Shown piece after piece: positions 1 through 64,000 of a stretch of DNA of 64,000 nucleotides (positions within the stretch are counted from its first letter, which is position 1; every line of letters starts with the position of its first letter). The notes beneath the pieces were generated by a model, which was given only the letters and a program-made list of their open reading frames with translations, searched no databases and had not been told where the DNA came from. This stretch comes from Cupriavidus respiraculi (GTDB lineage Bacteria > Pseudomonadota > Gammaproteobacteria > Burkholderiales > Burkholderiaceae), in contig NZ_CAJZAH010000002.1 of NCBI RefSeq assembly GCF_914271545.1, positions 1,518,459 to 1,582,458 of the forward strand, read 5' to 3'. A program made the position numbers and the translations under genes.

Positions 1-1161
1 CACCTCCTCGGCGATGCGGTTGTAGTAGGCGCGCATCAGGTCGTGATAGCGCGGATCGTCCAGCAGGAAGGCATCGTGTCCGTGCGGCGCGTCGATCTCC
101 GCGTAGCTGACCGGGCGCTTGTTGTCGAGCAGCGCCTTGACCAGCTCGCGGCTGCGGCTGGGGGCGAAGCGCCAGTCGGTGGTGAAGCTGGCCACCAGGA
201 AGCTCGCGCGGGTCTGGGCCACCGCGCGCGTCAGGTCGCCGCCAAAGGCCAGCGCGGGATCGAAGTAGTCCAGCGCGCGGGTGATCAGCAGGTAGGTGTT
301 CGCGTCGAAGTACTCCGCGAACTTGTCGCCCTGGTAGCGCAGATAGCTCTCGACCTGGAACTCGACGTCGAACGAGAAGCGGATGTCCTCGGTCTTGAGC
401 GTGCGGCCGAATTTCTCCGCCATGTCCTCGTCGGACAGATAGGTGATGTGGCCGATCATGCGGGCCACGCGCAGGCCGCGCTTGGGCTTGACGTTGTGCG
501 CGTAGTAGTTGCCGCCGTGAAAGTCCGGGTCCGACAGGATGGCGCTGCGGGCCACCTCGTTGAAGGCGATGTTCTGCGCCGACAGCTTGGGCGTGGACGC
601 CACCACGATGCAGTGGCGCAGCCGGTCCGGGTACATCAGGCTCCAGGCCAGCGCCTGCATGCCGCCGAGGCTGCCGCCCATCACCGCGGCGAACTGCGCG
701 ATGCCGAAGGCGTCGGCCACGCGCGCCTGCGCGTTGACCCAGTCCTCCACCGTGACCACCGGAAACGCGGCGCCGAAGGGCTGCCCGGTGGCCGGATTGA
801 GGCTCATCGGCCCGGTCGAGCCGAAGCACGAGCCGAGGTTATTCACGCCGATCACGAAGAAGCGGTCGGTATCGAGCGGCTTGCCCGGACCGACCATGTT
901 GTCCCACCAGCCGAGCTCGCCGCCCTCGGCGTAGATGCCGGCGACATGGTGGGAGGCGTTCAGCGCGTGGCAGACCAGCACGGCATTGCTGCGGTCGGCG
1001 TTCAGCGTGCCGTAGGTCTCGACCATCAGGTCGTACCCGGCGAGGGAAGAGCCGTTGCGCAGCGGCAGCGGCTCGGCGAAATGCATGCGCCGCGGCGCGA
1101 CGATGCCGACCGAGTCGGGCGGCAGGTCCAGCGCGGCGGGCGGCGAAGCAACGTCAGTCAT
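1..1161 (-). CDS. metX: Homoserine O-acyltransferase MetX (3' end outside window)
   Basis: First committed step of methionine synthesis: acyl transfer from acyl-CoA to homoserine in the cytoplasm. An alpha/beta-hydrolase fold of 387 codons is visible before the window edge, close to full family length. The nucleophile elbow GGSLGGMQ places Ser164, with Asp329 (TTDWRF) and His362 (HGHDAF) completing the triad. In beta-proteobacteria members of this family are often annotated as succinyl- rather than acetyltransferases (MetXS); the sequence alone does not settle the acyl donor for me. ATG at 1161 gives the N-terminus MTDVAS usual for Cupriavidus-type homologues, but no Shine-Dalgarno precedes it. 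The same frame stays open upstream through the leader. metW is the expected next gene, beyond the edge. Confidence 0.93.
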
Positions 1162-1210
1162 GAAGGAGGCCGTCGGCAAGGGGTACTGGATACAGGGACA
1201 AAACGGGCAT

Positions 1211-1259
1211 GAAAAAACCCGACCGGCATTTGCGTGTGTCCACGCAGCCAAATCGGGTT
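1211..1259 (-). terminator. Intrinsic terminator/attenuator in the metX leader
   Basis: Reading the minus strand, AACCCGA (1259-1253) pairs with TCGGGTT (1222-1216), with an inner TGCGTG/CACGCA stem and a run of six T at 1217-1212. It lies between the promoter and the metX start, about 80 nt after the aptamer, so it fits premature termination control rather than the end of a gene. Confidence 0.8.
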
Positions 1260-1340
1260 GTTCACGCGAGCCGGTTCGTTCTTCCGTTCCTCGCCGCGCG
1301 CCGCCGCCTGTGCCGAAAATTCGGGGATGGGCGCCGACCA

Positions 1341-1430
1341 CCTCTTTAGCCGCATTTATAGTGGCAGCCGGCGATCCCTCCAGGAGTCTCCGCTGCCGCG
1401 CGCCCGCAAGCCAGTCATCAAATCGGCGCG
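1341..1430 (-). ncRNA. SAM-II (SAM-alpha) type riboswitch ahead of metX
   Basis: On the minus strand, P1 is CGCGCC (1430-1425) with a GGCGCG partner near 1404-1399. The loop begins GATTTGA and carries GGCTTGC (1412-1406), and the 3' conserved block reads ATAAATGCGGCTAAAGAGG (1359-1341). These blocks match the SAM-II consensus as I know it. Between P1 and the 3' block sits an additional hairpin (GGCAGC 1397-1392 with GCTGCC 1368-1363) that the minimal fold lacks. A TATAAT box lies immediately upstream and a terminator downstream, in front of a methionine gene. Ligand binding is inferred, not shown. Confidence 0.8.
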
Positions 1431-1438
1431 ACCGGCAG

Positions 1439-1468
1439 ATTATAGTGCAAAGCGGCGCACCGCCGCCA
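1439..1468 (-). promoter_or_regulatory. Promoter of the metX leader
   Basis: Perfect -10 hexamer TATAAT at 1444-1439 on the minus strand; a weak -35 (TGGCGG, 1468-1463) sits 18 nt upstream. The predicted start near 1432 coincides with the first base pairs of the SAM-II aptamer, which supports both calls. Confidence 0.65.
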
Positions 1469-1504
1469 TTGCCAGGTGCGCACGATGGCGGCCCGTCGTC
1501 CGCG

Positions 1505-2170
1505 CTACCCCAGCAATACCCGCAGCTGCGCATCGATCTGCTCGCCGGGCAGCTTGCGAAAGCCGCTCTTGACGAAGCGATGCCAGTGGCCCTGGACCGC
1601 GGCGACGATCAGCGCGGCCCGCATGCCCACCTCGGCCTCCGCGGCGAACGCGCCCTGCGTGACCGCCACCTTCAGGCACTGCCGGATCGAGGCTTCGAGC
1701 CGGTCCACCATCTGGTTGATGCGCTCCTGCAGGCGTTCGTGCTCGCCCACCAGCGCCTCGCCGGTCAGCACGCGCGTCATGCCGGGATTCTTCTCGGCGA
1801 ACGACAGCAGCATCCGCACGATGGCGTGGACCTGGCGCAGGCCGTGGTCCTCCTGCGCGGTGATCTGGTTCACCAGCCCGAACACCGTCTGCTCGCTGAA
1901 CACGATCAGGCCCTCGTACATCTGCGCCTTGCTGGCGAAATGCCGGTACAGCGCGGCCTCGGAGACGCCAAGGCGCGCGGCCAGCGCGGCGGTCGTGATC
2001 TTTTCCCAGCGCGGGTGTTCCAGCATCGCGGCCAGCGTCTGCAGGATCTGCTCGCGCCGCTCGCCGGGACGCGGCCGCTTGCGCCCGGCCTGCGGGCCTT
2101 CCGCGGGCGCGCCGCCCTCGCCCGCGTCCGCGATGGCAGCCCCCGGCTGGCTAACGTTGCTTTGCGTCAT
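1505..2170 (-). CDS. slmA: Nucleoid occlusion factor SlmA (TetR family)
   Basis: A 221-residue TetR-fold DNA-binding protein. After a disordered, Gly/Ala/Pro-rich stretch of about 35 residues comes the helix-turn-helix ([21 protein letters not shown], about residues 57-77), then an all-helical ligand/dimer domain ending in LRVLLG. SlmA binds chromosomal sites and blocks FtsZ ring assembly over the nucleoid; the assignment rests on the HTH and C-terminal similarity plus linkage to the pyrimidine nucleotidase and argB, an arrangement common in Burkholderiaceae. The start ATG overlaps the stop of the upstream gene by four bases (ATGA), implying translational coupling. A generic TetR repressor is the alternative. 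Confidence 0.85.
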
Positions 2171-3138
2171 GACCCGATTCCCCGCATTCGTCGTAGCAGT
2201 TGATGCGTGGATTGTACTTTTACGCTCACATAGCCGGGACGATGGACGGGCCTGAGCCGGGTGGAGGGACCCTGGGCGGTTTCGGCCGGAGCGGCGGGGG
2301 AGGACTGCGCCTCCGCGGCAACCAGCGTGACCGCGGTTTCCTGGATCGCGGGCGCGGCATGCTGCGCGCTCTCGGCCGCGAGCGTCTCGCGGACCGCGGC
2401 ATCGGTGGCCGCGCCGGCGACGCCGGCCTCCGCCGTCGCCAGCGCCTGCGGGCGCGACGGGGCGAAGCTGCGCAGATAGCCGGTGACCCACGCGGTGCGG
2501 ATGCCCAGGCCCGCATAGCGCTGCAGATGCGAGACCGTGTCCTCCACCAGCACCGCGCGCGACGGCGCGACGTCCAGTTCGGCCAGCAGCCGGCGCAGCA
2601 TGCGGCGGTCGGGCTTGGGACGCAGATGCCCGTGCACCCACATCTGCTCGATCGCGATCACGCGCTCGAAATGGCGATCGATGCCGGCGATGCGCAGCAC
2701 CGCCCGCGCATAGGCCTCGGGCGCATTCGTCAGCAGGATCTTGCGGCCAGGCAAACCCGCCAGCAGCGGCGCCAGCCCGCGCCGCACGCGCACCATGTCG
2801 GCCAGTTCGGGAAAGTCGTGCGCCTCGTGCAGGAACTCGGCCGGGTCCACGCCGTGGTGGCGGATCATGCCGAGCAGCGTGGCGCCATAGCGCTTCCAGT
2901 AGTCGGTGCGCACGCGGCTGGCGGTCTCGAGATCGCTGCCCAGCACGCGCGCGACATAGGCGGTCATGCGGCGGTTGATCGCCGGAAAGATCGCGTGCGA
3001 GGCGTCGTGCAGGGTGTTGTCGAGATCGAACAGCCAGACGGTCTGGCCGGTGCGGTTGCCCACGGGAGCGCGCAGCAGGCGGCGCGAGGGACGAAGGCGC
3101 GGGCGCGCCGAAGCGGTGGAACTGGGGGAGGCGGCCAC
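2167..3138 (-). CDS. Pyrimidine 5'-nucleotidase, HAD superfamily
   Basis: Predicted phosphatase acting on nucleoside monophosphates, of the HAD-IA pyrimidine nucleotidase subfamily. Motif I is DLDNT (Asp38 and Asp40 from the chosen start), motif II is in LLTNAPEAYA, motif III/IV in RPKPD and VLVEDTVSHL. The family core ends near GYLRS; about 100 further residues form an Ala/Glu/Pro-rich tail that closes with RPGYVSVKVQST, giving 323 residues in all. No ATG is available upstream of the first HAD motif, so I chose GTG at 3138; a later GTG at 3063 is also possible. It lies 44 bases after argB on the same strand and is coupled to slmA. Confidence 0.8.
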   Translation of the reverse strand: MAASPSSTASARPRLRPSRRLLRAPVGNRTGQTVWLFDLDNTLHDASHAIFPAINRRMTAYVARVLGSDLETASRVRTDYWKRYGATLLGMIRHHGVDPAEFLHEAHDFPELADMVRVRRGLAPLLAGLPGRKILLTNAPEAYARAVLRIAGIDRHFERVIAIEQMWVHGHLRPKPDRRMLRRLLAELDVAPSRAVLVEDTVSHLQRYAGLGIRTAWVTGYLRSFAPSRPQALATAEAGVAGAATDAAVRETLAAESAQHAAPAIQETAVTLVAAEAQSSPAAPAETAQGPSTRLRPVHRPGYVSVKVQSTHQLLRRMRGIGS

Positions 3139-3182
3139 GAGGAAGTCGGTGAGCGGCGCGCCGGGCGCGCCGCTGGGCCCGC

Positions 3183-4362
<1,180 letters not shown>

Positions 4363-4584
4363 ATGACCCAGCCAGTCCGACCACCCGCCGCCGTACTGAC
4401 CGGCCAGCTCCGGCCCGTCGAGCGCTGTTCCCGCTGCGGCACGCGCTTCGTGTGCGGGCACGCCGCCGGCCTGCCCACCTGCTGGTGCGCCTCGCAGCCG
4501 TTGCTGCCCGCACGCCTGATCGTGGCGGGCGCGCATTGCCTGTGTCCCGCATGCCTGGAGCACCGGCGCCAGGAGCGCGGCTGA
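4363..4584 (+). CDS. Cysteine-rich CWC family small protein
   Basis: A 73-residue protein with the CWC signature: ERCSRCGTRFVC then PTCWC and a C-terminal CLCPACL. Eight cysteines in this spacing suggest a zinc-binding mini-domain; no function is established for the family. ATG 4363 (MTQPVR) is preferred over an in-frame GTG at 4330, whose added codons only encode the low-complexity GCCATCCG repeat. It stands alone, divergent from argB and 72 bases ahead of the LysR gene. Confidence 0.75.
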   Translation: MTQPVRPPAAVLTGQLRPVERCSRCGTRFVCGHAAGLPTCWCASQPLLPARLIVAGAHCLCPACLEHRRQERG

Positions 4585-4656
4585 ACGACCGCGCTTGCGC
4601 GCGCGGATCGCGAAATGAATTTCCCATTCTGACGTCGGCCGTTTAACATTCGTCCG

Positions 4657-5592
4657 ATGAATGATCTACGCGGTATCGACCTGAACCTGCTGGTGGTGCT
4701 CGAGGCGCTGCTGGCCGAACGACATATCTCGCGGGCGGCGCTGCGCCTGCATCTGAGCCAGCCGGCGGTCAGCCACGCGCTCGCCCGCCTGCGCCAGTTG
4801 CTGGACGACCCGCTGCTGGTGCGCGGCCAGGGCGGCCTGGTACTGACCGAGCGCGCCCACGAACTCGCCGCGCCGCTGGCCGAGGCGCTGGCCCAAGTGC
4901 GCATCCTGCTCGGGCCGTCGGGCTTCCAGCCCGCCACGGCCCGGCGCAGCTTCCGGCTGGCGATGTCCGACTACGGCACGATGGTGATGCTGCCCCGGCT
5001 GCTGCGCGCGGTCCGCAAGGCGGCGCCCGGCATCGAACTGGTGGTGACGCAGGCCAGCCGCGAGGCGATGGTGGCGCAGGTGGCGGACGGCGAAGTGGAC
5101 CTCGCCATGGGCGTGTTCGGGCAACTGCCCGACAGCGTGCGCGGCGAGACCCTGTTCGAGGATGGGTATGCGTGCGTGGTGGACGCCGCCACGGTGCGCG
5201 ACACCGGCCGCCTGGACCAGGTCGCCTATCTGGCCCGCTCCCATGTGCTCGTGTCCGCTGACCGGGAGCGCGTCGATCCCATCGACGCCGTGGTCGCCAG
5301 GCAGGGCGGCCGCCGCAAGATCGCCTGCGCGCTGCCCCACTACAGCGTCGCGCCGACGCTCATCGCGGGCACCAACCTGGTCCTGACGACCGCGCGCCGC
5401 AGCCTCGCGGCGTTGGCCGAAGACCCGCGCTTTGCCATCTTCGCGCCGCCGTTCGCGGTGCCCGATTTCGCCTTCGGCGCGATCTGGCAGCAGCGGGTGG
5501 AGGCCGACCCGGGACACACGTGGCTGCGCGCGCGGGTTGCCGCCGTGGCGGCCGGTCAGGAACCCGACGAGTCGATCAGCTTGCGCAGCTGA
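4657..5592 (+). CDS. LysR-family transcriptional regulator
   Basis: A 311-residue LTTR. The N-terminal winged HTH spans about residues 5-64 (LLVVLEALLAERHISRAALRLHLSQPAVSHAL), followed by the linker helix and a type-2 periplasmic-binding-like effector domain from about residue 90 (RRSFRLAMSDYG). The opening IDLNLL and the effector domain resemble the NodD/PcpR/Nac-like branch that senses aromatic or xenobiotic compounds, but the ligand cannot be read from sequence. No divergent target gene is adjacent, so the regulon is unknown. Confidence 0.88.
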   Translation: MNDLRGIDLNLLVVLEALLAERHISRAALRLHLSQPAVSHALARLRQLLDDPLLVRGQGGLVLTERAHELAAPLAEALAQVRILLGPSGFQPATARRSFRLAMSDYGTMVMLPRLLRAVRKAAPGIELVVTQASREAMVAQVADGEVDLAMGVFGQLPDSVRGETLFEDGYACVVDAATVRDTGRLDQVAYLARSHVLVSADRERVDPIDAVVARQGGRRKIACALPHYSVAPTLIAGTNLVLTTARRSLAALAEDPRFAIFAPPFAVPDFAFGAIWQQRVEADPGHTWLRARVAAVAAGQEPDESISLRS

Positions 5593-5783
5593 CGCCGGGC
5601 CGCGGCGCGTTGGGCCGCGCTGTCCTTGCGATGCGCACCAGCCTTGCGCGCCTTGGCCAGCGTTGCCAGCGGATTGCGCGGCTTGGCCGCGGGAATGGTG
5701 ATCGAGATGGTGTTGCGCGACGGGTTGTCCCGGTTCGCGCGAAAGACCTGCTTCTGGCGGGTTCCCTGCGTCTTGTTGGCCAT
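5556..5783 (-). CDS. Small basic hypothetical protein
   Basis: A 75-residue, strongly Arg/Lys-rich protein (MANKTQGTRQKQVF..., then AKARKAGAHRKDSAAQRAAARRQLRKL). I do not recognise a domain. The call is supported by a good ribosome-binding site (GGAGG four bases before ATG 5783) and amino-acid use unlike a GC-shadow. Its 3' end overlaps the convergent LysR gene by 37 bases. The charge suggests a nucleic-acid partner; that is inference. Confidence 0.6.
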   Translation of the reverse strand: MANKTQGTRQKQVFRANRDNPSRNTISITIPAAKPRNPLATLAKARKAGAHRKDSAAQRAAARRQLRKLIDSSGS

Positions 5784-5830
5784 GGCGCCTCCGCTATCGT
5801 CGATGGGACGGCGCCGGCCACGGCGCCGCC

Positions 5831-6331
5831 TCAGTGCTTGTGATGCCCGCCGCCGGCCGTGCCGGGGCCCATCGCGGTCAGATCGCGCACTTCCGCCTTG
5901 ACCACCTGCTCCGTGCGCTTGCCGCCTTGCTCGATGGTCAGCGTTACCGGCACCACCTCGCCGGCCTTCAGCGGCGCCTTCAGGCCGCTGAGCATCACGT
6001 GGTAGCCGCCCGGCTTCAGTTCCACGTCCTTCATCGCGGGCAGCTCGATGCCGTCGACCGCCCGCATCCGCATCACGTTGTTCTCCATCTTCATCTCATG
6101 CAGTTCGGCCGTCGCCGCCGCGGGCGTCGCCACGCCGACCAGGCGGGCCGCCGCGTGGGCATGCAGCGTCATGAAGACGCCGGAGGCGGTCTGCGCCGGC
6201 ACCGTGCCGCGCGCCCAGGCATTGCTGACGGTGACCTGCGCCAGTGCCAGCGGCGAGAACAAGGCTGCGGACACCGCGAGGCACGCGGCTGCGCAAGCGG
6301 CCGGCATGGCGGCGCGAATCCTGACTGTCAT
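5831..6331 (-). CDS. Periplasmic copper chaperone PCu(A)C
   Basis: Delivers Cu(I) in the periplasm, typically to the CuA site of cytochrome oxidase. The 166-residue product has a signal peptide (cleavage near ALA-QV, residue 31) and an exact family motif: His78-X10-Met89-X21-His111-X-Met113. The C-terminus GGGHHKH may add a further metal ligand. ATG 6331 is taken because an upstream in-frame start (6361) would put nine hydrophilic residues before the signal peptide. No SCO gene is adjacent. Confidence 0.92.
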   Translation of the reverse strand: MTVRIRAAMPAACAAACLAVSAALFSPLALAQVTVSNAWARGTVPAQTASGVFMTLHAHAAARLVGVATPAAATAELHEMKMENNVMRMRAVDGIELPAMKDVELKPGGYHVMLSGLKAPLKAGEVVPVTLTIEQGGKRTEQVVKAEVRDLTAMGPGTAGGGHHKH

Positions 6332-6512
6332 TTCTAAGTCCCTCTGTCGGAAAGCAATCATTAGACCATGAGGTCACGCGGGGGCGCATGGCGGTGCGGC
6401 GCCGGGGGAAGGCGCAGTCTGGCAGCGGCGTGCGGCCGGACCAATGCGTCACGGTGTCGCATCGGCGATGCGGGCGCGGCGTCGCCGGTGACCCATTGCT
6501 ACACTGCCGCCC

Positions 6513-7931
6513 ATGGAATCCGCCCTTACCCTGTCCGCCCTGCGGTCCCGACTGGCCGCGCGCCTGCGCGCGCGCGCCGCGGCCGCCCCGGCCGGCGCAC
6601 CCGCCGTCCCCCCGCATGCCGGGATGCCAGCGGGCCACGGGCGCGTGAGCCTGCGCCGGCTGTTCTGGCTGCGCTGGGCGCTCCTGGGCGGCCAGGCCGT
6701 GCTCCTGGCCGCGTGCGAGGCGGTATTCGGCGTGGTGCTGCCCTTCCCCCCGCTGCTGACGGTGTTCCTGCTGCAGGCGCTGTTCAATGTGCTGACCGGG
6801 CTGCGGCTGCGCCAGCATGCGGCGCGCGGCTCGTCGCCGGGCGACGGAGAGCTGATGGGCCAGCTGATCGTCGATCTCACCGCGCTGTCCGCGATCCTGT
6901 TCTTCACCGGCGGGGCCACCAATCCCTTCGTCTCGTTCTATCTGCCGGCGCTGGCGATCGCGGCGGCCATCCTGCCGTGGCGCCTGGTTGCCGCGCTCGC
7001 GCTGTACGCGCTGGCCTGCTATTCGCTGATGCTGTTCGAGTACGTCCCGCTGAACCTGAGCAAGCCCGAGAACGCGGTGAACTATCACCTCGCCGGCATG
7101 TGGCTGAACTTCGTTGCCAGCGCCATCATGATCGCGGTGTTCGTCACGCGGCTGTCCGGCGTGCTGCGCCAGCGCGAGGCGGAACTCGGCGAGGCGCGCG
7201 AGCGGCTGCTGCGCGAGGCGCGCGTGGACGCGCTGAACGCGCAGGCCGCGGCGGTGGCGCACGAGATCGGCACGCCGCTGGCCACGCTCGCGGTGCTGGC
7301 CGGCGAACTGCGGGCCGACGCCGCCGATGGCTCGCGCGACGGCACGCCCGTGCGCGCCTATCTGGCGGATCTGCAGACGATGGAGCAGCAGGTCGCGCTG
7401 TGCAAGTCCATCCTCGCGCGGCTGCGCGACGACAGCGGCGGGACCGGACCGCGGCCGCTGGGCGAGTGGCTGGGCGCGTTCGCCGACAACTGGCAGCTGC
7501 GCCATCCCGCCAGCGGCCTGACGGCGGCGGTCGCGCCGCCCGCGCGCGCGCTGCCCGTCGATACGGTGCGCCTGGGGCAGATGCTCACCATCCTGCTGGA
7601 CAACGCCGCGCGCAGCCAGCAGGCGGCGCAGCGCGGCGCCGAGGCGCTGGAGCTGACGGTGGCCGTGGAGCCGGGCGAGACACGGCAGCTGCTGTTTCGC
7701 GTCGCCGACCGCGGCACGGGCATTGCGCCGGCGCTGCGTGCGGCGCTCGGGCAGGCGCCGGTCGCGAGCACGCATGGCGGCCAGGGCATCGGCGCCTATC
7801 TCGCACAGAGCGCGGCTCAGCAAAGCGGCGGGCGGCTCGCCTGGCACGACCGCCCGGGCGGCGGCACCGTCGCCGAACTGCGGCTGCCGGCAGCGCCGGC
7901 TGCGAATGCGTTTTCCACGAGCCCGCCGTGA
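6513..7931 (+). CDS. regB: Redox-sensing histidine kinase RegB/PrrB
   Basis: Membrane sensor of the Reg/Prr global redox system. The 472 residues contain a charged N-terminal extension (about 45 residues), roughly six membrane helices (about 50-215) with the ubiquinone-binding motif GGATNPF at 133-139, the H-box VAHEIGTPLATL (phospho-His250), a Cys at 297 (ALCKSIL) at the position of the family's redox-active cysteine, then an HATPase domain with N-box LLDNAARS, DRGTGI and GGQGIGAYL. It is followed immediately by its response regulator. It probably balances respiratory and energy metabolism genes with redox state. Confidence 0.9.
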   Translation: MESALTLSALRSRLAARLRARAAAAPAGAPAVPPHAGMPAGHGRVSLRRLFWLRWALLGGQAVLLAACEAVFGVVLPFPPLLTVFLLQALFNVLTGLRLRQHAARGSSPGDGELMGQLIVDLTALSAILFFTGGATNPFVSFYLPALAIAAAILPWRLVAALALYALACYSLMLFEYVPLNLSKPENAVNYHLAGMWLNFVASAIMIAVFVTRLSGVLRQREAELGEARERLLREARVDALNAQAAAVAHEIGTPLATLAVLAGELRADAADGSRDGTPVRAYLADLQTMEQQVALCKSILARLRDDSGGTGPRPLGEWLGAFADNWQLRHPASGLTAAVAPPARALPVDTVRLGQMLTILLDNAARSQQAAQRGAEALELTVAVEPGETRQLLFRVADRGTGIAPALRAALGQAPVASTHGGQGIGAYLAQSAAQQSGGRLAWHDRPGGGTVAELRLPAAPAANAFSTSPP

Positions 7932-7945
7932 ACCTTCACCGAACC

Positions 7946-8554
7946 ATGACCGAGACCCAGACCTCTTCGCGCAACGACGCGCCCGCGGGCACGCCCTTCC
8001 TGGTGATCGACGACGACCCCGTCTTCGCGGGCGCGCTGGCGCGTGCGCTCGCACGGCGCGGCTATGTCGTGCAGACCGCGGCCAATGGCAGGCAAGCCAT
8101 GGCGCTGGCCGCGCAGACCGACTTTGCCTTCATCACGCTGGACCTGCATCTGAGCGCGCCGGCCGAAGGCGGCGGCACGGCGCCGGCGGAATCCGGCCTG
8201 CATCTGGTGGCCCCGCTGCGGGCGGCGCTGCCGCAGGCGCGGATCCTGGTGCTCACGGGTTACGCCAGCATCGCGACCGCGGTGGCCGCGGTCAAGCAGG
8301 GGGCGGACGAGTACCTGGCCAAGCCGGCCAACGTGGATTCGATCCTGTCGGCGCTCACGTCGGGGGTATCGGAGGGGGTGGCGCAAGCGGCGATGGAAGA
8401 GCCGATGCCGCTGTCGGTGGCGCGGCTGGAGTGGGAGCACATCCAGCGGGTGCTGTCCGAACACGGCGGCAACATCTCCGCGACGGCGCGCGCGCTGAAC
8501 ATGCATCGGCGCACGCTGCAGCGCAAGCTCGGCAAGCGGCCGGTGGCGCGCTAG
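7946..8554 (+). CDS. regA: Response regulator RegA/PrrA
   Basis: Cognate regulator of RegB. A receiver domain (acidic IDDD at 21-24, phospho-Asp66 in ITLDLHL, Thr/Lys switch LTGYAS and LAKPAN) is joined to a Fis-type HTH ending in NMHRRTLQRKLGKR, the hallmark RegA recognition helix. After Asp66 there is a Gly/Ala/Glu insertion of about 14 residues (70-84) not seen in the 180-odd-residue family norm, making 202 residues. ATG 7946 is used; GTG 7928, overlapping the regB stop as GTGA, is an alternative start that would be translationally coupled. Confidence 0.9.
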   Translation: MTETQTSSRNDAPAGTPFLVIDDDPVFAGALARALARRGYVVQTAANGRQAMALAAQTDFAFITLDLHLSAPAEGGGTAPAESGLHLVAPLRAALPQARILVLTGYASIATAVAAVKQGADEYLAKPANVDSILSALTSGVSEGVAQAAMEEPMPLSVARLEWEHIQRVLSEHGGNISATARALNMHRRTLQRKLGKRPVAR

Positions 8555-8572
8555 GCGCCGATGGCGCGGCGC

Positions 8573-8827
8573 TTACAGGCGCAGCTGCACGTAATCCCAG
8601 CCCATCTCGTCTTCATTGCCGCGCTGTACCGACACGCGCATCGCGTCCGCGGCATGGCGGTCCGCCCGCGTGCGGAATTCGGCGGGCTCGACGGCCAGCA
8701 CGATATTGCGCGCGGCGTCCGGCACGGCCTGCACGGCCGGCGCGGCATCCGGTCTTGCGCAAAGGAAGGCGGTTGCCGCGGCCAGGCCGCCGAGCAAACC
8801 GATCGATGTCAGTGCGATGTGTTTCAT
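8573..8827 (-). CDS. Small secreted hypothetical protein
   Basis: An 84-residue product with a Sec-type signal (MKHIALTSIGLLGGLAAATAFLC) and a mature part lacking any domain I recognise (ends DEMGWDYVQLRL). The Cys at 23 is not in a clear lipobox. Start is supported by GGAGGTCC seven bases upstream. Convergent with regA, 18 bases apart. Confidence 0.6.
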   Translation of the reverse strand: MKHIALTSIGLLGGLAAATAFLCARPDAAPAVQAVPDAARNIVLAVEPAEFRTRADRHAADAMRVSVQRGNEDEMGWDYVQLRL

Positions 8828-9125
8828 GTTTGGACCTCCCGGTCAGCCCCGCGCATCACGGGCCTACAGCTTGTTGGACGAATACGGTGGCTCCCGCATC
8901 GGCTTGAGGCAACCACGGCGTCCGGGGGCATGACAGTCGGCCGGGGCGAATGGCGCAAGGCGGGATCTATCGCGGAAAAAGCATCATGCTGTGATATCAA
9001 TCCTTTTCGATACATCCGCCGAGGACCAATTCGTAATGACTGCGGCCCCGAACCCCGGGTTCAGGGCCGCAAGGTTGGCATCGGCGTGGCAAGCGCGCCA
9101 GCGCGCTTACCATCGCTTACGAGGC
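8828..9125. other. Intergenic region, no gene seen
   Basis: About 300 bases between the small secreted protein and csbD-like gene. It must hold the promoter of the former; I find no coding frame, repeat or terminator with a T-run. Confidence 0.4.
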
Positions 9126-9329
9126 TTACCAGCGGGTGTCACGCTCCCAGGTGTTCATTTCTTCTTCCACCTGTTCCTTGGTATAGCCATAGCGCTCCTG
9201 GATACGGCCCGCGAGCTGGTCGCGCTTGCCGGCGATCTGCGTCAGATCGTCATCGGTCAGCTGACCCCACTTTTCCTTGACCTTGCCCTTGGCCTGGTCC
9301 CACTTGCCTTCGATTTGATCCCAGTTCAT
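9126..9329 (-). CDS. CsbD family stress protein
   Basis: A 67-residue hydrophilic CsbD-like protein: MNWDQIEGKWDQAKGKVKEKWG is the classic opening, followed by a second helix pair ending EEEMNTWERD. Such proteins accumulate under general stress; biochemical role unknown. AAGGAGT lies eight bases before the ATG. Two strong hairpins lie between it and the upstream gene. Confidence 0.93.
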   Translation of the reverse strand: MNWDQIEGKWDQAKGKVKEKWGQLTDDDLTQIAGKRDQLAGRIQERYGYTKEQVEEEMNTWERDTRW

Positions 9330-9365
9330 GGTCGACTCCTTGGGTTGTGGTGATGGACTATGGGA

Positions 9366-9391
9366 CCGGTCCCCGCGCTCGCGGGGACCGG
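9366..9391. repeat. Perfect 12-bp hairpin with two-base loop
   Basis: CCGGTCCCCGCG followed by CT and its exact complement CGCGGGGACCGG. No T-run follows on either strand, so it is not a canonical intrinsic terminator; it may stabilise or punctuate the transcript ahead of the csbD-like gene. Confidence 0.75.
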
Positions 9392-9393
9392 CC

Positions 9394-9432
9394 CTCTGTG
9401 TCCGCTGCCCATACCAGGCAGCGGACACAGAG
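9394..9432. repeat. Perfect 16-bp hairpin
   Basis: CTCTGTGTCCGCTGCC (9394-9409) pairs without mismatch with GGCAGCGGACACAGAG (9417-9432) across a seven-base loop. It begins two bases after the preceding hairpin. It lies between two minus-strand genes and may be a processing or termination element, or a dispersed palindromic repeat. Confidence 0.75.
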
Positions 9433-9461
9433 CTCAGGGCGCGCGCGGCGCCCCTGGCCGC

Positions 9462-10046
9462 TTACTTGCCGTACTTCGTCTTCACGTTGGCTTCGCACTT
9501 GTCCTTGGCATCGCCCGACATGGCATCGCACTTTTCCTTGTCGGCCTTGTAGGCGGCGTCCTTGGTGTCCTTGGTCACGTCGGCACGCTTTTCGGCGACA
9601 TCGGTCGACGTGCCGGTGGCGGCGGACTTGCTCACTTTGGATTCGCCGACGGCCTTCTCGTGGGCGGCCTTGGCTTCCTTGGTGCAGACGTCCTTGTCGT
9701 TGCCCTTCTTGTCGTCGCACATTTCCTTGGCGACGTCGTAGTCACGGTCGGCCTTGGTCTTCATGGCCTTGGCCTGAGCCTTGTCGGTGCCGTCGCGCTT
9801 GGCTTCGGCGTTGGCCTTGGCGACATCGCGGTCGCGCTTGGCTTCGGCCTGGCACACGTCCTTGGCGTTGTCCTTCAGGGCATCGCACTTGGTGCGGGCG
9901 TTCTTGTAGTCCGCATCTGCCTGCTTGACCGCGGCATCGTAGTCGGCGCGCGAGCCGGCGGCGTTGCTGGTCTGGGCCAGCGCATAGCCGGCCGGGGCGG
10001 CAACCATCATCGAACAAACTGCTGCAGACAGCCATTTCTTCATCAT
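9462..10046 (-). CDS. Periplasmic Lys/Ala/Asp-rich protein with three C-X10-C repeats
   Basis: A 194-residue secreted protein: signal peptide MMKKWLSAAVCSMMVAAPAGYALA, then a charged, helix-prone mature chain. Three copies of a CD-X6-KDxC unit occur (KCDALKDNAKDVC, MCDDKKGNDKDVC, KCDAMSGDAKDKC), each with ten residues between cysteines, suggesting intramolecular disulfides on helical hairpins. Between the second and third units is a Ser/Thr/Ala linker. I know no function for such proteins. Start supported by AAGGAG upstream. Confidence 0.75.
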   Translation of the reverse strand: MMKKWLSAAVCSMMVAAPAGYALAQTSNAAGSRADYDAAVKQADADYKNARTKCDALKDNAKDVCQAEAKRDRDVAKANAEAKRDGTDKAQAKAMKTKADRDYDVAKEMCDDKKGNDKDVCTKEAKAAHEKAVGESKVSKSAATGTSTDVAEKRADVTKDTKDAAYKADKEKCDAMSGDAKDKCEANVKTKYGK

Positions 10047-10251
10047 GTCGTGCTCCTTTCAGGTCGATCTTATCGGGGGCTCGAATCGGCTCGCCGGGTG
10101 GCTTGCCGCTGTCGCCACGTTGTATGGAAAGGTTATGCGTGCACGGGAATGGCAAGCAGGCGCTGGGCTCCGAAACGGGAGTAAGACAATTCCCACATGC
10201 AGCGAACGCCGCAGCGCAGAAGCGTTTGCGGCCGGCGCGCGGCCAGCAAAG

Positions 10252-10284
10252 AAAAAAGGGCACACGAAACCGTGTGCCCTTTTC
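10252..10284 (-). terminator. Bidirectional intrinsic terminator after hslU
   Basis: AAAAAAGGGCACACG, a four-base loop, then CGTGTGCCCTTTT. On the minus strand the stem is followed by six T, ending the hslVU transcript. Confidence 0.88.
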
Positions 10285-10309
10285 CTCGCAGCCGGCGCGG
10301 CCGGCGCGC

Positions 10310-11641
10310 TTACAGGACGTAGCGCGAAAGATCCTCGTTGCCCGACAGGTCGCCCAGCCGTTCCTCGACATAGGCCGCGTCGATGGTGACCGTCTCGCCG
10401 GAGGACTTGGTGGCATGGAACGACAGGTCTTCCAGCAGCCGCTCCATCACGGTGTAAAGGCGACGCGCACCGATGTTCTCGACCTTCTCGTTGACCGAGA
10501 AGGCGATCTCGGCAAGTCGGCGGATGCCGTCCGGGGCGAACTCGAGCTGCACTTCCTCGGTCGCGAGCAGGGCCTGGTACTGCTTGGTCAGGCTCGCATC
10601 CGTCTGCGTCAGGATGGCTTCGAAATCCGACACCGACAGCGATTCCAGCTCGACGCGGATCGGGAAGCGGCCCTGCAGCTCCGGAATCAGGTCGCTGGGC
10701 TTGCTCAGGTGGAACGCGCCCGAGGCGATGAACAGGATATGGTCGGTCCGGATCATGCCGTACTTGGTGTTGACCGTGGTGCCCTCGACCAGCGGCAGCA
10801 GGTCTCGCTGCACGCCCTGGCGCGACACCTCGCCGCCGCCCACATCGCTGCGGCTGGCAATCTTGTCGATCTCGTCCAGGAACACGATGCCGTTCTGTTC
10901 GACGTTGGCGACGGCCTTGTGCTTCAGGTCCTCGTCATTGATGAGCTTGGCGGCTTCCTCGTCGACCAGCAGCTTGAAGGCTTCCTTGACCTTCATCTTG
11001 CGGCGCAGCTTCTTGCCCTGGCCCAGACCCGCGAACATGCCGCGGATCTGCTCGGTCATGTCCTCCATGCCCGGGGGACCCATGATGTCCAGGCTCGGCG
11101 CGTTGGCCGCCACTTCCAGCTCGATCTCCTTGTCGTCCAGCTCGTGCTCGCGCAGCTTCTTGCGGAAGACCTGGCGGGTATTGGAGTCCTTCTCCTCCGG
11201 CTGGGCGAAGCCGATATCGCGCGGCGGCGGCAGCAGCACGTCGAGCAGCCGGTCTTCCGCGGCGTCCTCGGCCCGGGCGCGCACCTTCTTGGTCTCGGAT
11301 TCGCGCGTCTGCTTGATGGCCATCTCGGCCAGGTCGCGGATGATCGTGTCGACATCGCGGCCCACATAGCCGACCTCGGTGAACTTGGTCGCCTCGATCT
11401 TGATGAAGGGTGCGTCGGCCAGCTTGGCCAGGCGCCGCGCGATCTCGGTCTTGCCCACGCCGGTGGGCCCGATCATCAGGATGTTCTTGGGGGTGATTTC
11501 CTGGCGCAGCGGGTCGGCGACCTGCTGGCGGCGCCAGCGGTTGCGCAGCGCCACGGCCACGGCTTTCTTGGCCTTGTTCTGGCCGATGATGTGCTTGTCG
11601 AGTTCGGAAACGATTTCCGACGGTGTCATGGTGTGCGACAT
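10310..11641 (-). CDS. hslU: ATP-dependent protease ATPase subunit HslU
   Basis: AAA+ unfoldase that feeds substrates to the HslV peptidase. The 443 residues match the family: Walker [10 protein letters not shown] near residue 60, the [10 protein letters not shown] pore-loop segment, the intermediate I-domain (about 110-240), Walker [11 protein letters not shown], sensor [14 protein letters not shown], and the C-terminal DLSRYVL tail that inserts into HslV. It lies 89 bases after hslV, in one operon. Confidence 0.97.
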
Positions 11642-11730
11642 GGTATCCGTTCAGTCATGAAGGACCGGCGAGGCGGCCCGGCCCTGGCAACCGCGCCCGC
11701 CGTGCGCGACGGCGGCGCGGCGACGCGCGC

Positions 11731-12267
11731 TCACTCGAGCGTCTCGATCACGAAGTTGGTATTGGTGTAGATGCAGAGTTCGCCGGCGATGCCCAGCGCC
11801 TTCTCGACGACGTCCCGCGGCGGCAGTTCGGTGTTTTCCACCAGCGCCTTGGCGGCCGACTGGGCGTAGGCGCCGCCCGAGCCGATCGCGGCGATGCCGC
11901 CCTCGGGATCGAGCACGTCGCCGTTGCCGGTGATGACCAGCGTGGTGTCGCGGTCGGCGGTGATCAGCATGGCCTCGAGCCGGCGCAGCGCGCGGTCCGA
12001 ACGCCAGTCCTTGGCGAGATCGACCGCGGCGCGGGTGAGGTTGCCCTGGTACTTCTCGAGCTTGGCTTCGAAGCGGTCCAGCAGGGAGAAGGCGTCGGCA
12101 GTGCTGCCGGCAAACCCGACCAGCACCTTGCCGTTGTAGATGCGGCGCACCTTGCGGGCGGTGCCCTTCATGACGATATTGCCGAGAGTGACCTGCCCAT
12201 CACCGCCAAGGGCGACCTGGTTGCCGCGCCGGACGCTGACGATCGTTGTGCCGTGATACTGTTCCAT
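11731..12267 (-). CDS. hslV: ATP-dependent protease peptidase subunit HslV
   Basis: Proteasome-beta-like Thr protease. The precursor MEQYHG is removed to expose the nucleophile Thr7 ([24 protein letters not shown]). Length 178 residues is normal. First gene of hslVU. Upstream on the minus strand a CTTGAA hexamer (12325-12320) could be part of a heat-shock promoter, but I see no convincing -10 partner. Confidence 0.97.
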
Positions 12268-12412
12268 GGTGACTCGCGTGTATGGTTCAGGAGGCTACTT
12301 GGCGACAGCCCCGGCCGAATTCAAGAGCCAGGCGGCGGGTCGAATCCCACCAATATAGGACGGCAGCGGCGCTTGGGCGAGCCGCGGACGGCGGCGCACC
12401 GCGCGCCGCCAT

Positions 12413-12446
12413 GAAAAAAAGGCCACGCCTCGCGGCGTGGCCTTTT
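12413..12446 (-). terminator. Intrinsic terminator of the Bug-protein gene
   Basis: GGCCACGCC, TCGC, GGCGTGGCC flanked by seven A on the left, which is seven T on the minus strand. It lies 45 bases beyond the stop of the solute-binding protein gene and insulates hslV. Confidence 0.88.
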
Positions 12447-12490
12447 GCGTGCAGCGGACCGCCCCGGGGGGCGCCCCGCGGCGATGGCGA

Positions 12491-13480
12491 TCAGTCGGCG
12501 TAGACGCCCGCCTTCTTGATCACCGGCGTCCATTTGTTGATCTCGCTGGCGAGGAACGTCTTCAGCGAGTCCGGCGTGGCGCGCTGGGCCGGGACGGCCT
12601 CGGCGCCCAGCTCCGCCATCTTGGCGCGGAAGGTCGGATCGGTGACCGACTTCTGCAGCGCCGCCGACAGCTTGTCGATCACGGCCTTGGGCGTGCCCTT
12701 GGGCGCGTACATCGCGTGCCAGATCTTCACCTCCATGCCCGGCAGGCCCTGTTCGGCGGCCGTCGGGATGTCCTTGAACGCTTCCACGCGGCGCGACTGC
12801 ATGGCCGCGTAGGGCTTGAGCGAGCCGGCCTTGAGCTGGCCGGCGATATTGGTGGTCTGGTCGCACATCAGGTTGACCTGGCCGCCGAGGATGTCGGTCA
12901 GCGCGGGCGCCGTGCCCTTGTACGGCACCGTGGTCAGCTCGGTCTGGATGGCGGACATGAAGAGCAGGCCGCACAGGTGGGAGGCCGAACCGATGCCGGC
13001 GTTGGCCAGCGACAGCTTGCTGGCGTTGGCCTTGATGTACGGCAGCAGGTCCTTGAAGTTGTTCGGCGGCAGCGACTTGTTGCCGACCAGCACCATCGGC
13101 ACATCGGCGATCTCGCCGACGAATTCGAAGTCCTTCAGCGGATCGAAGCCGAGGTTGCGGTACAGCGCGGGCGCGGTGGACATGCCGATATGATGGATCA
13201 GCACGGTATGGCCGTTGGGGCTGGCCTGGGAAACCTTCTTGGCGCCGATGGTGCCGCCGGCACCGCCCAGGTTCTCGATCACGATGGTGGTGCCCAGATG
13301 CTTGGACATGATCTGCACCAGGTCCCGGGACACCTTGTCGGTCGGGCCGCCCGCCGCGAACGGCACCACGGCGGAGACCGGCTTGCTGCCGGGATATTCG
13401 TCGGCGGCGTGGGCGCCGGCATGCAGGCCCATGGTGGCGACGGCCGCTGCGGCCGCGATCATACGTACAACTTGTTTCAT
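12491..13480 (-). CDS. Bug-family tripartite tricarboxylate transporter binding protein
   Basis: Periplasmic solute receptor of the greatly expanded Bug/TctC family of beta-proteobacteria. A 329-residue protein with signal peptide ending GAHA-ADEYP, then the family motifs VPFAAGGPTDKVSR, VIENLGGAGGTIGA and PYKGTAPALTDILGGQVNLM. The ligand (a carboxylate or small organic acid) cannot be inferred. ATG 13480 is preceded by AGGAGAGAG. No TctA/TctB genes are adjacent, as is usual for orphan Bug proteins. Confidence 0.92.
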   Translation of the reverse strand: MKQVVRMIAAAAAVATMGLHAGAHAADEYPGSKPVSAVVPFAAGGPTDKVSRDLVQIMSKHLGTTIVIENLGGAGGTIGAKKVSQASPNGHTVLIHHIGMSTAPALYRNLGFDPLKDFEFVGEIADVPMVLVGNKSLPPNNFKDLLPYIKANASKLSLANAGIGSASHLCGLLFMSAIQTELTTVPYKGTAPALTDILGGQVNLMCDQTTNIAGQLKAGSLKPYAAMQSRRVEAFKDIPTAAEQGLPGMEVKIWHAMYAPKGTPKAVIDKLSAALQKSVTDPTFRAKMAELGAEAVPAQRATPDSLKTFLASEINKWTPVIKKAGVYAD

Positions 13481-13775
13481 CACTCTCTCCTGATTTCCCT
13501 GCCTGTTCCCGTCCAAGGGGTGCCCGGCCACTGGAGAACATCCGTGGCGGACATTCCTCCATCCCGCCATAACGACCCAGCCGTCCTATCCGTTCACCGG
13601 GGTTTTCCCGTGCCGGCGAACGTCGCCGCGTGTCCGGCTCTGACCGGTGGCGGCGGCCATGACGGCCCCGGCATTCGTCGACTTCCGAGGTCGCGGGCCG
13701 GAGCGCCATGCTATCAGCGGGTATTTGGCGCAAATATCAGGAATAACCCGTGCAAATTGCGATAAGGCGCCGCGA

Positions 13776-14675
13776 TCAGCGAAAGAATTCGAGCATCTCC
13801 TGGCGTAGGACGTCGGGCGCCTCCTCGGGGATGTAGTGGCCGCACGGAACGGCCCGGCCCGACACCTCGGCGGCCACCTCCTGCCAGAGCGCCAGCGGCT
13901 CGAAGCAGCGCGCCACCACGCCGTGCTCGCCCCACAGCACCCGCAGCGGACAGGTCAGGCGGCGCCCTGCCTCGCGGTCGGCGCGATCGTGTTCCAGGTC
14001 GATGGTGGCCGCGGCCCGATAGTCCTCGCACATGGCGTGCACGTGGGCGGGATCGCGCATCGCCGCGGCGTAGGCGGCCATGGCGTCCGGGGCGAAGGGC
14101 GCGAGGCCCGCATGCCGCAGGCCCATCAGCTTGCTCAGGTAGAAGTCCGGCTCGGCATTGATCAGCGTCTCCGGGAACGGCGCCGGCTGGATCAGGAAGA
14201 ACCAGTGCCAGTAGGCCGTGGCGAAGTCCATGCTGGTGCGTTCGTACATCGCGAGCGTCGGCGCGATATCGAGCAGCATGGCCCGCGTGACGCTGCCCGG
14301 ATGATCGATGCACAGCCGGTGCGCGACGCGCGCGCCGCGGTCGTGGGCGCACAGCGCGAAGCGCTCGTAGCCCAGCTGCGCCATCACCGCGACCTGGTCC
14401 TGCGCCATCGCGCGCTTGCTGTAGCGCTCATGCCGCGCGTCGCCCGGCGGCGCCGCGCTGCTGCCGTAGCCGCGCAGGTCGGTGGCGATCACGGTGAAGC
14501 GGTCGGCCAGCGCGGGCGCGACCTTGTGCCAGATCAGGTGGCTCTGCGGATGGCCGTGCAGCAGCAGCAGCGGCGGCCCCGATCCGCCCCTGACGCCGGC
14601 GATCTCGATATCGCCCGCGCGCAGGCGGAAGGGCTCGAAGTTGGGAAACAGCAAGGCGCTGGCATCGTTCTGCAT
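13776..14675 (-). CDS. Alpha/beta hydrolase, fluoroacetate dehalogenase-like
   Basis: Epoxide-hydrolase/dehalogenase-type enzyme of 299 residues. The nucleophile motif HDRGARV gives Asp112 with Arg113 and Arg116; Asp136, Tyr219 and His280 (PCGHYIPEE) complete the active site; His157-Trp158 in the cap (AYWHWFFL) correspond to the residues that bind the leaving fluoride in characterised haloacetate dehalogenases. This full set of ligands and near-identical numbering make haloacetate dehalogenation a serious possibility, although unrelated ester or epoxide substrates are possible. ATG 14675 gives a normal N-terminus. Monocistronic; the promoter is shared with the divergent zur gene region. Confidence 0.82.
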   Translation of the reverse strand: MQNDASALLFPNFEPFRLRAGDIEIAGVRGGSGPPLLLLHGHPQSHLIWHKVAPALADRFTVIATDLRGYGSSAAPPGDARHERYSKRAMAQDQVAVMAQLGYERFALCAHDRGARVAHRLCIDHPGSVTRAMLLDIAPTLAMYERTSMDFATAYWHWFFLIQPAPFPETLINAEPDFYLSKLMGLRHAGLAPFAPDAMAAYAAAMRDPAHVHAMCEDYRAAATIDLEHDRADREAGRRLTCPLRVLWGEHGVVARCFEPLALWQEVAAEVSGRAVPCGHYIPEEAPDVLRQEMLEFFR

Positions 14676-14760
14676 CGATCGTCTCCGTCTGTGCGTTGGC
14701 GCTGAGGCGATGATAGGCCCGGGCGCCGAAAGGCCGAAGTCCCGCCGCTCGGGCGCTGAC

Positions 14761-14773
14761 GCAACTCAATTGC
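14761..14773. promoter_or_regulatory. Candidate Zur-type operator before zur
   Basis: GCAACTCAATTGC, an imperfect palindrome (GCAA...TTGC) overlapping the -35 box of the zur promoter. The same GCAAC-N3-RTTGC pattern recurs at 17636-17648 before the second zinc operon. Regulator identity is inference. Confidence 0.45.
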
Positions 14774-14798
14774 ATCACCATGGCGGCTATGGTTAAAT
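14770..14798 (+). promoter_or_regulatory. Promoter of zur operon
   Basis: -35 TTGCAT (14770-14775), 17-base spacer, -10 TTAAAT (14793-14798). The expected transcription start, about seven bases on, falls at the ATG at 14805, so the message may be leaderless. Confidence 0.55.
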
Positions 14799-14804
14799 CG
14801 GCCC

Positions 14805-15308
14805 ATGTCTTCGTCGATTCCCTTCCCGCCCGACGCGCTCGAAGCCGCCCAGGAACGCCTGCGCGAACTGGGCGCGCGCGTGACCCAGCCGCGCGTGGCC
14901 ATCCTGGCCTGCCTGATGCGGACCGAGGCGCCGCTGACCCACCAGGCCGTGATCGACCGGCTGCCGGGCCAGGGCGAGGCGATCGACCGCGTGACCGTTT
15001 ATCGCGTGCTGGACTGGCTCGTCGAGCACGGCGTCGTGCAGAAACGGGCCGGCAACGACCGCGTATTCCGCTTCAGCCTGGTGGAGCACGAGGCCGCCCG
15101 CGCCCAGGTCCACCGCCAGCATTGCCACTTTCATTGCAGCCGCTGCGACCGCACCTTCTGCCTCGACGCGGCCAGCACGCCGGATGCCGAGGCCACGCCG
15201 GCGGTGCCCAGCGGCTTCGCGGTCGAGCACGTCGAGCTGACCGTCAATGGCGTCTGCGCGGAGTGCGGCGCGCGTCCGTCCACGGCCCGCGCGCCGCAGC
15301 GCGCCTGA
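14805..15308 (+). CDS. zur: Fur-family regulator, Zur type
   Basis: Zinc-responsive repressor of 167 residues. N-terminal winged helix (VTQPRVAILACL ... LTHQAVIDRL ... VTVYRVLDWLVEHGVVQ), then a dimerisation domain with two CxxC pairs (CSRC at about 106 and CAEC near the C-terminus) that form the structural zinc site, and an HCHFHCSRC ligand cluster for the sensory site. Position directly ahead of a CobW GTPase, close to a ZnuD-like receptor, supports Zur over Fur. ATG 14805 may be the first transcribed codon. Confidence 0.87.
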   Translation: MSSSIPFPPDALEAAQERLRELGARVTQPRVAILACLMRTEAPLTHQAVIDRLPGQGEAIDRVTVYRVLDWLVEHGVVQKRAGNDRVFRFSLVEHEAARAQVHRQHCHFHCSRCDRTFCLDAASTPDAEATPAVPSGFAVEHVELTVNGVCAECGARPSTARAPQRA

Positions 15309-15395
15309 GCGACGCCGTGTCCGCCCCGCCCGCCACGCCTTTCCCGAATTAGCGGCGGCAGCCCTGCCGCCCCACCCTCCCGCGGAGATCCATCC

Positions 15396-16469
<1,074 letters not shown>

Positions 16470-16812
16470 TCGGGGAAACCCGGATGCGTCGGCCGGCAGT
16501 GCGTCAACCGCCATGCCGGGACGCATGTCCCACGCTTTTGTCCGGTTTTCTCCCGTATCTCCTAAAAAATTGTTCAAGTACAATAGTCCGGATGTGATGC
16601 GGGCAACGCGGTATCGAGCCGTTCCTCCGCATCGTATGCAGGGCGGCAGTCGTCGTCAGCATGAGACGGGGTCGCCCGCCAGGTGCGACCGCAGGCGTTT
16701 CATGCGATGACCGTCTTCCGCCGGGACCCGCCACGCGCCGCACCGCCGGGCTGATCGAACCGACAGCCAAGGACGAGGACAGGCGTAACAGCACGCGAAA
16801 GAAAGGGGTCCC
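16470..16812. other. Intergenic region upstream of dksA
   Basis: 343 bases with no supported gene. Around 16563-16590 the base composition turns AT-rich and includes a -10-like TACAAT (16579-16584), a plausible dksA promoter. No GCAAC-N3-RTTGC palindrome is present. Confidence 0.4.
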
Positions 16813-17499
16813 ATGGTAGCCGCAACAAAAACCAAAGAAGGCCGCAGCAAGACCGCCAGTGCTGCGACGCAGGCACTGAAGGCGCAGGTGGAGGAATCTG
16901 CGCCCACCCCAAGCGACGGCACGGTGCCAGCCGACGCGTCGGGGACCAAGGGGGGCACGCGAAGCAGCAAGTCTGCAGCCAGCCAGAGTGAAACGTCCGC
17001 GCCGCGCAAGCGCCCGGACACCGCATCCGAGCGGCCCGAGACGCCGCCGGTCGCATCAACAAGAGAATCAGCAGCAACCATGAGCAGCAAAAAACTTCTG
17101 ACTGAAGCTGAAATCCTGAAGATGGACGACAAGGATTACATGAACGAGGCGCAATTGGCCTTTTTCAAGAATCGCCTTGAACAGCTGCGGGACGACATCC
17201 TCAAGAACGCCGACCAGACCACCGAGCACCTGCGCGAAACGGTCATCGTGCCGGACCCGGCCGACCGGGCGACCATCGAGGAAGAACACGCGCTGGAGCT
17301 GCGCACGCGTGATCGCGAGCGCAAGCTGCTGAAGAAGGTCGAGCAGTCGCTGTCGCGCATCGAGTCGGGCGACTATGGCTGGTGCGAAGAGACCGGCGAG
17401 CCGATCGGCGTGCCGCGCCTGCTGGCCCGTCCCACCGCCACGCTGTCGCTGGAGGCGCAACAGCGCCGCGAACTGCGCCAGAAGCTGTTCGGCGACTGA
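16813..17499 (+). CDS. dksA: RNA polymerase-binding transcription factor DksA
   Basis: Secondary-channel factor that potentiates ppGpp. The core (from [13 protein letters not shown] at 17080, 139 residues) has the coiled-coil with the tip motif DPADRA and the C-terminal globular region [32 protein letters not shown]. Of the four zinc-finger cysteines of classical DksA only the first remains (C-X2-T and S-X2-A replace the others), so zinc binding is unlikely. A 90-residue Ser/Thr/Ala/Lys-rich N-terminal extension precedes the core if translation starts at ATG 16813, which has a GGGG-type RBS; internal ATG 17080 is the alternative. Confidence 0.9.
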
Positions 17500-17542
17500 A
17501 AGCGCGGCGGCCCGGCACGGCCGCCACGCCGGCACGATTCGT

Positions 17543-17568
17543 ACGGCCCGGACTTCCGGGCCGTTTTT
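17543..17568 (+). terminator. Intrinsic terminator after dksA
   Basis: ACGGCCCGG, short loop, CCGGGCCGT followed by TTTTT; 44 bases beyond the dksA stop. Confidence 0.88.
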
Positions 17569-17635
17569 GCGTCCGCGCGGCATGGCCCGCCGCGCCCCGC
17601 CGGTGTGCTCAGCCGGCGTTGTTTCTGATACAGTC

Positions 17636-17648
17636 GCAACCTTGTTGC
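17636..17648. promoter_or_regulatory. Candidate Zur-type operator before second cobW operon
   Basis: GCAACCTTGTTGC, a perfect five-base inverted repeat with three-base spacer, located 45 bases before the cobW start. It matches the GCAAC-N3-RTTGC element at the zur promoter. Confidence 0.5.
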
Positions 17649-17693
17649 AATAACCCCAACCACCAATCGCGCCGCGTCCGCCGGCGCCATGCC

Positions 17694-18989
17694 ATGGCCG
17701 ACCGCCGTCTTCCCGTCACCGTCCTGTCCGGCTTTCTCGGGGCCGGCAAGACCACGCTGCTGCAGCACCTGCTGGCCAATCGCGAAGGCCGGCGCGTCGC
17801 CGTCATCGTCAACGACCTGGCCGACGTCAATATCGACGCGCGGCTGCTTGGCGACGGCATCGTGGCCCAGCGCAGCGAACGGCTGATCGAGCTGACCAAC
17901 GGCTGCATCTGCTGCACGCTGCGCGAGGACCTGCTGGGCGAGATCGGCAAGCTGGCGCGGGAAGGACGGTTCGACTATCTCGTGGTGGAATCGACCGGCG
18001 TGGCCGAGCCGCTGCCCATCGCGGAGACCTTCACCTTCGAGGACGAGCACGGCCAGGCGCTGGACGCCGTCGCCCGGCTCGACACCATGGTCACCGTGGT
18101 CGACGCGGCCCACTTCCTGCGCGACTACAGCGACGCGGACTTCCTGCGCGAGCGCGGGCAGGCGCGCGACGACGAGGACGACCGCACCGTGGTGGACCTG
18201 CTGATCGAGCAGGTCGAGTTCTGCGACGTCATCGTGCTGAACAAGCTGGACCTGATCGACGAGGACGCCCGCGCCCGGCTCACCACGCTGCTGCACGCGC
18301 TGAACCCGCGCGCCGACATCGTGCCTGCCTCGTTCGGCAAGGTGCCGCTCGAGCGCGTGCTGGACACCGGCCGCTTCGACTTCGAGGCGGCGGCGGCCGC
18401 GCCCGGGTGGCTGGCCGAGCTGCGCGGCGAGCACGTGCCGGAGAGCGAGGAGTACGGCATCGGCAGCTTCGTCTACCGGCGCCGCCGCCCCTTCCATCCC
18501 CGCCGCTTCGCGGACCTGATCCATACCGAATGGCTGCGCGAGCACGGCACCGTGCTGCGCTCCAAGGGTTTTTTCTGGCTGGCCACGCGCATGGACACGG
18601 CCGGCACCTGGGGCCAGGCCGGCGGCGTGTGCCGCCATGGCGGCGCGGGCGCGTGGTGGGCTGCCATCGACCCGGCCGAGTGGCCAGACGATGACGAGAC
18701 GCTGGCCGGCATCCGCGCCGACTCGGAGGAAAACGGGCAGCCCGCGCCCTACGGCGACCGCCGCCAGGAACTGGTGCTGATCGGCCAGGGCATGGACCGC
18801 GCCGCGCTCGAAGCCGCGCTCGATGCCTGCCTGCTGGACGACGCCGAGATGGCCGCTGGCCCGCAGGCCTGGGCCAGCTACGACGACCCGTTCCCGAGCT
18901 GGGAAGACGATCTGGACGACGGGCACGACGACGACCACGGCCACCACCACCATGGCGACTGCGGCTGCCATGGCGAGCATGACCACTGA
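17694..18989 (+). CDS. Second CobW/COG0523 GTPase with C-terminal His tail
   Basis: A 431-residue G3E GTPase distinct from the first copy. Walker [10 protein letters not shown] (13-21), GCICC (70-74), ESTG, NKLD, then a CobW_C domain ([19 protein letters not shown] ... LVLIGQGMD) and a terminal Asp/His/Cys tail ([15 protein letters not shown], from about 414) instead of an internal His loop. It resembles the YciC/ZigA-type branch. It begins a three-gene unit with a small secreted protein and a TonB receptor, consistent with a zinc-starvation operon. ATG 17694 gives the standard [14 protein letters not shown]. Confidence 0.9.
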
Positions 18990-19389
18990 GCGCCTGGCCG
19001 GCGCCATGCGCCGGCGCGGCCTGGGCTGGTGGCCGGCGCTGTGGCTGGTCCTGTGCCTGCTGCTGGCGCAGCACGCCGGCATCGTGCACCGCGTGGTGCA
19101 TGGCGGCCTGCAGCAGGCGCCGATCGCTCCGGCTGCGACAGCAACCGCCGGGGGCGCGCCCGATGCCGCGCACGCGCACCGCGCCGATAGCCTGAAGCCG
19201 TCCGGACACTCCTGCGTACTGTTCGACGCCGCCACCGCGGCCGACACGCTGTGCGACGGCCCGCCCATGCCGCGGCTCGCGCATGGCAAACCCGTCCTGC
19301 CCCCCAGCATCACCTGGCGCTGGCCCCACCTTCCCCCCGCGCGCCCCTTCCTGTCGCGCGCCCCTCCCTCGCCGTTCGCCTTCGCCTGA
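18979..19389 (+). CDS. Small membrane/secreted protein of the zinc operon (DUF2946-like)
   Basis: A 136-residue protein whose start overlaps the stop of cobW. One hydrophobic segment ([21 protein letters not shown]) is followed by HRVVHGG, an Ala-rich linker, [22 protein letters not shown] and a Pro-rich tail. The layout, a signal-like helix then a short His/Cys-bearing segment (HSC), recalls DUF2946-type proteins that sit beside metal transporters. ATG 18970 is an alternative start. Metal handling in the envelope is inferred from context only. Confidence 0.65.
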
Positions 19390-19529
19390 GATCCCGCGGC
19401 GCCCTTGCGCCGCGGCGTTCCGTCGCCGCTACCGCCGCCCGCCCCGCCACGCGCCAGATCCGCGTGCCGGCAACGCGCGCGGCCGGCGCGACGGACCGAC
19501 ACCCATCGACGAAAAACGAATCGCGAGCC

Positions 19530-21659
19530 ATGTCCTCCATCCAGAACACCGCCTTCCCGCGCCGCGCGCCGCTGGCCGCCGCCGCCCTGCTTGTCGCCAC
19601 CAACGCCTTTGCGCAGGCCAACCCGTCCGCCCCAGCCCCGGCCTCCACCGCCGCGCCCGCCACGCTCAACGAAGTGGTGGTCACCGCCAATCCGCTGGGC
19701 AGCGCCCTCAACGAAATGGTCGCCCCGGTTTCGGTGCTGCAGGGCGACGGCCTGACGCTGCGCCAGGGCAGCACCATCGGGGAAACGCTGGACCGCCTGC
19801 CGGGCGTGTCGACCACTTACTTCGGCCCCAACGCGAGCCGCCCGGTGATCCGCGGCCTCGATGGCGACCGCATCAAGATGCTGCAGAACGGCGGCGCCAC
19901 CATCGACGCCTCGACGCTGTCCTACGACCACGCCGTGCCCATCGACCCGCTGGTGGCCGAGCGCATCGAAGTGGTGCGCGGACCGGCCGCGCTGATGTAC
20001 GGCGGCAACGCGCTCGGTGGCGTGGTCAACGTCATCGACAACCGCATCCCCAAGGAGCCCATCGAGGGCGTGACCGGCGCGCTGGACCTGGGCGCCACCA
20101 TCGACGGGGACGCGGCCCGCAACGCCAGTGCGCTGATCGAGGCCGGCAACGGCCGCTTCGCCGTGCATGCCGATGCCTTCGCCCGCAAGACGAGCGACCT
20201 GCGCATTCCCGGCTATGCCCGCAGCGCGCGCCTGCGCGAGAGCCAGCCGCTGGCCGAAGGCGAGACCGAAGTCTCCGGCCGCCTGCCGAACACCAACGCC
20301 AACCAGGAAGGCGGCGCGCTGGGCGGCTCCTATACCTGGGCGGACGGCTTCGTCGGCGCCAACTACAGCACCTATCGCAACGACTACGGCACGCCGGCCG
20401 AGGAGGGCGTGCGCCTGGACATGAAGCAGGACCGCTTTGCGCTGGAAGGCGAGGCCCGCAACCTGTCCGCCAACACCCGCGGCCTGTTCGAATCGGTCAA
20501 GGCCAAGGTCGGCTTCACCGACTACGAGCACCGGGAGATCGAGGACGGGGAGACCGGCACGGTCTTCAAGAACCGCGGCTGGGATGCCCGTTTCGAGGCC
20601 CGCCACGCCAATATCGGCGGCATGTCGGGCGTGATCGGCACCCAGTTCGGCGCCACGCGCTTCTCGGCGCTGGGCGAGGAAGCCTTCGTGCCGAGCACCG
20701 ATACCGACAACGCGGCGCTGTTCGTCTTCGAGGAACTGCCGCTGGACGCCAATGGCGACCTGAAGCTGAACCTTGGCGGACGCCTGGACCACAGCAAGGT
20801 CAAGGCGCGGGCGAACGGCAACGAGCGCTTCGCGGACGCCGAGCGCAGCTTCAACGCCACCAGCGCCTCCGCGGGGCTGCTCTACAAGCTGGCGCCGGCC
20901 TGGTCGCTGACGTCGAACGTCGCGTACACCGAGCGCGCGCCGACGTTCTACGAGCTCTACGCCAACGGCCCCCATGTGGCCACCGGCGCGTGGGAACAGG
21001 GCGATCCGAACGCGAACAAGGAACGCGCGACCTCGCTGGACCTGGGCGTGCGCTTCCGGCAGGGCGACCACAGCGCCGGCGTGTCCGGCTACTACAGCCG
21101 CTTCTCGAACTACCTCGCGCTGTCGAACACCGGCAATGCGCGCGACGAGGAGGGCAACCTGGTCGAGCCCGGCAGCGAGGGCGCGCTGCCCGAGCTGCGC
21201 TACCTCGGCGTACCCGCGACGCTGTACGGCTTCGAGGCCGAAGGCAAGACCCGCCTCGCCCGCCGGCTGCTGGGCAGCGGCGACACGCTGGACTTCGAGG
21301 CCCGGGCCGACTACGTGCGCGGCGAGAACCGCGAGACCGGCGAGCCGCTGCCGCGGCTGTCGCCGCTGCGGCTGGCCGGCGCGCTGGTCTATGGCGCGGG
21401 CGCGTTCGGCGCGCGCGTGGACGTGACCTGGTCCGCGCGGCAGAGCCGCGTGCCGGCCAACGACACGCCGACCGATGCCTACACCATGCTGGGCGTGGCG
21501 CTCACCTACAAGATCAAGAGCGGCCGCACACAGACGCTGCTCTATGTGCGCGGCGACAACCTGACCAACGAGGAGGCGCGCAGCGCCACCTCCCTGCTGC
21601 GCGACATCGCGCCGCTGGCGGGCCGCAGCGTCAAGATCGGGATGCGCACGACGTTCTGA
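19530..21659 (+). CDS. ZnuD-like TonB-dependent outer-membrane receptor
   Basis: A 709-residue TonB-dependent receptor: signal peptide ending AFAQA, TonB-box region LNEVVVTANP, plug domain (about 45-165) with SYDHAVPIDPLVAERIEVVRGPAALMYGGNALGGVVNVI, typical of the ZnuD branch, then a 22-strand barrel ending in SVKIGMRTTF with terminal Phe. ZnuD proteins import zinc across the outer membrane. Third gene after cobW and the small protein, 140 bases downstream of the latter. Confidence 0.87.
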   Translation: MSSIQNTAFPRRAPLAAAALLVATNAFAQANPSAPAPASTAAPATLNEVVVTANPLGSALNEMVAPVSVLQGDGLTLRQGSTIGETLDRLPGVSTTYFGPNASRPVIRGLDGDRIKMLQNGGATIDASTLSYDHAVPIDPLVAERIEVVRGPAALMYGGNALGGVVNVIDNRIPKEPIEGVTGALDLGATIDGDAARNASALIEAGNGRFAVHADAFARKTSDLRIPGYARSARLRESQPLAEGETEVSGRLPNTNANQEGGALGGSYTWADGFVGANYSTYRNDYGTPAEEGVRLDMKQDRFALEGEARNLSANTRGLFESVKAKVGFTDYEHREIEDGETGTVFKNRGWDARFEARHANIGGMSGVIGTQFGATRFSALGEEAFVPSTDTDNAALFVFEELPLDANGDLKLNLGGRLDHSKVKARANGNERFADAERSFNATSASAGLLYKLAPAWSLTSNVAYTERAPTFYELYANGPHVATGAWEQGDPNANKERATSLDLGVRFRQGDHSAGVSGYYSRFSNYLALSNTGNARDEEGNLVEPGSEGALPELRYLGVPATLYGFEAEGKTRLARRLLGSGDTLDFEARADYVRGENRETGEPLPRLSPLRLAGALVYGAGAFGARVDVTWSARQSRVPANDTPTDAYTMLGVALTYKIKSGRTQTLLYVRGDNLTNEEARSATSLLRDIAPLAGRSVKIGMRTTF

Positions 21660-21683
21660 CCCGGTCCGGCACTGGCGGCCGCT

Positions 21684-22649
21684 TCAGGCGGCCAGCCGGT
21701 GCTCCAGCACGGCCGGCTCGCGGTCGGCGAGGATCGCATGCAGCGACGCCAGGTCGCGCGGATCGGGGTCGAGCCACGCGTCGAGGTTCTCGCGCCGGAT
21801 CGGCACGATGCAGCGATCGTGGCCGGCCGCCGCCACTTCGGGCGGCGGCTCGTCGGTGATCGCGGCGAACGAGAACAGGTCCGGCTCGCCATCGCGCCCC
21901 TTGTGGAACGACCACAGGCAGGCCACCAGCATCTCGCGCGCTGGCCGCGGGCGGAATTCCAGCACCACGTTCTGCGGACGCTCGCCCTCGCGCAGCTCCC
22001 GGTGCTCGACCCGGTGGCGCGGGACGTTCTCGAAGAAGGCATTGACGACCAGGATGCCGTGGCGATAGCCGAACAGCTCCCGCCACGCGCCTTCCAGCGC
22101 GTCGCGCCGCGCGTTGTACGTGCCCGGCTTGCGCTTTTCCATCTCCTCGGTCCAGCCGGGCAGCCGGCACTGGTAGCGCATCGGTACCAGCTTGCGCTGG
22201 CCGTCCTTGACCACCATCACCGGGGCATAGTGGCCCGGAAAGATGCGCGCGTCGTCGGCCGCCGGCGCGGTGCGCCGCAGGTCGGCCAGGTTGCGCTGCG
22301 CCCGCGCGATCTTGTCGGCGGCGATCCGCCGGTCGTTTTCGGCCTTCTTCGTGATTCGCGCGGCCAGGGCTCGTTCGGCCTCGGCCAGCCGCGTGCGCTG
22401 CTGGAACAGTTCGGCCTCGAAGGCGTTGGCCAGCTCGCGGTCGCCGGCCTCCACGAGACCGGCGAGCTCGCGCTCCCGTTCGTCCCGCGGCTGGGCCAAG
22501 GCGGCGCGCATCGCCTTGGGAATGCGGTGCCATCCCCCGTCGCGGCGCCGGGTCCAGAACAGTTCGACGAAACGCTCGAAGCTGAGCACCGCGCCGTACT
22601 CCCGGGAGAACCGGCGGAAGTCGGCTTCGATCTGCGCGGAGTAACACAT
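21684..22649 (-). CDS. SRAP-domain protein (YedK/HMCES family), variant
   Basis: SRAP proteins crosslink to abasic sites in single-stranded DNA through Cys2, exposed after Met removal; here the N-terminus MCYSAQ keeps it. Later motifs are TYNARRDAL and GHDRCIVPI, which supplies the conserved His. Two departures: a charged, coiled-coil-like insertion of about 100 residues (about 40-130) makes the protein 321 residues against the usual 220, and the usual Glu of LWE is Ser (ACLWSFH). Convergent with the TonB receptor and divergent from gdhA. Confidence 0.82.
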   Translation of the reverse strand: MCYSAQIEADFRRFSREYGAVLSFERFVELFWTRRRDGGWHRIPKAMRAALAQPRDERERELAGLVEAGDRELANAFEAELFQQRTRLAEAERALAARITKKAENDRRIAADKIARAQRNLADLRRTAPAADDARIFPGHYAPVMVVKDGQRKLVPMRYQCRLPGWTEEMEKRKPGTYNARRDALEGAWRELFGYRHGILVVNAFFENVPRHRVEHRELREGERPQNVVLEFRPRPAREMLVACLWSFHKGRDGEPDLFSFAAITDEPPPEVAAAGHDRCIVPIRRENLDAWLDPDPRDLASLHAILADREPAVLEHRLAA

Positions 22650-22862
22650 GGATGGCCTCCCTGGCGGCATGGGTGCTAACGCGGGCGCGCGCAACGCCAT
22701 CATGCCATCGTCCACCGCCCTGCCGGCGGGCGCGCGCAAAGCCCGTGCTACAGTCGAACCTCCCAATCGGCCGGTGCCCGCCCCGCGCGGCGCCGCCTTC
22801 CGACGAGCAAACAGCCCGGCACGTACCGGGCGCCGTCGATAAACTTCAGCCAGATCATTCCC

Positions 22863-24206
22863 GTGACAGCACTTTCCCTCGACGCATTCCTGGCCGGCGT
22901 TTCCCGGCGCGACCCCGACCAACCTGAATTCCTCCAGGCCGTGAAGGAAGTCATGATGACCCTGTGGCCGTTCGTCGAGCGAAATCCGCGCTATGGCCAG
23001 CAGGCGCTGCTGGAGCGGCTGGTGGAACCCGAGCGGATCATCCAGTTCCGCGTCGCATGGGTCGACGACCGCGGCCAGGTGCAGGTCAACCGGGCGTTCC
23101 GCGTGCAGCACAGCTCGGCCATCGGTCCGTACAAGGGCGGCATGCGCTTTCACCCGACGGTGAACCTGTCGGTGCTCAAGTTCCTCGGCTTCGAGCAGAC
23201 CTTCAAGAACGCGCTGACCACGCTGCCGATGGGCGGCGGCAAGGGCGGCTCGGACTTCGATCCCAAGGGCAAGTCGGACGGCGAGGTGATGCGCTTCTGC
23301 CAGGCGCTGATGACCGAGCTGCACCGCCACCTGGGCCCGGACACCGACGTGCCCGCAGGCGACATGGGCGTGGGGGCGCGCGAGGTCGGCTTCATGGCCG
23401 GCATGATGAAGAAGCTGACCAACGACGCGGCGTGCGTGTTTACCGGCAAGGGGCTGGCGTTCGGCGGCTCGCTGATGCGCCCCGAAGCCACGGGCTATGG
23501 CGCGGTCTATTTCGCGCGCGAGATGCTGCACCGCCGCGGGCGCGAGTTCGACGGGCTGCGCGTGCTGATCTCCGGTTCGGGCAATGTCGCCCAGTACGCC
23601 GCCGAAAAGGCCATCGAGCTGGGCGCCAAGGTACTGACGCTGTCCGACTCCGGCGGCGTGCTGCACTACCCGGACGGCATCGACGCCGAGCAGCTGGCGG
23701 AGCTGATGACCTTCAAGAACGAGCAGCGCGGCCGCCTGCAGGACTTCGCGCAGGCGCGCGGACTGCGCTTCGAGCCGGGCCGCACGCCGTGGCACGTGCC
23801 GGCGGACGTCGCGCTGCCGTGCGCGACGCAGAACGAGCTGAACGCCGACGACGCGCGCACGCTGCTGGCCAACGGCGTGTTCTGCGTGGCCGAGGGCGCC
23901 AACATGCCCTCCACGCTCGAGGCGGTGGACGTGTTCCTTGCCGCGCGCATCCTGTACGCACCGGGCAAGGCCAGCAACGCCGGCGGCGTGGCCACCTCGG
24001 GACTCGAAATGGCGCAGAACGCCATGCGCCTGTCCTGGCATCACGCCGAGGTCGACGAGAAGCTGCACGCGATCATGAAGGACATCCACCAGAACTGCAT
24101 CCACCACGGCCAGAAGGAAGACGGCTATATCAACTACGTCGAGGGCGCCAACGTGGCGGGCTTCGTCAAGGTGGCCGACGCGATGCTGGCGCAGGGCGTC
24201 ATCTAG
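22863..24206 (+). CDS. gdhA: NADP-specific glutamate dehydrogenase
   Basis: Reductive amination of 2-oxoglutarate to glutamate, or the reverse. The 447 residues match hexameric bacterial GDH: substrate loop GPYKGGMRFHP, catalytic Lys127 in MGGGKGGSDFDPKGK, DVPAGDMGVG with catalytic Asp, and Rossmann ISGSGNVAQYAAEKA. Start is GTG 22863 (MTALSLDAF); no upstream ATG is in a better place. Monocistronic, followed by its own intergenic region. Confidence 0.95.
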   Translation: MTALSLDAFLAGVSRRDPDQPEFLQAVKEVMMTLWPFVERNPRYGQQALLERLVEPERIIQFRVAWVDDRGQVQVNRAFRVQHSSAIGPYKGGMRFHPTVNLSVLKFLGFEQTFKNALTTLPMGGGKGGSDFDPKGKSDGEVMRFCQALMTELHRHLGPDTDVPAGDMGVGAREVGFMAGMMKKLTNDAACVFTGKGLAFGGSLMRPEATGYGAVYFAREMLHRRGREFDGLRVLISGSGNVAQYAAEKAIELGAKVLTLSDSGGVLHYPDGIDAEQLAELMTFKNEQRGRLQDFAQARGLRFEPGRTPWHVPADVALPCATQNELNADDARTLLANGVFCVAEGANMPSTLEAVDVFLAARILYAPGKASNAGGVATSGLEMAQNAMRLSWHHAEVDEKLHAIMKDIHQNCIHHGQKEDGYINYVEGANVAGFVKVADAMLAQGVI

Positions 24207-24311
24207 CGCCCCGGCGCGCATGGGCGGCCCCGCAACCGCGGTGCGCCGCGCACCCGCGCGGGGCATCCGGAGCCTCGCCGCGGTGCAGCGCGGCACGCGG
24301 GTCTATCCGTC

Positions 24312-24341
24312 TTGACACCCCTGGAGGCCGCTCCCGACAAT
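24312..24341 (+). promoter_or_regulatory. Promoter of the ABC binding-protein gene
   Basis: Consensus -35 TTGACA (24312-24317), 18-base spacer, -10 GACAAT (24336-24341), 32 bases before the ATG at 24374. Confidence 0.65.
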
Positions 24342-24373
24342 GCGGCCACACCACCACCTCACAGGGGTCTTCG

Positions 24374-25954
24374 ATGCAATCCGTTCGTCGTTCGCTGCGT
24401 GCCGCGGCGCTGGCCACAAGCCTTGCCTTCGGCGTCGCCGCCCTGCCCGTGCAGGCGGCAGGGCTGACCATCGGCCTGTCCGGCGATATCACCTCCCTCG
24501 ACCCGCACTATCACAACGTCACGCCCAACGCGAACGTGGCCGAGCACATGTTCGAGACGCTGATCGCGAAGGACGAGAAGATGCGCTTCAAGCCGGCGCT
24601 GGCGACGAGCTGGAAGGCGGTCGACGACACCACGTGGGAAGTGAAGCTGCGCCCCGGCGTGAAATTCCACGACGGCAGCGAGTTCACGTCGGCCGACGTC
24701 GTGTACTCGCTGAACCGGCCCGCCACGGTCAAGAACAGCCCCTCGCCGTACACCATCTACACCAAAGGCTTCAAGGACATCGCCGCAGTCGACAAGCTGA
24801 CCGTGCGCATCACCACCAACGGCCCTTACCCGCTGGTGCCGAACGACCTGTCGACCATCTACATGGTGTCGAAGAAGGCCGCCGAGAACGCCAGCAGCGA
24901 CGACTTCAACAGCGGCAAGGCGATGATCGGCACCGGACCCTACAAGTTCGCCGCGTTCCGCAAGGGCGATCGCGTGGAACTCACCCGCAACGACGCCTAC
25001 TGGGGCAGCAAGCCGGAGTGGGATACCGTGTCGCTGCGCATCCTGACCAACGACGCGCCGCGCGTGGCGGCGCTGCTGGCCGGCGACGTGCAGGTGATCG
25101 AGAACGTGCCCACCTCGGACGTGCGCAAGCTCTCCGGCGATGCCAACGTCTCGGTGTTCAAGGTGCCGACGTTCCGCATGATGTACCTGCACCTGGACAG
25201 CAATCGCGACGTCTCGCCGTTCGTGGCCGACAAGAGCGGCAAGCCGCTGGCGAAGAACCCGCTCAAGGATGCGCGCGTGCGCGAGGCCATCTCCAAGGCC
25301 ATCTCGCGCCAGGCCATCGTCGAGCGCGTGATGGAAGGCGCGGCAGAGCCCACCGGGCAACTCGTCAACAGCACGCTGTTCGGCCATGTGCCCAACCTCA
25401 AGCCCGACGCGCTGGACGCGGCCGGCGCGAAGAAGCTGCTGGCCGAGGCCGGCTATCCCGAAGGCTTCCAGCTGACGCTGCACGCGCCGAACAACCGCTA
25501 CGTCAACGACGAGCAGGTGGCGCAGGCGATCGCCTCGATGCTGACCCGCATCGGCATCCAGACCCGCGTCGAGGCGATGCCGTCGGCGACGTTCTTCACG
25601 CGCGCCAACAAGCTGGAATTCTCCTTCATGCTGGCCGGCTGGGGCGCGGATACCGGCGAGGCCGGCTCGTCGCTGAAGTCGCTGCTGGCGACCTATGACA
25701 CGGCCAAGGGCTGGGGCGCCTCCAACCGGGGCCGCTACAGCAATCCGGCGCTGGACGCCAAGCTGACCACGGCGCTGACGACCATCGACGACAAGGCACG
25801 CGAGAAGCTGCTGCAGGAAGCCACCGAGATCGGCGTCAAGGACTATGGCGTGATCCCGCTGTACTACCAGATCAACGTCTGGGCGGCCAAGAAAGGCTAC
25901 AAGGTGATCCCGCGCCAGGACGAGCGCACCTACGCGTTCAGCATCACGCGCTGA
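24374..25954 (+). CDS. Dipeptide/oligopeptide-type ABC transporter substrate-binding protein
   Basis: Family 5 periplasmic solute-binding protein of 526 residues with signal peptide ending LPVQA-AGLT. Family segments: DITSLDPHYHN, the ALATSWKAVDDTTWEVKLRPGVKFHDG block, and the C-terminal DYGVIPLYYQINVWA. Substrate unknown (peptides, opines or glutathione in relatives). Permease and ATPase genes are not adjacent in the window, so it may work with a transporter encoded elsewhere. Strong own promoter and terminator. Confidence 0.9.
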   Translation: MQSVRRSLRAAALATSLAFGVAALPVQAAGLTIGLSGDITSLDPHYHNVTPNANVAEHMFETLIAKDEKMRFKPALATSWKAVDDTTWEVKLRPGVKFHDGSEFTSADVVYSLNRPATVKNSPSPYTIYTKGFKDIAAVDKLTVRITTNGPYPLVPNDLSTIYMVSKKAAENASSDDFNSGKAMIGTGPYKFAAFRKGDRVELTRNDAYWGSKPEWDTVSLRILTNDAPRVAALLAGDVQVIENVPTSDVRKLSGDANVSVFKVPTFRMMYLHLDSNRDVSPFVADKSGKPLAKNPLKDARVREAISKAISRQAIVERVMEGAAEPTGQLVNSTLFGHVPNLKPDALDAAGAKKLLAEAGYPEGFQLTLHAPNNRYVNDEQVAQAIASMLTRIGIQTRVEAMPSATFFTRANKLEFSFMLAGWGADTGEAGSSLKSLLATYDTAKGWGASNRGRYSNPALDAKLTTALTTIDDKAREKLLQEATEIGVKDYGVIPLYYQINVWAAKKGYKVIPRQDERTYAFSITR

Positions 25955-25990
25955 TGCGCGGGCGCCGTCGCGGCGCCCGCAGCGGTAAGG

Positions 25991-26021
25991 GCCGGTCCTT
26001 GGCGAGGGGCCGGCTTTTTTT
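25991..26021 (+). terminator. Intrinsic terminator
   Basis: GCCGGTCC, seven-base loop, GGGGCCGGC followed by seven T. Ends the binding-protein transcript just before the convergent acetyltransferase gene. Confidence 0.85.
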
Positions 26022-26035
26022 ACGCCCGTTACGCC

Positions 26036-26599
26036 TTACGCGCCGTCGCGGGCTCGCGTACCGAACGATTCCGGCACCAGCGAGTACACCGCGGCCGCGC
26101 ACGGCACGCCATGCAGCACCAGCCGGTTGCGCGCGATGCATTCGAGCAGCGCGCCGGTTTTCTCGGCGACGCGCCGGCTCGCCGCGTTGTGCTCGGCGGC
26201 GATGATTTCCACGCGCGTCAGGCGCAGGCGGTGAAAGCCGTAGCAGGCCATCAGCACCGCCGCCCTTGTGGCCAGCCCCTGCCCCTGCCGGCTCTGCCGG
26301 ATCCAGTAGCCCAGGTTGGCCATGCCGTGCTCGGGCGCGAGCTGGTTCAGCGCGACGCCGCCGAACAGCTCGCGGCCATCGGGCGAGAACACGCCGATAT
26401 CGTAGGAATAGCCGGCCGCCAGGTTCTCGCCGCACAGCTCCACCCACAGCCGCGCATCGCGCACGCTGTAGTCGGGATGCGCCCACGGCATCCAGCGCGA
26501 CAGCGTCGGCACCGACTCGCGCACCGCGGTGGCGAACTGGCCCGCGTCGGAATAGCGGAATGGCCGCAGCGAAAAGCCGGCGCCGTGCAGCGGCAGCAT
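26036..26599 (-). CDS. GNAT-family N-acetyltransferase (RimJ/RimL type)
   Basis: A 187-residue acetyltransferase-3 domain protein: FSLRPFRYSDA opening, acetyl-CoA pyrophosphate loop RQSRQGQGLATRA, and helix AEHNAASRRVAEKTGAL. Such enzymes acetylate protein N-termini or small amines; substrate unknown. ATG 26599 leaves a ten-base gap from the upstream MBL gene; ATG 26629 would overlap it by 20 bases. Last gene of the long minus-strand run. Confidence 0.85.
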   Translation of the reverse strand: MLPLHGAGFSLRPFRYSDAGQFATAVRESVPTLSRWMPWAHPDYSVRDARLWVELCGENLAAGYSYDIGVFSPDGRELFGGVALNQLAPEHGMANLGYWIRQSRQGQGLATRAAVLMACYGFHRLRLTRVEIIAAEHNAASRRVAEKTGALLECIARNRLVLHGVPCAAAVYSLVPESFGTRARDGA

Positions 26600-26609
26600 G
26601 CCGTGGCCC

Positions 26610-27542
26610 TCAGTCCCGGTTGACAACATCGTCGCCGTCCCTGGTAGCCGCGCCCGCCTTGTCCAGCGCGGCGATCACGTCGTCGGCGATCTGCGCCAGC
26701 GTGCGGTCCGCCATGTAGCGCGCCTGGATGCGCAGCATCAGCGGCGCCTGCGCCATCCACCCGAGCAGCGCGGCCCGCGTCATGCGGCGCTGCTCCAGCA
26801 GCTTGAACTTGACCAGCACCTTCAGCGCATGCGAGGCGTTGCGCAACGGATCGGCGCGCAGGTACGCCAGGCGTCCGCCGGCGCGTTCCAGCGCCGCGCC
26901 GACGTCGGCGAACGGGCGGCCATGGCCCGGAATCACCAGCCGCACATCGAGCGCCGCGATACGCTCGAGCACCGCCGCCTGCTCGGCGAAGCCGCTTTCG
27001 CCATCGAGCTCGGGAAAGATCACGCCGAAGCCGTGCTCCCACAGCGCGTCGCCCGAGATCAGCAGGCGCTCCTGCGGCGCGAACAGCATCACCGCGTGCG
27101 GATCGTGCCCCGGGGCGGCAATCACCTGCCAGTCGATGCCGGCAAGCCGCATCACGGCGCCATCCGCGAGCAGGCCGTCGAAGGTGAAGCGGTCGCACTG
27201 CTGGCCGGTGGCGCGATAGGTCAGCGCGTCGACGTCCCAGCGCGACACCGCGTCGGCTTCCGCGGCGGGAATCCAGGTGGAAGGCGCCCATTGCCGCTGC
27301 AGCAGCGCGTTGCCGCCGCAGTGGTCCGAATGCAGGTGGGTGTTGATCAGGCGCTCCAGCGGCCGGCCGGCGAGGCCCGCCTGCACCAGCGCCAGCGTCT
27401 GCGGGGCGTGCGACACGTAGCCGGAGTCGACCAGCGCCGCGCCGCCATCGTCGACGAACAGCACGTTGTTGGCCGACAGCCAGCCGCGTTCGAAGACCTG
27501 CATGCCGGCGGGCAGCGCAAGGGCGGAGGCGGTGGCCATCAT
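26610..27542 (-). CDS. MBL-fold metallo-hydrolase
   Basis: Metallo-beta-lactamase fold protein of 310 residues with the metal motif HLHSDH (69-74), a distal APGHDPHAV, GDALWEHG and the VIPGHGRPF loop. A C-terminal helical extension (KFKLLEQRRMTRAALLGWM...) resembles the winged-helix tail of RNase-Z/lactonase-like thioesterases such as LACTB2. Substrate unknown. ATG 27542 overlaps the preceding stop (ATGA). Confidence 0.85.
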   Translation of the reverse strand: MMATASALALPAGMQVFERGWLSANNVLFVDDGGAALVDSGYVSHAPQTLALVQAGLAGRPLERLINTHLHSDHCGGNALLQRQWAPSTWIPAAEADAVSRWDVDALTYRATGQQCDRFTFDGLLADGAVMRLAGIDWQVIAAPGHDPHAVMLFAPQERLLISGDALWEHGFGVIFPELDGESGFAEQAAVLERIAALDVRLVIPGHGRPFADVGAALERAGGRLAYLRADPLRNASHALKVLVKFKLLEQRRMTRAALLGWMAQAPLMLRIQARYMADRTLAQIADDVIAALDKAGAATRDGDDVVNRD

Positions 27543-27805
27543 CGCGAAGGGTCGACAGGGGATTGCACGGTGCCCGCGGCGCGCGCCGGCAGAGCCCGCC
27601 AGATGGCGCGTTTGTCCGCATCCGGGCGCGTGCCCCAGCCGGCGATCTCCTCCAGCGTGCGCAGGCACCCCTCGCAATAGCCGTTCGCATCCATGCGGCA
27701 GATATTGCGGCAGGGCGAAGGCACCGGGCTGGCGTGCTGCGCCGCGGCGGCGCCGCGCGTCAGGTCGGCGACGAGGTCGGCAAGAAAGTCGGGATCGGCG
27801 GGCAT
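27539..27805 (-). CDS. DUF1289 family protein
   Basis: An 88-residue protein with the DUF1289 core PSPCRNICRMDANGYCEGCLRTLEEIAGW, four cysteines in C-X3-C-X7-C-X2-C arrangement suggesting a metal or Fe-S site. Function unknown. Translationally coupled to the MBL gene downstream. Confidence 0.88.
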   Translation of the reverse strand: MPADPDFLADLVADLTRGAAAAQHASPVPSPCRNICRMDANGYCEGCLRTLEEIAGWGTRPDADKRAIWRALPARAAGTVQSPVDPSR

Positions 27806-27912
27806 GGAGGTTGTGCTGGTGTCACCGCGAAGTGTAGCGCCAACGCGGCCCCGGAGCGGATATGGCGCCGCTTTTTGCGCTACGCCGTGCTGCCGTCTAC
27901 CCGTTCCCCCGC

Positions 27913-28359
27913 TCAGCCGCGCGCGGATTCCTGCTGGCGCGCGACCTTGGCCGCCAGCCTGTCGTTGAAGCGGGCGGCATCGATCAGATGGCGCTCGTGC
28001 ACGCCCTCGGAAATCTTGTCCTCGCCGTCCCACGCGCTCAGTTCGAAGCGCAGCTTGCGGCCCTCGATGGCGACCAGCTCGCCCTTGACCGTGATGGTCA
28101 TGCCGGCGGGCGTCGGCGCCAGATGGGAGAAGCTGACCAGCGTGCCCAGCGACTGCTCGCGCGGCCAGTCCAGGTGTTCCAGCAGCATCTGCAGGCAGGC
28201 GCACTCCATGATGCCGACCATATAGCCGGTGGCGAGCACGTCGGGCATGTCGGCGCAGCCGGGGATGTCGTCGTACAGATTGGGCACGGTGGCCTTGGGC
28301 GGCACGGTGTACTGCCAGGTGAAGGTCTGGCCCGCGGCCAGCGGCGGTCTCGTCGTCAT
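27913..28359 (-). CDS. Hotdog thioesterase, FlK-like
   Basis: A 148-residue single-hotdog protein. VLATGYMVGIMECACLQML, SLGTLVSFSHLAPTPAGMTI and the long C-terminal helix match the fluoroacetyl-CoA thioesterase (FlK) family. The catalytic set seems conserved: Thr44, Glu52 and His79 correspond to FlK Thr42, Glu50 and His76. Most members hydrolyse ordinary acyl-CoAs; given the leucine-catabolic surroundings, a branched or short acyl-CoA is the likelier substrate. Start overlaps the upstream stop (ATGA). Confidence 0.78.
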   Translation of the reverse strand: MTTRPPLAAGQTFTWQYTVPPKATVPNLYDDIPGCADMPDVLATGYMVGIMECACLQMLLEHLDWPREQSLGTLVSFSHLAPTPAGMTITVKGELVAIEGRKLRFELSAWDGEDKISEGVHERHLIDAARFNDRLAAKVARQQESARG

Positions 28360-28868
28360 GCGCTCTCCTGCGCGACATCGGCCACTTCCGCGCCGGTCAT
28401 GGCCTGCAATTGCTGCGGCGTGAGATTGAACACCGCGTGCGGATGCCCCGCGGCGGCCCACAGGCTGTCGTAGCGGAACAGGTCCCGGTCCAGCAGCATC
28501 ACCGGCGCCACCGCATGGCCGATCGGGCAGACGCCGCCGATGGCATAGCCGGTCTTCTCGCGCACGAAGCGGGCGTCGGCCTTGCCCAGCGCCCCGACGC
28601 GCGCCGCCACCTTGGCTTCGTCGACGCGATTGCCGCCGCTGGCGATCACCAGCACCGGCGCATCGTCGGCCAGGCGCCGGAAGATGATCGACTTGGCGAT
28701 CTGCTCGACCTGGCAGCCCAGGCCGGCGGCGGCCTCGGCCGAGGTCTTGCCGCTGGCGGGCAGCATCACGATGGGCCGGTCGTGGCCCAGGGCGGCCAGC
28801 AGGCCGGCCACGCGCCGCGCGGCGTCCGGAAGCGCTTCGCCGGCGGCATTCGCTGCGGGGTTCTGCAT
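28356..28868 (-). CDS. YbaK/ProX-type aminoacyl-tRNA deacylase
   Basis: A 170-residue YbaK/EbsC-domain protein that likely edits mischarged tRNA, such as Cys-tRNA(Pro). Conserved features are QIAKSIIFR (catalytic Lys region), ASGGNRVDEAK, and the GYAIGGVCPIGH loop near the C-terminus. Coupled to the FlK-like gene. Confidence 0.87.
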   Translation of the reverse strand: MQNPAANAAGEALPDAARRVAGLLAALGHDRPIVMLPASGKTSAEAAAGLGCQVEQIAKSIIFRRLADDAPVLVIASGGNRVDEAKVAARVGALGKADARFVREKTGYAIGGVCPIGHAVAPVMLLDRDLFRYDSLWAAAGHPHAVFNLTPQQLQAMTGAEVADVAQESA

Positions 28869-28904
28869 GCGGGAAGTCTCCTGTTCTCGTTTTCGCCGGC
28901 GCGC

Positions 28905-29840
28905 TCAGACGCAGGCGGGCGCGGCGTCCGCGGCGGACGCCCACTTGGTGAGCAGCGCGCGGCCCACGCGCGAGCTGTTCGGGCGGCCGATGGCCTGCGA
29001 GATATAGTCCCCGGCGCGCACGACCTTGTCCAGGTCGATACCGGTGCGCAGGCCCATGCCGTGCAGCATGTACAGCACGTCCTCGGTCGCCACGTTGCCG
29101 GTCGCGCCCTTGGCATAAGGGCAGCCGCCCAGGCCCGCGACGGAGGCGTGGAAGATGGCGATGCCGACATCCAGGCTCGCCAGGATATTGGACAGCGCCT
29201 GGCCGTACGTATCGTGGAAATGCCCGGACAGGCGGTCGAGCGGGAATTCCGCCGCGGCGGCGCGCATGACTTCCTGCACCCGCACCGGCGTGCCCACACC
29301 GATGGTGTCGGCGATATCGATCTCGTCGCAGCCGATATCGCGCAGGCGGCGCACCACGTCGGCCACGGCCGAGACGGGCACCTCGCCCTGGTACGGACAG
29401 CCCAGCGAACACGAGATGCTGCCGCGCACCCGCACACCCTTCTCCTTCGCGGCGGCCGCCACCGGCTCGAAGCGCGCGATCGATTCGGCGATCGAGCAGT
29501 TGATGTTCTTCTGCGAGAACGCTTCGCTGGCGGCGCCGAAGATCACCACCTCGTCGGCGCCCGCCGCGACCGCGCCCTCGAAGCCCTTCATGTTCGGCGT
29601 GAGCACCGAATACAGCGTGCCGGGGCGGCGCTGGATCGACGCCATCACCTGCGCGCCGTCGGCCATCTGCGGCACCCACTTGGGCGAGACGAACGAGGCC
29701 GCCTCGATATTGACGAAGCCGGCGTCGGTCAGGCGGTCGACCAGCGCCACCTTCACTTCGGTGGGCACCATCGTCTTCTCGTTCTGCAGTCCATCGCGCG
29801 GACCGACTTCGACGACTTTCACATAGTTCGGCAGATTCAT
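28905..29840 (-). CDS. liuE: Hydroxymethylglutaryl-CoA lyase
   Basis: Final step of leucine catabolism: HMG-CoA to acetoacetate and acetyl-CoA. A DRE-TIM barrel of 311 residues with VGPRDGLQNE, metal ligand GHFHDTYG, and the signature ASVAGLGGCPYAKGATGNVATED containing the catalytic Cys. Downstream in the cluster that also encodes the dehydrogenase, carboxylase and hydratase of the same path. The symbol follows the liu nomenclature. Confidence 0.94.
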   Translation of the reverse strand: MNLPNYVKVVEVGPRDGLQNEKTMVPTEVKVALVDRLTDAGFVNIEAASFVSPKWVPQMADGAQVMASIQRRPGTLYSVLTPNMKGFEGAVAAGADEVVIFGAASEAFSQKNINCSIAESIARFEPVAAAAKEKGVRVRGSISCSLGCPYQGEVPVSAVADVVRRLRDIGCDEIDIADTIGVGTPVRVQEVMRAAAAEFPLDRLSGHFHDTYGQALSNILASLDVGIAIFHASVAGLGGCPYAKGATGNVATEDVLYMLHGMGLRTGIDLDKVVRAGDYISQAIGRPNSSRVGRALLTKWASAADAAPACV

Positions 29841-29933
29841 GGCATTGCCTCGTCTCGTTGAGGCCGCGCCCGGACGACGCGGCCGTGATCTTGTCCGCCC
29901 GGATGTGTCCCCGGATCGGCCCGCACTGCGGTT

Positions 29934-30875
29934 TCAGTAGCCGCGCGCGATATCCACCACGCCGGCGATCGGCTGGCCCTGCTGCAGCGCGCGGATCTTG
30001 CCCGCGATCTGCGCGATACTGTCCTCGCGCAGGGTCAGCGCGGAGATATGCGGCGTAATGGTGATGCGCGGCTCGCGCCAGAATGCATGTTCGGCGGGTA
30101 GCGGCTCGGTGCGGAACACGTCCAGCGTGGCGCCGGCGAGCTGGCCCTGCTGCACCGCTTCGAGCAGATCCTGCTCCACCACGTGCGGGCCGCGCGCCAC
30201 GTTGATCAGATAGGCACCCTTGGCCAGCTTGCCCAGCAGCCTGGCATCGATGATGTTCTCGGTCTCGTCCGTCAGCGGCAGCACGTTGACCAGCACCCGC
30301 AGGCCATCGAGGAAGGCGTCCTGGCGCTGCGCGCCGGCGTAGCCCTGCACGCCCTCAACGTCCTTGGGCGAGCGGCTCCACCCGCGCACCGGAAAGCCGA
30401 ACGAGGCCAGCGTGCGGGCGATATGCGAGCCCAGCGTGCCGACGCCCATCACGCCGATGGTGAAGTCGCCGCGCCGATAGGGCTTGAGGAATTTCCAGGT
30501 GCCGGCCTGCTGCTGGCCGGCGTAGTCGTCGAGGCGGCGGAAGTAGCGCAGCACCGCCGCGGTCACGTACTCGGCCATCTGCGCGGCCATGCCCGCATCG
30601 TCCAGGCGCACGATGGGTACGCCGGCCGGCAGCGCCTGCGGGTCGTCATCGCGCAGCCGCAGGATGCCGTCGACGCCGGCGCCGAGGTTGAATACCGCGC
30701 GCAGGTCGGTGCGGCCCTTGAGCATCGCCAGCGGCGGGCGCCACACCACGGCGTAGTCCACCGGCTGGCCCTGCGATTCTTCCCACGTCACGCACTGCGC
30801 CTCGGGCAGGGCCTCGGCGAAGCCTTCGATCCACGGGGCATAGCGGCCGTCCGGCACGTACAACTGCAGCTTCAT
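29934..30875 (-). CDS. Glyoxylate/hydroxypyruvate reductase A-type 2-hydroxyacid dehydrogenase
   Basis: A 313-residue D-2-hydroxyacid dehydrogenase of the GhrA branch. NAD(P) motif GVMGVGTLGSHIA, catalytic Arg in VARGPHVV, Glu in FRTEPLP and His in TPHIS. Reduces glyoxylate or hydroxypyruvate in relatives. It lies between the carboxylase alpha subunit and HMG-CoA lyase. GGAGATGCA precedes ATG 30875. Confidence 0.88.
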   Translation of the reverse strand: MKLQLYVPDGRYAPWIEGFAEALPEAQCVTWEESQGQPVDYAVVWRPPLAMLKGRTDLRAVFNLGAGVDGILRLRDDDPQALPAGVPIVRLDDAGMAAQMAEYVTAAVLRYFRRLDDYAGQQQAGTWKFLKPYRRGDFTIGVMGVGTLGSHIARTLASFGFPVRGWSRSPKDVEGVQGYAGAQRQDAFLDGLRVLVNVLPLTDETENIIDARLLGKLAKGAYLINVARGPHVVEQDLLEAVQQGQLAGATLDVFRTEPLPAEHAFWREPRITITPHISALTLREDSIAQIAGKIRALQQGQPIAGVVDIARGY

Positions 30876-30980
30876 TGCATCTCCACCCAGGTGTCCTTGT
30901 TGATGTCGTATTGTCGCAGACGTTAGCGCCACGGTTGGTTTTGCTCCCCTCTCCGGCCGGCGGCAGAGGGGAGCGGACAT

Positions 30981-33014
30981 TCACGCTTTCGCCTCGAACC
31001 CCAGCAACTGCTCGCCTTCGCCGACCTGTTCGCCCACGCCGTACAGCACCTCGCCCACCACGCCGTCCGCCGGCGCGCTGATGGTGTGCTCCATCTTCAT
31101 CGCCTCCATCACCAGCAGCGGTGTGCCGCGCGTGACGCTGGCACCGGCCTCGACCATCACGGCGATGACCTTGCCCGGCATCGGCGCGGTCAGCTTGCCG
31201 CCCTCGCCCTCGGCTTCGCCGGCATGGGCGAGCGGATCGAGCCACTCCAGCGCGACATGGCGTCCGCCGACGAAGACGTGCAGCGTTTCGCCTTCCGCAT
31301 GCACCTGGCCATGCACACGCCGCGTGCCCAGATCGATGCGGATATCGTCGTTGACGCAATGGGACGAGAACGGCGCGGCCTGGTCGGCGAAGGACAGCGT
31401 GCTGCCGCGCTCCTCGGCTTGCAGCGTGGCCTCCAGCGTCTGGCCGGCGATGCCGAACCGCAGCACGCGGCGCGCGCCGCCATTGAGCCGCCACGGGCCG
31501 GCATGGGTCCAGGGCGAATGGCGGTCGGCCGCATCGATGCGCCGCTCGCGCCTTTCGCTGTCCAGCACGGCCGCCACCGCCAGCGCGATGACCTCGATGC
31601 CGACCGGCGCCGGGGCCGGGAACAGCGCGTCGTGGTTGCGCTCGATCAGGCCCGTGTCGAGATCGGCGGTGCGGAAGGCCTGCGACGACACCAGGCGCTG
31701 CAGGAAGGCGATATTGGTGGACAGCCCGACCACGTGGTACGCGGCCAGCGCCTGGCGCATGCGCGACAGCGCCTCGTCGCGGTCGCGGCCCCAGACGATC
31801 AGCTTGGCGATCATCGGGTCGTAGTACGGGCTGATGGTGTCGCCCTCGCGCACGCCCGAGTCGATCCGCACGCCGGCCGGGCCATGCCCGCCGGTCTCGC
31901 CGGCGCCGCCGCGCATGAATTGCACCGCCGGCGGCGTGCGCAGATAGCGCAGCTTGCCGGTCGAGGGCAGGAAGTTGTTGTCCGGGTTCTCCGCGTAGAT
32001 GCGCGCCTCAAGCGCATGGCCGTCGATGCGCAGCTGCTCCTGCGCGAGCGGCAGCGCTTCTCCCGCGGCTACGCGCAGCTGCCATTCGACCAGGTCCTGT
32101 CCGGTGATCATTTCGGTGACCGGATGCTCGACCTGCAGCCGCGTGTTCATCTCCATGAAGTAGAACGAGCCGTCCTGGTTGGCGATGAACTCGACGGTGC
32201 CCGCGCCCACGTAGCCGACCGCGCGCGCCGCGGCGACCGCGGCCTCGCCCATCGCGCGCCGCCGTTCCTCGCTCATCCCCGGGGCCGGCGCCTCCTCCAG
32301 CACCTTCTGGTGGCGCCGCTGCACCGAGCAGTCGCGCTCGAACAGGTAGACGCAGTTGCCGTGCGTATCGGCGAACACCTGGATCTCGATATGGCGCGGA
32401 CGGGTGAGGTACTTCTCCACCAGCACCTTGTCGTCGCCGAAACTGGCCTGCGCCTCGCGCTTGACCGAGGTCAGCGCCGCCTCGAAGCCCTCACTCGCCT
32501 CGACCACGCGCATGCCCTTGCCGCCGCCGCCGGCGCTCGCCTTGAGCAGCACCGGATAGCCGATGCGGTCGGCCTCGCGGCGCAGCAGTGCCGGGTCCTG
32601 GTCCTCGCCGTGATAGCCCGGCACCAGCGGCACGGCCGCCTTCTCCATCAGCTGCTTGGCCGCGCTCTTGCTGCCCATCGCGCGGATCGCCGACGCGGGC
32701 GGTCCGATAAAGACCAGTCCCGCGGCAGCGCAGCCTTCCGCGAAGCCCTCGTTCTCGGACAGGAAGCCATAGCCCGGGTGGATGGCCTGCGCCCCGGTCT
32801 CGCGCGCCATCTCGATCAGGTGGTCCGCGCGCAGATAGCTGTCGCGCGCCGCCGCGCCACCGATATGCACCGCCTCGTCGCAGAAGGCCACATGGCGGGC
32901 GTCGGCGTCGGCGTCCGAGTACACGGCGACCGTGCGGATGCCGAGCCGGCGGCAGGTGGCCGCGACGCGGCAGGCAATCTCGCCGCGATTGGCGATCAGG
33001 ATCTTGTTGAACAT
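30981..33014 (-). CDS. liuD: Methylcrotonyl-CoA carboxylase alpha (biotin) subunit
   Basis: Biotin-dependent carboxylase subunit of 677 residues: biotin carboxylase N-domain (MFNKILIANRGEIACRV), ATP-grasp with GGGGKGMR, carboxylase C-domain (LQVEHPVTE), a BT-type linker, and the biotinyl domain with VMEAMKMEH (biotinyl-Lys640). Cluster context (isovaleryl-CoA dehydrogenase, beta subunit, methylglutaconyl-CoA hydratase, HMG-CoA lyase) identifies methylcrotonyl-CoA as substrate rather than propionyl- or acetyl-CoA. AGGAGG lies just upstream of ATG 33014. Confidence 0.93.
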   Translation of the reverse strand: MFNKILIANRGEIACRVAATCRRLGIRTVAVYSDADADARHVAFCDEAVHIGGAAARDSYLRADHLIEMARETGAQAIHPGYGFLSENEGFAEGCAAAGLVFIGPPASAIRAMGSKSAAKQLMEKAAVPLVPGYHGEDQDPALLRREADRIGYPVLLKASAGGGGKGMRVVEASEGFEAALTSVKREAQASFGDDKVLVEKYLTRPRHIEIQVFADTHGNCVYLFERDCSVQRRHQKVLEEAPAPGMSEERRRAMGEAAVAAARAVGYVGAGTVEFIANQDGSFYFMEMNTRLQVEHPVTEMITGQDLVEWQLRVAAGEALPLAQEQLRIDGHALEARIYAENPDNNFLPSTGKLRYLRTPPAVQFMRGGAGETGGHGPAGVRIDSGVREGDTISPYYDPMIAKLIVWGRDRDEALSRMRQALAAYHVVGLSTNIAFLQRLVSSQAFRTADLDTGLIERNHDALFPAPAPVGIEVIALAVAAVLDSERRERRIDAADRHSPWTHAGPWRLNGGARRVLRFGIAGQTLEATLQAEERGSTLSFADQAAPFSSHCVNDDIRIDLGTRRVHGQVHAEGETLHVFVGGRHVALEWLDPLAHAGEAEGEGGKLTAPMPGKVIAVMVEAGASVTRGTPLLVMEAMKMEHTISAPADGVVGEVLYGVGEQVGEGEQLLGFEAKA

Positions 33015-33116
33015 GGCTCCTCCTTGTGAATGGGGAACGGCGACGGCGCTACCGACCGCCTGCAAACCGGCCCCCCCGTCGCCCCCCGCGCAGGCCGGTG
33101 CCCGGCGACTTTCGGG

Positions 33117-33150
33117 AGCCACTGGGATCCCGCATGCGCGGGAACGACGG
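33117..33150. repeat. Short GC-rich stem-loop repeat
   Basis: ATCCCGC-ATGC-GCGGGA within the bioB-liuD gap. The flanking CTGGGATCCCGC...GCGGGAACGAC resembles the small dispersed palindromes of many beta-proteobacterial genomes; only one copy is seen in the window. Confidence 0.4.
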
Positions 33151-33174
33151 GGAGGACGAATCGGCTGCGCAAGG

Positions 33175-34245
33175 TCATCCCGCGTGTCCTTCCGCGCGGA
33201 TGCCGAGCCGGTCCAGCAGCGCGCGGTCGCGCGCCGCCTGCGGGTTGGCGGTGGTCAGCAGCTTGTCGCCGTAGAAAATGGAATTGGCGCCGGCCAGGAA
33301 GCACAGCGCCTGCAAGGCTTCGTCCATGGCCTCGCGGCCGGCGGACAGGCGCACCATCGCGCGCGGCATGGTGATGCGCGCGACCGCGATGGTGCGGACG
33401 AACTCGAACGGGTCCAGCGGCGCCGTATCGGCCAGCGGCGTGCCCTCGACCGCGACCAGATTGTTGATGGGCACCGACTCGGGATACGGGTCCAGGTTGG
33501 CCAGCTGCGCGATCAGCCCGGCGCGCGCCTCGCGCGTCTCGCCCATGCCGACGATGCCGCCGCAGCAGACGTTGATGCCCGCCTCGCGCACATGGCCGAT
33601 GGTGTCGAGCCGGTCCTGGTAGGTGCGCGTGCCGATGATCTTGCCGTAGAACTCCGGCGAGGTATCGAGGTTGTGGTTGTAGTAGTCCAGCCCGGCGTCC
33701 TTCAGCCGCTGCGCCTGCTCGGCGCGCAGCATGCCCAGCGTCACGCAGGTCTCCAGGCCCATGGCCTTGACCTCGCGCACCATGTCGATGACCGGCTCCA
33801 GATGGCGGTCCTTGGGGCTGCGCCAGGCGGCGCCCATGCAGAAGCGCGTGGCGCCATTGGCCTTGGCCGCGCGCGCGGCGTCGAGCACCTCGTCCAGGCC
33901 CATCAGCTTCTCGGCCTTGACGCCGGCATCGTGGTGCGCGCTCTGCGGGCAATAGCCGCAGTCCTCCTCGCAGCCGCCGGTCTTGATGGACAGCAGCGTG
34001 GACAGTTGCACGGCGTTGGCATCGAAGTGCTCGCGGTGCGCCTGCTGCGCGCGGAACAGCAGGTCGTTGAACGGCAGCGCGAACAGGGCGGCGACGCCGG
34101 CGACGGTCCAGGCGCCGGCGGCATCGGCGGCATCGGCGGCATCGCCCGAGTCTGCGAACTGGCGTGCGGTGCGGCGCAGCGCGTCGGCGGAAATGGTGGC
34201 GGTGGCGGTGTTCGCGGTCGTGTTGGTGGTTGCGGTGATGGTCAT
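33175..34245 (-). CDS. bioB: Biotin synthase
   Basis: Radical-SAM enzyme that inserts sulfur into dethiobiotin. The 356-residue protein has CEEDCGYC (C-X3-C-X2-C, the 4Fe-4S/SAM site), YNHNLDT, and the 2Fe-2S ligands in the barrel (CVTLG and GGIVGMGE segments). The first 45 residues are low complexity: Thr/Asn/Ala-rich, then [10 protein letters not shown] encoded by a tandem GGCATC repeat. Last gene of bioA-F-D-B; seven bases after bioD. Confidence 0.96.
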
Positions 34246-34252
34246 GATCGAT

Positions 34253-35041
34253 TCAATTCGGTGTTGTCGCGGCGAGGCTGTGGGCCGGGGTGGCCGCCTC
34301 GTCGTGGCGATGTTCTGGATTGGCGGGCGCGGAGGTGGCAAGCAGCGCAGACAGGTCGAGCAGGCCGGCGGCATGCCGCGGGTCCGGACCGTCCTGCCAG
34401 GGCAGCGTGCCGAGGTGGGGCGCGTCGAAGGCGCCCAGCGCGTCGCGCAGCGTGGCGATGTTGTCGTCGGCAAGCGGCATGGCCGGATCGATGCGGTTGG
34501 CGACCCAGCCGGCCAGACGCAGGCCGCGCGCGCGGATGGCCTCGGCGCTCAGCATGGCGTGATTGAGGCAGCCAAGCCGCAGGCCCACCACCAGCACCAC
34601 GGGCAGCGCGAGCATGGCGGCGAGGTCGGCGGTATCCCAGCCGTGCTCGCCGGTATCGAGCGGCACGCGAAAGCCGCCGACGCCCTCCACCACGACCGCG
34701 TCGGCCCGCGCGCGCAGCGTGTCGAACGCGGCGACGATCGGCTCGCGCGCGATACGCACACCGTCCGCCTCGGCGGCCAGGTGCGGCGAGCACGGCGTGC
34801 GCAGCAGGTAGGGACAGGTCAGCGCCGGGGGTACCGGCACGCTGCTGGCCGCGCGCAGTTGCGCGACATCGTCGTTGTGCCACGCCCCGTCGCGCCATTC
34901 GCAGCCGCTGGCGACGGGCTTCATGCCCACGGCGGCAAGGCCGGTGGCGCGCAGCGCATGCAGCAGCGCCGTGCTGACATGGGTCTTGCCCACGCCGGTG
35001 TCGGTTCCGGCGACGAAGCAGGCGAAGGATGCTGTCGTCAT
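34253..35041 (-). CDS. bioD: Dethiobiotin synthetase
   Basis: ATP-dependent ureido ring closure of DAPA. A 262-residue P-loop enzyme: [12 protein letters not shown] at the N-terminus, [21 protein letters not shown], and VANRIDP. The last 30 residues are a non-conserved Ala/His/Thr tail. Start overlaps the bioF stop by four bases. Confidence 0.95.
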
Positions 35042-36258
35042 GCGGCGGCCTCCGTCGTCATCGCGGTAGCGGCCAGCGCCGACAGCAGGCGCTCGACATC
35101 GTCCGCGGCGTGCGAGGCCGACAGCGTGATGCGCAGCCGCGCCGTGCCGGGCGCCACCGTGGGCGGCCGGATGGCGCCCACGCGGATGCCCTGCGCTTCC
35201 AGCGCGCCCGAGAGCGCGAGCGCGGCGGCGTTCTCGCCGACGATCAGCGGCTGGATCGCCGTCGCGCTGTCCCCCAACTGCCAGCCGGCCCGCGCGCACA
35301 GCGGCGCGAGACCGCCACGCAGTTGCGCGATGCCGTGCGCGAGCCGGGCGCGCCGCGCCGCGCCTTCGTCGCCCTCGATCAGGGCGAGGCTGGTCAGCAG
35401 CGCATGGGCCGCGGCCGGCGGAGCCGCCGTGGTGTAGATATAGCTGCGCGCGGTATTGATCAGATGGTCGATCACCAGCGGATGCGCGGCCACGAACGCG
35501 CCCGCGACGCCGGCCGCCTTGCCCAGCGTGCCGATATAGATCAGCCGCTCGGACGACAGCCCGAAGTGTTCCAGCACGCCGCGCCCGCGCTCGCCGAGCA
35601 CGCCGAAGCCGTGCGCATCGTCGACCACGAGCCAGGCGTCGTGCCGATCGGCCAGCGCAAGCAGTTCTGCCAGCGGCGCAAGATCGCCGTCCATGCTGAA
35701 GACGCTGTCGGTGACGATCAGCCGGAGCGGCGTGTCGCACTCCCGCAGCTGCGCGTCCAGCGCGGCCACGTCGGCATGCGGGTAGCGCCGCACCGCCGCG
35801 CGGGCGAGCCGAGCGCCGTCGATCAGCGAGGCATGGTTCAGCGTCTCGCAGAACAGCGTGGCGTCGCTGTCGCCCAGCGCGGTCAGCACGGCGAGGTTGG
35901 CCATATAGCCTGTGCAGAAGTACAGCGCCTGCGCGTGGGGCACGTGCGGCGCGAGCCAGCGCGCAAGTTCGCCCTCCAGCCGCTGGTGCGCCACCGAATG
36001 GCCGCTGACCAGATGCGAGGCGCCGCTGCCCGCGCCATAGCGGGCGGCGCCTTCGGCGAACGCGGCCACCACGGCGGGATGGCTGGCCAGGCCCAGATAG
36101 TCGTTGCTGCAGAAGGTCAGCAGCGGGCGCGCCTCGTCGCCCGGCGCGGCGCTCACGGTCTGGCGCGGTGCGCAGGCGCTGTGGGCAATGCGGCGCCGGC
36201 GCGTAAGCGCCTGCGCATCGCGGGCCGCCGCCGCGCGGGAAAGTCGCTCAAGCAGCAT
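35038..36258 (-). CDS. bioF: 8-amino-7-oxononanoate synthase
   Basis: PLP-dependent condensation of pimeloyl-ACP/CoA with alanine. 406 residues: [33 protein letters not shown] and the PLP-lysine region [15 protein letters not shown]. Overlaps bioA's 3' end by 11 bases and is coupled to bioD. Confidence 0.95.
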
Positions 36259-37684
36259 GGCGCACCTCCGCTTGCCGGGCCGGCGCAGGCCCGGCATCGC
36301 ACAGCGCACCTTCGCCCAGTACGGCGTCGAGCGCCGCGTGCAGGCGCGCGCCCAGCCAGCGCGACTGGGCGGCGTCGAGCACGTAGGGCGGCATGGCGTA
36401 CAGCGTGTCGCCGATCGGGCGCACCAGCACGCCCTCCGCGAGCGCGGCCCGATGGAAACGCGCGGCGAAACCGTCGACGGCGTGCTCCGGCCTGACGTCC
36501 GCGGCCCAGATCATGCCGCGCTGGCGCGCCCGGTGCAGCCGCGGATCCGCGGCCAGCGCGGCCATGCCTTCTGCCAGCCACTGGGCACGCAGGCGGTTGC
36601 CGGCCAGCACGTGCTCCCGCTCGAACACGTCCAGCGTGGCCAGCGCCGCGCGGCACGCGAGCGGGTTGCCGGTATAGGAATGCGAATGCAGGAAACTGCG
36701 CGCCAGATCGTCGGCCACGAAAGCCTGGTGGATGGCCGGGCGCGACAGCACCAGCGATAGCGGCAGATAGCCGCCGCTGATGCCCTTGGACAGGCACAGG
36801 AAGTCGGGCCAGTGCTGCTCGTGCAGCGGGTCGCCGCCGCGGGCCTGCTCCCATGCGAAGAAGGTACCGGTGCGGCCGCAGCCGACCGCGATCTCGTCGG
36901 CGATCAGGTGGACGCGATAGCGGTCGCACAGCGCGCGCACGCCGTCCAGATAGCACGGGTCATGCATCGCCATGCCCGCCGCGCACTGCACCAGCGGTTC
37001 CACGATCAGCGCGGCAATCTGGTTGGCGCGCGCCTGCAGCAGCGCCTCCAGCGCCGCCAGCGCGCGCTGCGCCACCGAGCGCGCCGTCTCGCCGTCCGCC
37101 GCCTGGCGTGCATCCGGCGACATCACGACATGCGCGCGCATCAGCAGCGGGTCGTAGGCATCGCGGAAGACCGCCACGTCGGTGACCGCCAGCGCGCCGA
37201 CGGTCTCGCCGTGATAGCCGTCGCGCAGGCACACGAACTCGCGCTTGCCGGGCAGCCCGCAGTTGCGCCAGTAGTGGAAGCTCATCTTCAGCGCGATCTC
37301 GACGGCCGAGGCACCGTCGGACGCATAGAACGCATGGCCGAGCGCACCGCCGGTCAGCGCGGACAGGCGTTCGGCCAGCTCCACCGCGGGCGCATGTGTG
37401 CAGCCGGCCAGCATCACGTGTTCGAGCGTGTCGAGCTGCGCCTTGAGCGCGGCGTTGATGGCCGGGTGCCCATGGCCGAACAGGTTGACCCACCAGGAAC
37501 TGGTGGCGTCGAGATAGCGGCGGCCATCGGCATCGATCAGCCAGGGCCCTTCGCCGCGCGCGATGGCCAGGGGCGGCTCGCCGGCACCGGGGCGCAGCGG
37601 CGTGCACGGATGCCATACCGCGCGCAAGCTGCGCTGGCCCAGCGGGATGTGTTCAGGGAAACGAGGATCGGACAGGTTTTCCAA
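36248..37684 (-). CDS. bioA: Adenosylmethionine-8-amino-7-oxononanoate aminotransferase
   Basis: Class-III aminotransferase that makes DAPA using SAM as amino donor. 478 residues from the chosen start: [45 protein letters not shown] and PLP-lysine [12 protein letters not shown] chose TTG 37684 (MENLSDPRF) because AGGAGG sits six bases before it and the homology begins here; ATG 37717 has no ribosome-binding site. First gene of the biotin operon, under a separate promoter. Confidence 0.94.
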
Positions 37685-37772
37685 GGAAGCCCTCCTGAGT
37701 TGACCGTCCGCGCGCATGGGCGCACGGCGGGAGCCGGGCTGGCATGCGGGAGCGGGCGGATTGGGGAGGGCC

Positions 37773-37802
37773 ATGTTAGGAGGGTCCTTGTCGGCTTGGC
37801 AA
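37773..37802 (-). promoter_or_regulatory. Candidate promoter of the bio operon
   Basis: Minus strand -35 TTGCCA (37802-37797), 18-base spacer, -10 TAACAT (37778-37773). I find no BirA- or BioQ-like palindrome over it. Confidence 0.45.
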
Positions 37803-37924
37803 TCGACGAGCGGGACGGCATTTGCGCGCGTGTTGACGGCAGAAGACGACGCGCCGCGCAAGAATGCGGGCAAAATGCGCCGCACGCCGGTCAACGCCCC
37901 GCTTCTCGCGCGCTCGCGCGGCGC

Positions 37925-38713
37925 TTACGCCGGGCGCCAGGAGGGCGAGCGCTTCTCCAGGAAGGAACGCACGCCCTCGCGGCCCTCGTCCGAGGCGCGG
38001 ATCGCCGCGATACGTTCGGCCGTATCGGCCAGCAGGGCGTCGTCCACCGCGCGGCCCGCGATGTCCTGCACCAGCCGCTTGCTCTCGCGCACGGCGTTCG
38101 GGCTGTTGGCCACCAGCGCGGCGGTCAGCTCCGCGACCTTGGCATCGAGCCCATCGGCCGGCACCACTGCATGCACGAAGCCCAGCCGCAGCGCCTCGGC
38201 CGCGTCGAACCGTTCGGCCGTGATGAAGTAGCGCCGGGCCGCCTGCTCGCCCATGGCGCGGATCACATAGGGACTGATGGTGGCCGGCAGCAGGCCCAGC
38301 TTGGCCTCGGACAGGCAGAAATGCGCGGCTTCGGCACTGACCGCGATATCGCAGGCCGCGACCAGGCCGACCCCGCCCGCATAGGTGTCGCCATGCACGC
38401 GGGCGATCACGGGCTTGGGACAGGCCCAGATCGTGTGGAGCATCTGCGCCAGGCCGAGCGCATCGGCGCGGTTCTGCTCGTGCGAGTAGCCGGCCATCTT
38501 CTTCATCCAGTTCAGGTCGGCCCCGGCGCAGAAGGCGGGACCGTTGCCGGCCAGCACGATGGCGCGGATCTCCGCGCTGTCGCCCAGCGCGCGGAACGCG
38601 CCGGTCAGCTCGGCGATCACCGTTTCGTTGAAGGCGTTGCGCACGTCGGGCCGGTTCAGCGTCACGGTGGCGACGTGCTGCGCGGCGGTCACGCTGAGCG
38701 TAGTGAATTCCAT
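37925..38713 (-). CDS. liuC: Methylglutaconyl-CoA hydratase (enoyl-CoA hydratase family)
   Basis: Crotonase-fold enzyme of 262 residues: LNRPDVRNAFN, oxyanion-hole AGADLNWMKKM and GGVGLVAACDIAVS, and the SEAKLGLLPATISPYV segment that distinguishes methylglutaconyl/methylcrotonyl hydratases from general enoyl-CoA hydratases. Catalyses hydration of 3-methylglutaconyl-CoA to HMG-CoA. Sits between the carboxylase beta subunit and the bio operon. Confidence 0.9.
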   Translation of the reverse strand: MEFTTLSVTAAQHVATVTLNRPDVRNAFNETVIAELTGAFRALGDSAEIRAIVLAGNGPAFCAGADLNWMKKMAGYSHEQNRADALGLAQMLHTIWACPKPVIARVHGDTYAGGVGLVAACDIAVSAEAAHFCLSEAKLGLLPATISPYVIRAMGEQAARRYFITAERFDAAEALRLGFVHAVVPADGLDAKVAELTAALVANSPNAVRESKRLVQDIAGRAVDDALLADTAERIAAIRASDEGREGVRSFLEKRSPSWRPA

Positions 38714-38741
38714 GATGTCTCCTTCAGTCCTTGTCGTTCGG

Positions 38742-39731
38742 TTACTTCGTCGTCTCGATGCCGTGCGCGCCGCCCGACGTGGCGTCCTGCGCCGGCGCAT
38801 CGTGCCGCGGGTCCGCCGGCTTGTCGGCCGCAATGCCCGCCGCAGCGTCTGCCGCGGCATCGACCGGAACCTCGGCGTGGAAGCCGGCATCGCGCAGCAC
38901 CTGCGCCACCAGCGGCTGCCACACCGGTTGCCCGCGCACGAACAGCCCGTGCCCATCGCGGCCGAACGGCGGCATCGCCTTGTACTGCCCGATGCCGCCC
39001 GCCGCACGGAAGGCCTCGAACCATTGCTCGGGGTACGTCCCCATGTAGCGGTCGTTGGCCGCGTAGATCCATACCGTCGGCACGCGCGCGGTCTCGCCGT
39101 ATTCGGCGAACAGCGCCTCGAGCAGATGCGGCGAGCAAGGCTCGCCGGGGCGCACCTCGGGGTCGGCGCCGGCGCCGCCGGCAAAATTGACCGCCAGGCG
39201 CAGCCCCGGCGGATTCTTCGCGGCCAGCGCGATGCTCACGCCGCCGCCATACGACTGCCCCACCACCACGGTACGCGTGGCGTCCACATCGGGCCGCTCG
39301 CCGGCGGCCCGCATCACCTGCAGCACCTGCTGCGCCGCCGCCTCGTAGCCCGGCGCGTAGTGCTTGCTGGCGCAGTAGCCGCTCTCCTCCAGGTCGGCGC
39401 CGCCGCTGTCGCCGTAGCCGATGCGCGTAGGCACCATTACCGCGAAGCCGAGCGAGGCGAAGTAGCCCGCGGCCTGCGCGAAGCGCGCGCGACCCATGCG
39501 CCCGCGCTCGTAGGGATCGGGCGCGCGGCCGTGGTTGATCACCAGCAGCGGATAGCGCTCGTGCCCCGGTTCGCGGAACAGCGTCACCACGATGGGCTGC
39601 GCGATCGACCGGCCGTGGCGGTCGGTCACCGCCACCGGCACCGACAGCGTTTCCTCGACGGGTATCGCCCCTGCCTGCGTCCCGATGCCCAGCAGGGCGG
39701 CGGCCACGCAGGCGGTCAAGCCAGCACGCAT
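38742..39731 (-). CDS. Secreted alpha/beta hydrolase
   Basis: A 329-residue hydrolase with a signal peptide (MRAGLTACVAAALLGIGTQAGA). Active-site motifs: nucleophile VVGQSYGGGV, acid YAANDRYM, and His in GRDGHGLF. The C-terminal 45 residues are an Ala/Asp/Pro-rich tail. It starts three bases after the carboxylase beta stop, so it is co-transcribed, yet a periplasmic esterase has no evident role in leucine breakdown. Substrate unknown. Confidence 0.82.
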   Translation of the reverse strand: MRAGLTACVAAALLGIGTQAGAIPVEETLSVPVAVTDRHGRSIAQPIVVTLFREPGHERYPLLVINHGRAPDPYERGRMGRARFAQAAGYFASLGFAVMVPTRIGYGDSGGADLEESGYCASKHYAPGYEAAAQQVLQVMRAAGERPDVDATRTVVVGQSYGGGVSIALAAKNPPGLRLAVNFAGGAGADPEVRPGEPCSPHLLEALFAEYGETARVPTVWIYAANDRYMGTYPEQWFEAFRAAGGIGQYKAMPPFGRDGHGLFVRGQPVWQPLVAQVLRDAGFHAEVPVDAAADAAAGIAADKPADPRHDAPAQDATSGGAHGIETTK

Positions 39732-39734
39732 CGC

Positions 39735-41342
<1,608 letters not shown>

Positions 41343-41415
41343 CGGGTGTGTCTCTTCCTGTTCTGCTGTAGTGTCTGTCGGGATGGCGCGGTCTTGCGGC
41401 GGGCGCGAGCCGCCG

Positions 41416-42150
41416 CTATTGCGGGGCCTTCGGCACCGGATGCCCGGGCATCAGGTCGTAGGGATGCTTCCAGCCCGGCATCGCGCGCATGCGTTCCATC
41501 CACGCATGCACGTGCGGATATTCCTTGCGCCAGTGCACGCCGATCTCGTCGTCGAAGAAGACGTAGCCGGCCAGCGAAAAGTCGGCGATCGACGCATGCT
41601 CGCCCAGCACGAAGGCGCGACCGCCCAGGTGGGTGTTCAGCACGTTCCAGGCGCCTTCGCAGCGCGTGCGCAGAAACTCCAGCACCGCCGGGTCCGGCGC
41701 CTTGGCGAAGGCGCGCAGGAAGCGGTAGGTCGCGGTGTACGAGGTGAACTTGTGGTTGTCGAACAGCAGCCAGCGCAGCACCTCGTCGCGTTCGGCCTCG
41801 TCGGCGGGCGCGAAGGCACCGAGCCGCCCGGCGAGCTTCAGCAGGATCGCGCCGGACTGCGTGAGGCGAGTGCCGTCGAATTCCAGCACCGGCACTTCGC
41901 CCATCACGTTGATCGCGCGGTATTCGGGCGTATGGGTCTCGCCGTGAAAGTAGTCGACGAAGCGCGGCGTCCACAGCTTGCGGCCGCGCTGTACGCTGAC
42001 CGTCTCCAGGAACTGCGCGACCTTGTAGGCGTTGCCGGACTGCGCGAAGCAGTACAGCAGGTATTCGGCAGCGTCCGCGGCGGCTTCCGCGCTGCTTTGC
42101 GCGGCGCCTTCCGCGGCGCCATCTCGTTGTGCCATCTGTTCTCCCGTCAT
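41416..42150 (-). CDS. Glutathione S-transferase family protein
   Basis: A 244-residue GST-fold protein: N-terminal thioredoxin-like half ([41 protein letters not shown]) and all-helical C-half ([16 protein letters not shown]-capping box). A 25-residue Ala/Glu-rich N-terminal extension precedes the fold. Start ATG 42150 overlaps the preceding stop; ATG 42135, with GGGAG upstream, is an alternative. Substrate unknown. Confidence 0.87.
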
Positions 42151-42563
42151 GGTTCCCCCAGCATCTCTCCATCCAGATACAACCAGCGCGGCGCCTCGCC
42201 TTCGCGGCGCGGCTCGCGCACGAAGCGGCTGCGCTCGTGCAGCCGGTAGGCGCGCCCGCCGCGCTTGTAGCGGGCGACGAACTCCACCACCGCGTGGCTC
42301 TCGTCCTGCTGCGTATGCGCCTTGATCGCGAGGCCCAGCCAGCGCGACTCCAGGTCCGCCTCCAGGTCCGCCGGACAGCTGCCCGGATGCCAGGTCTCGC
42401 GCAGCCACGCCAGGTCGTTCAGCACATAGGCGCTGTAGCGCGAGCGCATCAGTTGCTCGGCATTGGCCGGCAACGCCTCGCCGCGATGAAAGCGCCCGCA
42501 GCAGCTGGCGTAGTCCGGACCGCCACAGGGGCAGCCCGGCGGCGCGGACGTCTTGCGTTTCAC
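42147..42563 (-). CDS. YchJ family protein (UPF0225)
   Basis: A 138-residue protein with the N-terminal Cys cluster CPCGGPDYASCCGRFHRGE (SEC-C-like metal site) and an NTF2-like body (SRYSAYVLNDLAWLRETWHP ... FVARYKRGGRAYRLHERSRF). Function unknown for the family. The start is GTG 42563, overlapping the stop of the HAD gene. Confidence 0.88.
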   Translation of the reverse strand: MKRKTSAPPGCPCGGPDYASCCGRFHRGEALPANAEQLMRSRYSAYVLNDLAWLRETWHPGSCPADLEADLESRWLGLAIKAHTQQDESHAVVEFVARYKRGGRAYRLHERSRFVREPRREGEAPRWLYLDGEMLGEP

Positions 42564-43270
42564 GCGACGAGCCCCGGCAGTTCGCGCATGTCGGCGAAGG
42601 TCAGGTGCGCGCCGGCGGCGCGCAGCATGGCGGGATCGTTGCGGCCGGCATAGCCGAACACCGTCATGCCGGCGGCCACGCCGGCGGTGATGCCGGCCGG
42701 ACTGTCCTCGATCACCGCGCAGCGCTCCGGTGCCACGCCCATCGTGCGCGCCGCCAGCAGGTACACGTCCGGCGCGGGCTTGCTGCGCTCGACTTCCGTC
42801 GCCGAGAAGATGTGCTCGCGCTCGTCCTGCCGGAACAGCTCCACCAGCCCGGTGCGCGTGAGCTGCAGCTTGACCTTGATCCGGTCCGCGCCGGAGGCCA
42901 CGCACAGCGGCATGCCGGTGGCGGCGATCGCGACGATGGCGTCGCGCACGTGGGGCACCGCCTCGACCTCCGACTCCAGCATCGCGTTGCGGCGCGCCAG
43001 CCAGTGCGACAGCCAGTTCTCCGGCAGCGGCGCGCCGCGCATGCGCTCGATATTGCCCAGCTCCTCGCGCACGGCGCGGCCGAGGAACATGGCGGTCGAG
43101 TCCGCCAGCGAGATCTCGATGCCGAGTTCGTTGAGCATCTGGTTCAGCAGCCGGTTGACGAGGTGCTCGCTGTCGACGAGCACGCCGTCGCAGTCGAAGA
43201 TCACGCAGTCGAAGCGGCGGGCGGACCCGGCGGGCGACGACGAGGAGGTGGCGGTGAGGCTATCGGTCAT
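42560..43270 (-). CDS. HAD phosphatase, beta-phosphoglucomutase-like
   Basis: A 236-residue HAD-IA hydrolase with DCDGVLVDSE (Asp26 nucleophile, Asp28), GMPLCVASGAD, KPAPDVYLLAA and VIEDSPAGITAGVAAGM. Resembles sugar-phosphatases/phosphatases YieH or YfbT. Coupled at both ends to its neighbours by four-base overlaps. Substrate unknown. Confidence 0.88.
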   Translation of the reverse strand: MTDSLTATSSSSPAGSARRFDCVIFDCDGVLVDSEHLVNRLLNQMLNELGIEISLADSTAMFLGRAVREELGNIERMRGAPLPENWLSHWLARRNAMLESEVEAVPHVRDAIVAIAATGMPLCVASGADRIKVKLQLTRTGLVELFRQDEREHIFSATEVERSKPAPDVYLLAARTMGVAPERCAVIEDSPAGITAGVAAGMTVFGYAGRNDPAMLRAAGAHLTFADMRELPGLVA

Positions 43271-43923
43271 GCAGGTTTCTTTTCCTTGGGTTCTTCGCGT
43301 GGTACGGCACGCAATCCGGTGGGCCGCTCGCTGGCCAGCCGTGCCTCGATCTGGTCGAAGCGGTCGAAGCCCCAGAACGGCTCGCCGTCGACCACCACGA
43401 AGGGCGAGCCGAACACGCCCTTGGCGATGGCCACGTTCATCTCGGCCTTGAGCTGGTCCTTGATCTCGGCGCTGGTCGCGCCGGCATCCATGGCGACCGC
43501 GTCGATGCCGAGGGGCGCGGCCAGCTTCATCACTTCGGCCGGCTCGGCGATGTTGATGTCGTCGACGAAGAAGGCGCGGTAGACCGCCTTCGCGAATTCT
43601 GTGGCAAGGTCGTTGCCGTGGTGGTTCTGGACCCACAGCATCGCGCGGGCGGCGTGCGTGGTGGGCAAGGGGAAACTGGACGGTCGCCGGTACGGGATGC
43701 CGTGATGGCGCGCGGTGCGCTCGAAGTCGAGCCACGAATACTCGCCCTTGAGCGGCACCATCGGCAGCGGCGCGGCGCCGGTGGTCTTGAACACCACGCC
43801 GAGCAGGATGGGATGCCACGCGACGATGCGGCCGTACTTCTGCGCCAGCGCGTCGATGCGCGTGCTGGCGAAATAGCCGTAGGGCGACGAGAAATCGAAG
43901 TAGAAATCGATGGCGGCGGTCAT
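43267..43923 (-). CDS. 2-Hydroxychromene-2-carboxylate isomerase-type (DsbA-like) protein
   Basis: A 218-residue kappa-class GST/HCCA isomerase: FYFDFSSPYGYFAS with the catalytic Ser, WHPILLGVVFKTTG, and GVFGSPFVVVDGEPFWGFDRF. The family includes naphthalene-pathway isomerases, but no aromatic genes are nearby, so the true substrate is open. The ribosome-binding site GAGGAG lies at the edge of a 9-bp tandem repeat upstream. Confidence 0.87.
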   Translation of the reverse strand: MTAAIDFYFDFSSPYGYFASTRIDALAQKYGRIVAWHPILLGVVFKTTGAAPLPMVPLKGEYSWLDFERTARHHGIPYRRPSSFPLPTTHAARAMLWVQNHHGNDLATEFAKAVYRAFFVDDINIAEPAEVMKLAAPLGIDAVAMDAGATSAEIKDQLKAEMNVAIAKGVFGSPFVVVDGEPFWGFDRFDQIEARLASERPTGLRAVPREEPKEKKPA

Positions 43924-43936
43924 GGCGGTCTCCTCG

Positions 43937-43978
43937 TTGGTGTCGTCGGTATCGTCGGTATCGTCGGTGTCGTCGGTG
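43937..43978. repeat. 9-bp tandem repeat upstream of the isomerase gene
   Basis: On the minus strand, four near-perfect ACCGACGAY units and a degenerate fifth (ACCAACGAG) directly before the ribosome-binding site. The unit length is three codons and the frame is open, so copy-number change would not alter reading frame. Confidence 0.7.
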
Positions 43979-43994
43979 CGGCGGATGCGCGGCG

Positions 43995-45125
43995 CTAGCC
44001 CAGCGCGCGGGCGATCAGGATCTTCTGGATATCGCTGGTGCCCTCGTAGATCTGGCACACCCGCACGTCCCGGTAGATGCGCTCGACCGGAAAGTCGCTG
44101 ACGTAGCCATAGCCGCCGAACACCTGGATGGCGGCCGAGCAGACCTGCTCGGCCATCTCGCTGGCGAACAGCTTGGCCATCGCCGCCTCCTTCAGGCAGG
44201 GCCGGCCGGCATCCTTGAGCGCGGCCGCGTGCCAGACCATCTGGCGTGCGACCTCGATCCGCGTGGCCATGTCCGCCAGCCGGAACTGCACCGCCTGGTG
44301 CTGGAACAGCGGCTGGCCGAAGCTCTCGCGCTCCTTCGCGTAGGCCAGCGCCGCGTCGAACGCCGCACGCGCCATGCCGATGCTCTGCGAGGCGATGCCG
44401 ATGCGTCCGCCCTCCAGCCCCGAGAGCGCCATCCGGTAGCCCGCGCCCTCTTCGCCCAGCAGGTTGGCCGCCGGCACGCGGCAGTCCTCGAACACGATCT
44501 GCGCGGTGTCCGACGAGTGCTGGCCCAGCTTGTCCTCCAGGCGCGCGACCACATAGCCGGGCGTGTCCGTGGGCACCAGGAATGCGCTGATGCCGCGCTT
44601 GCCGGCCGCCTTGTCGGTGACCGCCATCACGATCGCCACATCGGCGTGCTTGCCGCTGGTGATGAACTGCTTGACGCCGTTGAGCACGTAGCCGTCGCCG
44701 TCTCGCACGGCGGTAGTGCGCAGCGCCGAAGCGTCCGAACCCACGTGCGGCTCGGTCAGGCAGAACGCACCCAGCATTTCGCCGCGCGCCAGCGGCACCA
44801 GCCACTGCTGCTTCTGCGCCTCGCTGGCGAAGGCCATCAGCATGCTGCACACCGGGCAGTTGTTGACGCTGATGACGGTGGAGGTGCCGCCGTCGCCGGC
44901 CGCGATCTCCTCCAGGATCAGCGCGAGCGACAGGTAGTCGAGCCCCGCGCCGCCGTACTGCTCCGGCACCGCGACGCCGTAGGCGCCCAGCGCCGCCAGC
45001 TCGCGATGGACCGCCTTGGGAAAGGTCTTTTCCCTGTCCCATGCGGCGGCCTGCGGCGCGATGACTTCCTGCGCGAACTGGCGCACCGCGTCGCGGATCA
45101 TCTCCTGTTCAGGATTCAGCAGCAT
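43995..45125 (-). CDS. Acyl-CoA dehydrogenase
   Basis: FAD-dependent acyl-CoA dehydrogenase of 376 residues: LTEPHVGSDASAL, GVKQFITSGKHAD, and catalytic Glu in CQIYEGTSDIQ near the C-terminus, the position used by short- and branched-chain-specific enzymes other than isovaleryl-CoA dehydrogenase. Distinct from the liuA copy. Probably acts on a short or branched acyl-CoA. Confidence 0.9.
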   Translation of the reverse strand: MLLNPEQEMIRDAVRQFAQEVIAPQAAAWDREKTFPKAVHRELAALGAYGVAVPEQYGGAGLDYLSLALILEEIAAGDGGTSTVISVNNCPVCSMLMAFASEAQKQQWLVPLARGEMLGAFCLTEPHVGSDASALRTTAVRDGDGYVLNGVKQFITSGKHADVAIVMAVTDKAAGKRGISAFLVPTDTPGYVVARLEDKLGQHSSDTAQIVFEDCRVPAANLLGEEGAGYRMALSGLEGGRIGIASQSIGMARAAFDAALAYAKERESFGQPLFQHQAVQFRLADMATRIEVARQMVWHAAALKDAGRPCLKEAAMAKLFASEMAEQVCSAAIQVFGGYGYVSDFPVERIYRDVRVCQIYEGTSDIQKILIARALG

Positions 45126-45131
45126 GGTCGC

Positions 45132-45812
45132 TCACCAGGGCAGCGGGGTGCCGTCGTAGTTGTGGAAGGTGCCGTTGTCGCGGCGCGTGGCGTCGGCCAG
45201 CACGCGGCGCATGCCCGCCACGCTCTGCTGCGGCGTCAGGTCCGCGCCCGGGCCGCCCATGTCGGTCTGCACCCAGCCCGGATGGAAGGCGATGCAGGTG
45301 GCATGTCTGGCGTCGAGCGACACGGCCTTGAGCGCCGCGTTGGCCGCCGCCTTGCTGACCCGGTACAGCCAGCTGCGGTTGCTCTCCATCGCGCCGATGC
45401 TGCCCATGCGCGAGGACAGCACCGCCAGCACGCCGCCCTTGCCGCCGCGGCCGGTCTCGACGAACGGCAGGATCAGCGGCAGCGCCATCATCGGGCCCAG
45501 CACATTGGTATGCATCACGCCGTCGAAGTCCTCGCGCGAGATCGGCTGCGCGCCTTCGGTGCGCGGGCCGATCACGCCGGCGTTGTAGATCGCCACGTCG
45601 AACGATTCGCCGTCGAGCTTCCAGCCCAGGCCGGCGACCTGCCCGGCATCGGTCAGGTCGGCCCGATGGGCCTCGGCGCCGAGCGCCTGCAAGGCGGCGA
45701 CGCCTTCGTCGCTGCGCGCGGCGGCGACCACGCGCCAGCCGTCGGCGCGGTACTGGCGCACGAACTCCAGGCCGATGCCGCGCGAGGCGCCGAGAATCAG
45801 GGCAGTAGGCAA
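45132..45812 (-). CDS. Short-chain dehydrogenase/reductase
   Basis: A 226-residue classical SDR: ILGASRGIGLEFVRQY cofactor loop, NAGV, and catalytic Tyr-X3-Lys in WLYRVSKAAAN. C-terminus HPGWVQTDMGGPGADL is typical of the YwfD/CsgA-like group. Six bases before the ACAD gene; substrate unknown. Confidence 0.88.
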   Translation of the reverse strand: MPTALILGASRGIGLEFVRQYRADGWRVVAAARSDEGVAALQALGAEAHRADLTDAGQVAGLGWKLDGESFDVAIYNAGVIGPRTEGAQPISREDFDGVMHTNVLGPMMALPLILPFVETGRGGKGGVLAVLSSRMGSIGAMESNRSWLYRVSKAAANAALKAVSLDARHATCIAFHPGWVQTDMGGPGADLTPQQSVAGMRRVLADATRRDNGTFHNYDGTPLPW

Positions 45813-45852
45813 AGCGGACCTCCTCGGTAAGTGGACTGCGTCGGGCGCGGGC

Positions 45853-47034
45853 TCACGCCAGTTCGATGCCGACCGCGGTGGCCTCGCCGCCGCCGATGCA
45901 CAGGCTGGCGACCCCGCGCTTGCCGCCGGTCTTGCGCAGCGCGCCGATCAGCGTGGTCATGATGCGCGCGCCGGAGGCGCCGATCGGATGGCCCAGCGCG
46001 CAGGCGCCGCCGTGGATGTTGACCTTGGCGCGCGGAATGTCCAGGTCGTGCATGGCCGCCATCGGCACCACCGCGAAGGCCTCGTTGATCTCGAACAGAT
46101 CGACGCTGGCGCTGGTCCAGTCGAGCTTGCGGTACAGCTTGGCGATGGCCTCGACCGGCGCCGTGGTGAACCAGCCGGGCGCCTGCGCGTGCGAGGTGTG
46201 GCCCAGCATGCGGGCGATGGGCACGAGGCCGAGCCGGCTGGCGGTGGACTCGCGCATCATCACCAGCGCGGCCGCGCCGTCGTTGATCGACGACGACGAG
46301 GCGGCGGTGATGGTGCCGTCCTTGGCGAACGCGGGCTTGAGCGACGGGATCTTGTCCACCTTGATGCGGCGCGGGCCCTCGTCGGTGTCGATCACCACGT
46401 CGCCCCCCTTGGCCGCAACCGTGACCGGCGTGATCTCCCAGCGGAAGTCGCCGCGCTCGGTGGCCTGCTGGGCACGCCGCACGCTCTCCATCGCGAAGGC
46501 GTCCTGCGCCTCGCGGGTGAAGCCATACTTGCTCGCGCAGTCCTCGCCGAACGTGCCCATCGCGCGGCCCTTCTCGTAGGCGTCTTCCAGGCCATCGAGC
46601 ATCATGTGGTCGTAGATCATGCCGTGGCCGATGCGGTAGCCGCCGCGGCCCTTCGGGATCAGGTACGGCGCATTGGTCATGCTCTCCATGCCGCCCGCGA
46701 CCGCGATCTCGAACGAGCCGGCCAGCAGCCCGTCATGGACGGTCATGGCCGCGCGCATGCCCGAGCCGCACATCTTGTTGACCGTCGTACAGGCCACGTC
46801 CAGCGGCAGCCCGGCGGCCAGCGCCGCCTGGCGCGCGGGCGCCTGGCCCTGGCCGGCGGGCAGCACGCAGCCGAACACCACTTCCTCGACCTGCTCGGGA
46901 CGGATGCCGGCGCGCTCGACCGCCGCGCGGATCGCCGCGGCGCCGAGCTGCGGCGCGGTCACGCTGGCGAACTCGCCCTGAAACGCCGCCATGGGGGTGC
47001 GGGCCGCCGACACGATAACGATGGGATCCTGCAT
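45853..47034 (-). CDS. Acetyl-CoA C-acetyltransferase (thiolase)
   Basis: 393-residue thiolase: nucleophile Cys89 in VNKMCGSGM, GGMESMTNAPY, NEAFA, GGACALGHPIGASG with catalytic His, and CIGGGEATA with the second Cys. Cleaves acetoacetyl-CoA, matching the end product of leucine degradation; the PhaA/AtoB role is also possible. Confidence 0.93.
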   Translation of the reverse strand: MQDPIVIVSAARTPMAAFQGEFASVTAPQLGAAAIRAAVERAGIRPEQVEEVVFGCVLPAGQGQAPARQAALAAGLPLDVACTTVNKMCGSGMRAAMTVHDGLLAGSFEIAVAGGMESMTNAPYLIPKGRGGYRIGHGMIYDHMMLDGLEDAYEKGRAMGTFGEDCASKYGFTREAQDAFAMESVRRAQQATERGDFRWEITPVTVAAKGGDVVIDTDEGPRRIKVDKIPSLKPAFAKDGTITAASSSSINDGAAALVMMRESTASRLGLVPIARMLGHTSHAQAPGWFTTAPVEAIAKLYRKLDWTSASVDLFEINEAFAVVPMAAMHDLDIPRAKVNIHGGACALGHPIGASGARIMTTLIGALRKTGGKRGVASLCIGGGEATAVGIELA

Positions 47035-47127
47035 GTTGCTCTCCTTGCTCGAGGTTCACGCGCGCAAGGCGCGTGGGAGTCGATGGTGGATCGATGACAA
47101 GACGAGCGGCCCGTGCCGGCGCCGCGT

Positions 47128-47799
47128 TCAGCGGATCGCGGTCTGGGGCGGATCGCCGAACTGGCGATAGGCCGCCTCCAGCTGCGCGTGCAATTCCTCG
47201 TTGTTGCTGGCGGCCATGCCCAGTTCGCGCAGCAGGCCGTCGGAGACGCCGTAGATCCAGCCGTGCACGGTGATCGACTGGCCGCGCGCCCATGCGTCCT
47301 GCAGCACGGTGGTCTGGCACACGTTGTTGACCTGCTCGATCACGTTGAGCTCGCACAGCCGCGTGTGCGCGTCTTCCTCGCGCATGATGGTGCCCAGGTA
47401 GCTCTCGTGCTTGTCCGCAACGTCGCGCACGTGCCGTAGCCAGTTGTCCGCCAGGCCGATGCGCTCGCGCTTGAGCGCGACCTTCACGCCGCCGCAGCCA
47501 TAGTGGCCGACCACCGTGATATGGCGCACCTTCAGCACCTCGACGGCGAACTGGATCACCGACAGCGCGTTCAGGTCGCTGTGCGCGATCACGTTGGCGA
47601 TATTGCGGTGGACGAACACCTCGCCCGGCGCGAGGCCCAGGATCTGGTTGGCCGGCACGCGCGAGTCCGAGCAGCCGATCCACAGGTATTCGGGCGCCTG
47701 CTGGTTCGCCAGGCGCATGAAGAAGCTCGGGTCCTCGGCATTGACGCGGTCGACCCACTCGCGGTTGTTGCGGAACAGTTGAGCGATGGCGTCAGTCAT
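47128..47799 (-). CDS. can: Beta-class carbonic anhydrase
   Basis: Interconverts CO2 and bicarbonate. 223 residues with zinc ligands Cys43 (IGCSDSR), Asp45, His99 and Cys102 (GHYGCGG). Bicarbonate is the substrate of methylcrotonyl-CoA carboxylase in the same gene run, a possible reason for the linkage. Coupled to aceK by ATGA; AAGGAGG ribosome-binding site. Confidence 0.94.
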
Positions 47800-49637
47800 G
47801 CCGCCCTCCTTGCGCTTGCGGATGGTTGTTCAGCGGCGCCGGCAGCGGCCGCGCCATAGCGATGGATGAAACGATCGGAGGCTTGGTAGGCATAAAAATC
47901 ATGAACATGTCCGGCGAGGAGCCGGTCCTTATGGCTCTGCCACATGGCAGGGTCGAAAAAATCCGCGTGGTGACACAGGAAGGCGGCGCGCACGCGCGCG
48001 TCGCCCAGCAGAAAGGTGCGGTAAGTCTCGGGAAAGATGTCGTGGCGCCCGACGCTGTACCACGGCTCGCCCGACATCTCCTCTTCCTCGTTGCGCGGTT
48101 CCGGCACGCGGCGGATATTGCAGTCGGTCAGATACTCGATCTCGTCGTAGTCGTAGAACACCACGCGGCCATGGCGGGTCACGCCGAAGTTCTTGTACAG
48201 CATGTCGCCTGGAAAGATGTTGGCGGCGATCAGTTCCTTGACCGCATTGCCGTACTCGACGATGCCGTGCTCCACCTGCGCGTCGCTGCCCTCCTGCAGC
48301 CAGATATTGAGCGGGGTCATGCGCCGCTCGATATAGACGTGGCGCACCACGATCTCCTCGCCGCCGTCCTTGCCGCGCTGGTATTCGATCATCGACGGCG
48401 CCTGCTCGTGCAGCTCGCGCACCAGCGCCTCGTCGAAGCGCGACAGCGGAAAGGCCACGTCCGAATATTCGAGCGTATCGGCCATGCGCCCCACCCGGTC
48501 GTGCTGCTTGACCAGCTGGTATTTCGCCCGGACCAGCTCGCGCGTGGTCTCCTTCGGCGCCGGGAACGTGTCGCGGATCACCTTGAACACGTACGGGTAG
48601 GAGGGCAGCGTGAACACCAGCATCACCATGCCGCGGATGCCCGGCGCCACGATGAACTTGTCCGACGAATGCTGCAGGTGGTGCAGGAAGTCCCGGTAGA
48701 ACAGGTTCTTGCCCTGCTTCTGCAGGCCCAGCGAGGTATAGATCTCCGCGCGCGGCTTGCGCGGCATCAGGTCGCGCAGGAAGGTCACGTAGGCCGACGG
48801 GATCTCCATGTCGACCATGAAATAGGAATGCGTGAACGAGAACAGGATAAGCAGCTGTTCCTTGCGCAGCAGCGCGGTGTCCAGCACCAGCTTGCCCGAT
48901 GTCCCGTGCAGGATCGGAATCGCCAGCGGGTAGACGCGGTCGCCGTTGAGCACGCGGCCGACGATGAAGGCGGCCTTGTTGCGGAAGAACAGCGACGACA
49001 GCACGTGGACCTGGAAATTCGGCGCGATGCGCACGTCGCCGAAGTACTCGAAGTGCTCCAGCACCGCGCGGACCACGTAGGTGGCATCGCGCTTCAGGTC
49101 CTCGAACGGGCGCTCGAGCTGGAAGTTGTGGACGATCCGCTCGAAGCAGGCGGCCATGCCCTCGCGGCTGCCCGGATAGTAGGCGCGGAAGGTCGGGCGC
49201 GTCGGCGACTCCTCGTTCTCGATGTATTCGGTCGAGATCGCCGGGCGCACGAAAATGAAATCGTTGTTGAAGTACGAGCGATGCAGGATGCGCGTGAACA
49301 CCGAGTTGAAGAACGTCTCGGCAAGCTCGGGCTGGTGATGGTTGGTCAGCAGGCCGATGTAGTGCAGCTTGATCTGCTGCCAGATGCCGTCCTCGATATT
49401 TTCCGCGTCGTACTCGTCCTCGAGGATGACGCGGGTTTCCTGCACGCGCTGGTTATAGAAATCGATGCGGTCGCGCTGCAGCTGCCGCAGCCCGTGCCAG
49501 TCGCCGGCCTCGTACTTGATCTTGGCCTGCAGGCTCACCTCGCGGAACAGCCGGTAGTGCCTGTCGAACCCGTCGAGCATGGTCCTCGCCACATCGTAGG
49601 CGATCTGCGAGGACAGCAGTTTCGGGAAATGGGACAT
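47796..49637 (-). CDS. aceK: Isocitrate dehydrogenase kinase/phosphatase
   Basis: Bifunctional enzyme that switches isocitrate flux between the TCA cycle and glyoxylate shunt. 613 residues, family length, with N-terminal regulatory helices, ATP-binding segment [24 protein letters not shown] and the catalytic [23 protein letters not shown]. Its place inside a leucine/acetyl-CoA cluster fits metabolism on acetyl-CoA-yielding substrates. Confidence 0.95.
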
Positions 49638-49781
49638 GGCGCGCGGCGGATGGGAGCGGATTCGGCGTCTGCGGTGGCGTCCGCGGTGAGCGAACGCAGT
49701 ATGTGATTGTAAGGGCTTCGATGGCGGCAGGCTTGGCCCGCGGCGTGGACCGGCGGGCGCCCGCGGGCGCCCCGGCCCCGG

Positions 49782-50963
49782 CTACATGGTTTCCGAGAAC
49801 AGCTCGCGCCCGATCAGCATGCGGCGGATCTCCGAGGTGCCGGCGCCGATCTCGTACAGCTTGGCGTCGCGCCACAGGCGGCCCACCGGATACTCGTTGA
49901 TATAGCCGTTGCCGCCCAGGATCTGCACCGACTCGCCGGCCATCCAGGTCGCCTTTTCGGCCGTGTACAGGATCACCGCGGCGCAATCCTTGCGCACCTG
50001 GCGGACATGGTCGCTGCCCAGCGCATCGAGGTTCTTGCCGACCGTGTACAGGTAGCTGCGCGCCGCCTGCAGCGTGGTGTACATGTCGGCCACCTTGCCC
50101 TGGATCAGCTGGAATTCGCCGATGCTCTGGCCGAACTGCTTGCGGTCATGGATATAGGGCGTCACCACGTCCATGCAGGCCTGCATGATGCCGACCGGCC
50201 CGCCCGAGAGCACCGCGCGCTCGTAGTCCAGCCCGCTCATCAGCACCTTCGCGCCGCCGTTCTCTGCGCCCAGGATGTTCTCTACCGGCACCTCGACGTC
50301 CTGGAACACCAGCTCGCCGGTATGCGAGCCGCGCATGCCGAGCTTGTCCAGCTTCTGCGCCACGGAGAAGCCCTTCATGCCCTTTTCGACGATGAACGCC
50401 GTCATGCCGCGCGCGCCCAGATCCGGCTCGGTCTTGGCGTAGACCACCAGCACGTCGCAGTCGGGGCCGTTGGTGATCCACATCTTGGTGCCGTTGAGCA
50501 CATAGCGGTCGCCCTTGAGCTCGGCGCGCAGCTTCATGCTGACCACGTCCGAGCCGGCGTTGGGCTCGCTCATCGCCAGCGCGCCGATCCATTCGCCGGA
50601 CACCAGCTTGGGCAGGTACCTGGCCTTCTGCGCGGCCGTGCCGTTGCGGTGGATCTGGTTCACGCACAGGTTCGAATGGGCGCCATACGACAGGCCCACC
50701 GAGGCCGACGCCCGGCTGATTTCCTCCATGGCGACCATATGCGCCAGATAGCCCATGTTGGCGCCGCCGTATTCCTCCGCGACGGTGATGCCGAGCACGC
50801 CGAGATCGCCCATCTTGCGCCAGGCGTCCATCGGAAACTGGTCGGTGCGGTCGATCTCGCCGGCGCGCGGCGCCAGTTCGGCCTGCGCCCAGGCGTGCAC
50901 CGACTCGCGCAGCATCTCGATGTCTTCGCCCAGGTCGAACTTCAGGCCAGGCAATGCGTTCAT
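49782..50963 (-). CDS. liuA: Isovaleryl-CoA dehydrogenase
   Basis: First committed enzyme of leucine catabolism after BCKDH: isovaleryl-CoA to 3-methylcrotonyl-CoA. 393 residues; [15 protein letters not shown], the catalytic Glu in [14 protein letters not shown] (the helix-G position diagnostic of isovaleryl-CoA dehydrogenase), and [16 protein letters not shown]. Downstream of a LiuR operator and the PaaI-type gene. Confidence 0.95.
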
Positions 50964-51039
50964 GTTGGTCTCCTGTCGCGATCCCGTGGATCGATGATGT
51001 TGGTTGGCTGCGGACGCCGGGTTCGCGCCCGCAGCCGGC

Positions 51040-51507
51040 TCAGACGTGCGCCAGCGAGCGCACCACGCACAGCGTCATCAGCATGGTGGCCACGGCCTTG
51101 CGCTCGCCCGCGGTCTCGGTAAAGACATCGCCCTGCGCTACGATCAGCGTGCGCCCCGGCTTGAGCACCCGCCCCACGGCCACCAGGCGCTCGCCCCGGG
51201 CGGGGGACAGCAGGTTGATCTTGTATTCGGCGGTCAGTCCCGCCTCGCCCTCGCCGACCAAGGACAACGCCGCATAGCCGCAGGCGGTGTCCGCCAGCGC
51301 GCCGACCACGCCGCCATGGAAGAAGCCGTGCTGTTGCGTGACCGCGGGTGTCCAGGGCATCGCGATCTCGACTTCGCCGCGCGCCACCCGGGCCAGCGTC
51401 GCGCCGAACGTGGCCATCAGGCCCTGCCGGGCGAAGCTGGTGGCGATGGCGTCGGCCCGGGCGGGGTCCAGGGCGGGGGCGGCGATGTCGTCGCGGGCGT
51501 CGGACAT
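51040..51507 (-). CDS. PaaI-type hotdog thioesterase
   Basis: A 155-residue acyl-CoA thioesterase of the PaaI/YbgC-4HBT group: [22 protein letters not shown] with the catalytic Asp and helix, and [17 protein letters not shown]. First gene after the perfect LiuR palindrome, so it probably relieves acyl-CoA pressure in isovalerate/leucine breakdown. Confidence 0.88.
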
Positions 51508-51596
51508 GGGGAATTCCTTTGGCGTCGGGCGAAGCGGAAGCGACTCGAAGCGAACCGGAAGGCAAGGCGGGCAGGAACGGCCCGTCGAGGTATTTT

Positions 51597-51620
51597 ATTG
51601 ACGTTTACGTAAACGTCAAT
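51597..51620. promoter_or_regulatory. LiuR operator, perfect 24-bp palindrome
   Basis: ATTGACGTTTAC and its exact complement GTAAACGTCAAT. It lies between liuR and the paaI-liuA genes. A TTGACG -35-like hexamer with a TAAAAT downstream on the minus strand runs through it, the usual MerR arrangement. The motif matches the LiuR consensus as I know it. Confidence 0.85.
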
Positions 51621-51648
51621 CTAATTCCTCGGCCGGCCGGCGTCTGTG

Positions 51649-52128
51649 TCAGCCCGCACGCTCCGCGCGGGCCTTGCGCGCCGGCTGCCTGGCGCCGGCC
51701 CGGTGCGCTTCCAGCAGCGCACGGCATTGCTGTTCGTGCTGGTCGACCTCGGCCAGCTGCGCCTTCAGGTCCTCCATCTGCCGCTCCAGCGCCTGCCGGT
51801 GCTGGGCGAGCGCATCGAGAAAGCGCTCCAGCTGCGGCGCGGTATCGCGCGGCGATTCGTACAGGTCGAGGATCTCCCGGATCTCCGTCAGCGAAAAACC
51901 CAGCCGCTTGCCGCGCAGCGTCAGGCGCAGGCGCGTGCGTTCGCGGCCGTTGTAGACGCGCTGGCGTCCGCCCGCGCCCGCCCGCTGCGGCGACAGCAGG
52001 CCGTGGTCCTCGTAGAAGCGGATGGCGCGCGGCGTGATGTCGAACTCGCGCGCCAGCTCGGTGATGGTGTACGTCCCCGGGCCGGACGCGGCGACGGTGG
52101 GTTCGGCGGAGGGTGCGGCAGACGGCAT
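51649..52128 (-). CDS. liuR: MerR-family regulator of leucine/isovalerate catabolism
   Basis: MerR regulator of 159 residues: winged HTH YTITELAREFDITPRAIRFYEDHGLLSPQR, GRERTRLRLTLRGKRLGFSLTEIREIL, then a dimerisation coiled coil and a short Arg/Ala tail. No effector Cys cluster, as in LiuR rather than metal sensors. ATG 52128 avoids a Pro-rich upstream extension. Flanked by two copies of its likely operator. Confidence 0.9.
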   Translation of the reverse strand: MPSAAPSAEPTVAASGPGTYTITELAREFDITPRAIRFYEDHGLLSPQRAGAGGRQRVYNGRERTRLRLTLRGKRLGFSLTEIREILDLYESPRDTAPQLERFLDALAQHRQALERQMEDLKAQLAEVDQHEQQCRALLEAHRAGARQPARKARAERAG

Positions 52129-52210
52129 GGCGGTCGGGTGGGTCGGCAAAGTGAACGGCCGTTCCAAAGCGAATGGAGATTTCGCTTAATATGGCAACAG
52201 GCCGCGGTGA

Positions 52211-52232
52211 TTGACGTTTACGTTAGCGTCAA
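52211..52232. promoter_or_regulatory. Second LiuR operator, imperfect palindrome
   Basis: TTGACGTTTACG with TTAGCGTCAA, in the divergent region between liuR and the MBL gene. Two mismatches from symmetry. It is flanked by a direct repeat CCGCGGTGA at 52202-52210 and 52233-52241. Confidence 0.8.
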
Positions 52233-52379
52233 CCGCGGTGACTGGCAACCGCGAATTCGCGGATCGCCGCGCCGGGTGTGCCGACCGGCCCAGGTCGCCA
52301 CCCAGCACCAGAAAGCCCGCCCATGCCGGCACGCGAGCGCGTCCCCTGGGCAAAAGGCTTCGCATCACAGAGACCCCCG

Positions 52380-53471
52380 ATGAACGCACTCGAACACCAA
52401 CTCCAATACCCCTACGGCGACGCCATGCCCGAGCCGGGCACCCGGCAGCAGGTGGCGCCAGGGATCTACTGGCTGCGCATGCCGCTGCCGTTCGCGCTGG
52501 ACCATATCAACCTGTGGCTGGTGCGCGATCGCCTGGACGGGCAGGATGGCTGGACCATCATCGATTGCGGCATCACCAACGACGCGATCATGGCGCACTG
52601 GGAGACCATCTTCGCGAACGAGCTGGAGGGCCTGCCGGTATTGCGCGTGCTGGTGACGCACTGCCACCCGGACCACGTGGGCCTGGCGCACTGGCTGTGC
52701 AAGCGCTGGAACGTGCGCCTGTGGATGAGCCTGGGCGACTACATGACCGCGCGCGTGATGGGCTATGGCGCCGGCTCCGGCGCGGGCTCCAGCGCGGGCG
52801 GCGACATGGCGGCCAGCCATTTCGCGCGCCACGGCCTGAACGACCCCGACAGCCTGGAGAAGCTGCGCGCGCGCAAGACCTACTATCCGTCGCTGGTGCC
52901 CGACCTGCCGACGCAGTACCGCCGCCTGATGGACGGCGACACCATCGCGATGGGCGCCGTGGGGACCAACCCGGCGAGCGCCGACTGGCGCCTGATCTCG
53001 GGCCATGGCCACTCGCCCGAACATATCGCGCTGTACAACGCGGCGCTGAACGTGCTGATTTCCGGCGACATGGTGCTGCCGCGCATCTCCACCAACGTCA
53101 GCGTGTTCGACATGGAGCCGGAGGCCAACTCGCTGGCCCTGTACCTGGCCTCGCTGGACAAGTACGAGGACCTGCCCGAGGACGTGCTGATCCTGCCCTC
53201 GCACGGCCGCCCGTTCCGCAACCTGCACACCCGCATCCGCCAGCTGCGCGAACACCATGTCGACCGCCTCGCGGAGACGCGCGCGGCGTGCGCGGAGAAG
53301 GCCTGCAGCGCCCACGATATCGTCGGCGTGATCTTCAACCGCAAGTTCGACATCCACCAGATGACCTTCGCGATGGGCGAGGCGCTGGCGCATCTGCACG
53401 TGCTATGGCACGCGGGCGAGGTGGTGCGGGAGACGGGCGCGGACGGCGTGATCCGCTTCCGGGCGGCCTGA
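52380..53471 (+). CDS. MBL-fold metallo-hydrolase, LiuR-linked
   Basis: A 363-residue metallo-beta-lactamase-fold protein: metal motif HCHPDH, SGHGHSPEHIALY, SGDMVLPRIS, and SHGRPF, with a C-terminal helical extension. A Gly/Ser-rich loop (GAGSGAGSSAGGD) interrupts the domain. It is divergent from liuR behind a LiuR operator, so it is probably induced with leucine catabolism; a thioesterase/glyoxalase role is guesswork. Confidence 0.85.
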   Translation: MNALEHQLQYPYGDAMPEPGTRQQVAPGIYWLRMPLPFALDHINLWLVRDRLDGQDGWTIIDCGITNDAIMAHWETIFANELEGLPVLRVLVTHCHPDHVGLAHWLCKRWNVRLWMSLGDYMTARVMGYGAGSGAGSSAGGDMAASHFARHGLNDPDSLEKLRARKTYYPSLVPDLPTQYRRLMDGDTIAMGAVGTNPASADWRLISGHGHSPEHIALYNAALNVLISGDMVLPRISTNVSVFDMEPEANSLALYLASLDKYEDLPEDVLILPSHGRPFRNLHTRIRQLREHHVDRLAETRAACAEKACSAHDIVGVIFNRKFDIHQMTFAMGEALAHLHVLWHAGEVVRETGADGVIRFRAA

Positions 53472-53526
53472 CTCGCCCGCTGCGGGGCCGCCTGAAGCGA
53501 CGGCACCCACCCCTGCAACGGGCCGC

Positions 53527-54360
53527 TCAGAACTCGCCGGCGATGCGGCCCAGATAGGCGATGCCGTCGATGGCCCGGCTGCCGTACCACGACAGCATTT
53601 CCCCATCGACCAGCAGCACCGGCTTGCCGAGCTGGCGCTCCAGCGCGTCGGCATGCTCCTCGGTGAAGCGGTACGGCTCCGTGGAGAGCAGCACCACGTC
53701 GAGCTCGCGCACCAGCGCCTCGCTCCAGCGGAAGGTGGGATAGCGCTCGCCGGGGGCGTTGGGCCGGCTGCATGCGCCGCCCTCGCAGGCCGCGGCCTCG
53801 CCGGCGTCGGCGGGCCAGGTCTGCCAGTTGGCCAGCGCCAGCATGCGGCTGATATAGGTGTCGCGCGACACCGTCATCCACGGGTCCTGCCAGATCGCGT
53901 ACAGCACGCGCCGCGCGGGCCAGCGCCGCGCGCGGATCTGCTGCATCTGCGCGTCGAGCGCCGCGCACAGCGCCGCCGCCTGCGACTCGCGGTCGAAGAT
54001 GCCGCCCAGCAGCCGGTACAGCGACAGGTTGTCCTCCGGCGCGCACGGGTGGGTGACGATCACGTTTGGCACGAAGGCGCGCATCGCCTCCACCGTGTCT
54101 CGCCGGTTCTCGTCGATATTGACGACCACATGGGTCGGGGCCTGCGCGCGCAGCTTGTCGAGGTTGACGTCCTTGGTGCCGCCGACCTTGGGCACGGCTC
54201 GCACCGCCGGCTCGGGATGAATGCAGAAGCCGGTGCGCGCCACCAGTTGCGGCGCCAGCTCCAGCGCGAACAGCAGCTCGGTGACCGAGGGCACCAGCGA
54301 CGCGATGCGCGCATCGGCGCCCGCCCGCGCGTGCGGCTGGCCGAGCGCGTCGCGCCACAT
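53527..54360 (-). CDS. BtuF-like helical-backbone binding protein without signal peptide
   Basis: A 277-residue type-III periplasmic-binding fold (IASLVPSVTELLFAL, GGTKDVNLDKLRAQAPTHVVVNIDENRRD). The family is usually annotated as cobalamin-binding. No signal sequence or lipobox precedes the fold with ATG 54360, which overlaps the upstream SDR stop as TAATG, and no BtuC/BtuD genes adjoin. It may be a cytoplasmic member of this family or have a longer, unseen start; upstream is coding for the SDR. Confidence 0.8.
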   Translation of the reverse strand: MWRDALGQPHARAGADARIASLVPSVTELLFALELAPQLVARTGFCIHPEPAVRAVPKVGGTKDVNLDKLRAQAPTHVVVNIDENRRDTVEAMRAFVPNVIVTHPCAPEDNLSLYRLLGGIFDRESQAAALCAALDAQMQQIRARRWPARRVLYAIWQDPWMTVSRDTYISRMLALANWQTWPADAGEAAACEGGACSRPNAPGERYPTFRWSEALVRELDVVLLSTEPYRFTEEHADALERQLGKPVLLVDGEMLSWYGSRAIDGIAYLGRIAGEF

Positions 54361-55160
54361 TACAGCGCCTCGCCGGGCTTGCGCGGCTTGCGCGGCGCGC
54401 GTCCGAACAGCGCGTCGTACAGCCAGCGCGGCATGGCATGCAGCACCGCCGCCACCACGCGCATCTGCCACGGCACCACGGCGAAGCGCCGCCCCGCCGC
54501 GATCGCCTTCGCCGCCCGGCGCGCGAACACGTCGGCGTCGGTCAGGAACGGCATGCGGTACGGGTTGTGGGCGGTCATCGGCGTGCGGATATAGCCCGGT
54601 GCGATGGTCACCACGCGGATGCCGTGGGGACGCTCCTCCAGCCGCAGGCTCTCGAGCAGCTTGATGGCGGCCGATTTCGACGCACTGTAGGCGCCGGCCC
54701 CGGGCAGGCCGCGCACGCCGGCCACGCTCGCGATGCCCACCAGCGTGCCGCGCCAGCGCCCGCCCGCGGGTTCGCGCGCGCGCATCGGCGCCAGAAACGG
54801 CTGGAACGTGGTCAGCATGCCGAACCAGTTGGTGTCCATCACCGCGCGGAAGGCGTCCAGATCCTCGCGCTCGCTGGCGACGGTGCCGACCGACACGCCG
54901 GCATTGGCGATCACGATATCGGGACAGCCGAAATGGTCGAGGAAGTCCTCCGCCGCGGCGGCCATCGCATCGGCGTCGCGCACGTCTGCCGCGTAGATGC
55001 GTACCGCGTTGGGATTGGGCAGGCTTGCCGCCAGCGCGCGCAGCGCGTCCGGGCGGCGTCCGACCAGGCCGAGGATGGCGCCCTGGCGCGCGTATTCGCG
55101 GGCGAGGGCCTCGCCGATGCCGCTCGATGCGCCGGTAAGGAAGACTTTGAGCGCGCGCAT
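54360..55160 (-). CDS. Short-chain dehydrogenase/reductase
   Basis: A 266-residue classical SDR: LTGASSGIGEALAREYA, NAGVSVG, catalytic YSASK, and PGYIRTPMT. The C-terminus (PWQMRVVAAVLHAMPRWLYDALFGRAPRK) has a hydrophobic, membrane-hugging segment followed by a basic tail, as in the DltE/YqjQ-like group. Substrate unknown. Followed directly by the BtuF-like gene. Confidence 0.88.
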   Translation of the reverse strand: MRALKVFLTGASSGIGEALAREYARQGAILGLVGRRPDALRALAASLPNPNAVRIYAADVRDADAMAAAAEDFLDHFGCPDIVIANAGVSVGTVASEREDLDAFRAVMDTNWFGMLTTFQPFLAPMRAREPAGGRWRGTLVGIASVAGVRGLPGAGAYSASKSAAIKLLESLRLEERPHGIRVVTIAPGYIRTPMTAHNPYRMPFLTDADVFARRAAKAIAAGRRFAVVPWQMRVVAAVLHAMPRWLYDALFGRAPRKPRKPGEAL

Positions 55161-55279
55161 GGGCGGGGGCCGGAGGAAATGCGGTGGGGAGGGAGAGGCG
55201 GCGAAAGCGCCGGCAAGGCAGCGGGCGAACGGCGCGGCGGGACCGCCGGGCGGCCCGCCGCCGCGCCATCAGGCCCGCA

Positions 55280-55918
55280 TCACAGCTTCTTGTCGCGGAC
55301 CTGCGTCACCAGATAGTCCATGGTCTGCACGGCCACCGGCTTGCTGCCGGCGATGGACGGCGAGGTCACGTACTTGCCCTGCACCACGATGGTGGGCACG
55401 CCATCGATCTTGTAGGCGTCGGCGATCTTGTTGGCGCGCTGCGCGTTGGTGGTGACCGAGAACGAGTTGTAGGCGTCGACGAAAGCCTTGCGGTCGATGC
55501 CGTTCTTGGCCATGAAGTCAGCGATCTCGTTGGGATCGAGCAGGCGCTTGCGCTCCACGTGGATGGCCTGGAACACCTTGCTGTTCATCGCCTCGAGCTT
55601 GCCGATCGATTCCAGCGCATAGAAGATCTTCGTATGCGGCATCAGGTCGTCGCGGAAGGCCACCGGCACGCGCTTGAACACCACGTCCTTGTTCTGCTTC
55701 TTGACCCACGCCTCGAGCTCGGGCTCGAAGTCGTAGCAGTGCGGGCAGCCGTACCAGAAGAACTCGGTGACCTCGATCTTGCCCGGCGTCACCGGCTGCG
55801 CCGCCTTCAGGACCTGGTATTCCTTGCCCTCGGTCGGCGCGGCGGCCTGGGCCGGCGCGGTCATCAGGAAACCGGCCACGGTGGCGAGGGCGGCGAACAT
55901 AGCGGCGAATGTCTTCAT
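55280..55918 (-). CDS. dsbA: Thiol:disulfide interchange protein DsbA
   Basis: Periplasmic oxidase that introduces disulfides. 212 residues with signal peptide ending APAQA-AAPTE, thioredoxin fold with CPHC (Cys58, Cys61) in FFWYGCPHCYDFEP, and cis-Pro loop GVPTIVVQG. ATG 55918 gives the normal signal peptide. Downstream of the SPOR gene on the same strand. Confidence 0.95.
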   Translation of the reverse strand: MKTFAAMFAALATVAGFLMTAPAQAAAPTEGKEYQVLKAAQPVTPGKIEVTEFFWYGCPHCYDFEPELEAWVKKQNKDVVFKRVPVAFRDDLMPHTKIFYALESIGKLEAMNSKVFQAIHVERKRLLDPNEIADFMAKNGIDRKAFVDAYNSFSVTTNAQRANKIADAYKIDGVPTIVVQGKYVTSPSIAGSKPVAVQTMDYLVTQVRDKKL

Positions 55919-56005
55919 TGCGCGTGTTTTCAAGGTTGAACGACTAGCGTATGACATCGGGGCGGCGAAGCGGTTCAGTGCGCGCCGTCCCCTCTGCCGG
56001 GGATG

Positions 56006-56701
56006 CTACTGCTTGGTGAAGCGGATGACCGAGGCCTCGAAGCCCGCCGACTGCAGGCGGTCGCGCGCGCGGTTCATGTCCTCGATCTTGCTGTACGGGC
56101 CGAGCCGGACGCGGTACAGCTTGGTGCCGTTGACATCCCGGTCGGTGATCCGCGCCTCGAATCCCTGCATGGCGAGATTGGCCTTCTGGCGGTCTGCGTC
56201 TTCCTGCGACCGGAAGGCGCCCACCTGCAGCAGGTAGCCGACCTTGTTGGCATCGGCCTGGGCGATCTCGGCGATGGGATCGGCCACCGGGCGCTCGGCC
56301 GGCGCGGCCTTGTCGCCCGGCTTCTCTGCCGGCTTCTCGGCGGTCTTCGGCGGCGTCGGCTCGGCCGGCTTGGCGGGCTTGACGGTGGGGGCGGGGCCGA
56401 CCGGCTGCTCGGGCTCGGCCGGGCCCACCGGCTTGGCGGGGGTGCGGCTCCACAGCGGCTTGTTCGGGTCGGAGGGCGGCTCCTGCTGCGTATTGGGCAG
56501 CGGCGTGACCACATTGCCCGGCTCGGCGGGCTTGGCGCCGCCCTTGCGCTGGAACGGCGCGGGCGACTTGGTGATGTACAGCGCCACCACCACGGCGATC
56601 GCCAGACCGATGATCAGGCCGAGCACCAGTCCCAGAACCGTACCGCCGCGCTGCGGCGCGCGGCTGGTCTTGCGCGTGGCGCGCTTGCGTTGCTGTTGCA
56701 T
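56006..56701 (-). CDS. SPOR-domain (FtsN-like) membrane protein
   Basis: A 231-residue bitopic protein: basic N-tail (MQQQRKRATRKTSR), one membrane helix (about 21-43), a long Pro/Ala/Glu/Lys periplasmic stalk, and a C-terminal SPOR domain (YLLQVGAFRSQEDADRQKANL ... YRVRLGPYSK) that binds denuded peptidoglycan at the septum. Immediately downstream of argS, the usual beta-proteobacterial order. Confidence 0.92.
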   Translation of the reverse strand: MQQQRKRATRKTSRAPQRGGTVLGLVLGLIIGLAIAVVVALYITKSPAPFQRKGGAKPAEPGNVVTPLPNTQQEPPSDPNKPLWSRTPAKPVGPAEPEQPVGPAPTVKPAKPAEPTPPKTAEKPAEKPGDKAAPAERPVADPIAEIAQADANKVGYLLQVGAFRSQEDADRQKANLAMQGFEARITDRDVNGTKLYRVRLGPYSKIEDMNRARDRLQSAGFEASVIRFTKQ

Positions 56702-56812
56702 GAAGTCCTCTTGGATGATGGCGCGATTATAGTGCGAGTCCTCGTGCCGACCCACCGCTGGCGGCGCCGGCGAGGCGGCGCGCCGGCCCGGTAGGCGCGG
56801 GAGCGGGCAGGC

Positions 56813-58600
56813 TCACATGCGGCGCGGCGCCGACACCCCGATCACGGCCAGGCCGTTGCGCAGCACCTGCCGCGTGGCCGCCAGCAGGGCCAGGCGGGCG
56901 AGCTTGACCGGCTCGTCGTCCACCAGCACGCGGTCGGCGTTGTAGAACGCGTGGAAGTCGCCCGCCAGGTCGCGCAGGTAGAACGCCACCGCGTGCGGGG
57001 CCAGCTCGGCCGCGGCGCCGGCCAGCATGGCGGGGAAGTCCGCCAGGCGCTGGCCCAGCGCCAGCGCCTGCGGGCTCGCGTCGGCGCCGGTCACCGGACC
57101 GAGGTCCGCCCCTGCCAGCTCCGCGAGCCGGCCTTCCCAGTCCGCCCCGCCCCACGATTCGAAGATCGAGCAGATCCGGGCATGCGCGTATTGCACGTAG
57201 TAGACCGGGTTCTCGTCGTTCTGCTGCAGCGCCAGGTCCACGTCGAACACGAACTCGGTATCGGCCTTGCGCGACAGCAGGAAGAAGCGCACCGCGTCGC
57301 GCCCGCGCGTGAAGTGCGCCGGCCAGTCGGCCACGCCCGCGTCGAGGCAGCCCTTGATGGTCTCGTCCCCGCCGTTGCTCCACTCGATCAGGTCACGCAC
57401 CGTGACATAGGAACCGGCCCGCTTGGAGATCTTGACCTCCTCGCCGTTCTTCATCACGGTGACCATCTTGTGCAGCACGTAGTCGGGATAGCCCTTGGGA
57501 ATGCCGATGTCCAGCCCCTGCAAGCCGGCGCGCACGCGCGCGATGGTGCCGTGGTGGTCGCTGCCCTGCACGTTGATCACCTTGGCGAAGCCGCGCTCCC
57601 ACTTGGTGGTGTGGTAGGCCACGTCCGGCACGAAATACGTATAGGAGCCGTCGCCCTTGCGCATCACGCGGTCCTTGTCGTCGCCGTCGTCGGTGGTGCG
57701 CAGCCACAAGGCGCCCTCGTGCTCGTAGGTCTTGCCCCTGGCGACCAGGGACTGCACCGCGGCCTCCACCTTGCCGTCGGTGTACAGCGACGACTCGAGG
57801 TAATAGCGGTCGAACTTGACGCCGAAGGCCTGCAGGTCGATGTCCTGCTCGTTGCGCAGATAGGTCACCGCGAAGCGGCGGATCGACTCCATGTCCTCGG
57901 CGTTGCCCGAGGCGGTGACCGGCTCGCCGTCGGAGGCGCGCACCGTCTTGCCGGCCAGGAAATCGGCGGCGATCTCGCCGATGTAGTCGCCGTTGTAGGC
58001 GGCTTCGGGCCAGCCCGCGTCGCCCGGCTTCAGGCCCCGGGCGCGCGCCTGCACCGAGACGGCGAGGTTCTGGATCTGCACGCCGGCATCGTTGTAGTAG
58101 AACTCGCGGTGCACGGCGAAGCCCTGCCACGACAGCAGGTTGGCCAGCGCGTCGCCCAGCGCCGCCTGGCGGCCGTGGCCGACGTGCAGCGGCCCGGTCG
58201 GGTTGGCCGAGACGAACTCGACCAGCACCTGCCCGCGCGCGCCCTCGGCCTGGGCGCCATAGCGGTCGCCCTCGCCCAGCACCGCGCGCAGCGCGTCGGC
58301 CTTGGCGGCGGGCGTGAGCCGCAGGTTGATGAAGCCCGGGCCGGCGATATCGAGCGCTGCCACCAGGGCGGCGGCGCGCGGGTCCGCCTTGACCGCCTCC
58401 ACGATCCGCTGCGCCAGTTCGCGCGGATTGCTCTTGAGCGCTCGGGCCACCTGCATCGCGATGTTGCAGGCAAGGTCGCCGTGGGCGGCGACCTTCGGAC
58501 GTTCGAAGGTCACGGCGGGCAACGTCGCATCGGCCGGGGCAAGCGCGCGCACGGCATCGGTGAACGCCGCGGCAAGGGTGGAGGTCTGAACAGGCAGCAT
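56813..58600 (-). CDS. argS: Arginyl-tRNA synthetase
   Basis: Class I synthetase of 595 residues. HIGH-type motif [19 protein letters not shown]-type variant [11 protein letters not shown]-terminal Arg-tRNA additional domain ([17 protein letters not shown]) and anticodon-binding C-domain ending [13 protein letters not shown] 58600 (MLPVQT) preferred over upstream codons that lack similarity. Confidence 0.97.
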
Positions 58601-58850
58601 GAAGAAATCTCGGGGCACTGGGGCGGTTGTCCGGCGTCGCCCCGGCCTGGCCGCTGTGGCGACGCCGTCACGGTGGGCATGGGAATGCCGCGACGCGTGG
58701 CAGGGCGATGAATTGCAGAACGCGGATTTTATCAGGTGCTATGCTGACACCATGCGCTGGCGCCACATCTTTTGCGCGGCCGCGGACGCCCCCGCCCCGG
58801 GACGCACAGCACGCCGGCAACCCTTTCAAGAGGACCGAAGAGGAAACGAT

Positions 58851-59168
58851 ATGCTGATTACCTTCAAATCCCACGCGGCACAGGACCTGATCATGATGCG
58901 GGACCTCGCTGTCACCCTGCTGGGCATCATCGGCAAGCAACTGGGCGAGCGCGGGGTGATCACGAAGGAAGAACTGCCGCACGCGATCCACCGGCTCGAA
59001 TCGGCGGTGATCGACGACAAGTACGCCCACCACGGCGACACCGGCAAGTCCGGGCGCGAGGACGACGAGGAAGAGGAGCCGCTGCATCTGGGCCAGCGCG
59101 CCTTCCCGCTGCTCGACATGCTGCGGGCCTCGCAGCGCGAGGGCTGCGACGTGTTGTGGGGCGTCTGA
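58851..59168 (+). CDS. DUF1840 family protein
   Basis: A 105-residue cytoplasmic protein typical of beta-proteobacteria: MLITFKSHAAQDLIMMRDLAVTLL at the N-terminus and a Glu/Asp-rich middle (EDDEEEEP) before LGQRAFPLLDMLRAS. Function unknown. GAGGAAACG precedes the ATG. Divergent from argS. Confidence 0.9.
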   Translation: MLITFKSHAAQDLIMMRDLAVTLLGIIGKQLGERGVITKEELPHAIHRLESAVIDDKYAHHGDTGKSGREDDEEEEPLHLGQRAFPLLDMLRASQREGCDVLWGV

Positions 59169-59379
59169 GCGGCGGACAAAAGAAAGCGCCCGGCCGGGAA
59201 AACCGGCAGGGCGTGACGGATCAGGGCGACCCAAGGGGGAGAACTGCAGATATTGCGGCGTCGGGGGAGAGCACCGCAACCCGGGGGCCGCGGCGCCCGC
59301 AGGCGCCGCGACGGCATCGATGCGCGGCGCCCTTCGCAGGGCCGCCGTCGCGGCAAATCAATCCAACGGCAAAGGCGTC

Positions 59380-60018
59380 CTAGCCTTCGGCCAGCATGTC
59401 GGCCAGCTCGTCCGCATGCTCTTCTTCCACCGCCAGAATCTCTTCCAGCATGCGCCGCGTGGTGGGGTCGCGGTCGCCCAGGTACTGCACCATCTCGCGA
59501 TAGCTCTCGATGGCGATCCGCTCGGCGACCAGGTTTTCCTTGATCATTTCCTCGAGCGAGCCGGCCTCGACATATTGCGAATGGCTGCGCGCCGACAGGC
59601 CGTCGGGCGAGAAATCGGGCTCGCCGCCAAGCTGCACGATGCGCGCGGCGATGCGGTCCGCATGGGCCTGCTCTTCGTCGGCATGCACTTTGAACTCGGA
59701 GCTGACCGACTCGGCGTGAATGCCCTTGGCCATGAAGTGGTGGCGCCGATAGCGCAGCACGCACACGAGCTCGGTGGCAAGCGCCTCGTTGAGCAGCTTG
59801 AGCACGGTCTCGCGGTCGGCACCGTAATTCTCCGTGACCGCGCCATCCTCGATATGCCGGCGGGCGCGCTCGCGCAGCGTGGCGATATCCGACAGGAAAC
59901 CGCCCCCGGGCTGGGTCGCGGTGCCGCCGCCCGAAGCGGAAGCGGAGGTACTGCCGGGTTGACCGGATTGGGCACCGGCCTGCTGGCCGGCGACCCGATC
60001 CTTGACTGGGATATCCAT
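59380..60018 (-). CDS. Ferritin-like diiron protein (bacterioferritin/Dps-like)
   Basis: A 212-residue four-helix ferritin-like protein after a 45-residue Gly/Ser/Thr linker. Diiron-type ligands are apparent: Glu in NEALATELVCVLRYRRHHF, E-X2-H in ADEEQAHADRI, Glu in ENLVAERIAIESY and E-X2-H in VEEEHADELAD. Probably iron storage or oxidative-stress protection. Opens a group of stress-associated small genes. Confidence 0.85.
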   Translation of the reverse strand: MDIPVKDRVAGQQAGAQSGQPGSTSASASGGGTATQPGGGFLSDIATLRERARRHIEDGAVTENYGADRETVLKLLNEALATELVCVLRYRRHHFMAKGIHAESVSSEFKVHADEEQAHADRIAARIVQLGGEPDFSPDGLSARSHSQYVEAGSLEEMIKENLVAERIAIESYREMVQYLGDRDPTTRRMLEEILAVEEEHADELADMLAEG

Positions 60019-60137
60019 GTTTGAACGACTCCTGTGGGGACTGGCTCGGCGCCTGCGCCGGCCGGTCTTATCGTATTGGTGCGCGCGCCCCGGCGACGTG
60101 GCGCCGGGAACGGCCGGGCGAACCCGGCATGGCGCGC

Positions 60138-60575
60138 TTACTCCTGGTCGCGGTGGCTAGAGCCGGCGCACATCACGCCGATCAGCGCGCCGATCGCCGC
60201 GGCAATGGCGATCGCCTTCAGCGGCGATTCCTGGACGCGGTGCTGCACCCCTTCGACGGCGTAGTCCATGCGCTCGCGGGCGCGTTCCGCACCGGCGGCG
60301 GTCATGTTGCGCGCCTGGTCGGCGAGCGTGCGGGCACGGTCCTGCAGCCTGCGGGTGGCCTGCGCGGCCTCGGCGGAACCCTCGCGGGTCAGCACGTCGA
60401 TGGTCTGCTGCAGCTGGTCGATCAGACCTCGGACCTCGGTCACCACCGGGGCCACCGCATCACGCGCGGCGCTGCGCGTATCGCGGCCAGCCTGGGCCAT
60501 GGTGCGCACGGTGTTGCCGGCGCTGTCGGCCAGGTCATGCACTTGCGAACGGACTTTCGGATTGCGAGTCAGCAT
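60138..60575 (-). CDS. DUF883 (ElaB/YqjD) membrane-anchored protein
   Basis: A 145-residue amphipathic helical protein with a C-terminal membrane anchor (PLKAIAIAAAIGALIGVMCAG) preceded by the family motif VQESPLKA. YqjD and ElaB tether ribosomes to the membrane in stationary phase; the same may hold here. Confidence 0.88.
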   Translation of the reverse strand: MLTRNPKVRSQVHDLADSAGNTVRTMAQAGRDTRSAARDAVAPVVTEVRGLIDQLQQTIDVLTREGSAEAAQATRRLQDRARTLADQARNMTAAGAERARERMDYAVEGVQHRVQESPLKAIAIAAAIGALIGVMCAGSSHRDQE

Positions 60576-60648
60576 GCTGTTTCTCCTTCAAGCTGGCGCC
60601 GGACCGGCGCGAAGGCCGGTCCGGCGCTGTTGGGGCAGGGGGCGACTC

Positions 60649-60816
60649 TCACCGGCCCTTTCGGACCAGACTCATCACGAAGGTCACCAGCGCCACCACG
60701 AGGAAGATGAAGAACAGGATCTTCGCGATTTCCACCGCGCCGGCGGCGATGCCGCCAAAGCCGAATACCGCGGCAACCAGAGCGATGACGAAAAAGACCA
60801 GTGCGTAATACAACAT
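60649..60816 (-). CDS. DUF1328 small membrane protein (first copy)
   Basis: A 55-residue peptide, [26 protein letters not shown] then a second helix ending [10 protein letters not shown]. Two membrane helices with the family GFGGIA-X4[10 protein letters not shown] pattern (YtjA type). It is shorter than 60 codons, so it is easily missed. Upstream GGGAGCC ribosome-binding site. Confidence 0.88.
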
Positions 60817-60891
60817 GATGAGGCTCCCTTGATGGATCTGACTGTAACGAGGCTGTGACCCGCGGCCCAGGCCGCGGCGGCTGTCACCGCG

Positions 60892-61068
60892 TCATCGCTT
60901 TACCGCCTTGAAGACCGTGACGCCCAGCACCAGGAACAGTACGAAGAGCACCAGGAAGACGAAGAACAGCACCTTCGCAATGCCTGCGGCACCGGCCGCG
61001 ATGCCCGTGAAGCCGAGCAGGCCGGCCACTACCGAAATCACCGCGAAGATCAGTGCCCATTTCAGCAT
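60892..61068 (-). CDS. DUF1328 small membrane protein (second copy)
   Basis: A 58-residue paralogue of the preceding gene: [26 protein letters not shown] ... [35 protein letters not shown] lies eight bases before the ATG. The two copies are tandem, 75 bases apart, and differ mainly at the C-terminus. Confidence 0.9.
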
Positions 61069-61343
61069 TGCAGTTCTCCTTCATCCCGTGCGGGCTTGCG
61101 CGACAGTGCGCAAGGTCATGGAAGCATGGTAGAAATGTGCACTTCCAGCAGACACCCCTGCGCCACCGATTCCCCTGTCAGCCAATTCCTACGCGCCGCG
61201 CGAGCCCGGCGGGTACCGACCGCGGCGTAGGAAAACGACGTGTTGACCCGGTCCTGCCGTTGTGATTCCATCGTCGCGGATGTGGCGCACTGCCCGCTTG
61301 CCCGAGCCGAGCGAGCACGCCGCATCGACCACGGGAAGCGAAC

Positions 61344-62741
61344 ATGTTCAAGCAGTTGTCATTGCGATCGTTGAAGTCCACCCTGCTGCTGGCCAGCGGC
61401 ATCATGCTTACGGTGGTGGTGCTGATCGCGTCCGAGGCGGGCAATATCCGGCTGCGCCAGGGCTATTCCAACGTGATCCAGTCCCAGCACGTGCAAAGCG
61501 AGATCAGCGCGCTGATGGCCGAACTGGTCAACGCCGAAGCCGGACAGCGCGGCTATCTGCTGACCGGCAAGGAAAGCTACCTCGAGCCGTACCACCGCGC
61601 CATTCCGCGCATCAATGCGCTGATGAGCGAGATTCGCGCGCGTTACGCCAACGACGGCGAGGCGCTCAAGCTGTTCAGCGAGACGTCGCTGCTGATCAGC
61701 CGCAAGCTGACGGAGATGGAGCTGACCCTGATCTACGGCAAGCGCGACGTGGAGATCGCGCTGGACCTGGTGCGCACGGACTTCGGCAAGCAGACCATGG
61801 AGCGCGCCCGCGCCGGCCTGGAGACGCTGCAGGCGCGTTCGGCCGCGTCGGTGTCGCGCAGCCTGGAGAACGCCGATCGCGATATCAGCCTGTCGCGCTA
61901 CGGCATCGGGCTGCTGACCGCCATCAACATCGTGCTGCTGGTGATCGTCGGGCTGCAGCACTCGCGGCGCCTGGCCATCGCGGAGGCCGAGCGCACCGAG
62001 CTGGAGGAGGAAAGCGCGCGCCTGGACCGCATGGTGCGCTCGCGCACACGGCAGCTGTCGGCGCTCGCCACCCACCTGCAGCGCGTGACCGAGGACGAGA
62101 AGACGCGCCTGGCGCGCGAGCTGCACGACGAACTGGGCGCCATCCTCACCGCCGCCAAGCTCGACATGCACTGGGTACGGCGCCGCCTGCAGGGCACCCA
62201 CCCGGAGATCGAGGAAAAGATCACCCGCGTGATGCTGCACGTGGACCAGGGCATCCAGATCAAGCGCCGCCTGATCGAGGATCTGCGGCCCACGGTGCTG
62301 CTGAACCTGGGCCTGAAGGAGGCGATCATCCAGCTCGCGGAGGAGGTCAGCACGCGCAACCACTGGGAGGCGAACGTACGGGTCGACGACAACGTGCCGC
62401 AGCTGCGGGATGCCGCCGCCATCGCGCTGTACCGCATCGCCCAGGAGGCGCTGACCAATGCCACGAAGTACTCCGAGGCCACCGAGGTGTCCGTCACGCT
62501 CGAATGCGCCGACAACGTGCTGGTCATGCAGATCCAGGACAACGGCCGCGGCCTGCCGCCCGACTACGAGAGCCGGCGCGTATCGGGCCACCACGGCCTG
62601 CTCGGGATGGAGCAGCGCATGACTGCGCTCAATGGCACGCTGGACATCCAGTCCGCCCCGGGCCAGGGGGTGACCATCCGCGTCGAGGTGCCGCTGACAG
62701 ACGAGATCGTCGCGCCCCCGCTGGTGGAGGAAGAGGAATAG
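61344..62741 (+). CDS. CHASE3-containing histidine kinase (NarX/DegS type)
   Basis: A 465-residue sensor: N-terminal membrane helix (about 11-30), periplasmic CHASE3-like domain with LMAELVNAEAGQRGYLLTGKESYL, a second helix (about 190-207), coiled coil, HisKA_3 dimerisation domain with phospho-His261 in LARELHDELGAIL, and HATPase with EALTNATKYS, DNGRGLP and GHHGLLGMEQRM. Convergent with two response regulators on the minus strand, its likely partners. Confidence 0.9.
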   Translation: MFKQLSLRSLKSTLLLASGIMLTVVVLIASEAGNIRLRQGYSNVIQSQHVQSEISALMAELVNAEAGQRGYLLTGKESYLEPYHRAIPRINALMSEIRARYANDGEALKLFSETSLLISRKLTEMELTLIYGKRDVEIALDLVRTDFGKQTMERARAGLETLQARSAASVSRSLENADRDISLSRYGIGLLTAINIVLLVIVGLQHSRRLAIAEAERTELEEESARLDRMVRSRTRQLSALATHLQRVTEDEKTRLARELHDELGAILTAAKLDMHWVRRRLQGTHPEIEEKITRVMLHVDQGIQIKRRLIEDLRPTVLLNLGLKEAIIQLAEEVSTRNHWEANVRVDDNVPQLRDAAAIALYRIAQEALTNATKYSEATEVSVTLECADNVLVMQIQDNGRGLPPDYESRRVSGHHGLLGMEQRMTALNGTLDIQSAPGQGVTIRVEVPLTDEIVAPPLVEEEE

Positions 62742-62791
62742 AAAAGGCGCCGGGCGCGGACCGCGCGGCGCCGAGGCAACGGTCCAGACGG

Positions 62792-62821
62792 AAAGAGGGG
62801 CTCCCGCGGGAGCCCCTCTTT
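62792..62821. terminator. Bidirectional intrinsic terminator (30-bp perfect palindrome)
   Basis: AAAGAGGGGCTCCCG and its exact complement, with flanking A/T tracts on both sides. Placed between the convergent histidine kinase and entericidin genes, it can end both transcripts. Confidence 0.88.
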
Positions 62822-62849
62822 CACGATCGGAACGGGCCGACCGCGTGGC

Positions 62850-62993
62850 TTACATCTTTTGCTTGGTGTTTTCGGCGGCGCCCTGGACCTTCTCGCCACC
62901 CCGCTCGATGTCCTTGCCGGCACCGGCCATGGTGTTGCAGCCGGTCACAAGCACGACACCGGTCAGGGCAAACAGCGCGATCAGCTTCTTCAT
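62850..62993 (-). CDS. Entericidin-type small lipoprotein
   Basis: A 47-residue entericidin A/B family peptide: MKKLIALFALTGVVLVTGC with the lipidated Cys19, then NTMAGAGKDIERGGEKVQGAAENTKQKM. These peptides respond to stress and are tied to toxin-antidote lysis in enteric bacteria. Under the 60-codon threshold. Its ATG overlaps the stop of the receiver gene (ATGA). Confidence 0.88.
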   Translation of the reverse strand: MKKLIALFALTGVVLVTGCNTMAGAGKDIERGGEKVQGAAENTKQKM

Positions 62994-63460
62994 GTCAATC
63001 TCCTTGCGTGGTGTTGTTGCGGCAGCGTGCCGCTGCGATAAAAAACCGGGCCTTCAATTCGGCTTTGCGCATGCTCCTCGATTACGCGGAACACCTGTTC
63101 GAGCTCCAGCGATTTATCGAAGAAATAATCGGCGCCGGCCTCGGCGCATTGGCGCCGGTAAGTCGACACCTGAGCGTGATTCGTATAAACGATGCGGATA
63201 CCGCTGACCTCGGATTTCTGCATGGCGCGCAGCACATTGATCCCATTGCCCTGGCGCAGCTGCAGGTCCACGATGACGACCTCGTACGTGCCCCTCTCCA
63301 GGAGGCGAATTGCTGCGCTCTCGGTATCCGCCCAATCCACCGACTCGACAAAGGAGAATGCGTTCAGATACTCCAGCAACATACTCCGCAGGACCGCCGA
63401 GTCCTCGATTAGCAGGACCCGCAGCGCCCGGTATGAAGTAGCCGCGGCTTGATCCAACAT
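62990..63460 (-). CDS. Single-domain response regulator
   Basis: A 156-residue stand-alone receiver domain: acidic pair LLIEDSA, phospho-Asp65 in VVIVDLQLRQGNG, Thr in VYTNHA, Lys in FFDKSLE. No DNA-binding or enzymatic output domain; the last 20 residues are a basic tail. Coupled to the entericidin gene downstream, near a CHASE3 kinase; it may act as a phosphate shuttle or sink. Confidence 0.85.
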   Translation of the reverse strand: MLDQAAATSYRALRVLLIEDSAVLRSMLLEYLNAFSFVESVDWADTESAAIRLLERGTYEVVIVDLQLRQGNGINVLRAMQKSEVSGIRIVYTNHAQVSTYRRQCAEAGADYFFDKSLELEQVFRVIEEHAQSRIEGPVFYRSGTLPQQHHARRLT

Positions 63461-63568
63461 GGTTCGATAATAGCAATGGGGTATGGGGCCAAGTATCCGG
63501 GTCCGTCCTACAGCAGACACGGGGCGCGGGGTATTTGCCGATGCGGTTGCGCTGCCGCCGTGCCGGCG

Positions 63569-64000
63569 TTATTCGACCAGGCCGTTCTTGATGGCGTAAT
63601 AGGTCAGATCGGCATTGGTCTTCATGCCCATCTTTTCCAGAATGCGCGAGCGGTATGTGCTCACGGTCTTGACGCTCAGGAACAGCTCGTCGGCGATGAC
63701 CGACACCGACTGTCCGCGCGAGAGCTTGCAGAAGATCTGGAATTCGCGCTTGGACAGCGTCTGGTGCAGCGGCTGGTCGGTCGGCTTTTCCAGGCCGCCG
63801 ATCAGCAGCTCGGCCACGGTCGCGCTGACATAGCGCCGGCCCTGGGCCACCGTGCGGATCGCCTTGACCAGGTCGTCCGGCGCGCTTTCCTTGGTCAGGT
63901 AGCCGGACGCGCCAGCGCGGATCAGGTTGATCGCGTACTGGTCCTCCGGGTAGGTGGACAGGATCAGCACGGGCAGGTCGGGGTAGCGTTGGCGGATCAG
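63569..64000 (-). CDS. NarL/UvrY-type response regulator (5' end outside window)
   Basis: The visible 143 codons cover the end of a receiver domain (PVLILSTYPEDQYAINLIRAGASGYLTKESAPDDLVKAI) and a complete LuxR-type HTH (LSKREFQIFCKLSRGQSVSVIADELFLSVKTVSTYRSRILEKMGM). The N-terminal receiver half lies past the right edge. This is the likely DNA-binding partner of the nearby kinase. Confidence 0.92.
   Translation of the reverse strand: MIRQRYPDLPVLILSTYPEDQYAINLIRAGASGYLTKESAPDDLVKAIRTVAQGRRYVSATVAELLIGGLEKPTDQPLHQTLSKREFQIFCKLSRGQSVSVIADELFLSVKTVSTYRSRILEKMGMKTNADLTYYAIKNGLVE

Follow-up and report, generated by a model that had tools for sequence, protein, structure and literature searches.

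Upstream of metX, on the minus strand of the 64,000-nt stretch of Cupriavidus respiraculi DNA analysed here (the window), lies a leader for which an initial annotation proposed a SAM-II riboswitch with an extra internal hairpin, acting through a terminator. The locus raises the question of whether the leader belongs to the SAM-II class, what the additional hairpin represents, and how the terminator might be coupled to the ligand.

Organization of the metX leader

Inspection of the sequence places the leader at 1444-1212 of the minus strand, where a −10 box, a SAM-II core, a 35-nt hairpin and an intrinsic terminator follow one another. TATAAT, the SAM-II blocks, the hairpin at 1397-1363 and the terminator all lie where the initial annotation had positioned them:

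1439..1444, minus strand: −10 box TATAAT (from sequence; a locus of the same genus, L008, also has TATAAT 5′ of P1)
1425..1430, minus strand: P1 5′ strand CGCGCC (sequence and RF00521 match)
1405..1424, minus strand: loop 1, GAUUUGA and GCUUGC blocks, 5′ strands of pseudoknot P2 (near-invariant among relatives)
1399..1404, minus strand: P1 3′ strand GGCGCG (sequence, RF00521 match and covariation)
1363..1397, minus strand: inserted P3-like hairpin, 35 nt, stem base GGCAGC/GCUGCC (fold and compensatory changes)
1341..1359, minus strand: 3′ block AUAAAUGCGGCUAAAGAGG (= AUAAAUGCGGCUAAAG, ATAAATGCGGCTAAAGAGG), loop 3 and P2 3′ strands (near-invariant; P2 pairs counted on compact relatives)
1345..1355, minus strand: proposed antiterminator 5′ strand AUGCGGCUAAA (partner of 1252-1242 when transcripts of 190-200 nt are folded)
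1242..1252, minus strand: proposed antiterminator 3′ strand UUUGGCUGCGU, within the terminator 5′ arm (arm-pairing tests and folds)
1212..1259, minus strand: intrinsic terminator hairpin and U-run (AACCCG...CGGGTT, −25.6 kcal/mol, then a T run)
1..1161, minus strand, ATG at 1161: metX, homoserine O-succinyltransferase type (NF047916.1 MetX_succinyl; continues beyond the window start)

In DNA letters, loop 1 of the window reads GATTTGA from 1424, followed by GGCTTGC. The terminator begins 81 nt past the 3′ block (1359-1341), essentially the 80 nt originally given. The metX product scores 680.1 bits against NCBIfam NF047916.1 MetX_succinyl (cut-off 560), and the leader is flanked on its other side by slmA (NCBIfam NF007015.0, 292.6 bits against a cut-off of 120; frame end at 1505). 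No good −35 hexamer was seen by eye upstream of TATAAT. From the position of the −10 box, transcription is expected to start at about 1432, just 5′ of P1. SAM-II RNAs have been described with a start site just 5′ of P1 and a methionine or SAM gene downstream (Corbino et al., 2005; PMC1273637), the arrangement found here with the inferred start just before P1 and metX downstream.

A 511-aa open frame on the minus strand (1-1533) spans the whole leader in phase with metX, which could be taken to mean that the leader is coding, from 1533 through into metX. We consider this very improbable. Both the −10 box and the terminator fall inside the frame, and the hairpin lengths among relatives vary by single bases (19, 20, 28, 29, 30, 31, 33 nt and others) between near-identical flanking RNA blocks; a coding leader was rejected because these lengths are not multiples of three. 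The open frame is probably a chance effect of high GC.

Relationship to SAM-II and metXZ

A scan of the 64-kb window with Rfam release 15 at gathering scores returned no family over threshold. When the leader was searched permissively, RF00521 (SAM_alpha) came out as the top match, at 19.8 bits (E 0.028) against a cut-off of 36 bits and over the P1 half only, so that the Rfam covariance-model check suggested in the initial annotation went against its proposal at the curated threshold. The same search gave no match at E≤10 to SAM-II long loops (RF01726) or to SAM_V, which we take to be RF01826. Among 40 genomes the Rfam model matched seven, and a pattern search supplied six loci; in all of these the blocks are either compact, with a 3-nt linker from P1 to AxAAAU, or split by a hairpin. 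The low score of the leader is thus explained by the SAM-II blocks being split by a hairpin, as seen in relatives. The 36-bit gathering cut-off is a search rule, and it is exceeded by compact relatives that precede the same genes, among them leaders whose downstream gene was checked as metZ (L001, L056) or metX (L051, L052, L054, L067).

Two covariance models were built, R1 from 14 sequences of such relatives, the window among them, and R2 from 43 compact hairpin-less elements, none from the window's family or genus or from the hairpin forms. Applied to both strands of the 64-kb window, the held-out model R2 ranked the two halves of the leader first (E 1.9e-7) and second (2.9e-4), with the third match at 0.11; in a whole-genome run, in which 22 candidates were scored, the leader was the sole match listed (E 5.3e-6). 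A dedicated R1 search of the same genome recovered the leader (E 1.6e-15) together with a second copy, which lies before metK (E 1.3e-6). Comparison with relatives and the R2 ranking therefore bear out the SAM-II core. P1 is not seen in the minimum-energy fold of the leader, a method that cannot model a pseudoknot, and ligand-free nearest-neighbour folds form only 0-2.6 of its 6 pairs. The outer P2 helix of the window has about 3 bp, counted by eye.

Covariation in P1 and the pseudoknot, to which the initial annotation had appealed, is present in part. Of the pair cells in the 43 compact elements, 95.1% are standard, and both sides differ in 34; none of 500 shuffles attained either value. These two-sided changes fall in three pairs, a count that 34 of the 500 shuffles did reach. 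Seven of the 11 pairs never vary (five P1 pairs and the inner P2 pairs 28-54 and 29-53), and it is thus the outer pairs of P1 and P2 that carry the covariation support. P2 pair 22-61 is paired in 41/43 compact elements; 21-62 is changed on both sides in 9/43 and unpaired in 11/43. For P1, covariation is supported by the outer pair and by copies before other genes: among 142 distinct elements that include these copies, inner pairs change together from GC to UA in nine and from CG to UA in seven, and the outer pair is non-standard in 31. The P1 types in this set include GCGCC/GGCGC, GCGUC/GACGC, UCGCC/GGCGA, UUGCC/GGCAA and ACGCC/GGCGU, from a typing in which three P1 strands were misparsed and one element was left out. 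GAUUUGA opens loop 1 in 140/167 elements and GCUAAAG is present in 161/167; some loci entered this set twice, from two collections, and element counts are therefore not organism counts. In the SAM-II crystal structure, the GAUUU...UUGC and GCUAAA blocks reportedly form the ligand pocket.

The window leader is almost surely the metXZ element of Leyn et al. (2014; PMC4239095), described from 35 beta-proteobacterial genomes as a pseudoknot with a terminator but not linked there to SAM-II. Genes and lineage are the same (6/6 genomes of the Ralstonia group), as are the pseudoknot, between regions 1-4 and 2-6, and the terminator; the leader has what defines metXZ, being a leader of metXW/metZ type in beta-proteobacteria with pseudoknot and terminator. 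It differs from the published description in two respects: region 3, left without a partner there, here appears to be the P2 strand, and the terminators, called non-conserved in sequence, here share CCCG in their 5′ arms.

It could be held that metXZ is a separate element, merely SAM-II-like, that senses, e.g., SAH or a protein. The SAM_alpha scan of Leyn et al. (2014) was positive only in Rhizobiales and Rhodobacterales, and metXZ was described as new; the Rfam SAM-II model stays below threshold at the leader; and metK-type copies carry GAGUU instead of GAUUU. Against this, compact metX/metZ elements of the same order share the blocks of the window, some of them over the Rfam SAM-II cut-off, and loop 1 and GCUAAAG are almost unchanged across relatives. 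We regard a separate element as quite improbable. With RF00521 the leader has in common P1, P2, the loop-1 and GCUAAAG blocks, a methionine gene, a −10 box 5′ of P1 and a terminator; it differs in the 35-nt hairpin between P1 and loop 3 and in its score (19.8 against 36 bits). Judged by these blocks, the metX leader is a genuine SAM-II-type leader, a structural variant within the known class, called a variant because it has a P3-like hairpin that is reported to be absent from SAM-II (Huang and Lilley, 2018; PMC6061858).

At E≤0.001, R1 matches all 60 genomes of the genus, with a span of 80-123 nt in 59; the remaining genome, 54% complete, has only a 79-nt match. The models scored a limited number of candidates per genome (the metK copy of the window's own genome appeared only in the dedicated search), and genome counts are therefore lower bounds: across the order, R1 matches at least 223 of 300 genomes and RF00521 at least 136, 51 of them over the cut-off, and R2 matches at least 55 of 249 genomes of the phylum, several weakly. 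For the window's family, RF00521 has matches in 0/9 sampled genomes at E≤0.001 and R1 in 6/9, two of the 14 R1 training sequences having come from these genomes. A pattern scan of named genomes that requires the insert found 51 loci (26 titled Cupriavidus, 4 Oxalobacter and 2 Ralstonia, the remainder being mostly beta-proteobacteria). With a gap of at most 45 nt, the pattern search did not list the genome of the window, where the insert exceeds that limit. SAM-II has been reported as commonest in Alpha-, Beta- and Gammaproteobacteria (PMC2704228, 2009), and earlier in a few other proteobacteria, with Bordetella bronchiseptica in a figure legend and terminators noted (Corbino et al., 2005); SAM-II long loops were described from Bacteroidetes and marine samples (PMC2864571).

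Downstream of 130/167 elements lies metX or metZ; other downstream genes are metK, metH and an ABC ATPase nearest to MetN. The SAM-II-like element before metK in the window's own genome lies outside the window (G000:C2:1506976-1507054, minus strand; L157:8977-9055) and has GAGUUAA in place of GAUUUGA; the metK scores 604.3 bits with TIGR01034, and a search for a terminator after this copy found none. Similar copies precede metK in L102, L103, L156, L162 and L163, and in L099 with GAUUUAA, and L069 has a GAUUUGA-type element and a terminator before metK. In the beta-proteobacteria, metK was listed as having no known regulator (Leyn et al., 2014). Within the genus, copies before metZ (L155, L158, L159, L160, L161 and L164) have a GCGUC/GACGC P1, and most of their loop 3 is replaced by a hairpin of 12-85 nt. 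Elements also precede metH-like genes (L004, L053, L059, L065, L106, L114, L122 and L137; the gene tested, in L053, is a metH fragment below the whole-protein cut-off) and, in L101, the ABC ATPase nearest to MetN, itself a match below the cut-off. Records L107 and L114 are labelled as metagenome-assembled genomes of Alistipes senegalensis and Bordetella parapertussis, respectively; the Alistipes label looks wrong, since the element is of beta-proteobacterial type and accompanied by metX.

Ten of 99 sources have tandem leaders, in which the first element usually has a terminator; the paired SAM-II-like elements lie about 100-170 nt apart (L006, L007, L044, L046, L050, L063, L070, L075, L076 and L097). 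A small ORF of 95-114 aa starting MFDC or MYDC follows the tandems of L050, L063, L070, L075, L076, L097 and probably L044, and those of L063 and L070 matched no NCBIfam family at E≤0.001. Tandem SAM-II was set aside as a novelty, 44 cases having been published (PMC9481103).

The inserted hairpin

The additional 35-nt hairpin between P1 and the 3′ block, as initially annotated, is borne out by comparison with relatives. Its predicted folding energy in the window is −19.5 kcal/mol, with a modest z of −1.65. Among 167 parsed elements, 48 have 3 nt separating P1 from the 3′ block and 110 (85 distinct) have at least 12 nt, totals that include at least four misparsed rows (L075, L077, L089 and L096) and omit one 14.5-bit element of L135. 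Relative to shuffles, the 85 distinct inserts of at least 12 nt have a mean folding z of −2.4, and 80% lie below −1.5.

The covariation set comprised 41 distinct inserts of the Cupriavidus/Ralstonia type, 19 to about 62 nt long, with stem pairs numbered from the ends. Pairing at positions 3, 4, 7 and 8 exceeds that of shuffled letters (1, 11, 1 and 0 of 1000 shuffles as high, respectively), the signal is weaker at pairs 5 and 6 (87 and 52 of 1000), and pairs 1 and 2, lacking statistical power, are uninformative. The swaps include CG to GC and AU to GC. The excess of pairing and the compensatory swaps imply that a stem persists despite turnover in both sequence and length.

That the hairpin is a neutral spacer, without effect on the switch, is a reading we lean against only slightly. 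The length of the segment varies from 0-3 to 85 nt without sequence conservation, the order contains a mixture of compact and hairpin forms, and L009 and L081 have a longer loop 1 as well. On the other side, the hairpin follows P1 directly in 40/40 aligned Cupriavidus/Ralstonia-type metX leaders, its stem is maintained by compensatory changes, and an element of hairpin length is present in 59/60 genomes of the genus.

The nearest structural parallel is SAM-V, an H-type SAM pseudoknot in which the P3 stem-loop comes directly after the P1 3′ strand (Huang and Lilley, 2018), a likeness in which position only was compared. The window leader differs from SAM-V in having no SAM_V match, a longer hairpin, and a terminator instead of ribosome-site masking. 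By analogy with P3, which follows P1 in SAM-V, we think it most likely that the hairpin is stacked on the outer end of P1, outside the ligand pocket; that it serves stability or folding rate is our guess. The joint reading, that metXZ is SAM-II and that the Cupriavidus/Ralstonia aptamer has a selected SAM-V-type P3 stacked on P1 that tunes a kinetic choice between antiterminator and terminator, is put forward tentatively, at nearly even odds; were it true, the structural line between SAM-II and SAM-V (P3 absent or present) would fail.

Terminator and candidate antiterminator

A terminator was found after 138/167 elements and after 123/130 of those linked to metX or metZ, the search finding none after the other seven. 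CCCG occurs in the terminator 5′ arm of 94% of 103 distinct leaders; among 123 unrelated terminators drawn from the same DNA, the figure is 19%. The attenuation layout of the initial annotation, with a terminator before metX, thus holds; its suggestion that this is atypical for SAM-II does not, since many or most SAM-II RNAs of alpha- and beta-Proteobacteria are reported to have terminators or to be transcriptional (Corbino et al., 2005; Barrick and Breaker, 2007; Huang and Lilley, 2018). Direct masking of the ribosome site is argued against by the distance of about 180 nt between the 3′ block and the metX start, which is too great for it.

In the window, the arm UUUGGCUGCGU (1252-1242) can form 11 bp with AUGCGGCUAAA (1355-1345) of the 3′ block. 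This match ranks 2 of 124, one of 123 background arms pairing equally well or better, and the arm has 13.1 expected pairs with the 3′ block compared with 1.6 for shuffled arms. In folds of the growing transcript, the pairing appears with 8-12 expected pairs at lengths of 190-200 nt and has been lost by 220 nt, when the terminator forms. If the SAM-bound state is imitated by enforcing P1 and keeping the 3′ block unpaired, the terminator forms, the antiterminator being excluded by construction; at full length, the terminator forms both with and without this mimic. As the terminator is the more stable at full length, the choice must be kinetic and made during RNA synthesis.

Over the 103 leaders, the mean number of expected pairs between arm and 3′ block is 7.3, against 4.2 for shuffled arms; in 48 leaders the value exceeds that of at least 90% of their 30 shuffles. 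At least four expected pairs with the 3′ block are seen in 66 leaders, and shuffled arms average that many in 54. By the same measure, for which the partner classes can overlap, the arm pairs with the 5′ end of the aptamer in 28/103 leaders, including about ten Cupriavidus metX leaders as well as the metZ copies of Cupriavidus, and with GCUUGCGGGC in two (L009 and L100); eight have no listed partner. An antiterminator match at p<0.05 is found for 32 of 99 distinct arms, 23 of them from closely related Cupriavidus leaders. The antiterminator geometry is not uniform among relatives. An antiterminator through GCUUGCGGGC (Leyn regions 3-4), which L009 and L100 would fit, was rejected as not enriched (2/99 distinct arms), and an arrangement resembling the alternative fold of Leyn et al. 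(2014), in which the 5′ half is paired to the 3′ block, is not favoured in the fold of the window (at most 0.2 expected pairs).

The terminator 5′ arm also partly copies the aptamer's own 5′ strand in L155 and L158-L161, and in the window at 1257-1250; CCGAUUUG is present in both the aptamer 5′ strand and the terminator 5′ arm of the window. From these sequences it looks as if the arm had evolved by mimicry of the aptamer 5′ strand.

From the folds, the 11-bp pairing of arm and 3′ block is a plausible antiterminator. We infer that plentiful SAM would bind the pseudoknot and hold GCUAAAG of the 3′ block in P2; with the 3′ block locked in P2, the terminator would fold and metX would be off. Under SAM shortage, the 3′ block (1355-1345) would instead be free to capture the emerging terminator 5′ arm (1252-1242), and with this antiterminator formed transcription would proceed into metX. 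On this modelling, the leader is most likely an OFF switch that ends transcription early when SAM is plentiful.

A SAM-II aptamer with a constitutive terminator, control lying elsewhere, e.g. in RNA stability or translation, appears rather unlikely to us. It would accord with the full-length fold, which yields the terminator in either state, with the differing antiterminator geometry among relatives, and with Sinorhizobium meliloti metA, where the terminator after the SAM-II aptamer is not predicted to be SAM-responsive (Scheuer et al., 2022; PMC9373788). The 11-bp match of the window (rank 2 of 124) and the arm pairing above shuffles on average (n = 103) speak against it. A parallel for termination on ligand binding is S. 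meliloti metZ, where a terminator 3′ of SAM-II is predicted to form on SAM binding and an RNA of about 100 nt is more abundant in high-SAM medium; that system is alpha-proteobacterial, and an inserted hairpin is not mentioned in the passages cited (Scheuer et al., 2022). According to the same authors, effects of SAM-II on gene expression had been unstudied before their work. Taking core, layout and relatives together, we consider it likely that the leader is a SAM-II riboswitch variant that controls metX through transcription attenuation.

The element itself (metXZ; Leyn et al., 2014) and the transcriptional mode of most SAM-II RNAs were already known. In a limited search of the open-licence PMC literature, we came across no paper in which metXZ is identified as SAM-II or a SAM-II RNA is given a P3 hairpin; within that search, the SAM-II identity of metXZ, the P3-like hairpin, this candidate antiterminator and the putative metH and metK copies appear to be new. 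The analysis would join the orphan element metXZ to a known riboswitch class, shows why the curated RF00521 model misses SAM-II in the window's family, and describes a SAM-II core that bears a SAM-V-like hairpin. It offers a candidate antiterminator for SAM-II that is open to experiment, and SAM-II-like leaders on metK may supply a regulator for a gene that, in the account of Leyn et al. (2014), had none known in beta-proteobacteria.
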